Shown piece after piece: positions 1 to 50,361 of a DNA stretch of 50,361 nt. Location: IMG/VR virus record IMGVR_UViG_3300009506_000050, positions 1 to 50,361 of that record; one strand, 5' to 3'. How positions within the stretch are numbered: position 1 is the first letter of the stretch; each line of letters starts with the position of its first letter. The stretch is from a virus. The notes under the pieces were generated by a model that saw only the letters and a list, made by a program, of their open reading frames with translations, was not told the DNA's origin and searched no databases. A program made the position numbers and the translations under genes.

Positions 1-15
1 GTCGCGATTCACAAT
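1..15. repeat. Left copy of 15-bp terminal direct repeat
   Basis: The first 15 bases (GTCGCGATTCACAAT) are identical to the last 15 bases of the window. This means either that the molecule is circular and was cut with a 15-base overlap, or that these are filled-in cohesive ends. The position, in the short gap between terS and the 64-804 gene, is where lambda-like phages carry cos. Confidence 0.9.
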
Positions 16-29
16 CCCAATGGATATGG

Positions 30-59
30 GGCATATCTCACAGTACCTTTTTATATGCC
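30..59. repeat. Inverted repeat near the left terminus
   Basis: GGCATAT (30-36) and ATATGCC (53-59) are perfect 7-bp inverted repeats around a 16-nt loop, between the terminal repeat and the end of the minus-strand gene at 64. No T-run follows on either strand, so it is not a typical terminator. It could be part of a packaging (cos/cosB-like) region; that is inference from position only. Confidence 0.4.
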
Positions 60-63
60 TGAT

Positions 64-804
64 TTATTTGAATTTTTTAAGCTGATGATTTATGGAGTCA
101 GCCCATATTTGTAGAATATTTGTTTGTTTTACAAAGGCTTTCCTAGCCTCGGTTAGCCACCTAATGCGCTTGGGAGTGAGCCTATTATCGAAGGATTGAA
201 GTTTCTTTATAACCCCCTGTTTAAAGCGGTATAGACCACGCTTGAAGCGGCCTAAGGGGCGACGCAAAATAAATGTCTGGGCTGTCTTCTTCTCATGTAG
301 GATATGTAGAAATGCGACAATTCTTTTTGCACCACTGAGGCCTTGTAGGCTGAAGCTTCGGCCTTCCTTGGTCTTGAGGCCTTCCGTTTTATTGGGCCCT
401 GGATATTTTGCCTGAGGCTTGAGACGTGCCCATCCCTGTATAGGGGCTTGCATATCTCCGCCTCGAGCCGCTTTTGTAAAGACGCGATTTCGTTTCGCAG
501 GCTTCCCGAGTTCCTGTTCTGCCAGACCTGTATAACGCGGCCTTTCCACTGAGCCTGTTATGGAGATGATTTTATTTATATTGGGGACCGCTTTTGCTTT
601 AATGACTTTGAGGCTTCCATAAATGAAGCCAGGATTTCTGACAGTCATTTTTGAGCCTATGATTTTGATTGCCTCTTTGCGTGTCCCGAAGGCTAGAGCA
701 TTAAGAGTTGCTAATACAGCTTTGGCAAAGAGGTTGGGGGCCTTTTTATAGAACTTGATAAGCCGCTCAAGATCCTTGTCATCCATTTTAAAGATTTCGG
801 CCAT
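64..804 (-). CDS. Putative phage minor tail or tail-completion-like protein (246 aa)
   Basis: A basic 246-residue protein without signal peptide or membrane segment. The pattern of conserved blocks (a GTRKEAIK block near residue 40, TVRNP near 54, TG..EQELG.P..R near 92-104, then RRPLGRFKRGLYRFK near 180) resembles proteins encoded in tail regions of other phages; this is a memory-based family impression, not a database match. On the circular map it ends about 200 bp upstream of the terS start and reads in the same direction. The start is ATG at 804. No Shine-Dalgarno sequence precedes it; an extended -10 element (TGT-TATGAT) ends 5 nt before the ATG, suggesting a leaderless message. It is the only gene at this end and may be expressed separately from the other late genes. 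Confidence 0.6.
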   Translation of the reverse strand: MAEIFKMDDKDLERLIKFYKKAPNLFAKAVLATLNALAFGTRKEAIKIIGSKMTVRNPGFIYGSLKVIKAKAVPNINKIISITGSVERPRYTGLAEQELGKPAKRNRVFTKAARGGDMQAPIQGWARLKPQAKYPGPNKTEGLKTKEGRSFSLQGLSGAKRIVAFLHILHEKKTAQTFILRRPLGRFKRGLYRFKQGVIKKLQSFDNRLTPKRIRWLTEARKAFVKQTNILQIWADSINHQLKKFK

Positions 805-809
805 GATAA

Positions 810-818
810 ATCATAACA
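810..818 (-). promoter_or_regulatory. Extended -10 promoter of the 64-804 gene, leaderless layout
   Basis: On the minus strand TGT-TATGAT is followed by TTATC and then the ATG at 804. No good -35 hexamer is visible at 17-18 nt, but TGn extended -10 promoters can work without one. With only 5 nt between hexamer and ATG, transcription would start at or next to the start codon. Confidence 0.5.
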
Positions 819-1145
819 TATCTGGAAAATCATCATTTAAAAGGTTATAGAAATCAAGTATATAGAGAACATATAATTAAATAAATAAATAATAATTATA
901 ATGATTGTTGTTGTTGTTGTTGTTTTATATAGACTTTTTGGGCTTTAATTTTTTAACTGTTTTAATCGATAATTCTATCGCATCACGCGAGCGATAGCCT
1001 GTTTAATTATTGATTGCGTTATTCTTCCTATAAAGGCTTTGTTGAATCGGGTTAAAGCGGTTAAAAAGTTATTCACAGGATTTTCAATTAATTATCATTG
1101 GCTTAGCTTTAATTTTCGGCTAATTATTGTGGAAATAAAAAATTA

Positions 1146-1177
1146 ATTGCGCAAAGGCTTGACATGATTAGCGCAAT
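1146..1177. promoter_or_regulatory. Operator-like inverted repeat flanking a -35 box
   Basis: ATTGCGC (1146-1152) and GCGCAAT (1171-1177) form a perfect 7-bp inverted repeat whose 18-nt spacer holds the TTGACA of the downstream promoter. A protein bound to both arms would cover the RNA polymerase site. The first gene downstream encodes a ribbon-helix-helix-like protein, so autorepression is a natural guess. Confidence 0.45.
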
Positions 1178-1187
1178 ATGTTAGCAT
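1159..1187 (+). promoter_or_regulatory. Promoter of the 1221 operon (TTGACA, extended -10)
   Basis: TTGACA at 1159-1164, a 17-nt spacer ending in TGT (1179-1181), then TAGCAT at 1182-1187. The predicted leader carries a normal Shine-Dalgarno (AGGAGA) before ATG 1221. It belongs to the family of similar promoters also found at 5134, 6089, 13807, 38081 (minus), 45325 and 47435. Confidence 0.65.
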
Positions 1188-1220
1188 GTTTTGCATATCA
1201 AATAAATCTCAGGAGACAAT

Positions 1221-1433
1221 ATGCCGAAAATCAGCGTTCCAGTAAATGATACCAAAGAATATGAAGCCTTCAGGGAGCATGCGAAGGCCAGGGGCTTTGA
1301 TGGGAACTTGGCGGCCTATGTCCGCTGGCTGATTAGGGATGATATGCGTCAATTGGAACTCGAAAAAGCCAATGGATTTCATCTTACCAAAAGGCGTGGT
1401 GAATTTCCTGGAGGAATTATACCTTCAAAATAA
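1221..1433 (+). CDS. Ribbon-helix-helix-like small DNA-binding protein (70 aa)
   Basis: The N-terminus (KISVPVND as a possible beta strand, followed by two amphipathic helices over residues 10-45 with AAYVRWLIRDDM) looks like the CopG/Arc ribbon-helix-helix fold used by small phage repressors. A clear AGGAGA ribosome site precedes the ATG. It is the first gene after the AT-rich control region, and an inverted repeat straddles its promoter, which fits an autoregulated early repressor. The stop codon overlaps the next start (TAATG), so the radical SAM gene is translationally coupled. The fold is inferred from pattern only; the C-terminal 25 residues are not recognisable. Confidence 0.6.
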   Translation: MPKISVPVNDTKEYEAFREHAKARGFDGNLAAYVRWLIRDDMRQLELEKANGFHLTKRRGEFPGGIIPSK

Positions 1434-2335
1434 TGGATAATATCATTCAAATCAATTGGCAACGGTGTCCGATGTATCTATCCATGAAAAACAAGGTTTT
1501 TGTCTCCATTGTTTTTACGTGGCATCTTCCTTTGATTCGTCAATTCGCCCTCAACACTCATAAGAAAGTTATTGTTGGTGGACCTGCCACACAAATCATG
1601 CCTGACTATTTTCATGATGTCCAAAATGTACATGTTGAAACCAAGTCACCCATAAATTTCCTTGAGGCACATAATCCCCTTGCTACTTTTACCACACGGG
1701 GCTGTCCGAATACATGCTCATATTGCGCAGTTCCAAAGTTAGAGAAGCATTTTATTGAGCTTGAGAATTATCCTGTCAAGCCAGTCATATGTGATAATAA
1801 TTTCCTTGCCGCCTCAAGCGGGCATATCGAAAGATTTGTGGAAAAGGCAAAGGATCTTCCCTTTGTTGATTTTAATCAGGGACTTGATGCCAGACTTTTT
1901 ACAGAAGAGCATGCAAAGCTATTTAAACGCTTTCATCTTCCAATTATCAGGTTTGCAATGGATACAAAAGATCGTGAACTTGATGTTTTTCGGGCTATTG
2001 ATGTTTGTAGAAAGTTCGGAATCAATAATATATCTGTTTACGTTCTCATTAATCATGATGAAACGCCTGATGAAGCATTATATAAACTTGAAAGTCTGAA
2101 AAATTATGGCATCCAGACATTCCCGATGCGATATCAACCATTATGGTCTTTAAAATACAATGAATATATCAGCGACAAATGGCTTTATGCTTTCGGAGAT
2201 GAAGCAAATAAATGGTTAAAGGAAATCTGCCGCTATTACTCAATGTATAAACGCCTCGGAATCAAATCATTCGATATATGGATGGATGCAAGGCTAAAAG
2301 AAAACTCTTCATGTCACCAAGGATGCTTTCTATGA
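1433..2335 (+). CDS. Radical SAM protein with a reduced B12-binding-like N-terminus
   Basis: Residues 88-100 contain GCPNTCSYCAVPK, the CX3CX2C cluster (C91, C95, C98) that binds the 4Fe-4S centre of radical SAM enzymes. Upstream residues about 20-60 (VSIVFTW, KKVIVGGPA) resemble the end of a cobalamin-binding domain as found in B12-radical SAM proteins, but most of that domain is missing. The substrate is unknown. The start overlaps the previous stop (TAATG), and the stop lies inside the start of the methyltransferase gene (ATGA), so it belongs to a coupled operon. Its codons end in A or T far more often than those of its neighbours, like the PAPS-reductase-like gene at 13078, suggesting separate acquisition. 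The class is certain from the motif; the role is not. Confidence 0.85.
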   Translation: MDNIIQINWQRCPMYLSMKNKVFVSIVFTWHLPLIRQFALNTHKKVIVGGPATQIMPDYFHDVQNVHVETKSPINFLEAHNPLATFTTRGCPNTCSYCAVPKLEKHFIELENYPVKPVICDNNFLAASSGHIERFVEKAKDLPFVDFNQGLDARLFTEEHAKLFKRFHLPIIRFAMDTKDRELDVFRAIDVCRKFGINNISVYVLINHDETPDEALYKLESLKNYGIQTFPMRYQPLWSLKYNEYISDKWLYAFGDEANKWLKEICRYYSMYKRLGIKSFDIWMDARLKENSSCHQGCFL

Positions 2336-3609
2336 GCCTTGAGCCCTACTATCAGGAAAAAGGTATCACCCTATATGAAGGGGATTGCCGCGAGGCGATG
2401 GCGGCCATGCCTCGGGAAAGCATTGATACGATAATTACAGACCCGCCATATGGGCTTGAATTCATGGGTAAGGCATGGGATAGGGCGGTCCCTGGTCCCG
2501 ACTTCTGGACTCCGGCTCTCGATGTCTGCAAGCCTGGCGCCATGCTGATGGCCTTCGGCGGGACTCGGCTATATCATCGGATGATATGCGCTATCGAAGA
2601 TTCTGGATGGGAAATCCGCGACTGCCTCATGTGGCTTTATGGTTCGGGTTTCCCTAAGTCTCATGATATAAGCAAGGCGATTGATAAGGCGGTAGGAGCG
2701 GAGCGGGAGAAAATACAGCCCGGCAATGCCCCCTCTTATCAGCGTTCAATTGGGAATACTCGCCCATGGATGGACGATCCAAATCATAAAATTGATTCCA
2801 ACATCCCCGCATCCCCCGAGGCCGAGCAGTGGAATGGCTGGGGCACTGCCCTCAAGCCCGCATGGGAGCCCATAGTGCTTGCCATGAAGTCCCTGGACGG
2901 TACCTTTGCCCAGAACGCCCTCAGGCATGGCGTGGCGGGCCTGAATATTGACGGGGGGCGGATAGGATTGACAGAAAAAGATGCCCAAGCGATGGAGAGA
3001 TGTAATACTCCAGGTTCTGACTGTTTTCATAAATCAGAAGGCACCTCATATGGAAGGCCAACCCCATCTAAACCCTTGGATGTTACTCAAGGCCGCTGGC
3101 CCGCGAATCTAATACTGGATGAAGATACCGCTTTAATGCTTGACTCTCAAACTGGCGAACTGACAAGTGGTGATGCGCCCCTTAAAAGAAACAGTGATGT
3201 TTTCAGGGATTGTTACGGAGAGTTCAAGGGGAATTCTGTATGCCCCCCTGGTCGCACTAGCAATTCCGGCGGGGCTTCCCGCTTTTTCTATATCGCAAAG
3301 CCTGATGCCAAGGATCGCGGACATCGCGAAAAGGTTGAAATGCCTCTTTTCGATACAGTGGATAAGGGCTTTCGCAATACACATCCGACTGTCAAGCCTA
3401 CACCTTTGATGCATAGGCTTTTGGCATTACAGGCCTACCTTGCACGTCTCACTTCAACCCCTAAGGGCGGTATTGTTCTTGATCCTTTTGGCGGATCAGG
3501 TACGACGGCGATAGCTTGTCGCATGGTGGGCCGGGAATGCATCTTGATTGAAAAAGACAGAGAAAATCTTGATCTGACAATAGAACGGTTGAAGTTGAAA
3601 GGGTTTTAA
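2332..3609 (+). CDS. DNA adenine-N6 or cytosine-N4 methyltransferase, beta class
   Basis: DPPY at residues 37-40 (motif IV, catalytic) comes first and the SAM-binding LDPFGGSGTT (motif I) lies near residue 390. This IV-to-I order is that of beta-class N4/N6 methyltransferases. The roughly 300 residues between would hold the target recognition domain, longer than in minimal family members. The start at 2332 was chosen because it overlaps the radical SAM stop (ATGA) and has AAGGA 8 nt upstream; earlier in-frame ATGs at 2278, 2311 and 2323 lack this. No restriction endonuclease is next to it, so it is probably an orphan enzyme protecting phage DNA from host restriction. The target sequence cannot be read from the protein. 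Confidence 0.9.
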   Translation: MSLEPYYQEKGITLYEGDCREAMAAMPRESIDTIITDPPYGLEFMGKAWDRAVPGPDFWTPALDVCKPGAMLMAFGGTRLYHRMICAIEDSGWEIRDCLMWLYGSGFPKSHDISKAIDKAVGAEREKIQPGNAPSYQRSIGNTRPWMDDPNHKIDSNIPASPEAEQWNGWGTALKPAWEPIVLAMKSLDGTFAQNALRHGVAGLNIDGGRIGLTEKDAQAMERCNTPGSDCFHKSEGTSYGRPTPSKPLDVTQGRWPANLILDEDTALMLDSQTGELTSGDAPLKRNSDVFRDCYGEFKGNSVCPPGRTSNSGGASRFFYIAKPDAKDRGHREKVEMPLFDTVDKGFRNTHPTVKPTPLMHRLLALQAYLARLTSTPKGGIVLDPFGGSGTTAIACRMVGRECILIEKDRENLDLTIERLKLKGF

Positions 3610-3720
3610 ATGAGTAACCGTATTACATGCCGACGTGATTGTCCATATGCCGCCTGTATAGATATCTGCGAGGATTATGGTAAAAAAATTACCGAAGGGC
3701 CTTCGTGCCAGAAATCCTAA
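3610..3720 (+). CDS. Small cysteine-rich protein (36 aa)
   Basis: The ATG follows directly after the methyltransferase TAA. The 36-residue product has five cysteines (C7, C11, C16, C20, C33) in a spacing that could bind a metal. No function is recognised. It overlaps the next small gene in another frame. Support is the position in a tight operon and the regular cysteine spacing. Confidence 0.45.
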   Translation: MSNRITCRRDCPYAACIDICEDYGKKITEGPSCQKS

Positions 3721-3817
3721 AGAATACTTTCGGCGATACAGACAGATGCATAAAGATCATCATCGGAAATATGCCCGTGACTGGTATCATCGCAATAAGG
3801 CTTTGAAGGGGGCTTAA
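3677..3817 (+). CDS. Small basic protein of unknown function (46 aa)
   Basis: A 46-residue, very basic protein rich in R, K, Y and H (NPKEYFRRYRQMHKDHHRKY). AGGA lies close upstream of the ATG. The spacing of aromatic and basic residues recalls the linker in front of phage HNH endonucleases, but no HNH motif is present. It overlaps the preceding 36-aa gene by 44 nt and ends 18 nt before the cytosine methyltransferase. Confidence 0.45.
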   Translation: MVKKLPKGLRARNPKEYFRRYRQMHKDHHRKYARDWYHRNKALKGA

Positions 3818-3835
3818 CATGAAAGAGCATGGAAA

Positions 3836-5137
3836 ATGAATTATGCCACTGTCTGCTCGGGCATCGGGGCCCCAGAGGTCGCATGGAAGGACTTGTGGGG
3901 GCGTCCTGAGTTCGTCTCGGAAATAGAGCCATTCCCCTCCGCGGTCCTCAAGCATCACTATCCGGATGTCCCCAATTATGGGGATATGACCAAATACGAG
4001 GAGTGGCCTGACCATGAACTTGAGCTTATTTGCGGGGGAACCCCCTGCCAGTCCTTCTCAGTCGCCGGACTCAGAAAGGGAATGGATGACCCGCGCGGCA
4101 ACCTTACCCTTGTCTATCTCGGCATCCTTGCCCGATATAATCCCCGCTGGTTCATTTGGGAGAACGTCCCCGGTGTCTTTAGCTCCCGAAGCAATGGAGG
4201 CTCTGACTTCGGACGGTTCCTGTCCGCCCTGGCAGAACTCGGGTATAGTTGCGCCTACCGGGTGCTTGACGCTCAATACTTCGGAGTGCCCCAGCGCCGT
4301 CGTCGAGTCTTCGTTGTCGGACATCTTGGAGCGGACTGGAGACCACCTTACGCGGTACTATTTGAGCCCGAAAGCCTGCGCGGGAATCCTCCGAAGAGCG
4401 GAAAAGCGGGGGAAGGAACTGCCCGAGTTTTTGAAATCAGCCCTGGAGGCGCGGGCGAATGCGAAGTAATACCCACGTTTGACAGCCGATGCAAGGACGG
4501 ACCTATAAGGAATCAGATAGGCGCACTTGTCATGGCCCACGGGCAGGGGAACGCGGAGATATGCAGGGACGGGTCCCCGTCCCTCACCTGTAACCATGAG
4601 GCACCGATAGCTTTCATGGCCGGCCAGGGGGCAAAGGCAGGGAGCATTGCGGCAAGCGATAAGATAAGCCCTACCATTCGCAGTTCTGAAAGCGGCACGA
4701 ACAGAACGCCATGTGTAGCAATCCAGGACGGCAGGGGCATGGAGAAGGGCCAGAACGGTATCGGCATAACCGAGGGAGGGCCTGCATATACCCTTGACCA
4801 GACAGGAGCGCAAGCGGTCGCCTTCCAGCCCAAAGCCTCAGTCAGCCAGAGCATGAACCCATCCGAAACATGCCCCACCATCGGGACAACCAAGGAGCCG
4901 GGCATTATCCATAACACCATCGTCCGCCGCCTCACCCCCATCGAGTGCGAGAGGCTCCAGGGCTTCCCGGACAACTACACCCGCATCCCGTGGAAAAACA
5001 AGCCAGCCGACCTCTGCCCCGACGGCCCCCGATACAAGGCCCTCGGCAACTCCATGGCCGTCCCCGTGCTCCGGTGGATTGGCCAGCGTATCCAGTTATG
5101 GGAAAGCCTTGTAAAATCAGGCAAAATAAAGGCTTGA
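3836..5137 (+). CDS. DNA cytosine-C5 methyltransferase
   Basis: All diagnostic motifs are in order: CSGIGAPE (motif I, residues 7-14), GGTPCQSFS with catalytic C71 (motif IV), ENV at 109-111 (motif VI), QRRRRVF at 153-159 (motif VIII), and GNSMAVPVLRWIG near residue 411 (motif X). The 433-residue protein transfers a methyl group from SAM to cytosine C5; the long stretch between motifs VIII and IX (about residues 165-380) would hold the target recognition domain. It is rich in short G/T/S/P-containing repeats typical of phage members. No endonuclease is adjacent, so it is likely protective. The stop codon lies inside the -35 box of the next promoter. A second ORF is embedded in another frame at 4014-4469. 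Confidence 0.95.
   Translation: MNYATVCSGIGAPEVAWKDLWGRPEFVSEIEPFPSAVLKHHYPDVPNYGDMTKYEEWPDHELELICGGTPCQSFSVAGLRKGMDDPRGNLTLVYLGILARYNPRWFIWENVPGVFSSRSNGGSDFGRFLSALAELGYSCAYRVLDAQYFGVPQRRRRVFVVGHLGADWRPPYAVLFEPESLRGNPPKSGKAGEGTARVFEISPGGAGECEVIPTFDSRCKDGPIRNQIGALVMAHGQGNAEICRDGSPSLTCNHEAPIAFMAGQGAKAGSIAASDKISPTIRSSESGTNRTPCVAIQDGRGMEKGQNGIGITEGGPAYTLDQTGAQAVAFQPKASVSQSMNPSETCPTIGTTKEPGIIHNTIVRRLTPIECERLQGFPDNYTRIPWKNKPADLCPDGPRYKALGNSMAVPVLRWIGQRIQLWESLVKSGKIKA
4014..4469 (+). CDS. ORF overlapping the cytosine methyltransferase in the +1 frame (151 aa)
   Basis: This 151-codon frame lies wholly inside the methyltransferase gene. Unlike a random shadow it has a good ribosome site (GAGGAG at 3998-4003, 10 nt before the ATG) and encodes a C-terminal block (residues about 105-140: SLSDILERTGD, YYLSPKACAGILRRAEKRGKELP) that I recall as recurring in phage hypothetical proteins overlapping or next to C5 methyltransferases. 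That recollection was not checked. It would be made from the early transcript with the methyltransferase. It may instead be a shadow kept open by conservation of the methyltransferase itself. No function is proposed. Confidence 0.45.
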   Translation: MNLSLFAGEPPASPSQSPDSEREWMTRAATLPLSISASLPDIIPAGSFGRTSPVSLAPEAMEALTSDGSCPPWQNSGIVAPTGCLTLNTSECPSAVVESSLSDILERTGDHLTRYYLSPKACAGILRRAEKRGKELPEFLKSALEARANAK

Positions 5138-5163
5138 CAAGATATATATCTTTGTGTTATGAT
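5134..5163 (+). promoter_or_regulatory. Promoter of the ligase-like cassette
   Basis: TTGACA at 5134-5139, 18-nt spacer ending in TGT, and TATGAT at 5158-5163 (5 of 6 consensus, extended -10). The -35 box contains the stop codon of the methyltransferase gene. The spacer (AGATATATAT...) is nearly the same as that of the promoters at 13807 and 45325. Confidence 0.75.
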
Positions 5164-5190
5164 TGAATTAACAGCACAGGGAGGCGATCA

Positions 5191-5736
5191 ATGCTTAAAC
5201 CAATGTTAGTATCAGAGATTCCAGGCCATCGCGGGCGCATTCTCTCGCAGCCCTATGTTTTACTTCAGCCAAAGCTTGACGGCTGGTGCTGCATGGCCAA
5301 TACCCGCACACGCAAGATTTATACCCGCTCCGGCAATGAGATTACCACGCTGCCGCACATCAATGCTGCCCTTCCTAAAGGGGGTCCGGAATGGCTTCAT
5401 GGCGAACTATGGAAGCACGGGGCGACATGCGATACTGTCAGCGAGATGGTAAAAAATGGCGATCCAAGCCTTGAATTCCATGTTTTCGATTGCGTCAGCC
5501 AGGAACCCTATTCCGGGCGCTTGTACCGGATATCAAGCATACCGATGAATGAGACTATCAAAACAGTACCGACCTTTACCTCTGATAGCAACATAACACA
5601 GACCATCCGGGATGCCTATAATGCCTGCTTAGAGCGCGGTTACGAGGGCCTTATCATTCGCCTGGACGGTTACGGCTATGAGCATAAGCGAAGCATCAAT
5701 GTCTTCAAGATGAAGCCCGGCATCGAGGAGGTATAA
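5191..5736 (+). CDS. Minimal ATP-dependent DNA ligase-like nucleotidyltransferase
   Basis: The covalent nucleotidyltransferase motifs are visible: QPKLDGW with the putative adenylated lysine K28 (motif I), TRSGN as the following conserved loop, HGELW (motif III), FHVFD (IIIa), EGLIIRL (motif IV) and FKMKPG (motif V). At 181 residues it consists of the adenylation domain only; the C-terminal OB-fold with motif VI found in even small viral ligases is missing. It may need a partner, or act on a special end. It has its own promoter and GGGAGG ribosome site and is followed 1 nt later by another small gene. Nick sealing after recombination or replication is the likely job. Confidence 0.75.
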   Translation: MLKPMLVSEIPGHRGRILSQPYVLLQPKLDGWCCMANTRTRKIYTRSGNEITTLPHINAALPKGGPEWLHGELWKHGATCDTVSEMVKNGDPSLEFHVFDCVSQEPYSGRLYRISSIPMNETIKTVPTFTSDSNITQTIRDAYNACLERGYEGLIIRLDGYGYEHKRSINVFKMKPGIEEV

Positions 5737-5737
5737 T

Positions 5738-5920
5738 ATGAGCGAGTCTGATAAATTTGTTGATGCTATGTTATTTTACGTCGCAGCATCACAAGGCATC
5801 CCCGTTAATATCCTCAAGGGCAGAATGATGATTGAGAATGAAAAGCGACACGGGTTTTATTTTATGCGCCGATATAATCAAGCCGGCCCGTGGGCCGACA
5901 TGCTAAAAGAGAGGATATAA
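5738..5920 (+). CDS. 60-aa protein resembling a portal segment
   Basis: A small protein read from the same transcript as the ligase-like gene, with GAGGAGG just upstream. Residues 5-27 (DKFVDAMLFYVAASQGIPV...) line up with the phage's own portal protein (DKFVDAFMYYLGAAAGVPL..., in the 43183-44925 gene): 11 identities in about 32 positions, without gaps. The remaining residues do not match. It could be a relic or mimic of the portal, or a chance likeness of short helices. The stop overlaps the next start (TAATG). Confidence 0.5.
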   Translation: MSESDKFVDAMLFYVAASQGIPVNILKGRMMIENEKRHGFYFMRRYNQAGPWADMLKERI

Positions 5921-6084
5921 TGACAGGATACATTTTTATAACAGTTGGAAAAGATCCATTTGGCTTTCCTTGCACTTTATTAAAAAAGCCAATGAAATAT
6001 AGCCTAGATAAGAAAATAATTATTGGATGCCGTTATTGTTTTGCAACGCATCTTAAACCTCCATGCTATTATGGTATGGAATAA
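5920..6084 (+). CDS. Small protein of unknown function (54 aa)
   Basis: Starts at the TAATG overlap with the preceding gene. The 54 residues include one CX2C pair (GCRYC) and a third cysteine near the C-terminus, and the gene is AT-rich. No family is recognised. It is the last gene of the ligase cassette; a new promoter starts 5 nt after its stop codon. A start at an earlier in-frame ATG (5890) is possible but has no ribosome site. Confidence 0.45.
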   Translation: MTGYIFITVGKDPFGFPCTLLKKPMKYSLDKKIIIGCRYCFATHLKPPCYYGME

Positions 6085-6088
6085 TCAC

Positions 6089-6117
6089 TTGACACATTAA
6101 TATAAATATGTTAAGGT
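6089..6117 (+). promoter_or_regulatory. Promoter of the exonuclease/RecT cassette
   Basis: TTGACA at 6089-6094, 17-nt AT-rich spacer ending in TGT (6109-6111), and a weak -10 (TAAGGT, 6112-6117). It is followed by a leader with GGAGG before ATG 6145. The -35 box and TG position match the other members of the promoter family; the -10 is the poorest of them. Confidence 0.6.
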
Positions 6118-6144
6118 ACGCTTAACAAAAACTGGAGGTAATTC

Positions 6145-6366
6145 ATGTCAGGCAAGCGCAACAAGAAGCTCCGCAAGGAAATCAAGCGATTCAACAAAAA
6201 GGTTTTTTATGATTTCACGGTCGAGGTTTCGGCCATGCCATTCTGGTCCCGCCTGAAGTTCTGCATGCTCATGGCATTTTGCCGCCATGAGCTTCAGAAG
6301 AGCCTCATGGAAGAGATTAAGGCAAAGCGGGCCGAGAGAAAACAGCAGAAAAAGGGGAACGGCTAA
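6145..6366 (+). CDS. Basic protein of unknown function (73 aa)
   Basis: A lysine- and arginine-rich 73-residue protein with charged ends and a central hydrophobic stretch (residues about 24-45, FTVEVSAMPFWSRLKFCMLMAF). It might bind nucleic acid or lie on the membrane. GGAGG precedes the ATG. It opens the cassette that leads to the YqaJ exonuclease and RecT. No family recognised. Confidence 0.5.
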   Translation: MSGKRNKKLRKEIKRFNKKVFYDFTVEVSAMPFWSRLKFCMLMAFCRHELQKSLMEEIKAKRAERKQQKKGNG

Positions 6367-6368
6367 TT

Positions 6369-6566
6369 ATGGGCCAGCTGCTTATCCCCGTAAAAGCGAT
6401 CATGCTTTCAGGCATGCATCATAATCTCTACATAGCGGAAAGACTCAAGGCCGCAGGTGCGCCCATTACTATCGAAAAGAACATTATCCACCGCACCGGG
6501 CCTATTACTCAGGAAGAAGATCCAAACAAAAAATGCCTGATTTTCCATTGGGAGGATAAACGCTAA
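6369..6566 (+). CDS. Protein of unknown function (65 aa)
   Basis: Follows the previous gene after 2 nt, and its stop overlaps the next start (TAATG). The 65-residue product has no recognisable motif beyond an amphipathic N-terminal half. Support is the tight operon packing and full use of the space between neighbours. Confidence 0.45.
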   Translation: MGQLLIPVKAIMLSGMHHNLYIAERLKAAGAPITIEKNIIHRTGPITQEEDPNKKCLIFHWEDKR

Positions 6567-6715
6567 TGGGCAAGATTAAACCATGCTGTTTAAGATGGAT
6601 AGTGGCAAGATTTCATGGTTATAATTCTTCAGTCCAATTATCAATAGGGAATTATAAATACAATTTTAACAAGATTAAATTTTGCCCTGAATGTGGCAAA
6701 AAACTGGGGGTATAA
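6566..6715 (+). CDS. Small zinc-ribbon protein (49 aa)
   Basis: The start overlaps the previous stop (TAATG) and its own stop overlaps the exonuclease start in the same way. The 49 residues contain CC at 7-8 and CPECG near the C-terminus, a typical small zinc ribbon. Such proteins are common among phage early genes; the partner is unknown. The coupling to the exonuclease suggests coordinated synthesis. Confidence 0.55.
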   Translation: MGKIKPCCLRWIVARFHGYNSSVQLSIGNYKYNFNKIKFCPECGKKLGV

Positions 6716-7752
6716 TGGGCTCGATACCAGTCGGAATATCCGGTTCCAGGGCCGCGGCGGTCCTCGGCATGAATCCATGGCAGACGCCTTTTCAGGTCTG
6801 GCAGGATATCATGGAGCATCGCGAACCCGGCTTCAATGCGGCCAAGGGCTTCAAATATGAACCCTTCGAAGGCAACGCTTCGACGCGGTGGGGTCTGGCC
6901 TTTGAGGATTCCATTATCCGGATAGCCGAAGGGATTGCCGGCAGAAGCATTGTCAGCCGGGAACGCGAATTCAGCCATTCGGAATATCCTTTTATCACAT
7001 GCCACATCGATGGCGGCTATCAGGCAAGCCAGTCCCTCCATGAAGGCAAGACATCAAATGCCTTCGGCTTCCGGGACAAATGGGGAGAGCCGGGAACCGA
7101 CCTGATCCCGATTGAGTATCAGATACAGGTACAGCATCAGATGCTCTGCACCACGGCGGACGAATGTATTGTTTCCGTCCTTGTTTTCCCCAAGCGGCCC
7201 GACGAATGGGAAGAAGAGGGCTGGCGAGTTATCCCGCAAAATAATGGAAGCTATCTGCTAGGCCGCAAGATCGAAGAAGGCTCCTTAAAGGGTTGCGGGC
7301 ACGTAAACGATCCCAAGCAATGGGCGGTCATTCTCGCCCAGATGGGTTATTTCCATCAATATCCTGTCAAGGCAGACAAAGAGCTCCAGGCAAAACTGGT
7401 TGAAAAGTATGTTGCCTGGTGGGAAGCCCATGTCATAAAGCAGACTCCCCCGAAGCCCATTGTTTATGACGATATCCGTGCCATGATAACCGCGCCTTCG
7501 GGGACTATCATTGTTGATGATGATACAATGCGCTGGTTCAAGGAGTATAAAAATATCGGCTCGGAAATCAGCCAGACAGGGCGGCTTGCCAAGAGGCGCA
7601 ATCAGTTGAAAACCCTCATTCTCGACAAAGCCAGGGCCCTCGAGGCTACACTTGATGACGAAAGCACGGACAAATGGATATTCCGGGATAGCCAGGGCAA
7701 GAAGCTCGGCTCCTATGGCCGCGAGGCAAGCGGAAATATGGTTTTCAGATAA
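6715..7752 (+). CDS. YqaJ-family (lambda-exonuclease-like) viral recombinase exonuclease
   Basis: A 345-residue PD-(D/E)XK nuclease of the YqaJ type. Seen are SGSRAAAVLGMNPWQTPFQVW near the N-terminus, RWGLAFEDS with the conserved glutamate, CHIDGGY (catalytic aspartate), HEGKTSN (the E-x-K pair) and IEYQIQVQHQM, which follows the active site in this family. It would digest one strand of duplex ends so that RecT, encoded 340 bp further on, can anneal or invade. The start at 6715 was chosen for the TAATG overlap; an upstream ATG at 6691 lies inside the previous gene. The exonuclease/RecT pair is the phage's recombination module. Confidence 0.9.
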   Translation: MGSIPVGISGSRAAAVLGMNPWQTPFQVWQDIMEHREPGFNAAKGFKYEPFEGNASTRWGLAFEDSIIRIAEGIAGRSIVSREREFSHSEYPFITCHIDGGYQASQSLHEGKTSNAFGFRDKWGEPGTDLIPIEYQIQVQHQMLCTTADECIVSVLVFPKRPDEWEEEGWRVIPQNNGSYLLGRKIEEGSLKGCGHVNDPKQWAVILAQMGYFHQYPVKADKELQAKLVEKYVAWWEAHVIKQTPPKPIVYDDIRAMITAPSGTIIVDDDTMRWFKEYKNIGSEISQTGRLAKRRNQLKTLILDKARALEATLDDESTDKWIFRDSQGKKLGSYGREASGNMVFR

Positions 7753-7768
7753 TGGGGGGGAAAGTTCT

Positions 7769-7906
7769 ATGCCTCAGAAATCGGAATGCTGTCAGGCCCC
7801 GACTGTAAGGGATGATACGGGCGATATCATATGCGTCGCCTGCGGAATAATTCAGGAAAATACAGCCGCCCCGGGAGGTGATGATGCTGATAAAGGCGAA
7901 GGTTAG
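7769..7906 (+). CDS. Small zinc-ribbon protein (45 aa)
   Basis: A 45-residue protein with CC at 7-8 and CVACG at 22-26, followed by an acidic glycine-rich tail (GGDDADKGEG). A G-rich ribosome site (GGGGGGA) precedes the ATG. It sits between the exonuclease and RecT and overlaps the next gene in another frame. Metal binding is likely; function unknown. Confidence 0.5.
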   Translation: MPQKSECCQAPTVRDDTGDIICVACGIIQENTAAPGGDDADKGEG

Positions 7907-8084
7907 AGGATCGGAAAACAAATGGCATGCCTTGATTTTCATATCCGGCATGTGGAGGGTTTTCTGTACTCCCTTTGCCATCGCAAAGGAAGTGCTGAAG
8001 CCGCATAGTTCCGCAAGAAGAGCCAGGGCCGCCGCAAACGACCTGGCGGCAAAGCTTAACATTAATCTTGAATGGGAGGACTAA
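7884..8084 (+). CDS. Protein of unknown function between exonuclease and RecT (66 aa)
   Basis: A basic 66-residue protein with a hydrophobic centre and an arginine/alanine-rich helix near the C-terminus (SSARRARAAANDLAAKL). GGGAGG at 7873-7878 gives best spacing to ATG 7884; GTG 7878 and ATG 7881 are alternatives. It overlaps the 7769 gene by 23 nt and ends 4 nt before the RecT start, so it belongs to the recombination operon. A partner of the exonuclease or RecT is possible but unproven. Confidence 0.5.
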   Translation: MLIKAKVRGSENKWHALIFISGMWRVFCTPFAIAKEVLKPHSSARRARAAANDLAAKLNINLEWED

Positions 8085-8088
8085 CAGG

Positions 8089-8973
8089 ATGGCAGGCGAT
8101 ATCGTAAAGCAGTCGGATAATATCAGGGACTTTTTGATGGTGCAGTTCAAGCCCATCATCAAGGACTATGCGACACGGGCATACAATGAGGATGCCTGGC
8201 TGAAATCGGCCATGATGTGCATCGTGGAATCAGAAGAGCTCCAGAAGTGCCTGGCCACACCGCAGGGCAAGGCAAGCCTTGTCCACGCTCTCAGATACGC
8301 GGCGGCCACCGGCCTTTCGCTTAACCCGCAGGAAGGCAAAGCCGCTCTTATCCCTTATGCCGGCAAGGTCGAGTATCAGGTAATGAAGGGCGGCATGATC
8401 GCGCTCGCCATGGCTTCCGGCAAGGTCGAATTCATAACCGCCGATACAGTGTATGAAAACGACGATTTCCAGATCGAAAAAACCATGGATGGCGACACCT
8501 ATCGCTTCAAGCCTGCCCTGAAGGACCGGGGCGACGCGCTCGGATATTTCGCGGCCCTCAGGATGACAAGCGGCACGGTACATGTCAAATGGATTGACAA
8601 GGCCAACATGGAAAAACACCGTGACCATTATGCCAAGGGCCTCCGGTATACCCATGAGGACAAGGCCAAGGGCATCAAAAAAGGCGAGCTCAAGCCCAAT
8701 CATGCCTGGGTCAAGTCCTTTGACGGCATGAGCCTTAAAACCGTCCTGAAGGCCCTCTTGCGCTCCCTGGAGATCAGCCCGGAACTCACAAGCGCGGTTG
8801 TCAGCGATGATCGCTTCGAGTCGGGGGAGATCCTTGATGTCACTCCCCGGGCCGAAGAGGCCGGAGCCTCTGCCGAAGACGTCAAGGAGCAAATGGCAGA
8901 GGTGGAAACCGAAGAGGCTGCCGGGACAAGCGAAGAGCCTCCGCAGGAAAAAACGGAAAAGGATTTATTCTAA
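8089..8973 (+). CDS. recT: RecT-family single-strand annealing protein
   Basis: Residues about 35-230 carry the RecT pattern: KCLATPQGKASLVHALRYAAATGLSLNP, then AALIPYAGKVEYQVMKGGMIALA, YFAALRMTSGTVHVKWID, and the later segment KSFDGMSLKTVLKALLR. The C-terminal 60 residues are a disordered acidic tail (many E, A, P). The 294-aa length is usual. It binds single-stranded DNA made by the YqaJ exonuclease and anneals it to homologous strands, supporting recombination or end joining. The start at 8089 has GGGAGGA 8 nt upstream; an earlier in-frame ATG (8068) lies before this site. Confidence 0.93.
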   Translation: MAGDIVKQSDNIRDFLMVQFKPIIKDYATRAYNEDAWLKSAMMCIVESEELQKCLATPQGKASLVHALRYAAATGLSLNPQEGKAALIPYAGKVEYQVMKGGMIALAMASGKVEFITADTVYENDDFQIEKTMDGDTYRFKPALKDRGDALGYFAALRMTSGTVHVKWIDKANMEKHRDHYAKGLRYTHEDKAKGIKKGELKPNHAWVKSFDGMSLKTVLKALLRSLEISPELTSAVVSDDRFESGEILDVTPRAEEAGASAEDVKEQMAEVETEEAAGTSEEPPQEKTEKDLF

Positions 8974-9043
8974 AATAGCGGTGGGGCGGGAGAGATACGC
9001 AACCTAAAAGCTGCCATTACCGGTGGATTGAAACGGAGGATAG

Positions 9044-9208
9044 ATGTCCTCTGGCGGTAGGCGAGAATGGCACAACCTAATCGTCTCAATCATGCAAGGG
9101 AGAATGGCCCTTGTCACCGCTATCGCTTTAGAACTGACTGGCGGCTTGAACGGTACCTGGATAGGACGCCGGGCCGCACTGGCCAAACAGGGCCGCAGTC
9201 AGGTCTAA
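9044..9208 (+). CDS. Small protein of unknown function (54 aa)
   Basis: ATG at 9044 with CGGAGGA close upstream. The 54 residues contain a hydrophobic middle (LIVSIMQGRMALVTAIALEL) and basic flanks, so it may touch the membrane. The 70 nt between recT and this gene hold only its ribosome site. It is directly followed by a strongly structured stretch. No family is recognised. Confidence 0.45.
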   Translation: MSSGGRREWHNLIVSIMQGRMALVTAIALELTGGLNGTWIGRRAALAKQGRSQV

Positions 9209-9210
9209 CC

Positions 9211-9309
9211 CGGGGCTGATGTATGGGTCAGGCGCATTTGGAAACAGGCTTGAGGGTTACAGCTTCCGGCCCTTGTTGCCCTAACCATCAGCCCCGCCCC
9301 TTCGGGGGC
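9211..9309 (+). ncRNA. Structured RNA element: long-range stem plus UUCG hairpin
   Basis: In this gap without genes, CGGGGCTGATG (9211-9221) pairs perfectly with CATCAGCCCCG (9286-9296), enclosing 64 nt that contain further complementary pieces (GGTTA with TAACC directly inside the outer stem, GGAA with TTCC). Immediately after comes GCCCC-TTCG-GGGGC (9296-9309), a classic stable tetraloop hairpin, then the ribosome site of the 9324 gene. There is no T-run, so this is not a standard terminator. It could be a cis-regulatory leader or a processed small RNA; no known riboswitch is recognised. Confidence 0.5.
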
Positions 9310-9323
9310 AGAAAGGAAAGGAT

Positions 9324-9593
9324 ATGGCTAAGAGCTTTATAGATGGACATGAGGTTTACTATGAAAGAGAGACCCGAACCTGGAAATGGAGCGATACCGA
9401 TGAACCCGTGGAAGCATCCAGGCCATGCCCCAAGTGCGAAAAGCTTCCCGTTAATGGCCATGATGACTGCCTGAAGAACTTGCCCGGCGTAAAATCTGCC
9501 TGTTGCGGCCACGGCAAAGAAACAGGCTATATCCTTTTTAACGATGGGACCATGATCCAGGGGCATTTTTCTATTAATAGGAAATGGGGGTAA
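9324..9593 (+). CDS. Conserved phage protein with CPKC/CCGHG motifs (89 aa)
   Basis: The 89-residue protein has an N-terminal beta-rich part, then RPCPKCEKLPVNGHDDCL and SACCGHG, and a C-terminal beta segment. This arrangement is familiar from phage hypothetical proteins and suggests a zinc-binding site made by the CPKC, C and CCGHG residues. The ribosome site (GAAAGGAAAGG) lies just after the UUCG hairpin, so folding of the leader could affect translation. Its last codons overlap a possible upstream start of the DUF5131 gene. Function unknown. Confidence 0.65.
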   Translation: MAKSFIDGHEVYYERETRTWKWSDTDEPVEASRPCPKCEKLPVNGHDDCLKNLPGVKSACCGHGKETGYILFNDGTMIQGHFSINRKWG

Positions 9594-9598
9594 ATGAG

Positions 9599-10351
9599 AT
9601 GAGCAATAGATTTTGGGATTTGGGCCCAATGGTGGTCACGGGCTGTACAAAGGTCAGCGAGGGATGTTTACGCTGCTGGAGCGAGACCGCCCATAACAGG
9701 CGATGCCATAATCCCGCGGTGGAGCATCTTTACAGAAAGGAGCTACTGACCAACGGGAAATTCAATGGCAACATACAGTTTAATTTGCAACAGCTTGAGC
9801 ATGCTGTCAAGACCCGAACGCCTAAGGTTATAAGTCCCTGGAACGACCTGTACCATGAGGCCCTTACAGTGGAGCAAATAGGGCAGGCCCACAGGATAAT
9901 GGCCAACAAGCGCAATGCTCACCACACTTTCCTGATAGTCACAAAAAGGGCCGACCGCGCGGCGGATTATTGCCAAGGGGTTTCGGATATATCCGGTGGC
10001 ATACAGGTACCCGATAATATGTGGCACCTCTTCACCTGCGAGAACCAGAAGCGGCTTGATGAGAGGATGCCCCATATCCTCCGCATCCCCGGCAAGAGGG
10101 GCGTGCTCATCGAGCCCTGTCTGGAGGGGGTGGACCTAGCTGAAAAGGGGCATGGGTGGCTTTTTGTTGATGAGCTTGCAGATGGTAGGCGGACAGGCAT
10201 CCACCAGGTCATCCTCGGCCCGGAGAACGGCCCCGGCAAGCGTCCCTTTGACCCGGCATGGGCGGACAGCGTCAAGTCCCAGTGCGCGGCCGCAGGAGTG
10301 CCATTTTACCGCAAGGACACTGGCGAAGGGACTCTTGCCTGGCGCATATAA
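9599..10351 (+). CDS. DUF5131 (phage Gp37/Gp68 family) protein, radical-SAM-like
   Basis: The N-terminal GCTKVSEGCLRCW motif gives three cysteines in a C-X6-C-X2-C pattern, the hallmark of the Gp37/Gp68 (DUF5131) family, proposed to be a diverged radical SAM group with an Fe-S cluster. Later blocks (SPWNDLYHEALTVEQIG, FLIVTKRADRA, the LIEP motif and HQVILGPENGPGKRPFDPAWADS) also fit. The 250-aa length is usual. Start 9599 is preferred because it yields the usual N-terminus; ATG 9584 adds five residues inside the previous gene. Its substrate is unknown; it often sits among phage replication genes as here. Confidence 0.85.
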   Translation: MSNRFWDLGPMVVTGCTKVSEGCLRCWSETAHNRRCHNPAVEHLYRKELLTNGKFNGNIQFNLQQLEHAVKTRTPKVISPWNDLYHEALTVEQIGQAHRIMANKRNAHHTFLIVTKRADRAADYCQGVSDISGGIQVPDNMWHLFTCENQKRLDERMPHILRIPGKRGVLIEPCLEGVDLAEKGHGWLFVDELADGRRTGIHQVILGPENGPGKRPFDPAWADSVKSQCAAAGVPFYRKDTGEGTLAWRI

Positions 10352-10390
10352 GCAAGTAAGGCAAAATAAAAAATTTAATGGGATATGGAA

Positions 10391-10396
10391 TATAAA
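10391..10396 (+). promoter_or_regulatory. Weak -10-like hexamer 5 nt before the primase-helicase start
   Basis: TATAAA lies exactly 5 nt before ATG 10402 and no Shine-Dalgarno sequence is near, the same layout as the leaderless starts elsewhere in the window. There is no -35 box and no TGn extension, and the region is AT-rich, so this may be chance. Confidence 0.25.
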
Positions 10397-10401
10397 TTTT
10401 T

Positions 10402-13077
10402 ATGCCAGAGAAAATTGATACCTCTCGTTACAAACCACTGCTTCGTGATTTTCTCATTCGCCGCGGCGTTAAAATAAATGAGAGGAAGCGGCCCAATACC
10501 GCCCAATGCCCTAACCCAAGCCATTCGGATGAAGATCCGAGTGCCATTATTTATCCCGAGAATCTTCATTGTCCCATATGCGCTTTAACATGGGATGTCT
10601 TTGAAGTCGCGGGACTTCTCGACGGATTGACTGATTTCCCTGACAAGCTGAAGGCGGTCCAGGATACACTGGGAATCAGCGAAGTCAAGCCCGCCGGGCC
10701 CGGAGGATCCAAACCTAAGGACTCCAAGAAAGACAAAAAGCCCAAATATGAAGCAGTCGCCCTTGAGCGGGAAAGGGCCCTTCAGGTCTATTCCCCCACC
10801 GCTCTTCTTGAACGCGCAAAAAGCGCGAAATGGCTTGAAGGGGATATCAGGCTTATCAAGGTCTGGCCCTACTACAATGCCGAGGGCCTGATTGATATTC
10901 TGGATGCCCGCTTTGAAAATGAGCACGGCAAAAAAGCAGTCATAACCTTTTATTATGATGGCAAGGTTTTGCGCTCCGCCGGCGCTCCGATTCTGCTTTA
11001 TAACCGGAACCTCATTGAAGCCGATAAGGAATCTCCTGTCCTGATAGTCGAAGGCGCGAAAGCCGCCGAGGCTGCGGCAACAATCCCCGGCTTCATTCCT
11101 GTCACATGGAATGGGGGGGGCAAAAAATGCAAGATGGCCGACTGGACTCCCTTGAAGGAAAGAACAGTCTATATCTGGCCTGATGATGACCAGAAAGTCT
11201 ATGACGAAAAGCATGCCTTGGCTGGCGAACTGAAGCCCGAGCACGAACAGCCGGGCATCAATACAGCCCTGACGATAAAGAATAGGCTTCCGCAAGCTAA
11301 AATCATTCGCCCAATGCCCGAGGCCCGGAGCATCAAGCCTGATGGGGCCGATATCGTGGAAGCCCTGTCGCTTCCGGATATCAGCCCCGAGGCTATCGCC
11401 GAATATATCCTGACAGCCGAAGAGATCAAGACACCTGCAAAGGAAGCCGCCCAATCCTCGAGACCCCCATCAAGCCCACCGTCAAATCCAATCGATACTG
11501 CCCGCGAAGAGCCGGAACCCGAACTCTTCCCTTTCCGAATTCTGGGGGTTGCCGATGACGCAAAGGGATACTTCCTGGACAGGCATGAACGCCTGACATC
11601 GATGTCACTCGGCTCGATAACACAGAATAAGCTTTTAACGCTGGCCCCCCTGACTTTCTGGCAAATTCACTTTGCCACTGGCAAGGGCGGCATTATGGGC
11701 AAGGATGACTGGATAGCGGCAATTGACGCGGTCATTCAGGTAGCAGGGCAAATGGATTTCGACCCTGACAGGATTCGTGGCCGGGGGGCATGGCGCGAGA
11801 GGGATGGCCGAATCTGCTATCACGATGGACTTAATACTCTGGGCGAGACAGGCGAGAATCGCCTGTATTTGCGCATGACCCGCAAGGATATAGGCCTCGG
11901 TAGCCCTTTGCCGGAATTGGAGCGTCTGACGGCCATTCTGGACGTCACAGGACAGCTTTCCTTTGAGACCCGCGCCGACATGATTCGCTGTATCGCATGG
12001 TCCACGCTGGCCCCCTTTGCCGGGGCCCTCCCCTGGCGCCCCGCCGGACTCTTGACGGGCCGCTCAGAATCAGGAAAATCGACAATTGTAGACATGATAA
12101 TCAAGCCCCTTTCACTTCCATTCGTATTCTCTGGCGGCGAAACAACCGAGGCTGGCGTCAGACAGACAATCAAGAATGACGCGACGGCCATCGTCATTGA
12201 GGAAGCGGAAACCGACACACCGAAGAAGCGACAGAGGCGCGACGATATCCTTTCCCTGATGCGCCAGTCCACCTCGGACGAAACCCCGAAGGCCGCAAAG
12301 GGGACCATTGACGGAAAAGGAATGATGTTTACCCTCCGGAGCATGTTCATGTTTGTCGCCATCAGCCCCGAGGTTGAATCTATCGCGGACGATAACCGCC
12401 TCTTCCGGGTAAACCTTGAGAAAAACAATAATGACTGGCCCACGCTGAAAAACAGGCTCGGGGAACTTTTGACGCCGGAGCTTTGTTCGTCCATCCGCGC
12501 CTTTACATGGTCCAGGATGACGGAAATATTTCGGCTAGCGGATATAATGTCTCCCGTAATACAGAAAGTGACGAACAAATCAAACCGCTATGCCCTGGCC
12601 GAAGCCATACTATTCGCGGCCTATCAGATAATCTGGAAGCAGGTCGAATTAAATGAAGATGACCTTTACAGGTTTTTCGAACAAATCTATGACTGGCAAC
12701 CGCCCGAAGAAAGCCGTGACGAAACCGAAGAGCTCCTTGACAGGCTTCTCGATGAAAGCATTCAGGAAGGCAAAGACAGATATACCCTTCGCGAGATCCT
12801 CCAGAAAGCGGACAGAGGGCCGTCAGATCCGGTTTATTTCAAGAGCATCGCGGGCCGTTACGGTCTCGGCCTGACGCCCGATGGCGATCTGGCTATTGCG
12901 AAAAATTTTCATGCCATATCCCGCATCATCGAGCGCGGGCGCGGATACCAGCGCATATTCTGGCGGCACCCCCTGCTTATAGCGAAGGGCCGCTCCGTAG
13001 CCATAGCGGGGAAGGTCCGCAACTGCCTTGTAATCGATAAAAAGATACTGACCGAGTCAGGGGAAGAGGTTTTCTAA
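10402..13077 (+). CDS. Primase-helicase fusion (zinc finger, TOPRIM-like, P-loop ATPase)
   Basis: An 891-residue replication protein. Residues 36-60 form a zinc ribbon (C36, H41, C57, C60) as in DnaG-type primases. VLIVEGAKAAE (E217) and WPDDD (D261-D263) are the two acidic signatures of a TOPRIM-like primase core. A proline/serine-rich linker (about 345-375) leads to the C-terminal ATPase with Walker A GRSESGKST (553-561) and AIVIEEAE as probable Walker B. Such phage proteins prime and unwind at the origin. No DNA polymerase gene is in the window, so synthesis must use the host polymerase. The start has no clear ribosome site. Confidence 0.85.
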   Translation: MPEKIDTSRYKPLLRDFLIRRGVKINERKRPNTAQCPNPSHSDEDPSAIIYPENLHCPICALTWDVFEVAGLLDGLTDFPDKLKAVQDTLGISEVKPAGPGGSKPKDSKKDKKPKYEAVALERERALQVYSPTALLERAKSAKWLEGDIRLIKVWPYYNAEGLIDILDARFENEHGKKAVITFYYDGKVLRSAGAPILLYNRNLIEADKESPVLIVEGAKAAEAAATIPGFIPVTWNGGGKKCKMADWTPLKERTVYIWPDDDQKVYDEKHALAGELKPEHEQPGINTALTIKNRLPQAKIIRPMPEARSIKPDGADIVEALSLPDISPEAIAEYILTAEEIKTPAKEAAQSSRPPSSPPSNPIDTAREEPEPELFPFRILGVADDAKGYFLDRHERLTSMSLGSITQNKLLTLAPLTFWQIHFATGKGGIMGKDDWIAAIDAVIQVAGQMDFDPDRIRGRGAWRERDGRICYHDGLNTLGETGENRLYLRMTRKDIGLGSPLPELERLTAILDVTGQLSFETRADMIRCIAWSTLAPFAGALPWRPAGLLTGRSESGKSTIVDMIIKPLSLPFVFSGGETTEAGVRQTIKNDATAIVIEEAETDTPKKRQRRDDILSLMRQSTSDETPKAAKGTIDGKGMMFTLRSMFMFVAISPEVESIADDNRLFRVNLEKNNNDWPTLKNRLGELLTPELCSSIRAFTWSRMTEIFRLADIMSPVIQKVTNKSNRYALAEAILFAAYQIIWKQVELNEDDLYRFFEQIYDWQPPEESRDETEELLDRLLDESIQEGKDRYTLREILQKADRGPSDPVYFKSIAGRYGLGLTPDGDLAIAKNFHAISRIIERGRGYQRIFWRHPLLIAKGRSVAIAGKVRNCLVIDKKILTESGEEVF

Positions 13078-13806
13078 ATGAATCATATTGTTGCTTTATC
13101 AGGTGGCAAAGATAGTACAGCTATGGCATTACGATTACGTGAAGTAGAACCAAGGCATTATATTTATATTTGTACTCCTACTGGCGATGAATTGCCAGAA
13201 ATGGATGCGCATTGGCATAATCTAGAGAATAAATTAGGCCAACCAATTATACGTCTTGCAGATAGCGAAAATCCAACGATTTATGATTTAATTGATCAGA
13301 TGCATATGCTACCGAATTGGCGTGCTAGATGGTGTACAAGAATATTAAAAATTGAGCTTGCTCAAAGATTTTACGAATTAATACATCCGGCAATTATCTA
13401 CGTTGGCTTACGAGCAGACGAACCAGACAGGAAAGGCAATAAACTTTACGACGAAAATATTCATCAGCGATTTCCCATGCAAGATTGGGGTTGGAGGATT
13501 GCCGATGTAAAAAATTATCTGAAACAGAAAAATATTGATATTCCACGTCGCACGGATTGCGCTATGTGTTTTTATCAGCGCATAGATGAATGGTATATGC
13601 TTTGGCGTGATTATCCACAATACTTTGAACGCATTGAGGCTATTGAAAAGAAATTGGGTCATACACTTTTAAGTCCTGGCAAATGGAAAAATTGGCCACA
13701 TGCTTTACATGATTTACGTAAAGTTTTTGAAAGTGGCAAAATTCCTTCCAAAATAATCCATGAAAAAGAAATATGTTCAGATAAATGCAGAGCATGTTCA
13801 ATATAA
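13078..13806 (+). CDS. PAPS-reductase-like PP-loop protein
   Basis: SGGKDST at residues 8-14 is the PP-loop of the adenine nucleotide alpha-hydrolase superfamily, as in PAPS reductase and DndC-like proteins. WCTRILK, GLRADEP and a C-terminal set of cysteines (DCAMCF, CSDKCRACSI) fit the Fe-S or zinc-binding phage branch. The 242-residue protein may activate or reduce a sulfur compound, or take part in nucleic acid modification; the substrate cannot be told. The ATG follows directly after the primase stop. Base composition is strikingly AT-rich with A/T-ending codons, unlike the genes on either side, so it was probably acquired separately. The next promoter begins right after its stop. Confidence 0.8.
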   Translation: MNHIVALSGGKDSTAMALRLREVEPRHYIYICTPTGDELPEMDAHWHNLENKLGQPIIRLADSENPTIYDLIDQMHMLPNWRARWCTRILKIELAQRFYELIHPAIIYVGLRADEPDRKGNKLYDENIHQRFPMQDWGWRIADVKNYLKQKNIDIPRRTDCAMCFYQRIDEWYMLWRDYPQYFERIEAIEKKLGHTLLSPGKWKNWPHALHDLRKVFESGKIPSKIIHEKEICSDKCRACSI

Positions 13807-13836
13807 TTGACAAGATATATATTTATATGTTAAGAT
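13807..13836 (+). promoter_or_regulatory. Promoter with leaderless layout for the 13842 cassette
   Basis: TTGACA at 13807-13812, 18-nt spacer (AGATATATATTTATATGT, nearly that of the 5134 promoter) ending in TGT, and TAAGAT at 13831-13836. ATG 13842 follows after just 5 nt (AAATC) with no Shine-Dalgarno sequence, so the message should begin at the start codon. Confidence 0.7.
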
Positions 13837-13841
13837 AAATC

Positions 13842-14042
13842 ATGCCTGAATACTACCAGATAGAATTCGGGAAACTGAATGGAAACTATAAGGTGCTGTA
13901 CAAAACACAGTCCGGCAGGGCCGCATGGCGGGCATTTTATGAAACAGCCATAACCTCCGGCGAGAAAAAGCGCATACGTGTAAAGAAAGGGAGGGCGGGG
14001 CAATGGCGGATCCTGAAAAGAGAAAGGGCATACTGGACATGA
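13842..14042 (+). CDS. Basic protein from a leaderless promoter (66 aa)
   Basis: A 66-residue protein rich in K and R (KKRIRVKKGRAGQWRILKRERAYW at the end), likely to bind nucleic acid. It begins 5 nt downstream of the -10 hexamer without a ribosome site. The stop is overlapped by the next start (ATGA). It leads a long series of small overlapping genes up to the SF2 helicase. No family recognised. Confidence 0.55.
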   Translation: MPEYYQIEFGKLNGNYKVLYKTQSGRAAWRAFYETAITSGEKKRIRVKKGRAGQWRILKRERAYWT

Positions 14043-14182
14043 AATTCAAGCGAGGGACAAGAACACTCGTTGCCGCGATAGCCTATGGCATTTCAGTTCT
14101 TTCACATCATGTCTCTTCAGGTGAATCGCTTATTGCAGTAATTTTAATCCTGATATTATCTCTGCTAGAGGAAAAACTATGA
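14039..14182 (+). CDS. Small membrane protein (47 aa)
   Basis: Starts in an ATGA overlap with the previous gene, and its stop overlaps the next start the same way. The 47 residues have a basic N-terminus (MKFKRGTRT) and a hydrophobic stretch, mainly SLIAVILILILSLLE, enough for one or two short membrane passes. AGGGCGGGG-like sequence is upstream. Role unknown. Confidence 0.5.
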   Translation: MKFKRGTRTLVAAIAYGISVLSHHVSSGESLIAVILILILSLLEEKL

Positions 14183-14379
14183 TCAAGCTTCGCCGATTCC
14201 TGGGCCTGACAGTTATCAGCGGTACCCGATACGAAATGGACCGCCTGAAGGCGTTAAGCGGGGCATCGCTCAATGATGGCGATGCCGTGGCAGTTGTGCC
14301 CGCCTTTTCCCATGTCCATCGCAATCCCCGGCGTAAAGCATTTATCAGATACATTGAGGATCGGGAAGGAGAAAAATAG
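14179..14379 (+). CDS. Protein of unknown function (66 aa)
   Basis: Coupled to the preceding gene by an ATGA overlap. The 66-residue product is basic at both ends (IKLRRF..., HRNPRRKAFIRY) with a small beta-rich centre. No known motif. About 80 nt follow before the next supported gene, holding only tiny ORFs. Confidence 0.45.
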   Translation: MIKLRRFLGLTVISGTRYEMDRLKALSGASLNDGDAVAVVPAFSHVHRNPRRKAFIRYIEDREGEK

Positions 14380-14460
14380 AAATGATAGGGATAGGACATC
14401 ACTTGAGGAAGCGTAACCGTGGGAAGAAATAGCCATGCGGCCCATAAGGAAACACGAGAC

Positions 14461-14580
14461 ATGAAGTGTCCCGCTTGCGGCTATTCAGCCCAAGTCATCG
14501 GCCTTGAGGAATACGGGACATGGACAGCCTTTGAGCCCACGGAAGTAATATGCCCTGATTGCGGCAAAGCACTAGAATAA
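14461..14580 (+). CDS. Tiny zinc-ribbon protein (39 aa)
   Basis: The 39 residues carry CPACG at the start and CPDCG at the end, a complete four-cysteine zinc ribbon around a short beta hairpin. AAGGA lies about 10 nt upstream. Proteins of this shape are common in phage early regions. The stop precedes the ribosome site of the HTH/RHH regulator by few bases. Confidence 0.55.
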   Translation: MKCPACGYSAQVIGLEEYGTWTAFEPTEVICPDCGKALE

Positions 14581-14594
14581 TCCGGGAGGTAAGC

Positions 14595-14921
14595 TTGAAA
14601 CTATCAGCAGATAAAATCATCAAAAAGGCATCAATAATGATAGAACTCAAAAAGAGACTTGGTAAGGAAAAGGATATCGCCCTTGCCGATGAGTTCGGCG
14701 TCACGAGGCAATATGTTTCATCCCTTAGAAAATCTCTTGGTATTCCTGTCTATAGGGGGGAACTGCATTCAGATAATGTTGTCCTGGTCTCTGCATGCGT
14801 AACGAAAAAGGACAGCCAGAGGATGAAAAAGGGCATGAGGAAAACGGGGGAGTCCGGCGTATCGGAATACCTTCGAGATGCCATAAGGCGCAAAAACAGG
14901 GAGGTGCTAGGGGATGGATGA
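14595..14921 (+). CDS. Regulator with helix-turn-helix and ribbon-helix-helix-like parts
   Basis: With the TTG start at 14595 (GGGAGG 5 nt upstream) the protein has 108 residues. Residues about 25-45 (KDIALADEFGVTRQYVSSLRKSL) look like a helix-turn-helix. Residues about 62-100 (VVLVSACVTKKDSQRMKKGM, SGVSEYLRDAIRRKN) look like a ribbon-helix-helix. A protein with both could bridge two operators. An ATG start at 14637 would keep both parts. It is, with the 1221 gene, one of two likely transcription regulators in the window. The stop overlaps the next start by 8 nt. Confidence 0.6.
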   Translation: MKLSADKIIKKASIMIELKKRLGKEKDIALADEFGVTRQYVSSLRKSLGIPVYRGELHSDNVVLVSACVTKKDSQRMKKGMRKTGESGVSEYLRDAIRRKNREVLGDG

Positions 14922-15183
14922 TATAGGGAAAACTCATATTATTTTGACAGGCCTCGCGGTCCTGATCTTCGGGATTGGCATATGGTTAGGGGCAACAATC
15001 GCCCTCAACAAGTCAGGACAACATGAATACAATGCCGTCCAGGCGGCCCTTGCCAATGCTGTTTCGCCCCTGAATTGCGGGGAAAACGAGATCATCGATA
15101 CCATTCAACGCCTGGCCGAAGCGGGAACACATGTCCGGGGGTACTCAATGCATCTGGATTTAAGCAACGGGGGAGGGGAATGA
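14914..15183 (+). CDS. Single-pass membrane protein (89 aa)
   Basis: Residues about 8-31 (HIILTGLAVLIFGIGIWLGATIAL) form one strong transmembrane segment; the remaining 55 residues are soluble and end in a glycine-rich tail. GAGGT precedes the ATG, which lies within the end of the regulator gene. Such small membrane proteins in early operons may affect the host envelope or superinfection, but nothing in this sequence shows that. Confidence 0.55.
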   Translation: MDDIGKTHIILTGLAVLIFGIGIWLGATIALNKSGQHEYNAVQAALANAVSPLNCGENEIIDTIQRLAEAGTHVRGYSMHLDLSNGGGE

Positions 15184-15380
15184 GAATGAGAATCCAAATA
15201 GAAGTCACCAGCTATGGATACGATGGAGAGCATGACGAAAGCTATGATGCCTTGCTATACATGGAGGACGATAACCTCGTGCTGGATTTGGGCGAAAAAA
15301 GAGGGGTATTAGAAATTGATAGGGTGGATTTCATGAGAGCGTTATCGGTAGTAGCTCTCAACCACTTGGATATGGTTTAG
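15180..15380 (+). CDS. Acidic protein of unknown function (66 aa)
   Basis: Coupled to the preceding gene by an ATGA overlap; GGGAGGGG is the ribosome site. The 66 residues are acidic with alternating beta-type segments (YDALLYMEDDNLVLDLG, RGVLEIDRVDFMRAL). No family recognised. Confidence 0.5.
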   Translation: MRMRIQIEVTSYGYDGEHDESYDALLYMEDDNLVLDLGEKRGVLEIDRVDFMRALSVVALNHLDMV

Positions 15381-15390
15381 GAGGAAAGAA

Positions 15391-15852
15391 ATGAAACTAG
15401 ACCTAAAAGACGCAGCAGGCATTGAGCGAGCAGCCGCGCTGGTGTATGAGGCTGTGACGGGGAAGTGCTGGCATGATGATTTATTTTACATAAGCGGGAC
15501 GCTTGTCAACTGTCGCAAGTGCGATGAGGTCATTAATATAAGCGTTCACCGTCATGTTAACCCGCCCCTCGCCGCATCTCTTGACGCATGGAGGCCGCTA
15601 TGGGAAAAGATGGATAGTAACATGCTATGGGAATATTCTCTCGAACTGGCTAACTTAATGACTCCAGAACATGCAGGTTTAGAGCACTCATTGATATCAT
15701 TTACAATGGGTGATTGCGCTGGCGACCAAGATGATACTCTATGCCTAGAAGCTAGATTTGGGCATCATTTTTTCAGGGCAACCCCACCAATGCATCTTGA
15801 AGCCGCACTGAGGGCACTAGGGCTGGTGGAGAAATGGGAGGCAGGGGAATGA
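15391..15852 (+). CDS. Phage ABA-sandwich-like protein (153 aa)
   Basis: Begins with a helix typical of the group (IERAAALVYEAVTGK), a pair CRKC at about residues 41-44, then VNPPLAASLDAWRPLWEKM and, near the end, RATPPMHLEAALRALGLVEKW. This combination resembles phage ABA-sandwich-domain proteins, whose role is not known. AGGAGG precedes the ATG. It shares its C-terminal style with the protein at 16208. The stop overlaps the following start (ATGA). Confidence 0.5.
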   Translation: MKLDLKDAAGIERAAALVYEAVTGKCWHDDLFYISGTLVNCRKCDEVINISVHRHVNPPLAASLDAWRPLWEKMDSNMLWEYSLELANLMTPEHAGLEHSLISFTMGDCAGDQDDTLCLEARFGHHFFRATPPMHLEAALRALGLVEKWEAGE

Positions 15853-16073
15853 ACTGCAAAACAGTTGGATGCTTAGAAATTCGCGGTTCGTCTTTTTGTG
15901 AAACATGCTCAGATTATACTGAGTCAGAAGAAGCCCAAATACGCAAACATGGGACATTCACGAAAGGCGAAGCTATCACATTAACTCTGGTAGCAATAAT
16001 ATTAACTCTTGTTTCTCCTATAGGCTTGATAGCGTGGCCAGCAGTATTTAGTGTATGGAGGGATTTAAAATGA
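15849..16073 (+). CDS. Small membrane protein with cysteine-rich N-terminus (74 aa)
   Basis: The first 25 residues contain four cysteines (C3, C8, two in SFCETC), probably a small zinc site exposed to the cytoplasm. Residues about 45-68 (ITLTLVAIILTLVSPIGLIAW) form one or two membrane passes. It is coupled on both sides by ATGA overlaps. Function unknown. Confidence 0.5.
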   Translation: MNCKTVGCLEIRGSSFCETCSDYTESEEAQIRKHGTFTKGEAITLTLVAIILTLVSPIGLIAWPAVFSVWRDLK

Positions 16074-16168
16074 CCGATAACGAGATAATCATAAAGTGGT
16101 ACGGGAAAAGGAGGTGGAGAGGTGAAAGTTTGCCAAAATTCAAAACATTATTCATGTCTCGCGCATAA
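16070..16168 (+). CDS. Possible tiny basic protein (32 aa)
   Basis: Begins in an ATGA overlap with the membrane protein gene and encodes 32 residues, many basic (KWYGKRRWRGE). It overlaps by 47 nt another small frame starting at GTG 16122. At most one of the two may be the functional gene; the operon logic supports both, since each has an overlap with one neighbour. Confidence 0.3.
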   Translation: MTDNEIIIKWYGKRRWRGESLPKFKTLFMSRA

Positions 16169-16211
16169 TTATAAGCGGTGTCATGGCACATGGAAGGAAT
16201 TTTTAATATGA
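16122..16211 (+). CDS. Possible tiny Cys/His protein with GTG start (29 aa)
   Basis: GTG at 16122 follows GGAGGTGGAGAGG. The 29-residue product has three cysteines and histidines (KVCQ, YSCLAH, RCHG) suitable for metal binding. Its stop overlaps the next ATG (ATGA at 16208-16211), the coupling pattern used all along this cassette. It competes for the same DNA with the 16070 frame. Confidence 0.35.
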   Translation: MKVCQNSKHYSCLAHNYKRCHGTWKEFLI

Positions 16212-16822
16212 CTAACGCCCAGGAATTCAACACGCTATCCCGCGAGTTCTGCCTGTCACAAGCTGACAAGGTGGTGAATGAGTGCAAGGAGTGCGGGGGG
16301 ACGGGGATGGTTCATGTTGCAGTAGAACTTGGCGGACTATCACATGATTTCTTTGAATCGTATGATGAAGAACCCTGCCCCTCATGTCAGCGCAAGGTCA
16401 AAGAGTGGCGGAAGCTGGCGGATGAGTTCTGCTGGCATAAGATATTGGCAACCGGGAGACTATTAACTGGCGATTATCCCAATCAAGAAAATCCAACATG
16501 TCAAGGCGATTGGATGTTAGGCGATATATACGTATGTAATTGCGGATTTATAGGGATAGATTCAACCTCAAGAAAAATTGCAAGCGAAGGCAAATGGGTA
16601 GAGCATTCTGGTAATTCTAACCCCACCTACTCTAACCCCGCCGACATAGCCGCCGCACTCAAGCGCATGGGGCTGTGGGATAAGTTTACAACGTGGCTAT
16701 GGATGAAGTTTATTCCTAATGCAGAGCTTGACCAATATGGGATATTTGATATCCTAACCACCCCCGCCCTATTCCTTGAGGCCGGGAAAAACTTCTTGCG
16801 GGAGGTTGTGGGGCAACCATGA
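16208..16822 (+). CDS. Zinc-motif phage protein of unknown function (204 aa)
   Basis: Residues about 25-65 contain CKECGGTGMV and CPSC, a DnaJ-like zinc finger pattern. The middle has CNCGF, and the C-terminus (PADIAAALKRMGLWDKFTTWLW, TTPALFLEAGKNFL) resembles phage ABA-sandwich-like proteins such as the one at 15391. GGAAGGA lies 8 nt before ATG 16208; an in-frame ATG at 16178 has no such site. It ends 4 nt inside the helicase start (ATGA). Confidence 0.5.
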   Translation: MTNAQEFNTLSREFCLSQADKVVNECKECGGTGMVHVAVELGGLSHDFFESYDEEPCPSCQRKVKEWRKLADEFCWHKILATGRLLTGDYPNQENPTCQGDWMLGDIYVCNCGFIGIDSTSRKIASEGKWVEHSGNSNPTYSNPADIAAALKRMGLWDKFTTWLWMKFIPNAELDQYGIFDILTTPALFLEAGKNFLREVVGQP

Positions 16823-18402
16823 GACTTCGGCCCTATCAGCAGGAGCAAATGGACGGTGCCCGGAGGGTATTATCAAGGGCCAGGTCCGTTCTGCTTCAGG
16901 CCCCTACCGGCTCGGGGAAAACCGTTCAGTTTACCGAGATCACTTCCAGGACCACGGCCAATGGTCACAGGACATGGATTATTGTCCCGCGCAATGAACT
17001 TCTGAAGCAGGCCAGCGAGCATCTGGCGAAATACAAGGTCCCCCATGGAGTCATAGCCGCCGGCATGAACGAAAGCAGGGCCTATAAGGTCCATACGGTA
17101 TCCAAGGATACTCTGATTCGACGGTATGAAAAAATCAAAAACTGGCCGGATCTGCTGATAATGGATGAAGCCCATTTGTATCTTGACCGCCAGATCGAGA
17201 TTGCCTCCCATCTCCCGGAGAGCACAAAGATAATTGGGTATACCGCCACGCCCGAACGGCTAGATGGCCGGGGACTTTCCACGGCCTCAGGGGGCCTTTA
17301 TGACGAGATAGTTTATGGACCTGATATAGCGGATCTGGTTGAAATGGGTTATCTCTCGAATATGAGATACTTCTGTCCCCCGCTCGAAGGATTAAAAGAG
17401 CTCCACCGCCGGGGGACGGAATTCAATCCCGACGAGCTTGATGCCTTTCTGCAGAGGCGCAAGATATATGGCGGCGCAATTCAGCATTACAGGGAGCATG
17501 CCCATAACAAGGCCGCCCTGGTATTCTGCCGCTCCGTGAAGGCCGCTGCCGAGACCGCCCAGAGGTTCAATGATGCTGGCTATGCCTTCGAGAATATAGA
17601 CGGGAAAATGTCATATGCCAAAAGGAAAGGGCTAATAGACGCCTTGCGCACCGGAAGGCTCCACGGCCTCACATCCTGCGAGCTCATCACCTATGGCTTG
17701 GACGTGCCGCGTGTGGAATGCATAATCATGTTGAGGCCCACGCTTTCCCGGACGCTCTATTTTCAGATGATAGGCCGGGGACTCCGCCCTTCGCCCGGAA
17801 AGAATCATTGCATTATCCTCGATCACGTTGGAAATCTCCAGGAGCATGGCCATCCGCTCGAGACCTATGATTGGCAATTCCATGGGCGCGAGAAACGCAA
17901 TAACAGGGAGGGAGTATCCAAATCCATCCTGAAGCTATGCGATACCTGCTTCCTGTATTACGAGGGCAACAAATGCCCCTATTGCGGCGGCCAGAGGGAC
18001 GGCAGAAAAAGGGCTGATTTACAGGAAGTGGACGGCAGGCTCATAGAGGCGAAGGGCCCCGTCGAATTGAAGGCGCGGCCCATGGAAGAGCAAAGGGAGA
18101 TAACCGACCGTATCAACGAGCTTTGCGAGCAATGCCAGATAAGGCCCGACGATAATGTTCTGGAACTGGATCTAAGCGTTGTTTCCGAACTTCTGAGCAT
18201 AGCCGCCGCCCTCGGCTATGATGAAAAATGGGTCTATCACAGGGTTTCAAACGGAAGCATGGCCATAAACTATCCCCTGCTTCATGCCATAGCAAAAGTC
18301 AAGGGTTACAAGCCCGGATGGGCATGGTACCAGGGAAAGGAACTGGGCGGCAAGAAAGAATACAGCAGTACAGGAAAGGAGATACGGAAATATCATGGAT
18401 AA
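16819..18402 (+). CDS. SF2 DEAH-type DNA/RNA helicase
   Basis: A 527-residue superfamily 2 helicase. Walker A APTGSGKT is at residues 28-35, DEAH at 116-119, GYTATPERLDG (motif III region) near 139, and QMIGRGLRPSPGK (motif VI) near 316. A CDTC...CPYCG zinc ribbon follows near residues 375-390, then a C-terminal region with coiled-coil character. The N-terminal Q-motif-like RPYQQEQ is typical of UvsW/RecG-like phage helicases that remodel replication or recombination intermediates. It starts in an ATGA overlap, and its last bases overlap the next small gene. It likely works with the primase-helicase and the RecT system. Confidence 0.9.
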   Translation: MRLRPYQQEQMDGARRVLSRARSVLLQAPTGSGKTVQFTEITSRTTANGHRTWIIVPRNELLKQASEHLAKYKVPHGVIAAGMNESRAYKVHTVSKDTLIRRYEKIKNWPDLLIMDEAHLYLDRQIEIASHLPESTKIIGYTATPERLDGRGLSTASGGLYDEIVYGPDIADLVEMGYLSNMRYFCPPLEGLKELHRRGTEFNPDELDAFLQRRKIYGGAIQHYREHAHNKAALVFCRSVKAAAETAQRFNDAGYAFENIDGKMSYAKRKGLIDALRTGRLHGLTSCELITYGLDVPRVECIIMLRPTLSRTLYFQMIGRGLRPSPGKNHCIILDHVGNLQEHGHPLETYDWQFHGREKRNNREGVSKSILKLCDTCFLYYEGNKCPYCGGQRDGRKRADLQEVDGRLIEAKGPVELKARPMEEQREITDRINELCEQCQIRPDDNVLELDLSVVSELLSIAAALGYDEKWVYHRVSNGSMAINYPLLHAIAKVKGYKPGWAWYQGKELGGKKEYSSTGKEIRKYHG

Positions 18403-18580
18403 ATTCACAATAAGGGGGGCTGCCATAATGATATTCTATCTGGCACCCCTGACGATAATTCTGGAAATGATCGTGCGTCTCGGAAGGCTTATCAAGAGGA
18501 TCTATAAATTGCTGCATATCGCCGGCGAGCACCTGGCGCGGCATATTAACGATATCATGATCAGGTATAATTTGTCTTGA
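18395..18580 (+). CDS. Small membrane-associated protein (61 aa)
   Basis: Overlaps the helicase end by 8 nt, with AGGAGA upstream of the ATG. A hydrophobic segment (AAIMIFYLAPLTIILEMIV, residues about 9-27) is followed by an amphipathic basic helix. It is the last gene of the plus-strand early region and converges with the VRR-NUC gene. No hairpin terminator is seen in the 38 nt between them. Confidence 0.5.
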   Translation: MDKFTIRGAAIMIFYLAPLTIILEMIVRLGRLIKRIYKLLHIAGEHLARHINDIMIRYNLS

Positions 18581-18618
18581 ATAAAATATGATTGAAGGGG
18601 GAAACTACCATGCAGGGA

Positions 18619-18960
18619 TTATCTTCGAATCACATTAAAATAGCCTCCCATGCGCTCAAGGAGGCTTCCAAACGCCTTTTGTGCCTTGGACAGATCGCCG
18701 GACACCTTGACTTCCATACCCGTGAAAACCGCGACTCTCTGGCCTACCATCTCGGGAGTGATCTCAATGGTGGTCCAGCCGCAGATATCCGGCCATCCGT
18801 CGGGGGCGGCATGCAGCGGGCGGGGAGTCTCAATTACAATCAGGGAAGGTTCACGTCTTAATATCTTGCCGGCCCATCCCATACCGGAATTGATTCTGAA
18901 GAGCCTTTGATCCGGGGGGACAGCGGCAAGTATCTCTCTTATCTTGTCGCCTTCGCGCAT
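18619..18960 (-). CDS. VRR-NUC-type nuclease
   Basis: A 113-residue protein with the compact phage VRR-NUC plan: N-terminal RINSGMGWAGKI, then DGWPDICGW (metal-binding aspartate), VAVFTGMEVKVSGDL (E-x-K catalytic pair) and SKAQKAFGSLLERMGGYFNVIR. The family cuts branched or Holliday-type DNA; here it could resolve recombination or packaging intermediates. It has its own extended -10 element 5 nt before the ATG and no ribosome site. It stands alone between the early region and the late operon, just downstream of the late terminator. Confidence 0.8.
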   Translation of the reverse strand: MREGDKIREILAAVPPDQRLFRINSGMGWAGKILRREPSLIVIETPRPLHAAPDGWPDICGWTTIEITPEMVGQRVAVFTGMEVKVSGDLSKAQKAFGSLLERMGGYFNVIRR

Positions 18961-18965
18961 TTACT

Positions 18966-18974
18966 ATTCTAGCA
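18966..18974 (-). promoter_or_regulatory. Extended -10 promoter of the VRR-NUC gene, leaderless layout
   Basis: On the minus strand TGC-TAGAAT (5 of 6 consensus) is followed by AGTAA and the ATG at 18960. No convincing -35 box is present. The spacing predicts transcription start at the start codon. Confidence 0.5.
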
Positions 18975-18980
18975 TAAAAG

Positions 18981-19017
18981 TTGAGGCCGGAAGCTCTCGC
19001 AAGCTATCCGGCCTCAA
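18981..19017 (-). terminator. Probable terminator of the late operon
   Basis: TTGAGGCCGGA (18981-18991) and TCCGGCCTCAA (19007-19017) form a perfect 11-bp stem with an inner AGCT/AGCT pairing. On the minus strand the stem is followed by CTTTTAT, a short U-tract, so it should end transcription coming from the tail fibre genes. On the plus strand no T-run follows. Confidence 0.65.
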
Positions 19018-19051
19018 GCTGCCGTAGGAGACGGTAATTGATTATATCATA

Positions 19052-19822
19052 TCAGGCGGCAAATAAGGCCTCGATTCTTGCCATTTCGTCCTGATACCAT
19101 TTCTGCGCTTGTTTCAGGGCCCCTGCATCTCCCTTGATCTCGAGCTCGGAGCGAAGGGATTCCGCCGCCTTGAGGGCCTGCGATTCCCTTTTCTCTTTTT
19201 CCCTTGCCCTGGCATCTTCGGGAAGGGCGGCAATAATATCCTTTTCAATCTCAAGCCATTGGGCTTCTGTCATTTTTTCATCCAGAACCGCATCGGAGGG
19301 TACCTTGTCGCCGAGCCTGACAATATCCGTGCGGCCCCACTTGCCTTTTACCTTGCGGAAAAAGGTTTTTCCCCGGTGGTCCTCCACGGTCGAACCCTCA
19401 AGGGTTATGTATGTACCCTGGGGACGCTTTTTTACGGCATCCAGGAGCTTGTGGGCCTCAGAGGCTACCACGATAACTTCCCCGTTTCTCGGCGTGAAAT
19501 AGACAGCATTCTCGCGCTTCAGGGAGTCTATTTTTTCCTTGAGGGCGATGGCCAGCGGCCTTGCCTCTTCCTGGCGGACCTGCATCCGGGCCTGGGCATC
19601 CTTGTAGGCGGAAGCGTCCCCCTTTTTCTTGGCCGTTATCATGGCTTCGCAGGCATCGGCGAATTCGGCCTTTTTGGCCTCGACCGCCTTCCATTCGTCG
19701 GTTTCCTTCAGAATCACGGAAACCTTCCGGTTAGTTTCCACCGGGTCGATCGTCGGGTTATCGAAGCCTATGATTATTTTATGGCCGTCCACTTCCTGAT
19801 ATAGAACCGTTTTGTTCTGCAT
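19052..19822 (-). CDS. Coiled-coil protein downstream of the tail fibres (256 aa)
   Basis: A 256-residue protein rich in K, E and A with long helical stretches (about residues 40-110 and 190-250) and a short beta-rich centre (GEVIVVASEAHKLLDAV, TYITLEGSTVEDHRGK). AGGAAGGA precedes the ATG. Its place as the last gene of the late operon, right after two tail fibre genes, is where phages often encode fibre assembly chaperones. That role is inferred from position; no family is recognised with certainty. Confidence 0.5.
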   Translation of the reverse strand: MQNKTVLYQEVDGHKIIIGFDNPTIDPVETNRKVSVILKETDEWKAVEAKKAEFADACEAMITAKKKGDASAYKDAQARMQVRQEEARPLAIALKEKIDSLKRENAVYFTPRNGEVIVVASEAHKLLDAVKKRPQGTYITLEGSTVEDHRGKTFFRKVKGKWGRTDIVRLGDKVPSDAVLDEKMTEAQWLEIEKDIIAALPEDARAREKEKRESQALKAAESLRSELEIKGDAGALKQAQKWYQDEMARIEALFAA

Positions 19823-19836
19823 GCTGTCCTTCCTTT

Positions 19837-20652
19837 CTAGTACCAGATAACATATTTTGTTGAAACATTGATCATGCGCGTTTCGGAAGATGTGCGCGGA
19901 GTGCCGTTAACACCGTCGGTTTTCGGCAACGAGGTTTGTCCCTGCGATGTCGGGCTTATAACAGAAGCGTCCGGGCGGACTGTAGCTGATCCAGGAACCT
20001 CGCTAGTAATAGCGCCATATATCCACATTGTAGTCGCGGTGTAGCCAATTCCATTATAGAACAAGTGCCCCTGGAAGGCGTCATTCTGCACGTCTCCCAG
20101 ATAACGGCTGGCGCCATCGGGGTCCACGCTGGCGGCGGTATCCAGGCCGCGGGGAACATATCCCCGCCTGTCCGGCAGGATAAGGTAAGCCCCGGCTGTG
20201 TTGGGAGTCGTGCCTGCGGCATCATCGGCATGGTAATAAAATCCACCGCCTGCGGCCACGGCTGCATTATTTGCATCCCCCACATAGACAGCGGCGTCAA
20301 GGTCGGGATAGTTTGCCCTCAAAATGCCTTGGCCGGTGAGTAAAAGGCATCTGTGTCCCGTTGTCCCCGGATCGTCTTTCAGATTCCATTCCGTCACTAT
20401 GCCCGGAGGGGCCCCGAATCCTTTCTGAAGGGCTTCTTTTGTCTGGGAAGCCGAGGCGGATTCAACGACTCCGTTGGGCGTAAGCCCGGCATGATCAAGT
20501 ATCATCTGCTGAAACCCGAACATGTAATTATCAATCATTGTCGCGATGAATTCCGTCCCATCCTGTGCTCCCGGGGCCGATACGTCAATTGCCCCCGAAT
20601 CAGGGAAAGCATTACCGTCATAATTGAAAACTGCCGCTATATCAATAGCCAT
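19837..20652 (-). CDS. Tail fibre/collar protein 2 (paralogue of the 20670 gene)
   Basis: A 271-residue fibre-type protein. The middle carries the phage tail collar signature (LPDRRGYVPRGLD, DGASRYLGDVQNDAFQGHLF) and the extreme C-terminus (DGVNGTPRTSSETRMINVSTKYVIWY) matches that of the neighbouring fibre gene. The region between the collar motif and the C-terminus (about residues 190-240) is unrelated to the neighbour, as expected for a receptor-binding tip. GGGAGG lies before the ATG. Both fibres probably attach to the baseplate through the gp48-like protein encoded upstream. Confidence 0.8.
   Translation of the reverse strand: MAIDIAAVFNYDGNAFPDSGAIDVSAPGAQDGTEFIATMIDNYMFGFQQMILDHAGLTPNGVVESASASQTKEALQKGFGAPPGIVTEWNLKDDPGTTGHRCLLLTGQGILRANYPDLDAAVYVGDANNAAVAAGGGFYYHADDAAGTTPNTAGAYLILPDRRGYVPRGLDTAASVDPDGASRYLGDVQNDAFQGHLFYNGIGYTATTMWIYGAITSEVPGSATVRPDASVISPTSQGQTSLPKTDGVNGTPRTSSETRMINVSTKYVIWY
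19868..19920. repeat. 53-bp exact direct repeat, copy 1 (fibre 3-prime end)
   Basis: These 53 bases, encoding the C-terminal end of the second fibre protein, are identical to 20701-20753 in the first fibre gene. The repeat flanks the variable tip segment and could support recombination between the two genes. Confidence 0.9.
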
Positions 20653-20669
20653 GCCTTATTCTTGCCTCC

Positions 20670-21461
20670 CTAGTATAAGATAACCCATTTTGTGGCTATG
20701 TTGATCATGCGCGTTTCGGAAGATGTGCGCGGAGTGCCGTTAACACCGTCGGTAACTGGCGATGTGGTCTCAACCCTTGGATCTGTTTTTGTGCCTCCCC
20801 ACGTCATGTCATTACCATTTGCGCTTGCCCCGGTTGCATTCGTATCAACCGCTATCTGGTCTGTCCCCTGAGTCGTCTGTATATTATGCCAGTGTCCCTG
20901 AAGGGCGTCATTCTGTATGCTTCCGACATCCCGGCTTGCGCCGTCTGGGTCCACGCTGGCGGCGGTATCCAGGCCGCGGGGGACATATCCCCGCCTGTCC
21001 GGAAGGATAAGATAAGCCCCGGCGGTATTGCGGCTCGTGCCTGCGGCATCGTCGGCATGGTAATATGCGCTAGCGGTAGGGTTTGCGGAGTCCCCCACAT
21101 AGACAGCGGCGTCAAGGTCGGGATAGTTCGCCCTCAAAATGCCTTGGCCATTCAGCAGAAGACGTCTCCGGCCCACCGTTGCGGGGTCGTCGGCTAGGTT
21201 CCATTCCACTATCTCGCCCGGGCCTATGAAGCCCTTTTGTATGGCTTCGAGCCTCTGCGATGCTCCGGCGGCCTCTGTAACGCCATCCGGCGTAAGTCCG
21301 GCATAATCCATGAGGGCCTGGTTAAATCCCCATAGATCGTCAATAAATGCCTTGACGAATTCCGTCCCGTCCTGAGTGGTGGGCGTCGTCGAATTTATCC
21401 CCTTGGTATTGGGAAAAGCCGCCCCATCAGTATAAACAAAGGTTGTAAAATAATTAACCAT
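20670..21461 (-). CDS. Tail fibre/collar protein 1
   Basis: A 263-residue paralogue of the next fibre. Shared blocks are NGQGILRANYPDLDAAVYVGD, the collar motif LPDRRGYVPRGLD followed by DGASRDVGSIQNDALQGHWH, and the C-terminal DGVNGTPRTSSETRMIN. The tip between them (about 200-245) is different and rich in T, N and G. Start 21461 has GGAGGG upstream; an earlier in-frame ATG overlaps the previous gene. It is preceded by the gp48-like baseplate protein. The pair gives the virion two tips of different sequence. Confidence 0.8.
   Translation of the reverse strand: MVNYFTTFVYTDGAAFPNTKGINSTTPTTQDGTEFVKAFIDDLWGFNQALMDYAGLTPDGVTEAAGASQRLEAIQKGFIGPGEIVEWNLADDPATVGRRRLLLNGQGILRANYPDLDAAVYVGDSANPTASAYYHADDAAGTSRNTAGAYLILPDRRGYVPRGLDTAASVDPDGASRDVGSIQNDALQGHWHNIQTTQGTDQIAVDTNATGASANGNDMTWGGTKTDPRVETTSPVTDGVNGTPRTSSETRMINIATKWVILY
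20701..20753. repeat. 53-bp exact direct repeat, copy 2
   Basis: Identical to 19868-19920. Further long near-identical stretches lie between 20083-20340 and 20917-21160, so the two fibre genes are recent tandem duplicates apart from their tips. Confidence 0.9.
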
Positions 21462-21475
21462 GATGCTTCCCTCCG

Positions 21476-22912
21476 TTAAGCATAATAAACTATCAGGGCC
21501 GCCCACGTATAGAGCGGCTTGTACTTCAGTATGAGGCTCTTGAATTCGGATTCCCTGGCGACATCTATCTCGGCGAAATTTATTCCTGTCAGGGATTGCT
21601 CGTCGCTCCGATAGAATTCCACATCATCCATATATGCAATACCAGTCGGAGTCCCATCCCATAGCTGCTTTATTCGTATCTTTGCTGCTGTCAGGGGGAT
21701 ATCGAAATCCTGTCCAGCCCCCGCCCTACCGATGGTTTTTGTTGTCTGCTCATAACCGCTTGTAACCGCAGTCTTTGTCAGAAGCGTTATTGTGGAAATG
21801 AGCATATCATCGCTGTCCCTGAATTCAAGGACATTCCTGTAATTGCCAGCCGTATAGGCATTCACTTCATTTTGCGCCTTTACGGTATAGGAGTGGAAGG
21901 GATTTATATCATAGGAAACGCCTTCGGCCCCATCTGTATTCGCGCCGGTTGCTTCAAGCCTGGAGGCGTATTCGCCCGAACTGACATTAAAAGCTCTGCA
22001 GGTCCATGTTACGGTACCGTCCACCACCGTGTTTCCCGGTGTCGTGGGCCATATCGGCTCGGCCCCTCCGGAAGTCCCGGCCACCGTCACTTCATACTTG
22101 AAGCCGTTATTGACAGTGGGGACCCTGAAATCCCCCAAGACATATGCTGTTGTGGCCGCCCATTGCGTATAGCCTGGATATCCCTCGAGCGTGGCGTTAT
22201 TCTGCGTCCATTCATCGAAATTGCCGAATTCAAAACCGCCATTCAGCAGGAGTTCTATAAAGCCGTAAGTGGCCGCGCCCCCAACAAAGAACACGAAAGG
22301 CCAGTATTTGGGGTCCGTGGGGATATCATAGACTTTCTTTTCGCTCTGAGAAGTTATATACGAACCGGAAAATCCATCGCCCGACCACATTGCTCCGGAC
22401 AGCGAATCATAAACTTTCTCTGTTGAAAATATATCGCCATTTACCAGGAGCTCGCCTATGCTTTTGCTGGCGAATGCTCCGGACATTCCGGCATATCCGG
22501 TCTCGCCTCCGGCCCACATGGCAAAGCCTCCACTAATGAAAATAGCCGGGTCCACCGCCGGGCTATTCTGATAAACATGCACATCAAAACCTGAATTCTG
22601 GAGCGCGGTTTCAAGATCGTCATCAGTCCCATTGCCATTTTTGTTATAAACCAGTTCCGCAAGCCTCTGGCGTCTGGTAGCCTCTGAGATATTGCTATTA
22701 AAGGGAAAGCCGAATTCCCTTTCCAGGTCCGCCAGGATAATCGTCTTGTTTGGATTCCTCAGGTCCGAAAGCTGCGAAAGAAATGTCCGGATGACTTCGT
22801 AATTATCGCCCATACCTTCGAGCAGAAGATCAAGATCGCCATCCTCTTCGGGTTCCCAGACAGAACCTTTCGGCTCTAAATCATTTATCATTGCGCGTGT
22901 GAGCCTAGACAT
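21476..22912 (-). CDS. Mu gp48/DUF2313-like baseplate tail protein with inserted sugar-binding-type domains
   Basis: The first 130 residues (MSRLTRAMINDLEPKGSVW, a helical part with GDNYEVIRTFLSQLSDLRNPNKT and EREFGFPF) match the gp48 plan that ends the Mu-type baseplate operon. The following 300 residues are not usual for it: a segment of about 60 (WAATTAYVLGDFRVPTVNNG, GGAEPIWPTTPG, DGTVTWTCRA) resembles small carbohydrate-binding repeats, and another (NGGFEFGNFDEWTQ and FRDSDDMLISTITLL) resembles a beta-sandwich binding module. The C-terminus (ARESEFKSLILKYKPLYTW) returns to the gp48 style. The start at 22912 overlaps the gp47-like stop by 8 nt. Confidence 0.75.
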   Translation of the reverse strand: MSRLTRAMINDLEPKGSVWEPEEDGDLDLLLEGMGDNYEVIRTFLSQLSDLRNPNKTIILADLEREFGFPFNSNISEATRRQRLAELVYNKNGNGTDDDLETALQNSGFDVHVYQNSPAVDPAIFISGGFAMWAGGETGYAGMSGAFASKSIGELLVNGDIFSTEKVYDSLSGAMWSGDGFSGSYITSQSEKKVYDIPTDPKYWPFVFFVGGAATYGFIELLLNGGFEFGNFDEWTQNNATLEGYPGYTQWAATTAYVLGDFRVPTVNNGFKYEVTVAGTSGGAEPIWPTTPGNTVVDGTVTWTCRAFNVSSGEYASRLEATGANTDGAEGVSYDINPFHSYTVKAQNEVNAYTAGNYRNVLEFRDSDDMLISTITLLTKTAVTSGYEQTTKTIGRAGAGQDFDIPLTAAKIRIKQLWDGTPTGIAYMDDVEFYRSDEQSLTGINFAEIDVARESEFKSLILKYKPLYTWAALIVYYA

Positions 22913-24113
22913 ATGATACCGATATAAGCTTTGCGAGTTCGCCGGCATTAAGGATGTAATCCGTAAGAAAAACGCCTATCACTATGCCGAAACCGACCTC
23001 TTCAGCCGTGCCGCCGCTTGTGCTCAGAACATCCTGGACCACATTGGATATCGTCAGGTCGGTTATCTTGTCTTCCCGGTCGAGCACACTGTCAAGCCCA
23101 TCAACAAAAGGCTTTATGCGAAGGAAATAAGCCGTCAGGGCATCCAGTATTTCCGTTTTCACATCCGATTCGATATCGGGAAGTACGGAAAGTCCAGTTA
23201 TCCGCACATAAAAACCTGTGCGATAAATGGATTCGACATAAAGGGTATCGTTTGTCAGGCCCAGAGGTTGCCTTGAAAGCCCCGTTATCGGATCCGTTAT
23301 GATCGTTGCCCGGACCTCATCAAGCAGGGATTGCGGGGCGATGCCGTCAGGGTCGATTGTGGTATCAGCCTCTATGTAAATCGTCCTGTCTGGCGGGTTT
23401 TCCTCGAGAAGCAGGGTCACGGGCTTTCCGGAATAAGGATATGCCCGGGCGACTCCTGCGACTTCCTGCGCCCACAAGCGGAAATCAGCCGTGTTGCCGC
23501 CGCCAGTTACCGCCCTTATGGCGTCCAGGATTCTTATCTTGTAGGCGGCGTCCGTCTCTTTTTCCGCCCCGGTATTCAGGATGGCCGTTGTCTCGCCGGT
23601 TATCACTGCAACCGTGGCCACGGTCTCAGCCCCGGCAACCTGTGTCCCGATGGAAAGGGTATCTCCAGCCTGGAGATTTCCGATGGCTCCTAGTTCTTCC
23701 GCCGTCAATATCATCTCCGCCACTCCGGATGTCGGGTCTCCGATCTCATAGGACGAATCCAGAAAGTATCTGACACCATTGGCGTCCCCGATGAAATCCA
23801 CTGTCTGGGGTATTATCGTCGTATCTATTCCCGGAAGTGTAGCCGTCAGGACAGTGGCCTCGGCGGCCTTGCGCGTGATATCGTATTCCTCGCCTATAGC
23901 GTCAAGTCCCTCCCCAAATGCCGATATCGCCAGAATCTGTTTTGCCTTGTAGGCCGCATATTTGTAAAGAGATGTAAAGGCAATGCCTTCGATAGCAGAA
24001 AGCACCCGAAGGAAAGCCTTGTCATTTAGCGGGCTTGTTTGTGAGAGCTTGCCTTCTAGATTGGAAAGGAATTGATCTATTATTGCCTGCGTTGTCGGAA
24101 CATTAAAGGACAT
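22905..24113 (-). CDS. Baseplate J/Mu gp47-like protein
   Basis: A 402-residue baseplate wedge protein. It has the N-terminal helical part (IIDQFLSNLEGKL, AIEGIAFTSLYKYAAYKAKQI), the conserved central GGGNTADFRLWAQEVAGVARAYPY, and a C-terminal RIKPFVDGLDS region, all as in the gp47/BPL J family. It forms the wedge around the central hub together with the gp46-like protein encoded just upstream and carries the gp48-like protein. The genes are closely packed in the order gp45, gp46, gp47, gp48 as in Mu, except for two inserted small genes. Confidence 0.9.
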   Translation of the reverse strand: MSFNVPTTQAIIDQFLSNLEGKLSQTSPLNDKAFLRVLSAIEGIAFTSLYKYAAYKAKQILAISAFGEGLDAIGEEYDITRKAAEATVLTATLPGIDTTIIPQTVDFIGDANGVRYFLDSSYEIGDPTSGVAEMILTAEELGAIGNLQAGDTLSIGTQVAGAETVATVAVITGETTAILNTGAEKETDAAYKIRILDAIRAVTGGGNTADFRLWAQEVAGVARAYPYSGKPVTLLLEENPPDRTIYIEADTTIDPDGIAPQSLLDEVRATIITDPITGLSRQPLGLTNDTLYVESIYRTGFYVRITGLSVLPDIESDVKTEILDALTAYFLRIKPFVDGLDSVLDREDKITDLTISNVVQDVLSTSGGTAEEVGFGIVIGVFLTDYILNAGELAKLISVSYV

Positions 24114-24133
24114 ATCTCTTCACCGCCTCATAC

Positions 24134-24571
24134 TCATATTCTTTTATGCGCGGGATTCATTGCCTGCGCCTGCCAGTTCAAACCGTTTCTTGTTAATATC
24201 AGGGTGCGGATATCCTGTCCCGGGGGTTCGATAAGTATGGTTATCTCGAGCCTGTCAGATACCGGATTGATGGCCGTGGCAGTTACTTTCCCGAAGGCCG
24301 GAGACTCCAGGGCCCTGACTGCGGCCTGTTCGATATCAGTCAGGGATTGAAGCGTTATGGGTTTTCTGGTAGCTTCAAGAAAATCAGAGCCTATCTTCTG
24401 ATCCGGGTTCTGGAAGAATATATTCCCCGCCCATCCGGGCATGGTGAACAAGGCTATGATGGCATGGTTTGCGAATCCCTGATCCATGACCGGCTGGCCG
24501 CCCTTGAAGGTAAGGGTCGAACCGTCCGGCCCGAGCGTCAGATATGGGTCCCCCGAGAAGATATCAATCAT
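24134..24571 (-). CDS. Mu gp46/W-like baseplate protein
   Basis: A 145-residue protein with the gp46 features FFQNPDQKIGSDFLEATRKPIT, DIEQAAVRALESPAFGKV and the C-terminal beta strands DRLEITILIEPPG. The family is related to T4 gp25 and links wedge to hub. The start at 24571 overlaps the end of a small AT-rich gene by 8 nt. It lies between that insertion and the gp47-like gene. Confidence 0.85.
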   Translation of the reverse strand: MIDIFSGDPYLTLGPDGSTLTFKGGQPVMDQGFANHAIIALFTMPGWAGNIFFQNPDQKIGSDFLEATRKPITLQSLTDIEQAAVRALESPAFGKVTATAINPVSDRLEITILIEPPGQDIRTLILTRNGLNWQAQAMNPAHKRI

Positions 24572-24707
24572 AATATTCTGATTCAGCCTCTTTCAATATT
24601 GGACATTGCAGATGATAATTAACGCCTTTGGTGCAATTAGAACAAACACCAACAAAATTTAAAAGTTTGCATTTTCTTTTCATATATACGATAAATGGAT
24701 TACTCAT
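24564..24707 (-). CDS. Small cysteine-containing protein inserted in the baseplate operon (47 aa)
   Basis: GAGGGTGA precedes ATG 24707. The 47 residues contain C13, C22, C25 and C35 (CKLL, CSNC, QCP), able to bind a metal, and a basic N-terminus. The gene is AT-rich, unlike the flanking baseplate genes. It sits 9 nt after the 24717 gene and overlaps the gp46-like start. No family is recognised; it looks like an added accessory gene. Confidence 0.5.
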   Translation of the reverse strand: MSNPFIVYMKRKCKLLNFVGVCSNCTKGVNYHLQCPILKEAESEYYD

Positions 24708-24716
24708 CAATCACCC

Positions 24717-24923
24717 TCAAAACCTTCCAGTATGAAATCTATCATGCCGTTTATCTTGCCCCATATCCATTTTAAAGTATGCATGATATTTTACCGCTAA
24801 TTGCTCGGCTGCTTTCTTTAATATTTCACGACGCTTACCATCAGGCAATTCATGAATATGAACAAAAAAATATTTTTGGGAGATATAATCAGCATGTGAA
24901 TATACCAATCTTCTTACCATCAT
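24717..24923 (-). CDS. Small AT-rich protein inserted in the baseplate operon (68 aa)
   Basis: Starts in an ATGA overlap with the end of the gp45-like gene. The 68-residue product is basic and rich in H, K and Y (SQKYFFVHIHELPDGKRREILKKA). Composition differs from the structural genes on both sides. With the 24564 gene it forms a two-gene insertion separating gp45 from gp46. Function unknown. Confidence 0.5.
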   Translation of the reverse strand: MMVRRLVYSHADYISQKYFFVHIHELPDGKRREILKKAAEQLAVKYHAYFKMDMGQDKRHDRFHTGRF

Positions 24924-25471
24924 GGCAGTTTCACCTCGTCAACCTTGGCCCCCGAAAGATCAAGGGTTATTGTGCCCGGAGTCCCCGAGCCGTCCAGCTT
25001 TCCCGCCAGGGCAGTGTTTATGGCCGCCACAAGGCCCTGGAGTATGGTATTGAGAGCATCGAATCTGACTGCGAAATCACTGTTTCCATTGACCTCTATT
25101 ATACCAGAGGCCAGCAGTTTTATGAATGCCGAACTTCCCTCGATATCGATCTCGCCCGTCTTGAGTAGCTTGATAAATGCCTGTATCGCACCCGCATCGT
25201 CAAGGGAATATATTCTCTTTTCACCGGTATTCATTGCCGGGACAATCCCGTCATCGGCCCCTATGGCTATCTTGTAAGAACTTCCGATAGTGAAAACAAA
25301 TACTTTTGTCCCGTTTATGGGATTTTCATCCTGTCCCGGGATAGGGACATACTCGACTGTCTGGATATCGTCGGGGCTTGACATCTCCACCTGCAGCATG
25401 AGGCGGCTGGTGGTCCCGTCACGGTTTTTCTTTATCTCGCGGCCACGGACTATGCCTGTTTTGGATGCCAA
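24920..25471 (-). CDS. Mu gp45-like baseplate spike protein
   Basis: The N-terminal half (SKTGIVRGREIKKNRDGTTSRLMLQVEM, EYVPIPGQDENPINGTKVFVFTIG) is an OB-like fold as in gp45, and the C-terminal part shows beta-type repeats (IKLLKTGEIDIEGSSAFIKLLASGIIEVNG) ending in VDEVKLP, typical of spike helices. It would form the trimeric membrane-piercing spike under the gp44-like hub. The TTG start at 25471 is chosen because GGGAGG lies 8 nt upstream; ATG 25486 is the alternative. It overlaps the end of the DUF4406 gene by 22 nt. Confidence 0.8.
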   Translation of the reverse strand: MASKTGIVRGREIKKNRDGTTSRLMLQVEMSSPDDIQTVEYVPIPGQDENPINGTKVFVFTIGSSYKIAIGADDGIVPAMNTGEKRIYSLDDAGAIQAFIKLLKTGEIDIEGSSAFIKLLASGIIEVNGNSDFAVRFDALNTILQGLVAAINTALAGKLDGSGTPGTITLDLSGAKVDEVKLP

Positions 25472-25779
25472 CCGATATCCTCCCATGTCAGATGCTCTAT
25501 TTTCATGCCTGTCTGCTGTGCGTTCCTGTATTCGCGGAGTGCGCCCGGGCTGTGCTCCCAGTCCGGAAGGAAAAAGGCCGTGCCTCCCCTGCAAACCCAC
25601 ATCATCGCAAAACAGATGGACATGTAATCCTCATAATCAAAGCCATCCGGCATTATTGCGGGCGACATGACAACGTAACCCCTTGTCCTGAGGTATTCAG
25701 CGGCCCTGGAAAATTTGTCCCGGTATTCCGGATCTCCAGTAATTTTCCCGGCGATGTATGCTTTCTTATTCAGGCCCAT
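25450..25779 (-). CDS. DUF4406/nucleoside 2-deoxyribosyltransferase-like protein
   Basis: A 109-residue protein with the DUF4406 signature: AYIAGKITGDPEYRDKF, LRTRGYVVMSPAI, DYEDYMSICFAMMWVCRGGTAFFLPDWEHSPGALREYRNAQQTGMKI. The group is related to nucleoside deoxyribosyltransferases and may act on nucleotides. It begins inside the end of the gp44-like gene and ends inside the gp45-like start, so it is translated with the baseplate proteins although it is not structural. The location is unusual; metabolic or anti-defence roles are possible but not shown. Confidence 0.75.
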   Translation of the reverse strand: MGLNKKAYIAGKITGDPEYRDKFSRAAEYLRTRGYVVMSPAIMPDGFDYEDYMSICFAMMWVCRGGTAFFLPDWEHSPGALREYRNAQQTGMKIEHLTWEDIGWHPKQA

Positions 25780-27014
25780 GGTTCGATTATCTCCCCTTTT
25801 GTATAGACTTGAGGCGGGATAATATTCAATGTGGCTGTCTTTTCGTTTTTGGTTTCTTCGAATTCGACTGAGCGAATAAGGAAATCAAAACCCTTCGGGA
25901 CATGGATTGAAGGGCTGATAACCGTTATTTTCTGGTTAGGCTTCCATATCTTGCCGGTGCGAGGATTCAGCCAGCCCACAACCGGGACAGGGATGGTAAG
26001 GGCATCTGCAAGGGTTTTATTGCGCTCCCATCTTGCTGCGGTTTCTATTTCTCCGGCCACGGATTTTTCAACCCTGAATGTCTTTATCCTCGACCGGGGG
26101 ACGCGGTTATCCTTGGATATGCCTTCGTTATTCCCGAATGGGGTCGTGTTGATCGCCCTGTAAGTATTGAAACGCTCCCTTCCATTGAATTCGGCCTTAA
26201 AATCCCTTACCAGGGGACTTCCCTCTTCTATTGTAGCTATTGATGCGCCTCTTACATTCGCGCTTGTAAAAAGGAGATTTCCTTCGGGCGTCGATGATAT
26301 CAGGATTCCCCTTTCCTTTGCAAGCTTCTTTAGATGGTCGAAGATGGTATCGGATTCATTCGCAGTTACCCGGTCGAACACCCCGCCGGGCGGAGTATCG
26401 AATACCGCCTTTATCCCGTGGGGCCTGACAAGTTTTTCGGCCCGCTGCTGGAGAGTGACGCTGTTTTCCTCATATGGGGGCCGCAAGGTAGAATCTATCA
26501 GGTCAGCGGTCCGGGACCATCCGGCGAGCTCCTTTATCGTACCTTCGCCACTAAGGGAAGACGCCACATTGTAAAGATATCCGGAAATGAGAAGTTCCCC
26601 TCCGATATAGACTTTTGCGGGCGGATACGCATAGGGCAACAGCCTGGAGTCAAGGGCTGGATCTTCGCCGGGGTTCCATTGAAGGCTTGCGGTCCATCCG
26701 TCCGAGGCGGTATCCATTGTAAGCATTACTCTGGACGAATATGATCTTATTTCGAGGCCGTCAATAACAATCGAAAGCTCGTCTGCATCTTTTCTTGCAA
26801 GCGGCCTATCCTGTGCCTTCAGTTCGGGGATATCGGGAATAAAGACGATCTCGCCCGGATAAATCAGATCGGGGTTGCCGGAGCGGAGGCGGGACTGATT
26901 GGCCCTCCATATTATCGGCCAATAACCCGCACTACCATAGGCCCGCCTCGATACCTGTGATAAGGTATCTTCGTCCTGAATGGCATACTGCTTTCCCGGG
27001 ATAGGCCTAGACAT
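25770..27014 (-). CDS. Baseplate hub (gp44/late control D-like) with N-terminal LysM-like domain
   Basis: Residues about 8-60 (YAIQDEDTLSQVSRRAYGSAGYWPIIWRANQ, DLIYPGEIVFIPDIP) form a LysM/tail protein X-like module. The rest (414 residues in total) follows the gp44 hub plan: SIVIDGLEIRSYSSRVMLTMDTASDGW, a second barrel, and KKLAKERGILISSTPEGNLLF. In many phages protein X and the hub are separate genes; here they are fused. It starts within the end of the circularisation protein gene (ATGTCTAG overlap). Confidence 0.85.
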   Translation of the reverse strand: MSRPIPGKQYAIQDEDTLSQVSRRAYGSAGYWPIIWRANQSRLRSGNPDLIYPGEIVFIPDIPELKAQDRPLARKDADELSIVIDGLEIRSYSSRVMLTMDTASDGWTASLQWNPGEDPALDSRLLPYAYPPAKVYIGGELLISGYLYNVASSLSGEGTIKELAGWSRTADLIDSTLRPPYEENSVTLQQRAEKLVRPHGIKAVFDTPPGGVFDRVTANESDTIFDHLKKLAKERGILISSTPEGNLLFTSANVRGASIATIEEGSPLVRDFKAEFNGRERFNTYRAINTTPFGNNEGISKDNRVPRSRIKTFRVEKSVAGEIETAARWERNKTLADALTIPVPVVGWLNPRTGKIWKPNQKITVISPSIHVPKGFDFLIRSVEFEETKNEKTATLNIIPPQVYTKGEIIEPWA

Positions 27015-28275
27015 AAACGACGATCTCCCTTCCCCTCGGCATTATCAGGTACTCGTCGCCCTGGATAAGATTTGAATCCAGAAACAGATCCAGATTCGAA
27101 TCATTTTCCCCGAGGTCTCCATATTCCTCGATTGTGACCATGACTGGATTGCGGTCCCTGTCAAGCGTGAACCGTTTTTCCGTCTTGAGATCGAAGATGG
27201 AACGCAGGAGATAAGTTATCGTAAGTGCGACAAGGATAGAAGTAACCCCATGTGTCTGTGACTGGGAAAAGTATTGTTTGTCTATTGACTGATCTTCAAA
27301 AAGCTCCTGTGTAGCGTCCAGGGTATCTATTATCCCCATGTAGCGGTCCAGATTGGTCTCTATGACTTCCACGGCTTCCGCCCTTGATAACAGGTCTCCA
27401 GTGCTGGAAATCTCTGTTATGGATGTCATGGCCGCTATCAGGGCAAGTTCCTGGATCGCCACACGGTTATATGCAGGAGTCCCCGGAGCCTCGGGCGTCA
27501 GGGAAAAGGATATCCCATCAATAAAGTTTCCATAAGCGTCAAGCCGTGTTTGCACATCCTGAATCGCCCTGGCCGGCAACTGTATAAGCTGCTGAAGCTG
27601 GCCGGCAACGGCTATGACATCCAGAGGGACCACTTCAAGGACGGCATTTATATCCCGCTTGATGGCCTCGATCGCAGAGGTTATTGTCGCGGATATCGCG
27701 GAAATGCCCTGGAGAAATGATTCGACATTCGAGACCACATTGGAAACGGCATCCCGGAATTCGGCTATATCAGCCGCAATCGCCTGAAATGCAGATTGCT
27801 CAAGCTGATTCGTGGCCGTCTCGTTTACGGTTTCCGCCTGCGTTGCCACATTCGATTGGGCTTCGGGGGCGGACGGCGGGATCGCCGAAGGGTCCAGGGG
27901 TTCTATCCATTCGGTGTCAACAGTGGTCACGTTTCCGGAAGATATGGGCTGGTCGTTCATGGCAAAAGACAAGGGCTGAAGCTTTTTCAGTCCATGCACC
28001 GGATGAATCACTTCCCATACGCCGCGCTCGGATAATGCCTTGAAAAACCTGTCCGATTCCAGGTCGTTGTCCGGACCTTCGAAAATAAGCGTAAGGGTAT
28101 AGGCGGTGGACGATGTTCCGAGATCCTGCACGATCGAGCCGTCAACGCCGGGAAAATCGAAGACGCCTATTTTTTTCGGTTTCGACCGGGGATCTCCTAT
28201 CCATCGGGGAGTAAAGACTTTCCCCTCAGGCGAAGTAAGTTGTATATTTTCCCGCAGGCGCTCCCTGTATGACAT
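27007..28275 (-). CDS. Mu gpN-like DNA circularisation/baseplate protein
   Basis: The N-terminal 130 residues (LTSPEGKVFTPRWIGDPRSKPKKIGVFDFPGVDGSIVQDLG, YTLTLIFEGPDND, GVWEVIHPVHG) match the DNA circulation protein N-terminal domain of Mu-type phages. A long helical middle follows. In the virion the protein belongs to the baseplate or hub. Its start overlaps the tape measure stop (TAATG). Confidence 0.85.
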   Translation of the reverse strand: MSYRERLRENIQLTSPEGKVFTPRWIGDPRSKPKKIGVFDFPGVDGSIVQDLGTSSTAYTLTLIFEGPDNDLESDRFFKALSERGVWEVIHPVHGLKKLQPLSFAMNDQPISSGNVTTVDTEWIEPLDPSAIPPSAPEAQSNVATQAETVNETATNQLEQSAFQAIAADIAEFRDAVSNVVSNVESFLQGISAISATITSAIEAIKRDINAVLEVVPLDVIAVAGQLQQLIQLPARAIQDVQTRLDAYGNFIDGISFSLTPEAPGTPAYNRVAIQELALIAAMTSITEISSTGDLLSRAEAVEVIETNLDRYMGIIDTLDATQELFEDQSIDKQYFSQSQTHGVTSILVALTITYLLRSIFDLKTEKRFTLDRDRNPVMVTIEEYGDLGENDSNLDLFLDSNLIQGDEYLIMPRGREIVVYV

Positions 28276-30095
28276 TATGCCCCCATGTAATCCATGTTGA
28301 TCTCGGGAGCTCCTGCCGTGGCTTCGGCGGTTGTGCCCGGTGGAGCCTTGATATTCACGCCCACATTAGTTTTTACATTCACGCCCTGCCTGGCGGCGGC
28401 TTCCGCCTGATTGGGGGCCTCCCTTTTTGCCGGTTCCGCCCTACCCTCCGCCTTGGCCTGAAGATTGGCTTGGAATGTCTCTATTGATTGTATGGCCTTG
28501 TCGATGCCGGACACATCCCGCCCGAAGAAAGCCCCGACTTTCCTGAATCCTGTCAGGATACCTTTTATGAGTCCTCCCCATGTTGTCGCCAGGACGGAAA
28601 TCCATTTGAAGAAAAGCTTTTTCACGGCTTTAAACATTATCTGCCAGCCGAGCTTTATTTCATCCCACCAGTTGATTATGAAATTGGCAAGCAATGCAAG
28701 GCCGACGATAATGGCCGTTACCGGATTTGTTAAGGCAACTATCTTCTGGGCTATTGCGACAAGCTTCATGACACCTGCATATGCGGTCCATGCCCCTATC
28801 AGAATGGCTATTGTGGGGGCCAGCGGCTTTATGACTTCCCAGAGGTTCCTGAATATATCAACCGCCATCCCTATCCCGAAGATAATGGGCTCGGGATCGA
28901 ATTTTCTTATTGATTCTGTCAAGGCATCTATGGCGGCTTTCCCGTTCACTTCAAATGCTTCGACTACCTTGAATCCGAATTCAGTCGCCGCGCTCGCAAG
29001 GGTTTTCAGTCGGTTCCCTATAGACTGCCTCAACCGCTCCGAAGTCTTCTCGGCGGTGCCTGCGGCGTTATTCAGAATGTCCTCGAATTTATCTATACCC
29101 TCGAGCGATTCAATAAGATTCTTGGCCCCGGCAATTGCCCTCTTGCCAAAAAGGGCATTGAGAACCTTTGCCTGTTTCACCTCTCCGACTCCCCTTAACC
29201 CCCTCTGTACTTCCCCGAGAATGGCGGTTATCTTTTTCATATTGCCGGTCCCGTCATCCGTGGTTATATTGAGATAGTCAAGGGCATCCTGGACTTCTCC
29301 TGTAGGGGCCGCAAGCCTTAACATGGCATTTTTCAATGCCGTGGCCCCATCCGTGCCCTTGATACCGGCATTTCCGAGGGCGGCGGTAAGGGCGGCGGTT
29401 TCCTCAAGGGATGCGCCGACAATCCTTGAAACCGGCCCTGCTGTCTTCATGGTCTCGAACATGCTCTCGACGGTGACGTTCGCGCTATTGGCTGTTTTAA
29501 CCAGCACATCATTAAGCCGGTTGAGATTCTTTATTTTCTGGGCTGTGTTTTCCACGTTGAGTCCGAAAGAGCCGAGAAGATCCGAGCTCCAATCCGCCAC
29601 GCTGGCGAAATCCTCCCCGCTGGCAGTGGCAAGATTTATCATGGAATCAAGACTTCCCATGGCCTCGCTGGAAGTAAATCCCGCCCTTGCCAGGAAGTCC
29701 AGGGCCGCAGCGGACTGGGCGGCTGTGTATTCCGTGGTGGCCCCGGCCTCGCGGGCCCTGTCGCGTATCTTGGCAAGCTGTGCTTCAAAATCTGCTGCCT
29801 CAGGCCCTATGTCTTTGAATCTGGCAGTGGCCCCGATGGCGGCCTGATCGAAATCTATGAATTGGCCTGTTACGGAACCTATGCCGCGGGAAAGCTGGCC
29901 GAGGCCTTTTGATACGGCCCCGGCCACTAGAATGCTTTTTGTAACATCCCGGAAGCGGGAGGCGGCTTTAGTGGCATCGCGAAAATTCTTTTTGGCTGTA
30001 CGCCCGAAACGCAAGGCGCCCTTTTCCATGTCCCTGAAGGACTTGGTTACTTTGTCCTTTGCGCGAAACGATGTAAAAACGGAAAAGTCAGCCAT
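28275..30095 (-). CDS. Tail tape measure protein
   Basis: A 606-residue protein with the TP901-type core: FKDIGPEAADFEAQLAKIRDRAREAGATTEYTAAQSAAALDFLARAGFTSSEAMGSLDSMINLA, and further on NANVTVESMFETMK-like helical segments. Two hydrophobic stretches near residues 405-470 (IAILIGAWTAYAGVMKLVAIAQKIVAL, VTAIIVGLALLANFII) may insert in the host membrane during injection. The size implies a short tail for a myovirus. ATG 30095 follows the chaperone extension stop by 2 nt and has GCGGAG upstream; a TTG at 30101 is less likely. Confidence 0.9.
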   Translation of the reverse strand: MADFSVFTSFRAKDKVTKSFRDMEKGALRFGRTAKKNFRDATKAASRFRDVTKSILVAGAVSKGLGQLSRGIGSVTGQFIDFDQAAIGATARFKDIGPEAADFEAQLAKIRDRAREAGATTEYTAAQSAAALDFLARAGFTSSEAMGSLDSMINLATASGEDFASVADWSSDLLGSFGLNVENTAQKIKNLNRLNDVLVKTANSANVTVESMFETMKTAGPVSRIVGASLEETAALTAALGNAGIKGTDGATALKNAMLRLAAPTGEVQDALDYLNITTDDGTGNMKKITAILGEVQRGLRGVGEVKQAKVLNALFGKRAIAGAKNLIESLEGIDKFEDILNNAAGTAEKTSERLRQSIGNRLKTLASAATEFGFKVVEAFEVNGKAAIDALTESIRKFDPEPIIFGIGMAVDIFRNLWEVIKPLAPTIAILIGAWTAYAGVMKLVAIAQKIVALTNPVTAIIVGLALLANFIINWWDEIKLGWQIMFKAVKKLFFKWISVLATTWGGLIKGILTGFRKVGAFFGRDVSGIDKAIQSIETFQANLQAKAEGRAEPAKREAPNQAEAAARQGVNVKTNVGVNIKAPPGTTAEATAGAPEINMDYMGA

Positions 30096-30097
30096 TA

Positions 30098-30277
30098 TCA
30101 ACTCCGCTTGCCTTTGGCGTTTTCGGCTTCCCTGATCTCGGCCCGCTCCATGAGCTTATGCCATCCATCAAAATACCTGAGATCGTCATAGTCAGCCGCC
30201 CTGATCTCGGACATGGGCTGTCCACGATAGAACATATTGCCCATGAACTGATCCATTCTGGGTGCTACACAACTATA
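30098..30277 (-). CDS. Frameshift extension of the tail assembly chaperone (T part)
   Basis: This frame is reached from the 30265-30672 gene by a -1 slip on the T5 run at 30277-30281, just before its stop; it adds about 59 residues (YSCVAPRMDQFMGNMFYRGQPM..., ending KGKRS) and stops 2 nt before the tape measure ATG. The arrangement, a short overlapping second frame between chaperone and tape measure, is the G/GT design of many tailed phages. The slippery sequence (CTT TTT ATA in frame 0) is not a canonical X XXY YYZ heptamer, so the exact slip site is tentative. Confidence 0.6.
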   Translation of the reverse strand, partial: YSCVAPRMDQFMGNMFYRGQPMSEIRAADYDDLRYFDGWHKLMERAEIREAENAKGKRS

Positions 30278-30672
30278 AAAAGCTGGCCTAACCTCTGGAA
30301 GATGGATATATCCACCGGATCGAGCTTCATCAGGGCTGAGGCTGGCACGCTGCCGAGGGCGCCCATGAAGGCGCAATCCTTTTCAAAGCCTCCCTTGGCC
30401 TTGTCACGCTCCTTCATCGCGAATCCGGTAACTCTCTTGTAGATGATGGAAGTGGTCTCTCCCTTAGGATGGACAAGGTTATGCTGGACCTCCCCATTGT
30501 CGAGTATCTCGACATGGCCCGCCCTTATGGCCCTGACAAGGCGGTTAATGACTGTTGCGACCCACTCAGGACCGTTCTCGATAGCGAGATCGTTTTTGTC
30601 AATATCGTATGAGTCCAGGAGTTTCTGCATCTGATCCCGTGCGGCTTCCTCTGACAGCTTGAATTCTGGCAT
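30265..30672 (-). CDS. Tail assembly chaperone (G part)
   Basis: A 135-residue protein whose position between tail tube and tape measure, small size and acidic/helical character identify it as the tail chaperone. Visible segments are EEAARDQMQKLLDSYDIDKND, EWVATVINRLVRAIRAGHVEIL and the Ile/Phe/Gln end before the slip site. A strong AAAGGAG lies upstream. A fraction of ribosomes should continue into the extension at 30098-30277. Confidence 0.75.
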   Translation of the reverse strand: MPEFKLSEEAARDQMQKLLDSYDIDKNDLAIENGPEWVATVINRLVRAIRAGHVEILDNGEVQHNLVHPKGETTSIIYKRVTGFAMKERDKAKGGFEKDCAFMGALGSVPASALMKLDPVDISIFQRLGQLFIVV

Positions 30673-30675
30673 CCT

Positions 30676-30798
30676 TTAAGTCTCCTTTCGATTGTTTGTG
30701 ATAAGCGATGGCCCGATACGGCGGGAATACGGGCGGCCAGGTTCACTAACGAGGGGAAAGGTACCCCCGCCCGCCATTCGCCCCGAGACACTGGCCAT
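30676..30798 (-). CDS. Possible tiny protein between tube and chaperone (40 aa)
   Basis: An ATG at 30798 opens a 40-residue frame ending 3 nt before the chaperone start. It is rich in G, R and S and has no clear ribosome site of its own. The frame fills most of the 148-nt gap after the tube gene, but chance is a fair explanation. Confidence 0.2.
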   Translation of the reverse strand: MASVSGRMAGGGTFPLVSEPGRPYSRRIGPSLITNNRKET

Positions 30799-30820
30799 TA
30801 TCATCGCATATCGTCTTTGT

Positions 30821-31192
30821 TTATGCTGCAAAAAGCTCCCATTCTCCCGAAGACGGGATCATGGTCACTTCGACGCTGTGCTCTTCGCTCTCGTAATTGT
30901 CAAGGCTGATTGTCCCGTCGGATCTCCAAACGGACCCATCGGCCATCTCGTAAGACATGGGAAAGTTGTCAAGCCTGTCCGAGAGCCCTTCGAGAATTTC
31001 GTATTCCGCCGGGGTGCATAGGAGCTTGACTCCCTCCACGTTGGACGCCGCCCGCGTCACCTTGACGCTGTTGCCGCCGCTGTGCGGCACGGCTTCCTTC
31101 TCGAGCTTCGGGGTCCGGGCGAAATTGGCATCCGCGGCTGCCTTGAAGGAAAGTCCGTCAATCAGAACTTTTCTGATACTTCCAGATCTCAT
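30821..31192 (-). CDS. Tail tube protein (Mu gpM-like)
   Basis: A 123-residue protein directly downstream of the sheath gene, as expected for the inner tube. Segments such as KVLIDGLSFKAAADANFARTP, AEYEILEGLSDRLDNFPMSYEMADGSVWRSDGTI fit the tail tube family. GGGAGG precedes the ATG. Together with the sheath it defines the contractile tail. Confidence 0.8.
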   Translation of the reverse strand: MRSGSIRKVLIDGLSFKAAADANFARTPKLEKEAVPHSGGNSVKVTRAASNVEGVKLLCTPAEYEILEGLSDRLDNFPMSYEMADGSVWRSDGTISLDNYESEEHSVEVTMIPSSGEWELFAA

Positions 31193-31206
31193 GTTTTAAA
31201 CCTCCC

Positions 31207-32769
31207 TTACTGTAGTACCGCGAAGCTGGTATCGAATTCTATCATGGCATCCACGATATTGCCGACACCGGAAAGGATTATCTTCGTGGTTATGGTGAAG
31301 CCGTCTCCGCCCGACCTTACCGATACGCTTCCGGCTTCCTTGAGGGCATCGATGGAATACTGGGCATCAGCAATCCAGGCCTTGCCCTCGAATGCCCTGT
31401 AAAGGGCGACAAGATCGTCCTTTACGGAATCCACGTCCCGGGCCTTGGTCCTGTCAACCGTGCTCGTGACTTTCGTAACGTCATTGACTATGGCGATGCC
31501 CTGCCATTTTTCCTGCTCGAAATTCACGCGCATGGTATTCGTAATGTTCTGGAGCTTGCTGATATTGACCATCTCGCGATAGCCATTGCTGTCCACCGAA
31601 ACGCTGTCGGGCCTGTAGAATGTTACGACATTCTGAAGATACACATTCCCGGATTTCACGCGGGTGGGGCTGATTCCTCCCTTTACGGCGGTATCGCGGT
31701 TATCGTAATCGCTGGTCCAGCGGTCGGCCTTCGTGCCCGGCCAGATGCCTTCGAGCATGATATCCACATAATGCTGCGCGGCCCTCTCCTGGTTTATGCG
31801 GGCCATATGGCCTATGGCCAGGGCCGCTATCTCCGAAGGATGGCTTTCGCTGTCGGGGACAACGACAACACCGTTTGCCCTGTCCGTCTTGCGGGCATCC
31901 GCAATAGCCTGAAGGGCGATAAGCCCCGCGCTGCCGGCGGTAACATCGCCCGTGAGGGCCCTGAAAGGCCGCGAGACCGTCTTTGCGTAAAGGCCGGTGG
32001 TGTCATTGCCTGCTCCGACATAAGTGCTTATGACGTTAAGCACAGTGGCGTCAACGCCATATCCATGAACAACATCCGTGAAGTAAGCCTCGTTTGCGTC
32101 ATCCCCGGTCCCGAGGCCATCCAGGGCGGTGGAGATGTCTGGATTCGTCGCCCCGCTGGCCATGTCCGTAATGGCCACTGTCACGCCAGTGGGCAAGGAC
32201 TGGTTGACGTCCAGATTGAAGGCGATGGAAATATTGTTTCCCTCGGGGCCCTTTGACTTTGCGGTCACATCCACCTGCGAGGTCGTGACACCGTTAACCA
32301 CCGCCGTGACGGGGAGCTCCTTGATAGCGTTTATGGCCGCCACGGTATTTGTGGCAAGGTTATCGGCGGTATCGCCATCCGAGACGGCCACTGTCACGAG
32401 AAGCCCCGCTATGTAGAGATAAAGGGTGCCCGCGAGGACTCCGTCGGATCCGGCGAAATCGAAATCCCCGGTAGCCGCCACGGCCCCACCCGCCTCGCTC
32501 TGAGGCTGGACATATACAGGTACGCCCCGGCCCCCCTCGAAAGCCCTTACCGCAAGGCGATGGACCATGAAGCCGAAACCGAACTGGTCTCCGGCGTCTT
32601 CCGCGCTGAGTACCTGGACGGGAACCTCATCGACAACTGCCGTCTTCAGAGGGTCGTATGTCCCGATAATGAGAATCTTTCTCGGCAGGGTCTCGGCGGC
32701 GGGCTGGAACTGTACGTTCTTGACGCCCACGCCGACCGCCGCTGCCCTTGATGTGCTGTCTAGTGGCAT
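31207..32769 (-). CDS. Tail sheath protein (Mu gpL-like)
   Basis: A 520-residue sheath. N-terminal AAAVGVGVKNVQFQPAAETLPRKILIIGTYDP, a variable middle with Ig-like character, and the C-terminal core (GIAIVNDVTKVTSTVDRTKARDVDSVKDDLVALYRAFEGKAWIADAQYSIDALKEAGSV) follow the sheath plan; this last part is the conserved interlocking domain. It surrounds the tube and contracts on infection. GGAGGG precedes the ATG. The next gene upstream is the probable tail terminator. Confidence 0.9.
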   Translation of the reverse strand: MPLDSTSRAAAVGVGVKNVQFQPAAETLPRKILIIGTYDPLKTAVVDEVPVQVLSAEDAGDQFGFGFMVHRLAVRAFEGGRGVPVYVQPQSEAGGAVAATGDFDFAGSDGVLAGTLYLYIAGLLVTVAVSDGDTADNLATNTVAAINAIKELPVTAVVNGVTTSQVDVTAKSKGPEGNNISIAFNLDVNQSLPTGVTVAITDMASGATNPDISTALDGLGTGDDANEAYFTDVVHGYGVDATVLNVISTYVGAGNDTTGLYAKTVSRPFRALTGDVTAGSAGLIALQAIADARKTDRANGVVVVPDSESHPSEIAALAIGHMARINQERAAQHYVDIMLEGIWPGTKADRWTSDYDNRDTAVKGGISPTRVKSGNVYLQNVVTFYRPDSVSVDSNGYREMVNISKLQNITNTMRVNFEQEKWQGIAIVNDVTKVTSTVDRTKARDVDSVKDDLVALYRAFEGKAWIADAQYSIDALKEAGSVSVRSGGDGFTITTKIILSGVGNIVDAMIEFDTSFAVLQ

Positions 32770-32782
32770 TGTGAATCCCTCC

Positions 32783-33442
32783 CTATGGCGTTGTAACCTG
32801 AACGCCGGTTTTTTCTACATCATCGCCAACAAGATCAATGTTGGCATCAAATACCTTATTGCCGAACGCCCGAAGGTCTTCACCTGTTATGGTTTCTTCT
32901 ATACGGCATGTCAGGCGCATTGAAGCCGTTATGACAAGGAATTCCCCATCGGGCTCCGGCGAATCCTTGCGTATCTGGTCTACCCATCGCCCGGCAACCA
33001 GTTTCAGGTTAGGCCTGTCTGCGGGGGGATTCAACCCGAACTGCTCATTTCGGGCATCCATGAGGACTTGATAGACAACATCAATAAGATCGTCCATCTG
33101 GCGGTCCCCTTCCGCTCCCGCCTCCGATAACTGCCTCAGGGCTTTAGCCTTTTCGTTTTCCGTCGCGGTTTCGCTTGTCAGAGTGGACAGGTCCACCATG
33201 GCCGGAGTCGCGACGGCAAGCTCGATCAGGAATGTGGTTTCATGACTCACATCCCCATAAGACTGCCCGTGCGATTTGGAAAATTCGCCCTCAGAATAGT
33301 ATACCGTGACCTGGCGGTTAGCGTTTATCTTCTCGGCTGAATCCCGGTGCTTCTGGTGCCCTATGGTTATGTAGCGGCCAGATTCCGCAGGCACCAGGAC
33401 ATTATTTATAATGGATGTCTTGAGAAGACGGAAGAGCATCAT
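32783..33442 (-). CDS. Probable tail terminator or head-tail connector (219 aa)
   Basis: A 219-residue protein just upstream of the sheath, with RLLKTSIINNVLVPAESGRYITIGHQKHRDSAE, then a helical region of charged residues (about 95-150) and a C-terminal beta segment (LVITASMRLTCRIEE). Its place between connector genes and sheath fits tail terminator or neck proteins of Mu-type phages. It starts in an ATGA overlap with the 137-aa gene. Confidence 0.6.
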   Translation of the reverse strand: MMLFRLLKTSIINNVLVPAESGRYITIGHQKHRDSAEKINANRQVTVYYSEGEFSKSHGQSYGDVSHETTFLIELAVATPAMVDLSTLTSETATENEKAKALRQLSEAGAEGDRQMDDLIDVVYQVLMDARNEQFGLNPPADRPNLKLVAGRWVDQIRKDSPEPDGEFLVITASMRLTCRIEETITGEDLRAFGNKVFDANIDLVGDDVEKTGVQVTTP

Positions 33443-33852
33443 GTCTGCTGCTCCGCCTTTACCGGGTAAAGCCTGATGAATCCGATGGCGCTTATTTCCG
33501 TTGCCCTGTCAGAAGTAAGGGCGAAATTCTTCATCTCCGCCGTCAGACTGGGTTCCGTGGGAAATCGAATCAGCCAGTTCTCGCCGTCCGCCGGGACGCG
33601 CTCGAGGCTGCTGATGCGAAGGACAACCGTTGGAGCCCCAACGACAAGGGGCTGTCCGGTCTCCGGAGAGAAACGGACAGTGTTCCGGTGGACCTGGCCG
33701 TAAAGCGGGATGGGATTCTGAGGGTCGGGACTATTAGCGGATGTCTTGTATTCCTTGCCGTCCGGCCCTGTCAGTTCGACTGGCAGACCCCAGTTTTCAG
33801 GCCGCTCGAGTGTGACGGCCAGATCCCTTTCCATTTGCTCGCGGAGATTCAC
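33439..33852 (-). CDS. Head-tail joining protein (gpFII/Gifsy-2-type)
   Basis: Begins with LREQMERDLAVTLERPENWGLPVELTGPDGKEY and has VRFSPETGQPLVVGAPTVVLRISSLERVPADGENWLIRFP in the middle, the pattern of the small head-tail joining family. The start is GTG 33852 in a GTGA overlap with the preceding gene. It would sit between portal/connector and tail. Confidence 0.7.
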   Translation of the reverse strand: MNLREQMERDLAVTLERPENWGLPVELTGPDGKEYKTSANSPDPQNPIPLYGQVHRNTVRFSPETGQPLVVGAPTVVLRISSLERVPADGENWLIRFPTEPSLTAEMKNFALTSDRATEISAIGFIRLYPVKAEQQT

Positions 33853-34097
33853 TTTCCGGAACTGTCCTTGTCATCCTTGCCAGAAGGCGAAGGCTTTGCA
33901 TTGGGCTCGGGAGGGGACGGCTTTTCTTCCGCCCCCTCCACCTCTTTGGCTTTGAGCTTATGGCCTCCGATAATGACGGTTTTGCCGCCCTCCAGGGCCT
34001 TCATGACGCGATCCCTGTCGGCCTTGTTTTTGGGTCCGGGATAAAGGCGCTCAACAGTCGTCCTGACATTATCGGGGACTACATAGACGGCCCCCAT
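33849..34097 (-). CDS. Small protein with charged C-terminal tail (82 aa)
   Basis: The first 45 residues form a compact part (VYVVPDNVRTTVERLYPG, MKALEGGKTVIIGGHKLKAKE); the rest is proline-, serine- and lysine-rich and probably disordered. It overlaps the coiled-coil gene by TAATG and the next gene by GTGA. Its location among connector genes suggests a structural or assembly role, not identified. Confidence 0.5.
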   Translation of the reverse strand: MGAVYVVPDNVRTTVERLYPGPKNKADRDRVMKALEGGKTVIIGGHKLKAKEVEGAEEKPSPPEPNAKPSPSGKDDKDSSGK

Positions 34098-34555
34098 TAC
34101 TGCCCACCCCCGGGCTTCGTGAGCTCTTCGACCTGCGCCTCAAGCTCCTTTATCCGGGCTTCCCGTATCTCGATGATATCGTCAAGACTCTTGATCTCGG
34201 CCTCGAGTTCGCCTACACGCTCCACGGCCTCTTCGCCGGCCTTTTTAAGCCCGTCGATCTCGGCCTGTTTCTTGGGGCATTCCTTGCAGGATGCCTTGCC
34301 CTTGCTGGACTTTAAAGAGGTGCGAAGGCTGGCGATCTCGGCCTCGAGCTCTTTGATACGAGCCTTGTCCTTGTTTCCGGAAGACGCCGCCGTCACCTTG
34401 ATGGGTGCATTCCCGATTAGGCCTTCCGCCTCCCATTTCTCGCGTGTCTTTTTGGGGACACGCTCGATGGGTATCTCATCGCCGGTTTTGAATTTGTCTC
34501 CGCCGATGAGACAAACGCCCTTGCCTAGCCAGAAAGTCGCTTCATGCGTTGACAT
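34097..34555 (-). CDS. Coiled-coil protein downstream of the capsid gene (152 aa)
   Basis: The first 50 residues (STHEATFWLGKGVCLIGGDKFKTGDEIPIERVPKKTREKWEAEGLI) form a small domain with a short basic strand pattern; the remaining 100 are two long heptad coiled coils separated by CKECPKK. ATG 34555 has GGGAGGA upstream; an in-frame TTG at 34561 is less likely. The pair of cysteines could hold a metal or a disulfide. It may be a capsid-tail junction or assembly protein; unproven. Confidence 0.5.
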   Translation of the reverse strand: MSTHEATFWLGKGVCLIGGDKFKTGDEIPIERVPKKTREKWEAEGLIGNAPIKVTAASSGNKDKARIKELEAEIASLRTSLKSSKGKASCKECPKKQAEIDGLKKAGEEAVERVGELEAEIKSLDDIIEIREARIKELEAQVEELTKPGGGQ

Positions 34556-34572
34556 TATCAAGTCCTCCCTTT

Positions 34573-35799
34573 CTAGGTATGCAGACCCTGCAGCACGACA
34601 AATGCGTCGGTCTGCGTGGTCGGGAATATCGGGGCGCTCTGCGTCCTGAGGACAACAGATTTCTTGTCCGGCGACCTGTAGGCATCAGAGTAGAACATCC
34701 TGGCGTCCACCACGGCGGTGTTCTGGACCTTCGGCGGCATGGGCTGTGCGGTCATGCTGAAGCCGAACAGATCCTGGTAAAGCGCGATCTCGTCAGCCGT
34801 GACAGGAAGCCTATCGGGCGGCCCGAAATAGCGGTCACACCGCGCCTTGGGATGGAAAATAAGGGCCTTGTCCGTGGGCATCCAGGGCGTCTCCACATCA
34901 GAACCGGGAGTCGTGAAATCGTCCGTGAAGGTTATGTCATAAGTGAATATCCATACCTTGCGGCCCTTCGGGGTCTCAAGATATCCCCTCGCCTGGAAGC
35001 CGTTGTCCCTGTACTTCCTGAAATCGGTCGGAAGCTCAGTGATTGTGCCTCCGAGGGCGACAAACTGGAATCGCCTGTTATCGGCATCCGACTGTATGGC
35101 ACTATCGGCCTTGAAGTCAGCAAAGGCGTCCGTGCCCATGAGGATACCATAATCCCCATAAAGGTATGCCTGCTGCTGGATAACGTCAATGCCGGAATCG
35201 ATATCAGCGGCAATTGTCTGACTGCCCGAGTTCCAGGCGTTGGCCACGGTTATGAAGTTGCCGGCATCGCGATAGAAGTCGTATATCAGATCGCTATTGG
35301 TGGTCCCGAGAATGGCCGGATGCTGGCCGGTCAGCAAGGCCTCGCGGCAAAGATACTCCATGAGGCCGATATGCTGATTCATATGCTCGAAGTGTATCTT
35401 CATGGCCTTCATGGCCATCCTGTCTTCACGGGAAGATCTCTGATAAGGATTCTCGCCCGCCACTCTCTCCAGGAGTTCGTCGGAGTTGATGGACCCCGGG
35501 GTTTCTATCAGGGGCCATTTTCTCGCTATGTTCGTATATTTCCCCTCGACCTGAGTTTTCAGGCGGGAAACATCATCACTAGAGGTGCCCCTGTTGACGA
35601 GCCTCGCGAGTCTGCGCCCATTGCGCCTTACAATGTCTATCTCCACCGTCTTGGAATCCGTGCTGAAGACGGTTATGCCTCCTGTCTCGGGCCTTCCGAA
35701 AAACGCGCCCTGGAAGGCGGTCGGTACGACGATGGCCTGTGTCTCGTCGAATTTCTCGACCATCATCCTTGTATACTGGTCAACGGCTACTAGTGCCAT
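34573..35799 (-). CDS. Major capsid protein (E-type, HK97 fold)
   Basis: A 408-residue protein located after decoration protein and scaffold, with the lambda gpE-like layout: LVAVDQYTRMMVEKFDETQAIVVPTAFQGAFFGR, VFSTDSKTVEIDIVRRNGRRLARLVNRGT, a helical middle, and the C-terminal GGTITELPTDFRKYRDNG, WIFTYDITFTDD, FHPKARCDRYFG. GGGAGG precedes the ATG. A long antisense frame across it is considered a shadow. Confidence 0.85.
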   Translation of the reverse strand: MALVAVDQYTRMMVEKFDETQAIVVPTAFQGAFFGRPETGGITVFSTDSKTVEIDIVRRNGRRLARLVNRGTSSDDVSRLKTQVEGKYTNIARKWPLIETPGSINSDELLERVAGENPYQRSSREDRMAMKAMKIHFEHMNQHIGLMEYLCREALLTGQHPAILGTTNSDLIYDFYRDAGNFITVANAWNSGSQTIAADIDSGIDVIQQQAYLYGDYGILMGTDAFADFKADSAIQSDADNRRFQFVALGGTITELPTDFRKYRDNGFQARGYLETPKGRKVWIFTYDITFTDDFTTPGSDVETPWMPTDKALIFHPKARCDRYFGPPDRLPVTADEIALYQDLFGFSMTAQPMPPKVQNTAVVDARMFYSDAYRSPDKKSVVLRTQSAPIFPTTQTDAFVVLQGLHT

Positions 35800-35813
35800 G
35801 TTATGAGCCTCCC

Positions 35814-36560
35814 TTAAGCGTTCTCAGCCTGCGAAGCAGTCTGGGTTCCGGTGGGGATAAGCCCCAGATCATGCAGGGTATCCCGTATGGTTTTGCCGGT
35901 CGAAAGAACCGTATCGAAATCAGAGGTGCCATCGTCAAAGACAAGCTTGTCCTCGTCGAATTTCGCCCCGGTGAAGAGCATGGGGCAATCCACGATGTCG
36001 CCTGCCACGAGGTCGGCGGCGGCGATGTCCTCGCCCATATAGATAGTGAGCGGGATTTCCGAGCCGTCCACGCCCGCGGCATCGAAAGGCACATTCTTGC
36101 CATTGGCGGTCACGGCCAAGGTAAAGAGATCGCCGACAATGAAGTCTGTCGCCCCGTCGGTTATGGTAAAGGCCAGCCCGGCGACAATGAAATCGGTTGC
36201 CCCACCGGCCCCCGGATTCATGGTAAGGCGCGGGGCGACAATGTTTCCGTTGGGGTCCGTGAGCTTGAAAACACCGCCATTGACCACGGCCTCGATGAGC
36301 TCCAGTTCCCATGTCCCGACTATGGGAGTCCCGCCGGCGGCGGCGGCCACGGCTGAGACCGTGCCATCTCCGGTGTTGCCGACATCAGCCGTCATGTCTG
36401 TGGGTATCGTGACTGGCTTCTTCGCCATGAGGGTATACTGTAAAAGCACTGTGGCCCTTGCGGCGTCCTGCTCGATAATGCCGTCATCCTCGCGGTAAGC
36501 GGGCTGCGTAAACAGTACGAAAGGCGTTGTGTCGTTATCCTGTCTTGCCTGTACGCCCAT
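35814..36560 (-). CDS. Head decoration protein (gpD-like)
   Basis: A 248-residue protein directly upstream of the capsid gene. The ends match gpD-type decoration proteins (N: TTPFVLFTQPAYREDDGIIEQ; C: IPLTIYMGEDIAAADLVAGDIVDCPMLFTGAKFDEDKL, SFDTVLS-type end). The middle 110 residues (GTWELELIEAVVNGGVFKLTDPNGNIVAPR, TDFIVAGLAFTITDG, TDFIVGDLFTLAV) are an inserted Ig-like surface unit, seen also in other phage decoration proteins. It would bind capsid trimers and expose the insert. Confidence 0.8.
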   Translation of the reverse strand: MGVQARQDNDTTPFVLFTQPAYREDDGIIEQDAARATVLLQYTLMAKKPVTIPTDMTADVGNTGDGTVSAVAAAAGGTPIVGTWELELIEAVVNGGVFKLTDPNGNIVAPRLTMNPGAGGATDFIVAGLAFTITDGATDFIVGDLFTLAVTANGKNVPFDAAGVDGSEIPLTIYMGEDIAAADLVAGDIVDCPMLFTGAKFDEDKLVFDDGTSDFDTVLSTGKTIRDTLHDLGLIPTGTQTASQAENA

Positions 36561-36562
36561 GA

Positions 36563-36946
36563 TTATACCCCCTCTCCAAGCCTTGCTTTGCGGGCCTCAA
36601 ACTCGGCCTGCTCTTTTGCGGCATCCCCGTCTTCGCCGCCGCCGGGGGTCTCGTCAGGCTGTTCGCTAGCTGCCGCGGCAGACTTGGCCTGCTCTTTCTG
36701 CATGTCGGCCATGGCGACAACGGCCTCGAATGCCTCGAAGCTCTTCTCGCCCTTGATGGCAAGAATGCCCATCTGCTTTACCGAAGGCGTGTACTCGTCA
36801 GAAGACATTATGGGAGTCACCTTTTCCACGATAGCCATAATGTCTTCCCTTCCTTTCTTCTCCCCTTCCTTCCGGGCCTCAACCAATGCGGTTTCATGCT
36901 CGGCCCTCGCAGTCGGGTTTCCGGCAAGTAGTTCTGCCAAAGACAT
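36563..36946 (-). CDS. Scaffold-like protein (127 aa)
   Basis: An acidic helical protein starting LAELLAGNPTARAEHETALVEARKEGEKKGREDIMAIVEKV, similar to scaffold segments that in many phages form the C-terminus of the prohead protease. Here it is a separate gene. ATG 36946 has GGAGG 9 nt upstream and is preferred over ATG 36970. It lies between protease and decoration genes as expected for prohead assembly. Confidence 0.6.
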   Translation of the reverse strand: MSLAELLAGNPTARAEHETALVEARKEGEKKGREDIMAIVEKVTPIMSSDEYTPSVKQMGILAIKGEKSFEAFEAVVAMADMQKEQAKSAAAASEQPDETPGGGEDGDAAKEQAEFEARKARLGEGV

Positions 36947-37000
36947 ATTTGTGTCCTCCTGTGGGTTCATTCCCGCACCTGCGGGGTTTTCTATGTGGTT

Positions 37001-38008
37001 TCATGTCCCGCCGCCGACAACGGCGGCGGCTTTCTTGCCTGAGGCGGGCTCGAATGTCTTGCCATTATTGCGCTTGCAGTGCTGCCTGGCCTGATCCGCT
37101 GTCCATTCCGTCTTCGGATACCTGAAGGCCTGCGTGGTAGTGGTGGTCTTTCCTTTAAGCCGCCCGATAATGATATTGAGCGTCTTGCCGTCGGCCTTGC
37201 GGCTTATGCGCCTGAAACTGTTTTTCTGAAACTCTCCGGGCTCCCTTACGCGGCAGGCATGCTCATTGGGATAGGGGGCCTCGGGATTCGTGGTCTCTGC
37301 GGCTTCATACTCTTCGATGGTGTACGCATTAGGATTGCTCCAGTGTTCTGCTTTGGAGGTATCCCCGAGAAGAAGAGACATGCTATCAAGATAAGCGACT
37401 GCCCTTTCGAGATCGCTGTTAGCCACATCGCTTTCGCGCATGCGGGCGAAGCAGGAATCTATCATGCCTCGTGCCTTGATGATTGCGCTTTCCCTGTCCT
37501 CTCCATCATCTTCCTTGTCAGGCGCCTCTATCAATTCATCAATGAATCCCTCATGAAGCATTTCATCGCCGAAAAGGAAAGTCTCGTCATCCATGAGAGA
37601 CTTTACCTCTTCCATTGTCTTTCCGGTCTTTTTTGAATAGGCCTTTGCCAGAATGTTCGAAAGACTTTCGAGGATGCCGGCGACTTTCCGCATATCGTTA
37701 TGGTTGCCGATAGCGAGCGCGAGCGCATTATGTATCATGAATGTCGCATTGTCATAAGCCGAAACCTTGTCGGCGGCCAGTACGATATAAGACATCATTG
37801 AAGCGGCAAGGCCGGTGATGCGGGCTTCGGTTCTGCCCGGATATTCGCGGATAGCATTGTAAATCTCTATGCCTTCATAAACAATACCGCCGGGTGAATT
37901 GACATGGAATTCGACATCCCCTCCCTTTGCTTCCTTCAGGGCCGCCCGTATGTCTTTCGCCCGGATTTCCCATCCGACCGGTCCGCTTAAGACGATTATC
38001 TTAGGCAT
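37001..38008 (-). CDS. ClpP/S14-like prohead protease with extra C-terminal domain
   Basis: The N-terminal 185 residues follow the ClpP fold: VNSPGGIVYEG, GLAASMMS with catalytic S70, and MIHNALALAIG with H93. The C-terminal part (from about 225: YPNEHACRVREPGEFQKNSFRR, LKGKTTTTTQAFRYPKTEWTADQARQHC) resembles a domain seen on other phage head-maturation proteins. ATG 38008 is chosen; a GTG at 38011 lies just before. A promoter-like TTGACA element is upstream (38052-38081), so this is probably the first gene of the head sub-operon. Confidence 0.85.
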   Translation of the reverse strand: MPKIIVLSGPVGWEIRAKDIRAALKEAKGGDVEFHVNSPGGIVYEGIEIYNAIREYPGRTEARITGLAASMMSYIVLAADKVSAYDNATFMIHNALALAIGNHNDMRKVAGILESLSNILAKAYSKKTGKTMEEVKSLMDDETFLFGDEMLHEGFIDELIEAPDKEDDGEDRESAIIKARGMIDSCFARMRESDVANSDLERAVAYLDSMSLLLGDTSKAEHWSNPNAYTIEEYEAAETTNPEAPYPNEHACRVREPGEFQKNSFRRISRKADGKTLNIIIGRLKGKTTTTTQAFRYPKTEWTADQARQHCKRNNGKTFEPASGKKAAAVVGGGT

Positions 38009-38051
38009 CACTATACCCCCTTATCCCATGCTGTATTGTTCATATTTCATA

Positions 38052-38081
38052 TATATTGCAATATTCCCGATGCTTTGTCAA
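38052..38081 (-). promoter_or_regulatory. Internal promoter before the protease gene
   Basis: On the minus strand TTGACA (38081-38076), 15 nt, TGC, then AATATA (38057-38052): the same -35 box and TG spacing as the other promoters, with a poor -10. It lies in an AT-rich 80-nt gap between the 108-aa gene and the protease, the only clear gap in the late operon. Confidence 0.45.
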
Positions 38082-38091
38082 GCCCTCAATT

Positions 38092-38418
38092 CTATTTCGA
38101 CAAGACCTGTATTTGTGTCCCTCGGGCCGGCTTGAAGGTGTCGATATTTCCTCCGCCGTCTTCCCTTTCTATCCAGTAGAAACCATCAAATGGATCCGCC
38201 GGCATTGTCAGGACGAACTCGAATCTGCCGTTTGCTTCATCCGTGATAGTGGCTTCCACGGGATCAATAGTATAAGAGGCATCCCCAGGTTCGTCCTTTG
38301 CATAGAATCTGAATATTAGGCCGGTTATGTCTTTCGGGGTTATCCCATCTGCCTCTCTTAATTGACATTTAAGGGTTTTCTTGTCATTGATATTGAATTC
38401 AAGTTTCGGCAAAGCCAT
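38092..38418 (-). CDS. Putative virion or baseplate-upper-like protein (108 aa)
   Basis: A beta-rich 108-residue protein (LKCQLREADGITPKDITGLIFRFYAKDEPGD, GRFEFVLTMPADPFDGFYWIEREDGGGNI) resembling N-terminal domains of phage upper baseplate proteins. TAA of the tiny gene before is followed directly by its ATG. It ends the stretch of small proteins between portal and protease. Structural role inferred from position. Confidence 0.5.
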   Translation of the reverse strand: MALPKLEFNINDKKTLKCQLREADGITPKDITGLIFRFYAKDEPGDASYTIDPVEATITDEANGRFEFVLTMPADPFDGFYWIEREDGGGNIDTFKPARGTQIQVLSK

Positions 38419-38544
38419 TTATTCGCACCCCTCTATTATGATTATGTCTTCGTCTTCGACAATGATCTCTTCGGAGGTTTCGAAAGTAGCAAGAACCCTG
38501 TCATCCGTGTAAATTGTTCCGAACCCGTTTGTCATGCCTATCAT
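38419..38544 (-). CDS. Tiny acidic protein (41 aa)
   Basis: ATG 38544 lies in an ATGA overlap with the 141-aa gene, and its TAA directly abuts the next ATG, so it exactly fills the gap between its neighbours. The C-terminal half is a run of acidic and Ile residues (EEIIVEDEDIIIIEGCE). The precise tiling supports it as a real gene. No function known. Confidence 0.5.
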   Translation of the reverse strand: MIGMTNGFGTIYTDDRVLATFETSEEIIVEDEDIIIIEGCE

Positions 38545-38966
38545 TGCGGAGACCTCGCTTTATATGCCCCTATTGATTCGGATGTCTTCACAAGGTCGAA
38601 TGTCACAAGAACAGTCACACCATCCCTGCGCTTCAGGGTCAATGTGTCTGTGGTTGGGTCAAGCTCCTGGCTGCCTTTTATTATCACATCAAGAATATCC
38701 GTCATCCCAAAATCATCAGGAGTAATATCAACAGGAATATACCTGTCAGCATTGCTTGTCAAAGCAGCGCCGCCATCAATAACACCAGTAAGATCTTCAG
38801 ATATATCAGGTTGCGTGAATTTATACCATCCGCCTCCAATCTCTGATATTGCGGGTTGCGGAAGATAATCAGTCCCATCACTTGCCTTTTTCAGATTATC
38901 CCATACAGGCGTCAATCCGGTTGCCGGTTGTCCGCTATCCGAAATATATATTTTCTGCAATGGCAT
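38541..38966 (-). CDS. Putative virion protein (141 aa)
   Basis: A beta-rich protein (KIYISDSGQPATGLTPVWDNLKK, GGGWYKFTQPDISEDLTGVIDGG, TLTLKRRDGVTVLVTFDLVK), similar in style to small structural proteins of head or baseplate. Its start overlaps the previous stop (38966). No family recognised with certainty. Confidence 0.5.
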   Translation of the reverse strand: MPLQKIYISDSGQPATGLTPVWDNLKKASDGTDYLPQPAISEIGGGWYKFTQPDISEDLTGVIDGGAALTSNADRYIPVDITPDDFGMTDILDVIIKGSQELDPTTDTLTLKRRDGVTVLVTFDLVKTSESIGAYKARSPQ

Positions 38967-39679
38967 TATCTAAAACCGCCTTTCGTAAAATTGCGGGCAT
39001 GATTGGAACCCACTGATCTGAATCCCTGCTTAACAGCTAAAGGCCTCGCCTGTTTTGAGCGTGATTTGAACTCTCTGCCCACATCTATATTTTCAAAATA
39101 CCATGAGGCCTCATTGTTGGAAAGCCCTATATCATATGAACTTCCCTGCACCACATGCATGGGATAATCAGAACCTATAGGGGCAGTAAAACTCATGGAA
39201 GCCACAAGAGTATCATCTGATACTTTATACATATCCAGTATATAGGTAGTTCCAACTCGTATCCACGAATAATAATGTTCTGTGTCAAATGCAAATTGGA
39301 CATAAGAAGAGTACCCTTTAAGCACTCCATTATCTCTCAAGATAATAATGCATCTGCAAGGTGATCCAACTGTATCAGAGAACAATGTAAATATCTTTGC
39401 TCCAGGACCGGCTCCATTAAGGACTCCGGCATTCCCCACCTTATCAGCTATAGTAAATGCCATGCCATTGGCTAGATTAATCTCCGCAGTTACCGCAAAG
39501 GTAAACATATTGGGTCGGTTAATGTCTCCTGCAAAGTAACCTACCGGAAGCGCCAAATAATGACGTTCATCTTCGTCCCTGTCAACAGAAGGAAACGTCA
39601 TGCGAGAAGCATTGACTTGAATCTTGCCATTCTCGCTAACCGTTGTCCAATCTACAGAGAGAAGGTTTTCAATAGCCAT
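38966..39679 (-). CDS. Putative lectin-like virion protein (237 aa)
   Basis: A beta-rich 237-residue protein with alternating hydrophobic strands (MFTFAVTAEINL, CRCIIILRDNGVLKGYSSYVQFAFDTEHYYSWIRVGTTYILDMYKV) that suggest a concanavalin-like jelly roll, ending in a basic tail. Such proteins decorate capsids or bind sugars. The role is inferred from fold impression and the neighbourhood of structural genes. Confidence 0.45.
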   Translation of the reverse strand: MAIENLLSVDWTTVSENGKIQVNASRMTFPSVDRDEDERHYLALPVGYFAGDINRPNMFTFAVTAEINLANGMAFTIADKVGNAGVLNGAGPGAKIFTLFSDTVGSPCRCIIILRDNGVLKGYSSYVQFAFDTEHYYSWIRVGTTYILDMYKVSDDTLVASMSFTAPIGSDYPMHVVQGSSYDIGLSNNEASWYFENIDVGREFKSRSKQARPLAVKQGFRSVGSNHARNFTKGGFR

Positions 39680-39682
39680 TGG

Positions 39683-40147
39683 CTATATATCCTTCAGACT
39701 GATAAACATGTCCCAAAATGTCCCCCGCCTTGCCTGATTCTCGGCTTCATATATCGCCCACTCTATAGGATCGCTTATGTTCTCGGCATCCTGCCCATTC
39801 CATAAACCCCGAAGGCCGAGGCTATGCACTAGACGAGAAGCTTCATTGTTGGGATTAAGGCCAGTAGGAAGCACAATCTTGCCATCAACGATGGCACCGA
39901 GATCTATCAGAAAAGGCGGAGGTCCTGTCTCGGGCTCCTGTCTGTTAAAGCCAAGGTTTCTCTGAAAGTTAAGAGCCTCAATAATGCGAAGTCTTCGGGG
40001 ATAAAATTCCATTTCTTTCCACTCTATCCATGCCTCCGGCGATAGCGTACGGAGCTTCGCATTATGTTCAAGGCGCATTAACTCTTCTGCCCTGAGACAA
40101 AAGGACATGCGCTGTCCTACATTTCTGCATGATTTCGGGTATTCCAT
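39683..40147 (-). CDS. Protein of unknown function after the holin (154 aa)
   Basis: ATG 40147 overlaps the holin stop (TAATG). The 154 residues are basic at the start and mostly helical (EELMRLEHNAKL, EAWIEWKEMEFYPRRLRIIEALNFQRN) with a short beta part (DLGAIVDGKIVLPTGL). An earlier in-frame ATG at 40165 is possible. The position between lysis genes and a lectin-like protein gives no clear clue. Confidence 0.45.
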   Translation of the reverse strand: MEYPKSCRNVGQRMSFCLRAEELMRLEHNAKLRTLSPEAWIEWKEMEFYPRRLRIIEALNFQRNLGFNRQEPETGPPPFLIDLGAIVDGKIVLPTGLNPNNEASRLVHSLGLRGLWNGQDAENISDPIEWAIYEAENQARRGTFWDMFISLKDI

Positions 40148-40602
40148 TAAGATCCGCTCTTCCATGAGCGTACCAGGGCCGCGCTGAAATAGAATGTCGC
40201 TGCCGCAAGGATGACAGGCCACCATATCTTCAAGAGAGACAATGCAAACATTGCAACGGCGACAAGATCGTCTTTAAGAGATGGAAAGAAAACGGCAAGC
40301 GTCCTGAAGAAAAGAGCATATACTGTCAGGAAACCTCCGAGAGCAAAGGAACCCCATGCAAGATATCTTCGCGAAAGGGACCTTGCACTCGATTCGTTCT
40401 GTGACATCTCTATATGCTTCAGGGCGATCTCGCTATACTTCAGCTTTACCTCTGCAGCCTTCGCAGCATCATGGGCCTTTTCTTCCGCCGTATACCAAAT
40501 GGCATCGATGCCTTTTGCCCCCATCCTCACGACATCAGCGGCAGTATCGACGGCCTTTGAACTGCTCTTGAATATGTCGAGAAAGTCTCCTATCATTCCC
40601 AT
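40147..40602 (-). CDS. Holin with 3 transmembrane segments (GTA-type)
   Basis: The N-terminal 75 residues are amphipathic and charged; three hydrophobic stretches follow (about 82-100, WGSFALGGFLTVYALFF; 112-128; 129-145, VILAAATFYFSAALV). SLSRRYLAWGS before the first one matches the plan of the 3TM holin family first described in gene transfer agents. It starts 4 nt after the lysozyme stop and would release the lysozyme through the inner membrane. Confidence 0.75.
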   Translation of the reverse strand: MGMIGDFLDIFKSSSKAVDTAADVVRMGAKGIDAIWYTAEEKAHDAAKAAEVKLKYSEIALKHIEMSQNESSARSLSRRYLAWGSFALGGFLTVYALFFRTLAVFFPSLKDDLVAVAMFALSLLKIWWPVILAAATFYFSAALVRSWKSGS

Positions 40603-40605
40603 GAT

Positions 40606-41187
40606 TTATCCCTTCATTATCCTTTCTATGTTTCGCCAGCGTCTCTTCACGTCATCCGGACGCTTGCGGCCCCATAGGGTATGCTCAATCTTGAAATCAA
40701 GGATATCCTTCGGGACTATTGGCCGCTCCTGTGCCTGAAGCCATTCGTGAAGAGCTCCGCCCGGGGTTAGATAGAACTGGTTATGGTAATCAACAATATG
40801 CACCATAACACTGTCATTCTCAAGTCTGATTCCACCGTTGTCCTCAATGACCCTGATGCAATGCTCGACGGAATGGCTGATGTGAAGCCTGTCATGATAA
40901 TCTATTACATCTCCATGAGCGCGGAGTTTTGCGTTAAGATGGCTTATATCACCGGATTGCTCTATGACCATGACTGCTTCAGCGACGGTGAATCCGCATT
41001 CCTGGAGGCAGAGGATGGCCTGCCAGTTATTGCGGGTATCGAACTGGACACGTCCGAAGGACCATCCGGATTTGCCATTTCTCACTCCATCGGGATCAGA
41101 GAATCGGTAAACAAGTTCCGGATTGCCTCCGACCTCATTGAAGGTAACGGCTTCCATCGCCTTTGATGTAATGAATTCCTTATTCAT
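40606..41187 (-). CDS. Endolysin, lysozyme-like glycosidase
   Basis: A 193-residue cell wall hydrolase. TFNEVGGNPELVYRFSDPDG with the probable catalytic glutamate E18 and GKSGWSFGRVQFDTRNN following it give the E...G...S(F)G.xQ.D arrangement of phage lysozymes. No signal peptide or SAR segment, so it depends on the adjacent holin. It degrades peptidoglycan at the end of infection. Confidence 0.8.
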   Translation of the reverse strand: MNKEFITSKAMEAVTFNEVGGNPELVYRFSDPDGVRNGKSGWSFGRVQFDTRNNWQAILCLQECGFTVAEAVMVIEQSGDISHLNAKLRAHGDVIDYHDRLHISHSVEHCIRVIEDNGGIRLENDSVMVHIVDYHNQFYLTPGGALHEWLQAQERPIVPKDILDFKIEHTLWGRKRPDDVKRRWRNIERIMKG

Positions 41188-41200
41188 GCCTGTCCTTTCT

Positions 41201-41665
41201 TTAGCTGCCCATAGATTCCATCGCAGCCGGCTTCTTGTTTTTATCCTTCAGGTAATCATCAAATCGCATATGAAGACCCACAACATCATTTCGGACCTCT
41301 CCCTTGAAGTCCTTTATATCCTTTCGAACATCATCCTTGAAGTCCTTGATATTTGTCCGCATATCCTCTTTAAGATCAGCATATCCGGACCGCATGACCT
41401 GCATCATTTCTTCATCCCTAAGATGCCTGTCTTCGCGGAGAGACTGCATCATCTTTTCATCTCTCTGCCGTCTCTCTTCATTACAGTCCTTGCAGCTTTC
41501 AGCGGTTATCAATTCAGATGTAGGAGTTTCCCTGCGTGATGCATCGCGGACAATGAATCTCTTTATGAGCCATATGAAAAACGCGAAAATGGATCCTCCG
41601 ACCCCTAGAAAAAGGAAGTTTATGGCAGCACTAACAATGTATGCCAGTATCTGATCGCTCGTCAT
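41201..41665 (-). CDS. Membrane-anchored coiled-coil protein, possible i-spanin
   Basis: One N-terminal transmembrane segment (about residues 9-35, IVSAAINFLFLGVGGSIFAFFIWLI) is followed by a long hydrophilic coiled coil with K/D/E heptads. This is the shape of an inner-membrane spanin subunit, and the gene sits directly before the lysozyme. No outer-membrane lipoprotein partner with a lipobox was found. A structural role is the other possibility. Confidence 0.5.
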   Translation of the reverse strand: MTSDQILAYIVSAAINFLFLGVGGSIFAFFIWLIKRFIVRDASRRETPTSELITAESCKDCNEERRQRDEKMMQSLREDRHLRDEEMMQVMRSGYADLKEDMRTNIKDFKDDVRKDIKDFKGEVRNDVVGLHMRFDDYLKDKNKKPAAMESMGS

Positions 41666-41837
41666 TCAAGGGATATTCCTTTCTTTTTATCAGGCATATG
41701 TGACATCTTTCATCGCTATATGCCGGGCCGTCCTTGTGACCATAACTACATAACCTGCATTTGCGCTTTTGCTTGTCATCCTCAAGGGCGGTTATCTGAA
41801 GCCTCCCGAATTCCTCTGCTGAAAGAGATGTCTGCAT
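41631..41837 (-). CDS. Small CX2C-pair protein (68 aa)
   Basis: Starts at ATG 41837 overlapping the preceding TGA (TGATG), with GAGG upstream. The 68 residues contain CRLC and CHIC, likely one zinc site, in a mainly polar sequence. Its end overlaps the spanin-like gene by 35 nt. Function unknown. Confidence 0.5.
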   Translation of the reverse strand: MQTSLSAEEFGRLQITALEDDKQKRKCRLCSYGHKDGPAYSDERCHICLIKRKEYPLNDERSDTGIHC

Positions 41838-42412
41838 CAAGAAGGTACCTCGAAATAATCAAGCTTCAGGCCCAGAATGGCGGAGGCCGTATTATCTGTA
41901 TTGGTTATTCTGAAAAGATATTTCTGTGCGGGGTCAAGTTCGCATACAACGGTTTCTGCCGCATTCGCCCCGGAAGAACCGGCCACGCCCGCCCCGTCAG
42001 AAGGTATCAGGAGCTCGCCTATCAAATCAGTCCCCGGCACGACTCCAGTGGGGCTTATCCTGAAAATCACTTCGCCCGGAGTGGTAATGGTATGCTTCTT
42101 ATTCGGCGGGTTTACGAGGGTGCCGTCATTATTGGCAGTGGCCCCGCGATAGACATTAATGGTTATAGGGCCCCCTATGCCGTCAAGCCCGATGGGAAGC
42201 AAAACCAGATTGCTCCCCGTGAAAGCAGTTGGATCGAGGATGATATCGATTGTCTGTGAAGCGGCGAGATTTATCCGTCGGCAGAGGCCGTATGCTATGC
42301 CTTCAACGACTTTAGCGTTTTCTATTGTGAGACACACAAAAGCCTTAAAGGGGCTGAAAGCCGCGGCAATGGCCCTGAGGACTCCCCCGCCTATTGTCTG
42401 TTTTTTCGCCAT
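41837..42412 (-). CDS. Putative virion surface protein (191 aa)
   Basis: A 191-residue beta-rich protein (IDIILDPTAFTGSNLVLLPIGLDGIGGPITINVYRG, KYLFRITNTDNTASAILGLKLDYFEV) resembling capsid-decoration or adhesin-like proteins. It lies in the block of structural-looking genes after the portal. Coupled to both neighbours by overlaps. No family recognised. Confidence 0.5.
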   Translation of the reverse strand: MAKKQTIGGGVLRAIAAAFSPFKAFVCLTIENAKVVEGIAYGLCRRINLAASQTIDIILDPTAFTGSNLVLLPIGLDGIGGPITINVYRGATANNDGTLVNPPNKKHTITTPGEVIFRISPTGVVPGTDLIGELLIPSDGAGVAGSSGANAAETVVCELDPAQKYLFRITNTDNTASAILGLKLDYFEVPS

Positions 42413-42903
42413 CAGATTATTAACCCCACATAATCCATATAGCTGTTATGGGCTGCATTGCCCGCTACCGGATGATAAAATCTTATCTTGACATTCCCAG
42501 ACGCATCTATGAAATCATGGGAGTTGGGAGGGATATCTGTATATCTGTAATTCTGGCCCAAAGCGTTAGGAAAGGTATGTATAACCTTCCATGTCTCGGA
42601 AACAGTATCCCATATGGCAAGTTCTACCCAATGAGTAGCAGAGCCCATATACGCCATGGCAATCCCGATACGCCGGAAACTCCGGACATTCTCGAAAGTT
42701 ACTTCTATATTCTGGCCGGGTGTCGCGGCTTCTTCCTGGATCTGAAGAATATTGCCGTCCTGCCATTCCTGTATATCGGCGACTGTGCCGCCGCCGATTA
42801 CGGTGCCGACAATGACATTAATGCTCGAAGGGGCAATGTGTATCTCGGGGAAATTTATTCCCGGGCCTACTTTTTCGCCTGGCCTCTTCTTTTGTCCGAT
42901 CAT
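42412..42903 (-). CDS. Putative virion protein, jelly-roll-like (163 aa)
   Basis: A 163-residue beta-rich protein (NIEVTFENVRSFRRIGIAMAYMGSATHWVELAIWD, GNVKIRFYHPVAGNAAHNSYMDYVGLII) similar in build to carbohydrate-binding F5/8-type sandwiches. Coupled by ATGA to the gene before and by TGATG to the gene after. Possibly on the capsid surface; not proven. Confidence 0.5.
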   Translation of the reverse strand: MIGQKKRPGEKVGPGINFPEIHIAPSSINVIVGTVIGGGTVADIQEWQDGNILQIQEEAATPGQNIEVTFENVRSFRRIGIAMAYMGSATHWVELAIWDTVSETWKVIHTFPNALGQNYRYTDIPPNSHDFIDASGNVKIRFYHPVAGNAAHNSYMDYVGLII

Positions 42904-43181
42904 GCATCGACCCTTACTTCGCCGGCTTCTGGACCGTCAAGCCAGAGATAAACGTCTATGAGTTCGGAAGAACTGATTTCGGCAGTATCGCCATCAAGGA
43001 AAATTCTTCCGCCCCTGAAGTCAGCCTTTACAGGCGCGGCATCTCCGGTGGGCACATATGTTGCAAGCCACGTTGCGCCAGCCCCTCCGTTCACTGTCTT
43101 GTGTATCTGGCCGACCGAAACGGCTGTTGCGACCTTGACGGCCTCGCCTGCCGGTACATCAACAAATACTGGTGCTGGCAT
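42900..43181 (-). CDS. Small beta-rich virion-type protein (93 aa)
   Basis: Follows the portal gene with GGAGG inside the portal end. The 93 residues (VFVDVPAGEAVKVATAVSVGQIHK, RGGRIFLDGDTAEISSSELIDVYLWLDGPEAGEV) have beta-strand spacing typical of small decoration proteins. No certain family. Confidence 0.5.
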   Translation of the reverse strand: MPAPVFVDVPAGEAVKVATAVSVGQIHKTVNGGAGATWLATYVPTGDAAPVKADFRGGRIFLDGDTAEISSSELIDVYLWLDGPEAGEVRVDA

Positions 43182-43182
43182 T

Positions 43183-44925
43183 TTATGTATCCTCCCTGCG
43201 GATTTCTATTTCGTCCACAACAGCTTCGGCCAGGGCCTGAGCGCTTCCACCACCAGCACCTCCACCGCCTGATTTTTGCCAGGGCGGCGGCACGGGTTCG
43301 CCATACTCATGCTCTAGCTGTGTCCTGTTAGTTTCGGCATCGCTGCCGTTAAGATCGCTCGCCTCGCGCTCCTGAGTAGTAAGGCCGAGGCTGAGATTTT
43401 CTCTCCGGGCCTTGGCCGTCTTTATCGGATCTATATCAGGCATTGCCGCGCCCTTCCAGTTGCCATGCAGCCATGCGGCCCTGAGGACCGGGTCGGACCA
43501 TCCGGGGGCCTGTATGCGTCCGGCGGCTATCTCGCCGGAAAGCCACATTTCAAAAACCGGGTCGCCGTCATCAGCCGCCCATTCGGCCCGCCAGATATTC
43601 ACTATTCTCCAGAAGAGAATGAGAGTGCCGCGACTCGCGGAATAATTCTGATTGAAACGCATCAGGACAACCTCAAGAGGCACACCGGCGGCGGCCCCGA
43701 GGTAATACATGAAGGCGTCCACAAATTTGTCGAAGGAATCAACAGGCGCATTGGGCTGGAAGGGCTTGATAACGTCGCCCTGGCCGGCATTCAGTATCGC
43801 ATGGCTACCGGGCTGATCAGAAGTAATCTCGGGCACCTGATAGCATCTAACAGGCTCTACCGCTACATTCTGGGCCGTGCTGTCCGGCTCCGGATTGGTA
43901 CCAAATTGCCCCGCGGCGGCGCCCTGCCCAAAAGCGGTTAATTGTCCCGCGAAAATATTCGAAGGGTCGAATTCCCTGTTCTCGACCGACATGAAGATCA
44001 TGGACTGGTTGATTGCCTTTTTCAGATGCGCCATTTTGAAATCTGTTATGTTCTCGAGCGACTGAAGGGCAAAACCTATGCGGGAATAGCCTCGGCCCTG
44101 GCCGGCATATTCAGGCCTGAATCCATGGAGCATGAAGAGGCGTCCGGACTTGGGGCCCTTGCGCTGTACTGTGACAGTCTTGAAACCGCCGTTGCCGTCC
44201 CTGACATAGACAACATAACCGGTTTCCCTGTTACGCTCGTCGCGGATAATACCGTCATAGATATTTTCCATATACTCGCCATAAGTCCCGCTCAAGCCGA
44301 GCCCGACTATCTGGTCCGGGTCCACGAAATCCCATTGGAGCGGATTTTGAAGGAATTTTTCAGTGGAGTAATAAAGGCGGCGAAAAATGTCATTGTCCCT
44401 ATGCTGAAAAATCTGATAAAGATGCTGTGACTGATAGAACGTCATGTTCTCGGCGCGATGCGTTTTCTTGTCCCTGGCCCAGAGATCGAAACGGGTATCT
44501 ACATCACGGCCCCATTCGCGGGCCCTCTCTGACGTTATTCCAAGTATGGAAGCCCTCGGGCTTGATTCCCTGACAAGGGCAACGTCCGCCACGCTATCCG
44601 CAGTGCGGTCGATAATGGCCCGGGCCTGAGGGCTGTCATGATAGGCATCACGCGCATTGGTGCGCATGCGTTGATGATTAATGACTCTGGACTTTCCATA
44701 ATTCGAAAGCCCATAAGGCCATCCGGCGCCCCCGCTTCGGTATCCCTCGTAATATGAACCGCCCCCGCCATGATATGCGACTGGGCGAGACCCGCGGCTC
44801 ATAATGTCCAGTTGATGAAGGGTTGCTTTCATGGTAGCATCCCTGATTTCCTTGTTTCGGTCAAGGATTGCATTCGCGAAATCTCGAGCGAATATTTCAG
44901 AACGTGATGGTCGATTCCCTGCCAT
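43183..44925 (-). CDS. Portal protein (lambda gpB-type)
   Basis: A 580-residue lambda-type portal. Visible are the helical N-terminus, ARDAYHDSPQARAIIDRTADSVADVALV, LWARDKKTHRAENMTFYQSQHLYQIFQHRD, the wing region YVVYVRDGNGGFKTVTV, MLHGFRPEYAGQGRGYSRIG and the C-terminal SFDKFVDAFMYYLGAAAGVPLEVVLMRFNQNYSASRGTL. It forms the dodecameric ring through which TerL packages DNA. The start overlaps the 45203 gene stop (TAATG). A 60-aa protein elsewhere (5738) resembles the DKFVDA segment. Confidence 0.9.
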   Translation of the reverse strand: MAGNRPSRSEIFARDFANAILDRNKEIRDATMKATLHQLDIMSRGSRPVAYHGGGGSYYEGYRSGGAGWPYGLSNYGKSRVINHQRMRTNARDAYHDSPQARAIIDRTADSVADVALVRESSPRASILGITSERAREWGRDVDTRFDLWARDKKTHRAENMTFYQSQHLYQIFQHRDNDIFRRLYYSTEKFLQNPLQWDFVDPDQIVGLGLSGTYGEYMENIYDGIIRDERNRETGYVVYVRDGNGGFKTVTVQRKGPKSGRLFMLHGFRPEYAGQGRGYSRIGFALQSLENITDFKMAHLKKAINQSMIFMSVENREFDPSNIFAGQLTAFGQGAAAGQFGTNPEPDSTAQNVAVEPVRCYQVPEITSDQPGSHAILNAGQGDVIKPFQPNAPVDSFDKFVDAFMYYLGAAAGVPLEVVLMRFNQNYSASRGTLILFWRIVNIWRAEWAADDGDPVFEMWLSGEIAAGRIQAPGWSDPVLRAAWLHGNWKGAAMPDIDPIKTAKARRENLSLGLTTQEREASDLNGSDAETNRTQLEHEYGEPVPPPWQKSGGGGAGGGSAQALAEAVVDEIEIRREDT

Positions 44926-45203
44926 TAATCATTTTTCCTTCGAAGAGTCATATTCGCGATTCCGGTTCCATTGAGGATATGCTGGTATCTGAGAATGCGG
45001 GCTTCGAGGCGTTTCTGTACCTTTTCCATGGCTTCCATGCTCCGGTACTTCATGACCTGTTTTCCCTCTCCTGTATCAAGGCTTGCCATTTCTACATGAA
45101 GGGTATTGTTTATGATAGCGTCATCAATGGCGTCCAGTTGGGCTTGAAGGGCGGTTATCCGTTCCTGATACCAGGCCTTTTGTGTGGAGGTCAGGCAACT
45201 CAT
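44925..45203 (-). CDS. Small helical protein upstream of the portal (gpW-like position, 92 aa)
   Basis: A 92-residue helical protein (TSTQKAWYQERITALQAQLDAIDDAI, YRSMEAMEKVQKRLEARILRYQHILNGTGIANMTLRRK) in the place of the gpW/head-tail joining gene between TerL and portal. The ATG at 45203 lies 6 nt after the -10 box (TATTAT) and has no ribosome site, so the late message should be leaderless. An in-frame TTG at 45239 would coincide with the -35 box and is unlikely. Confidence 0.65.
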   Translation of the reverse strand: MSCLTSTQKAWYQERITALQAQLDAIDDAIINNTLHVEMASLDTGEGKQVMKYRSMEAMEKVQKRLEARILRYQHILNGTGIANMTLRRKND

Positions 45204-45209
45204 GCTGTG

Positions 45210-45239
45210 ATAATAAAGAAAAAATTTGTCCTTTGTCAA
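45210..45239 (-). promoter_or_regulatory. Late promoter of the portal operon, leaderless layout
   Basis: TTGACA (45239-45234), 18 nt, TATTAT (45215-45210), then CACAGC and ATG 45203. Both hexamers are near consensus. With 6 nt between -10 and ATG, transcription starts at the A of the start codon. It drives the large late operon toward 19052. It is back to back with the plus promoter at 45325. Confidence 0.75.
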
Positions 45240-45324
45240 TTTTTTTCTTGTGCAAAATCACTATTTTAGGCATATATTGTTGATTTTATTGATTATTTTA
45301 TTTTAAGCCCCATGCACTTTTTAC

Positions 45325-45354
45325 TTGACAAGGGATATATTTCTGTGTTATTAT
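45325..45354 (+). promoter_or_regulatory. Promoter of the plus-strand accessory island
   Basis: TTGACA at 45325-45330, 18-nt spacer with the ATATATTTCTGTG pattern ending in TGT, and TATTAT at 45349-45354 (5 of 6). The spacer resembles those at 5134 and 13807. The AT-rich 85 nt between it and the divergent late promoter contain T-rich direct repeats (TTGATTTTATTGATTATTTT) that may bind a regulator. Confidence 0.7.
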
Positions 45355-45401
45355 TAATCAAGATGAAGGACAGAGAAAACATAAACACGGAGGGCAGGGC
45401 A

Positions 45402-45656
45402 ATGGCAAGACAGGAAAGCATAGAGAAATTCGAAACAGCAATGGATGAAATTGGCATGGGTATTGGCGAAGAAGAAATGGCGATTTCAAGAGAGCCTATT
45501 GATAACTTCATAGCCCGCTGGGGCCAGCCCCATGAAATAGAAAACGGAATAAGCATATGGCATAATCTCCAAGTTGCCAAAGGCAAAAGGTGTGGCGATC
45601 TCTATGTCATGAGCACGGAAGATGGAACGTTATCTTATTTCGACGGTGAGTATTAA
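45402..45656 (+). CDS. Protein of unknown function (84 aa)
   Basis: ATG 45402 has GGAGGG 7 nt upstream; an in-frame ATG at 45363 would lie 8 nt after the -10 box. The 84 residues form a helical N-terminal half and a beta-type end (GDLYVMSTEDGTLSYFDGEY). First gene of the accessory island between terL and the portal operon. No family recognised. Confidence 0.5.
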   Translation: MARQESIEKFETAMDEIGMGIGEEEMAISREPIDNFIARWGQPHEIENGISIWHNLQVAKGKRCGDLYVMSTEDGTLSYFDGEY

Positions 45657-45676
45657 AAATTAATAAGGAGGGCAAC

Positions 45677-45949
45677 ATGGGAAAAGCTGCCATTTTCAGG
45701 CTAAATGAAGTGGAAAAAGAAACCATCAGAGAGGCTTGGGCCTGGCTTGGGGGCCGTAGGCAATTCGTCATGACACATAATCATGACGGCAAAGAGGAGC
45801 CAATAGAAGTCGCGTACAGGGCTTACGCAGTCATGGCCAGCGGCGGATTCGTTTCCAATCGCTCAAGGCTGCTTCCGGGCTGCATAAGGATTGACGAGCT
45901 TTTAAGGGAAGTGAATGAGCGGCTAGGAATCGGATACTTAACCATCTAA
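45677..45949 (+). CDS. Protein of unknown function (90 aa)
   Basis: AAGGAGG precedes the ATG. The 90-residue protein is basic, with KETIREAWAWLGGRRQFVMTHNHDGK near the start and a helical end (RIDELLREVNERLGIGYL). The tight spacing to both neighbours supports it. No known family. Confidence 0.5.
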   Translation: MGKAAIFRLNEVEKETIREAWAWLGGRRQFVMTHNHDGKEEPIEVAYRAYAVMASGGFVSNRSRLLPGCIRIDELLREVNERLGIGYLTI

Positions 45950-45969
45950 AACCAAAGGAGGACGCGGAT

Positions 45970-46377
45970 ATGAGAGAGAAAAAGTATGAATTAACCGATG
46001 AGGTAAAAAGTTTCGGCAACATAACACTTTATCGAATCAGAGCGCTTCGGGATTTCATGAACATCAAAAAAGGAGAAGTTGGAGGATTCATCGAAAAAGA
46101 ATCCAATCTAAGCCACTCCGGGGATGCTTGGGTCTACGGGAATGCCGAGGTCTACGGGGATGCCAAGGTCTAAGGGGATGCCAAGGTCTACGGGAATGCC
46201 ATAAATATTATCGGATATGAGTACCGGATCACTCTTACAGATAATCACATGGCAATTGGCTGTGAAATGCATACCTTCACTGAATGGCGGAAGTCGTATA
46301 AGGCTATATGCAGGAAGCATAATAAGAAAGAATGGGAATCAAGAATACTGGCCATTCTTGATATGGCGGGAAAGTGA
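45970..46377 (+). pseudogene. Polymer-forming/repeat-type phage protein interrupted by an in-frame TAA
   Basis: The frame from 45970 encodes an N-terminal part (YELTDEVKSFGNITLYRIRALRDF, KKGEVGGFIEKESNLSHSGDAWVYGNAEVYGDAKV) and stops at TAA 46171-46173. Reading on in the same frame gives GDAKVYGNA and then a coherent C-terminal domain (ITLTDNHMAIGCEMHTFTEW ... RILAILDMAGK) ending at 46377. The stop sits where the repeat expects TAC (Tyr), so one base change separates intact from broken. It is either a pseudogene, a read-through product, or a polymorphism in the sampled population. The family is a phage protein with YGNA-type beta-helix repeats. Confidence 0.6.
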
Positions 46378-46391
46378 GGACAAAGCAAGCG

Positions 46392-46622
46392 ATGGCAAAG
46401 CACACGAATTCAGAAATGGCAATTGAGTATGACGGAAGCCTTTGTCTCGGCGGCCAGGTTGTAACAACCAGCTATGGAATCGCCCCGGATACCGCAAGCC
46501 GTGAAGAGCGTAATGCTAATCATGCAAGGATAGCCGCCCTCTGGAATGCGGCCCATGGCATGAGCACGGAAGAGGCCGTCGCGCTTCTTAACTGCTGGGC
46601 TGATGGCCTTCGGAGGGGATAA
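46392..46622 (+). CDS. Protein of unknown function (76 aa)
   Basis: ATG 46392 has GAGGA upstream; GTG 46374 would overlap the previous stop (GTGA). The 76 residues contain IEYDGSLCLGGQVVTTSYGIAPDTASREERNANHARIAALWNAAHGMSTEEAVALLNCWADGLRRG, ending in a helix with one cysteine. Similar small proteins occur in accessory regions of other phages; the job is unknown. Confidence 0.5.
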   Translation: MAKHTNSEMAIEYDGSLCLGGQVVTTSYGIAPDTASREERNANHARIAALWNAAHGMSTEEAVALLNCWADGLRRG

Positions 46623-46652
46623 AAACGGAAAGCATCTGAAAGGAGAAAAAGC

Positions 46653-46952
46653 ATGATAGAACGTATTAAGGAAATGTGGGAAGAAGACTGGATGAACGTA
46701 GCTGGGCACGGATTTTTTGCCTTATGCTTAGTGGCCTTGCTTATTTGTTTTTGGGCGCTTTATAAGGAAGGCCAAAAGTGGGAGATGTTTAAAGCAGAGC
46801 ATAATTGCCGCGTTGTTGCTAAGGTTTCAGGCGAAATGTTCACTGGGGTTGCGCCTGTTGTAGGAGGTGAAGGAGGCGTGGGGATTATAATTAGTTCCAC
46901 GCCTTCTAAAACAGGATGGTTATGCGATGACGGAGTGACTTATTACAGATGA
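46653..46952 (+). CDS. Membrane-anchored conserved phage protein (99 aa)
   Basis: One transmembrane segment (about residues 20-41, FFALCLVALLICFWALY) is followed by WEMFKAEHNCRVVAKVSGEMFTGVAP and, at the end, KTGWLCDDGVTYYR. The FxAEHNCxVV and KTGWLCDDGVTYYR blocks are known from many phage hypothetical proteins. AGGAGA precedes the ATG. The C-terminal domain probably faces the periplasm. Confidence 0.6.
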   Translation: MIERIKEMWEEDWMNVAGHGFFALCLVALLICFWALYKEGQKWEMFKAEHNCRVVAKVSGEMFTGVAPVVGGEGGVGIIISSTPSKTGWLCDDGVTYYR

Positions 46953-46987
46953 CGTCAGCAGAAAAAAACAACGGAGGACAAACAACC

Positions 46988-47428
46988 ATGAAGAAAACCA
47001 TCATCATTCTGATTCTTTTCCTGATTATGCCGCTGGCCGCCCAGGCCGAGCGCATGGAGTGGAATGCAAAAAAGGTTTCGGCCCTGACGGCCTCGACGCT
47101 CTTCCTGTATGCAGATTACAGGCAGACAAGCAAGATCTGCGCATGGGAAAGACGGTGGAGGGATACTCAGGAATTCTATCGGTATGCTCCCCTGGATGCC
47201 AGGATTCGCATGCTTTACAAGACCCATGGAGAAAGCAACAGCTGGTTAGGCCATAAGGCGAAACAGCACAAGGTCAATCAGTATTTCATCAGCATAGAGG
47301 CCCTTTTGATAGGGGCAACATGGTTTCTGGACGATATGCCGGCCCTGGCCATCAATGGCGGAGTAGTATCCGTCCAGTATGACCATGTAAGGCGCAACAT
47401 CAAGGCCGGATGGGGCCTTCAGTTCTGA
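46988..47428 (+). CDS. Exported protein with signal peptide (146 aa)
   Basis: MKKTIIILILFLIMPLAAQAE is a clear Sec signal peptide with a predicted cut after AQA. The mature part has ALTASTLFLYADYRQTSKICAWERRW, and hydrophobic stretches (about 100-120, YFISIEALLIGATWFL) that may lie in or at a membrane. GGAGGA precedes ATG 46988; an in-frame ATG at 46949 overlaps the previous stop but would bury the signal peptide. It might change the host envelope. Function unknown. Confidence 0.6.
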   Translation: MKKTIIILILFLIMPLAAQAERMEWNAKKVSALTASTLFLYADYRQTSKICAWERRWRDTQEFYRYAPLDARIRMLYKTHGESNSWLGHKAKQHKVNQYFISIEALLIGATWFLDDMPALAINGGVVSVQYDHVRRNIKAGWGLQF

Positions 47429-47434
47429 AAGGGG

Positions 47435-47463
47435 TTGACATCGGCCCAGATAAATGTTAGTCT
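47435..47463 (+). promoter_or_regulatory. Promoter with overlapping inverted repeat before the terminator
   Basis: TTGACA at 47435-47440, 17-nt spacer ending in TGT, TAGTCT at 47458-47463. CTGAAAC (47462-47468) and GTTTCAG (47481-47487) form a perfect 7-bp inverted repeat covering the start point, which looks like an operator. Only a short segment lies between it and a strong terminator. Confidence 0.55.
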
Positions 47464-47469
47464 GAAACT

Positions 47470-47590
47470 ACGACCAAGCAGTTTCAGGCGGTATCTATGA
47501 TAGCAAGAAAGGAGGCCGTCATGCACAGGTAAACTGATAAATCGAATGAGCGCGAATCCTAGCCGTACCCTCCGGGGTACGGCTCTTTTT
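47470..47590 (+). ncRNA. Candidate small RNA of about 120 nt
   Basis: A transcript from the 47435 promoter would end at the 47561-47590 terminator after about 120 nt. The only frame with a ribosome site (AAAGGAGG) is ATG CAC AGG TAA at 47521, three codons long. It therefore looks like a small RNA, perhaps with a tiny leader peptide. The 3-prime end overlaps the end of terL on the other strand. Confidence 0.5.
47561..47590 (+). terminator. Rho-independent terminator
   Basis: AGCCGTACCC (47561-47570) and GGGTACGGCT (47575-47584) form a perfect 10-bp stem with a TCCG loop, followed by CTTTTTATTT. It ends the plus-strand island. The T-run overlaps the stop codon of terL (47589-47591, minus strand); on that strand no T-run follows the hairpin. 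Confidence 0.9.
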
Positions 47591-49592
47591 ATTTCTTGCG
47601 GGATATCTGTTTCTCTATCTGGTCCAGAATCCACATGCGGTTGATGGCCTGTAACTGCCTTGTGTCCACCCTGATTCCCTTTTTCATGGCTATAATCCTG
47701 ATGCGCTCGCGCTCCTGTGCAACCTGTAGATCAAGCCATACATCAGCGGCGCATAAAGCATAAACCCGGCAGTCCAGAGCCTCGTTTGAATATGAACCCT
47801 TATGAAATGAGCCGTCTGCATGCATCTCTTCGGATACCAGCATCTTGAAATAATGCGCGTCATAACCCATGCCCTGAGGGAAATCACAGAAGCCCATCCG
47901 CTGGTCTTTGCCCGGGTCCGTCTCGCGTGGGATTTTCAGATTCCGATAAATGTGCTTTTTGTAATGGTTAGTCGCCACATCATAAAAAATGACATCCCCT
48001 GACCGGACATTCTTCGAGGGCTTGTATTTCATCATGTTATGCTGGCTTGTGACGTCGCCTTCGGTTTCCTTGTTCTTTTTGAAGAAGCCCACGCCCTTTG
48101 AAGGATATATCCATCCGGGGACTATATCTGGCCGCTCCGTAAACTGATAAACAGTATCCATGGTAACGCCATCGGCGGAATCAATAAACATCATGCTCGG
48201 GACAAATACCCTTCCGTCAGAACGCCGATATTTGAATTTCTCGTCAAGGATTGCCCATTGAATAAAGGCCTGCCATGCCCCGCTTGAAGGATCCTTGATG
48301 CCCGGGCCGTCTGGCCAGTCGGGGTCCGTGAATACCTTGTACTCTATGCCCCATGTCCGAAAGTTCTTGCCATGGCCCACGACTTCCATCTCGAGGCGGG
48401 GAGGCTTTGCCAGATTCGTCGCGCTCCCCTGCTGGACGTCCATGCCGACTGAAAGGAATAAAACGCCGTCGGGAATATCCCTTTCGGAATATCCGCCCTT
48501 CATGTCCTCAACAATGATTTTGGGCTTGCTTCCTGATTCCTTGTATGGCAGACCTAGCTGCAGGTTATAGAATGGCGCCATGTCTCCGGAGGCCTTGGCA
48601 TTTAGATATTCCTGATAAATGTTCGTCCAGGTAGCAAGGCCCACGGGGACCATCATTTTCGAGATATGGTATGAGCGATGATTTCGCTGTGTCGGGATGG
48701 CCATGGGGCGCCATTGGCCCCTGGCCAGCATCCACGTTTTGTCTGAATTCAAATGCCTGCCGTCACATTTGGGGCATTTCAGCCAGGCATAATCAAGCAT
48801 TTCATTCTCATCGTAAACGGGTACCAGATGCTTGAATTCCATGAAAAACATGTGGCCGCAGTGTTTGCAGGGGACGAAATACTCCCTCTGGTCCCCGAGC
48901 CTGAATTCCTTGAAGACGAGAGAGCCTTCCCATGTGGTAGGGGTCGAAAAGGCCAGGAGCTTCGCTTTCCATAGGAAGGCCTCGAGTCTGCCGCCCAGGA
49001 CTCGAAGGAAGTTGCCCTCTCCCGATCTCAGCTTCTCGGGGGCCCTGTCTATTTCGTCCGCAATGGCGACTTGAACGGAGTCCGAGGCGAGATCCGAGGG
49101 AGACTGGAGCGAGCCCATCTCCAGTGCACCGCCTCCCATGAAGGTTTTGGATAAAGTCTTGTCCCCCGTGCTCCTGGACTTCGTATCCGTATTCGAAGAT
49201 ACAATGCGATTTCTGAGTCCCATGGATGTGATAAGGGGCTCGAGCCGCTTTGTCCATTTGCCGAGGGCCTTATCGGTAGCCGTGAGGTAAAGCATCTTTG
49301 TCGGCCACCATCGCTGCCATGCCCCGATGACGTTCTCGGCAAGCCATGTAACCGCGGACTGGACAGATTTCATGATCGTGGTCCGCTTCACGGGCGAAGA
49401 CGGACTCATGTTTTCCATTATCTCCAGGAGATAAGGCGTCCTGTAGACGTCGACGATACCGGGGAGGGGAGTCCCGGGGGGCATTATGCGCTTGCCGTGT
49501 ATTGCCTCGGCAATCGTTTCGACTCCCTTTTCCGTCGGCTTCTGATCGACTAGATCCGCCAGAAACTCAATATCGCTAACAGGTAGGGGCAA
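47589..49592 (-). CDS. terL: Terminase large subunit (GpA family)
   Basis: A 667-residue GpA-type packaging ATPase and nuclease. PPGTPLPGIVDVYRTPYLLEIMENMS begins the ATPase; FMGGGALEMGSLQSPSDLASDSVQVAIADEID contains the probable Walker B/C region; CKHC...CPKCDG is the zinc finger; SVGMDVQQG begins the RNase H-like nuclease domain with further acidic residues near FIDSADG and NEALDCRVYALCAA. It packages DNA through the portal and cuts at cos or headful sites. The start appears to be TTG 49592, 5 nt after the terS stop, without a clear ribosome site; ATG at residue 37 would cut into the conserved part. Confidence 0.93.
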   Translation of the reverse strand: MPLPVSDIEFLADLVDQKPTEKGVETIAEAIHGKRIMPPGTPLPGIVDVYRTPYLLEIMENMSPSSPVKRTTIMKSVQSAVTWLAENVIGAWQRWWPTKMLYLTATDKALGKWTKRLEPLITSMGLRNRIVSSNTDTKSRSTGDKTLSKTFMGGGALEMGSLQSPSDLASDSVQVAIADEIDRAPEKLRSGEGNFLRVLGGRLEAFLWKAKLLAFSTPTTWEGSLVFKEFRLGDQREYFVPCKHCGHMFFMEFKHLVPVYDENEMLDYAWLKCPKCDGRHLNSDKTWMLARGQWRPMAIPTQRNHRSYHISKMMVPVGLATWTNIYQEYLNAKASGDMAPFYNLQLGLPYKESGSKPKIIVEDMKGGYSERDIPDGVLFLSVGMDVQQGSATNLAKPPRLEMEVVGHGKNFRTWGIEYKVFTDPDWPDGPGIKDPSSGAWQAFIQWAILDEKFKYRRSDGRVFVPSMMFIDSADGVTMDTVYQFTERPDIVPGWIYPSKGVGFFKKNKETEGDVTSQHNMMKYKPSKNVRSGDVIFYDVATNHYKKHIYRNLKIPRETDPGKDQRMGFCDFPQGMGYDAHYFKMLVSEEMHADGSFHKGSYSNEALDCRVYALCAADVWLDLQVAQERERIRIIAMKKGIRVDTRQLQAINRMWILDQIEKQISRKK

Positions 49593-49597
49593 TTAAG

Positions 49598-50275
49598 TTA
49601 AGCCGCTTTTTCCGTCGGGGCAATCTTCTCAGCCCCAAGCTTTATCAGGAATGAATTTTGTTCGCGCTTAATGAGGTTCAATACTCCCATGACTTCCTTG
49701 TCTATGAGATCACATATGCTTCGGACCTTTTCATCTTCATCAATGCCCAGGACCGCAGCGACGTCACTGCTTATTTTCAGGCCTAGCGTCTTCCATTGTC
49801 CATTATCGATCTCATGTATGCCATGGATAAACTTCTGGACCAGAGTTCTTTCAATGAGTTCGCCGCGCTTCTTCTGGTTATCGAGCCTTACTTTATTGAG
49901 CTCTTCCTGCAACTTCTCATTTTTCAGGGAGGTGAATTGCAAAAACTCCTGAAGATCTTCTTCATTTGAGGGAAGGCCCCGGCGTCCATTTTCCTCTGGC
50001 GGTTCCTTATCCTTAGGTTTGGGCGAAGGTTCGGCTTTCTTTTTCTCGGCAGGTTTGCCTTGCGGGCGAGAAAGGGGAGGACCCAGGGCCTTGCCTGGAG
50101 TCGAAGGGGTCCGCAACCAGGCGAGAGTAAGGGGATGATTCAAATCTATCCTGGCCGCCCTGCCCGACCCCTCGACCGGAAGGCGCCCTTCGGATATCGC
50201 CTTCTTGACGGCCTGACGCGTAACTCCTTTTTTTCTCGCTAGTTCTGACTGGTTGACGAGTTTCCGCTCTGGCAT
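49598..50275 (-). CDS. terS: Terminase small subunit (Nu1-like)
   Basis: A 225-residue DNA-binding subunit. Residues about 6-35 (LVNQSELARKKGVTRQAVKKAISEGRLP) form a winged helix-turn-helix as in lambda Nu1. A proline- and charge-rich linker (about 60-110) leads to a helical C-terminal part (LQFTSLKNEKLQEELNKVRLDNQKKRGELIERTLVQKF) that contacts TerL. It recognises the packaging site, expected next to it. The ATG lies 5 nt after a consensus -10 box and lacks a ribosome site, so the message should be leaderless. Confidence 0.85.
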   Translation of the reverse strand: MPERKLVNQSELARKKGVTRQAVKKAISEGRLPVEGSGRAARIDLNHPLTLAWLRTPSTPGKALGPPLSRPQGKPAEKKKAEPSPKPKDKEPPEENGRRGLPSNEEDLQEFLQFTSLKNEKLQEELNKVRLDNQKKRGELIERTLVQKFIHGIHEIDNGQWKTLGLKISSDVAAVLGIDEDEKVRSICDLIDKEVMGVLNLIKREQNSFLIKLGAEKIAPTEKAA

Positions 50276-50280
50276 GCTTA

Positions 50281-50309
50281 ATTGTAAACCAAGGCCCTGG
50301 CTTTGTCAA
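50281..50309 (-). promoter_or_regulatory. Terminase promoter, leaderless layout
   Basis: On the minus strand TTGACA (50309-50304), exactly 17 nt, TACAAT (50286-50281), then TAAGC and ATG 50275. This is the best consensus promoter in the window. The -35 box is one half of a 20-bp palindrome, so a bound protein could switch it. Confidence 0.8.
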
Positions 50310-50321
50310 CCGGTTGACAAA
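50302..50321. promoter_or_regulatory. 20-bp perfect palindrome at the terminase promoter
   Basis: TTTGTCAACCGGTTGACAAA is fully palindromic and covers the -35 box of the terS promoter. It is a good operator candidate for a dimeric regulator, or a TerS binding site, since it lies only 27 nt upstream of the terS start and 25 nt from the terminal repeat. Confidence 0.6.
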
Positions 50322-50346
50322 ACATCCGCACCCGCTTTTAACCGCG

Positions 50347-50361
50347 GTCGCGATTCACAAT
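50347..50361. repeat. Right copy of 15-bp terminal direct repeat
   Basis: Same 15 bases as 1-15. Together they place the physical or assembly end of the molecule between terS and the 64-804 gene. Confidence 0.9.

Follow-up and report, generated by a model that had tools for sequence, protein, structure and literature searches.

Five genes of an uncultured tailed phage, represented by the virus record IMGVR_UViG_3300009506_000050 (50,361 bases, analysed here over its whole length and called the window below), are very probably transcribed from sigma70-type promoters that would give leaderless mRNAs at the heads of operons, with translation starting on a 5'-terminal AUG and using no Shine-Dalgarno (SD) sequence. 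An earlier note on this DNA had pointed to five genes with a -10 hexamer 5 or 6 nt before the ATG and no SD sequence, and all five arrangements can be read directly from the sequence at the places it gave. Its leaderless interpretation is supported by comparison with the upstream regions of related phages: the comparison it had proposed, which asks whether the -10 is kept there and the SD sequence missing, bears out the reading for the head-tail adaptor-like gene, the gene for the terminase small subunit (terS) and the tail-like gene at 64-804, and partly for the VRR-NUC gene. Promoter position and lack of an SD sequence are thus both conserved across divergent phages. Because the genes sit directly on their promoters, their mRNAs almost certainly begin at the AUG.

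The first and last 15 nt of the window (1-15 and 50347-50361) are identical (gtcgcgattcacaat), which is consistent with the assembly of a circular or end-repeated genome. Two other repeats were observed. At 46116-46205 an 18-nt repeat occurs four times in tandem; its copies encode YGNAEV/YGDAKV-like units, and a TAA at 46171-46173 is in frame. The repeat has DNA matches at 8 places in Aeromonas phage PS and also in Acidovorax phage AP1. At 19827-21207, a tandem duplication has left two adjoining genes with three direct repeat blocks in common, which are 80-87% identical and lie about 820 nt apart.

For the survey of the window we picked 62 genes by hand from the ORF list and counted an SD sequence when at least 4 nt of it lay 4-13 nt before the start. 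By this measure 45 of the 62 genes have an SD sequence and none of the five candidates does. Promoters matching the consensus in at least 10 of 12 bases, with a gap of 5-6 nt to the ATG, precede three genes (13842, 45203 and 50275), against a mean of 0.036 and a maximum of 1 in 500 dinucleotide shuffles; an extended -10 at the same gap precedes two more (64-804 and 18960; shuffle mean 0.026). In the same test, gaps outside 4-7 nt gave 0 or 1 match per two-base bin. All five candidates have a -10 of the form TANNNT ending approximately 5-7 nt before the start codon. The primase gene at 10402 (TATAAA, N5), which the earlier note had offered as a weaker sixth case, scores as no promoter; it has no -35, its -10 does not fit TANNNT, and it was dropped from the leaderless set.

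The most extensive comparison is available for the head-tail adaptor-like gene (44925-45203, minus strand, 92 aa), which lies just upstream of the portal gene, has no SD sequence and matches phrog_2545 (head-tail adaptor Ad1) weakly. Its promoter (45210-45239, minus strand) consists of the -35 TTGACA at 45239-45234, an 18-nt spacer and the -10 TATTAT at 45215-45210, followed by 6 nt and the ATG. The mechanical ORF call opens at a TTG at 45239, which is the TTG of the -35 hexamer itself; judged by homology, the true start is the ATG. In the first relative (L007, 63% identical) the arrangement reads TTGACA-N18-TATTTT-N5-ATG, and in L016, with 47% portal identity, it reads TTGACA-N18-TATAGT-N5-ATG in an upstream region that is otherwise little alike. 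A portal profile identified 67 viral loci, several of them fragments, and an adaptor profile found 63 homologs within these portal-bearing loci; after removal of near-duplicates 53 remained, with a median pairwise protein identity of 34%. Ortholog starts were fixed by the protein profile and not by the promoter. TTGACA (at least 5 of 6 bases) occurs 27-32 nt before the conserved ATG in 42 of these 53 non-redundant orthologs, while the same upstream sequences, when shuffled, gave it in register in 1.9 on average and 8 at most. The distances cluster at 28-32 nt with a mode of 29, as expected of a -35 when the transcript begins at the A of the ATG or next to it. The base at -1 in the 42 orthologs with a -35 is C in 22, T in 19 and A in one, with -2 and -3 mixed; a pyrimidine at -1 is the usual context of a start site and would fit initiation on the A of the ATG.

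It could be argued that translation of these genes uses longer mRNAs reading in from upstream DNA, that the missing SD sequence merely reflects weak or coupled translation and that the promoters near the ATG are chance matches in AT-rich DNA, and several SD-less genes of the window do sit inside operons. We consider this very improbable, given the fixed spacing from -35 to ATG, the pyrimidine in 41 of 42 orthologs and the position of many adaptor genes hundreds of bases from the terL stop, across intervening sequence that is unrelated or divergent. The -35 in register is absent from 11 of the 53 orthologs, and in three loci where the adaptor gene directly follows terL (L015, L036 and L053) it carries an SD sequence instead. 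Whether -35 and SD exclude each other among the adaptor orthologs was examined by a Fisher test, with a result that is only borderline (p = 0.054), because few of these orthologs have any SD sequence. As a control we used the portal starts of the same phages, a small set, in which 11 of 15 have an SD sequence and none of 15 has TTGACA in register; the choice of start for TerL is uncertain. In the adaptor upstream regions of six loci (L065, L074, L076, L077, L080 and L081) a TTATGTC-like string, shifted relative to a normal -10, is conserved between the -35 and the ATG.

The terS gene (49598-50275, minus strand, 225 aa; phrog_57, E 2.8e-13) lies upstream of the gene for TerL (Pfam GpA_ATPase and GpA_nuclease) and likewise has no SD sequence. 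Its promoter (50281-50309, minus strand) matches the consensus in 11 of 12 bases, with TTGACA at 50309-50304, a 17-nt spacer and TACAAT at 50286-50281, 5 nt before the ATG. A -35 lies 26-33 nt before the start in 17 of 27 non-redundant TerS orthologs, none of these 17 with an SD sequence, and is absent from register in the other 10; TerS of the window and of L016 are only 25% identical. The terS -35 is covered by a perfect 18-bp palindrome, TTGTCAACCGGTTGACAA (50303-50320), which is identical at terS of L037 and similar at terS of L016 and L039. Since the -35 lies inside this recurring element, we propose that the terS promoter may be subject to repression, with the palindrome as a putative operator for some regulator. 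This raises the question whether the conserved TTGACA could be mainly a regulator's operator, with the genes translated from a short SD-less leader by some other SD-independent initiation. The palindrome over the terS -35 in several phages speaks in favor of this, but at the adaptor promoters, which keep TTGACA at promoter distance, a search for palindromes gave no second arm, and we regard such an explanation as highly unlikely.

A further possibility is that the promoters are genuine and serve an SD-led start farther downstream, in the same ORF or in the next gene, so that the annotated ATG is not used. The N-termini of the 13842 and VRR-NUC products, which are little constrained by comparison, would allow it. 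In contrast, the N-termini of the adaptor orthologs recur as M-[SGA]-[CY]-[LI] exactly at the ATG, and a helix-turn-helix-like segment of TerS begins within a few residues of its ATG, which leaves this alternative with very little chance of being correct.

The leaderless reading extends to the gene for a minor-tail-protein-like product (64-804, minus strand, 246 aa; phrog_4688, E 7e-12), which is the first of a leftward unit and adjoins terS on the circle. It is preceded by a -10 with a TG extension (TGT-TATGAT, hexamer at 810-815, minus strand), 5 nt before the ATG at 804 and with no clear -35. A single-sequence scan returned no relatives, while a profile built from the window and the L016 contig returned 16 matching records. 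A pyrimidine precedes the ATG in 13 of the 15 orthologs that start with ATG; an SD sequence of at least 5 nt is present in none of the 15, and most of them keep a -35 or -10 in register. The VRR-NUC-type nuclease gene (18619-18960, minus strand, 113 aa) has a similar element, TGC-TAGAAT (hexamer at 18966-18971, minus strand), 5 nt before the ATG at 18960 and again with no clear -35. Its product matches phrog_93 (endonuclease, E 1.1e-5) and has no match in Pfam; the name VRR-NUC is that of the earlier note. The only clear match among its orthologs is that of L026 (64% identical), with TGT-TATAAT-N5-ATG and no SD sequence; L100 and L101 look similar, and L097-L099 do not.

The fifth candidate is a short gene on the plus strand (13842-14042, 66 aa) with no Pfam or PHROG match and no SD sequence, whose promoter (13807-13836, plus strand) is TTGACA-N18-TAAGAT with a TG extension, 5 nt before the ATG at 13842. 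A single-sequence scan of viral contigs found no relatives, so the argument for this gene comes from its own sequence only. Similar promoters, with TTGACA, an AT-rich spacer and TGTTA, were noticed at 5134-5163, 6089-6120, 13807-13836 and 45325-45354, those at 5134 and 13807 belonging to the D6 repeat family. Promoters of this type serve SD-led genes at three places and the leaderless gene at 13807; at 5134-5193 (plus strand), for instance, a leader containing GGAGG separates TTGACA-N18-TATGAT from the ATG at 5191.

The same contrast appears when the related loci are scanned for promoters first. Requiring an exact TTGACA and a -10 with at least 4 of 6 bases gave 117 distinct promoters, for which we counted only ATGs of ORFs of at least 60 aa and SD sequences of at least 5 nt. 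No SD sequence accompanies any of the 34 promoters located 4-8 nt before an ATG, whereas one is present for 14 of the 25 located 15-60 nt before it. Therefore, these phages appear to use two modes of initiation, which can be told apart by the position of the promoter.

The architecture does not seem to reach beyond the nearer clade, since the cultured phages Taranis, HFM1, XM1, RcMeacham and a Vibrio phage, which share approximately 25-30% identity in portal or TerL, have no TTGACA in register before their gpW-like gene, and several of them have SD-like sequences there. In a search for hosts, the portal profile matched a single short contig (L096), which belongs to a Desulfuromonadales MAG, and nothing further in 395 genomes of the phylum of that MAG, and a TerL scan of genome contigs gave no match; a Desulfuromonadales host is therefore a lead only. 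Among 31 genomes (the L096 MAG and its relatives), TTGACA-N16-18-TANNNT before an ATG occurs approximately 129 times at N5-6 versus 107 at N13-14, i.e. with no strong enrichment at the shorter distance. If the host is a delta-proteobacterium, it is relevant that leaderless genes were reported in 8 of 33 delta-proteobacterial genomes, at a mean of 15.8% (PMC3160421).

As to the mechanism, we envisage that the sigma70 holoenzyme would read TTGACA and/or the extended -10 and that RNA polymerase would start on the first base of the start codon or at most two nucleotides away from it. Recognition of a 5'-terminal AUG on leaderless mRNA is chiefly a function of 70S ribosomes, and the messages predicted here would be translated by that route, independently of an SD sequence. 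In E. coli, leaderless translation proceeds mainly by the 70S route and is sensitive to the levels of IF3 and initiator tRNA (PMC9031893). The leaderless heads would belong to the TerS-TerL, adaptor-portal-capsid, tail-protein, nuclease and small-gene units, the downstream genes of which mostly have SD-led starts. The positions of the 5' ends, translation by 70S ribosomes and any role in regulation are inferences.

The leaderless principle itself is already known. The cI mRNA of lambda is leaderless, as are the RACE-mapped cI and cro mRNAs of the telomere phage PY54 (PMC4488713). These resemble the predicted messages in starting at the AUG, with a promoter immediately upstream and no SD sequence, but they encode regulators of the lysis-lysogeny switch, whereas the genes described here, conserved across a clade at several operon heads, encode packaging, connector and tail-like proteins and a nuclease. 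The earlier note had called leaderless starts in the early, packaging and late units of one phage unusual; unusual they are, but not unprecedented, because according to a review (PMC3594737, its references 155 and 156) most middle and late transcripts of Thermus phage phiYS40 are leaderless. The likeness lies in middle or late phage genes on leaderless mRNAs, predicted in our case, and the difference in a phiYS40 host phylum that is rich in leaderless genes, while here leaderless heads with a near-consensus TTGACA -35 are mixed with SD-led genes; with an SD sequence at 45 of 62 genes, the window does not follow a phiYS40-type programme. Two cellular parallels share the lack of an SD sequence and a -10 separated from the start codon by a few bases: the bacterial TA-led leaderless genes, in which TANNNT lies approximately 10-12 nt ahead of the start (PMC3160421), and, in Deinococcus-Thermus, the ORF-adjacent -10 motif (PMC12340547). 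Our cases are viral and often have a strong -35 as well. In the literature searched, mostly outside subscription journals, we found no description of leaderless packaging or adaptor genes in phages. What is new is the deep conservation of the arrangement at packaging, connector and tail genes of an uncultured clade.

Until now, leaderless phage mRNA has been known mostly from a single Thermus phage and a handful of repressor genes, and the comparison of dozens of uncultured phages reveals what appears to be a conserved design with fixed positions at packaging and structural genes. With this architecture as a guide, start codons and transcription start sites could be predicted in such phages, in which ORF callers can misplace starts, as the mechanical call for the 45203 gene illustrates. 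We tentatively suggest, as a possibility on which we would not insist, that in a large clade of uncultured tailed phages leaderless initiation has become fixed as an expression class reserved for the genes that open virion-building operons (those for TerS, the head-tail adaptor and the tail protein), with the signals for start site and start codon fused in one element that is kept even at approximately 34% protein identity. Such a class would permit escape from competition for SD-dependent initiation, or a response as initiation factors or the supply of free 70S ribosomes change in the course of infection; the functional purpose of the leaderless operon heads is a conjecture. These phages may be a natural setting in which to study what leads a virus to make part of its proteins independently of the SD pathway.
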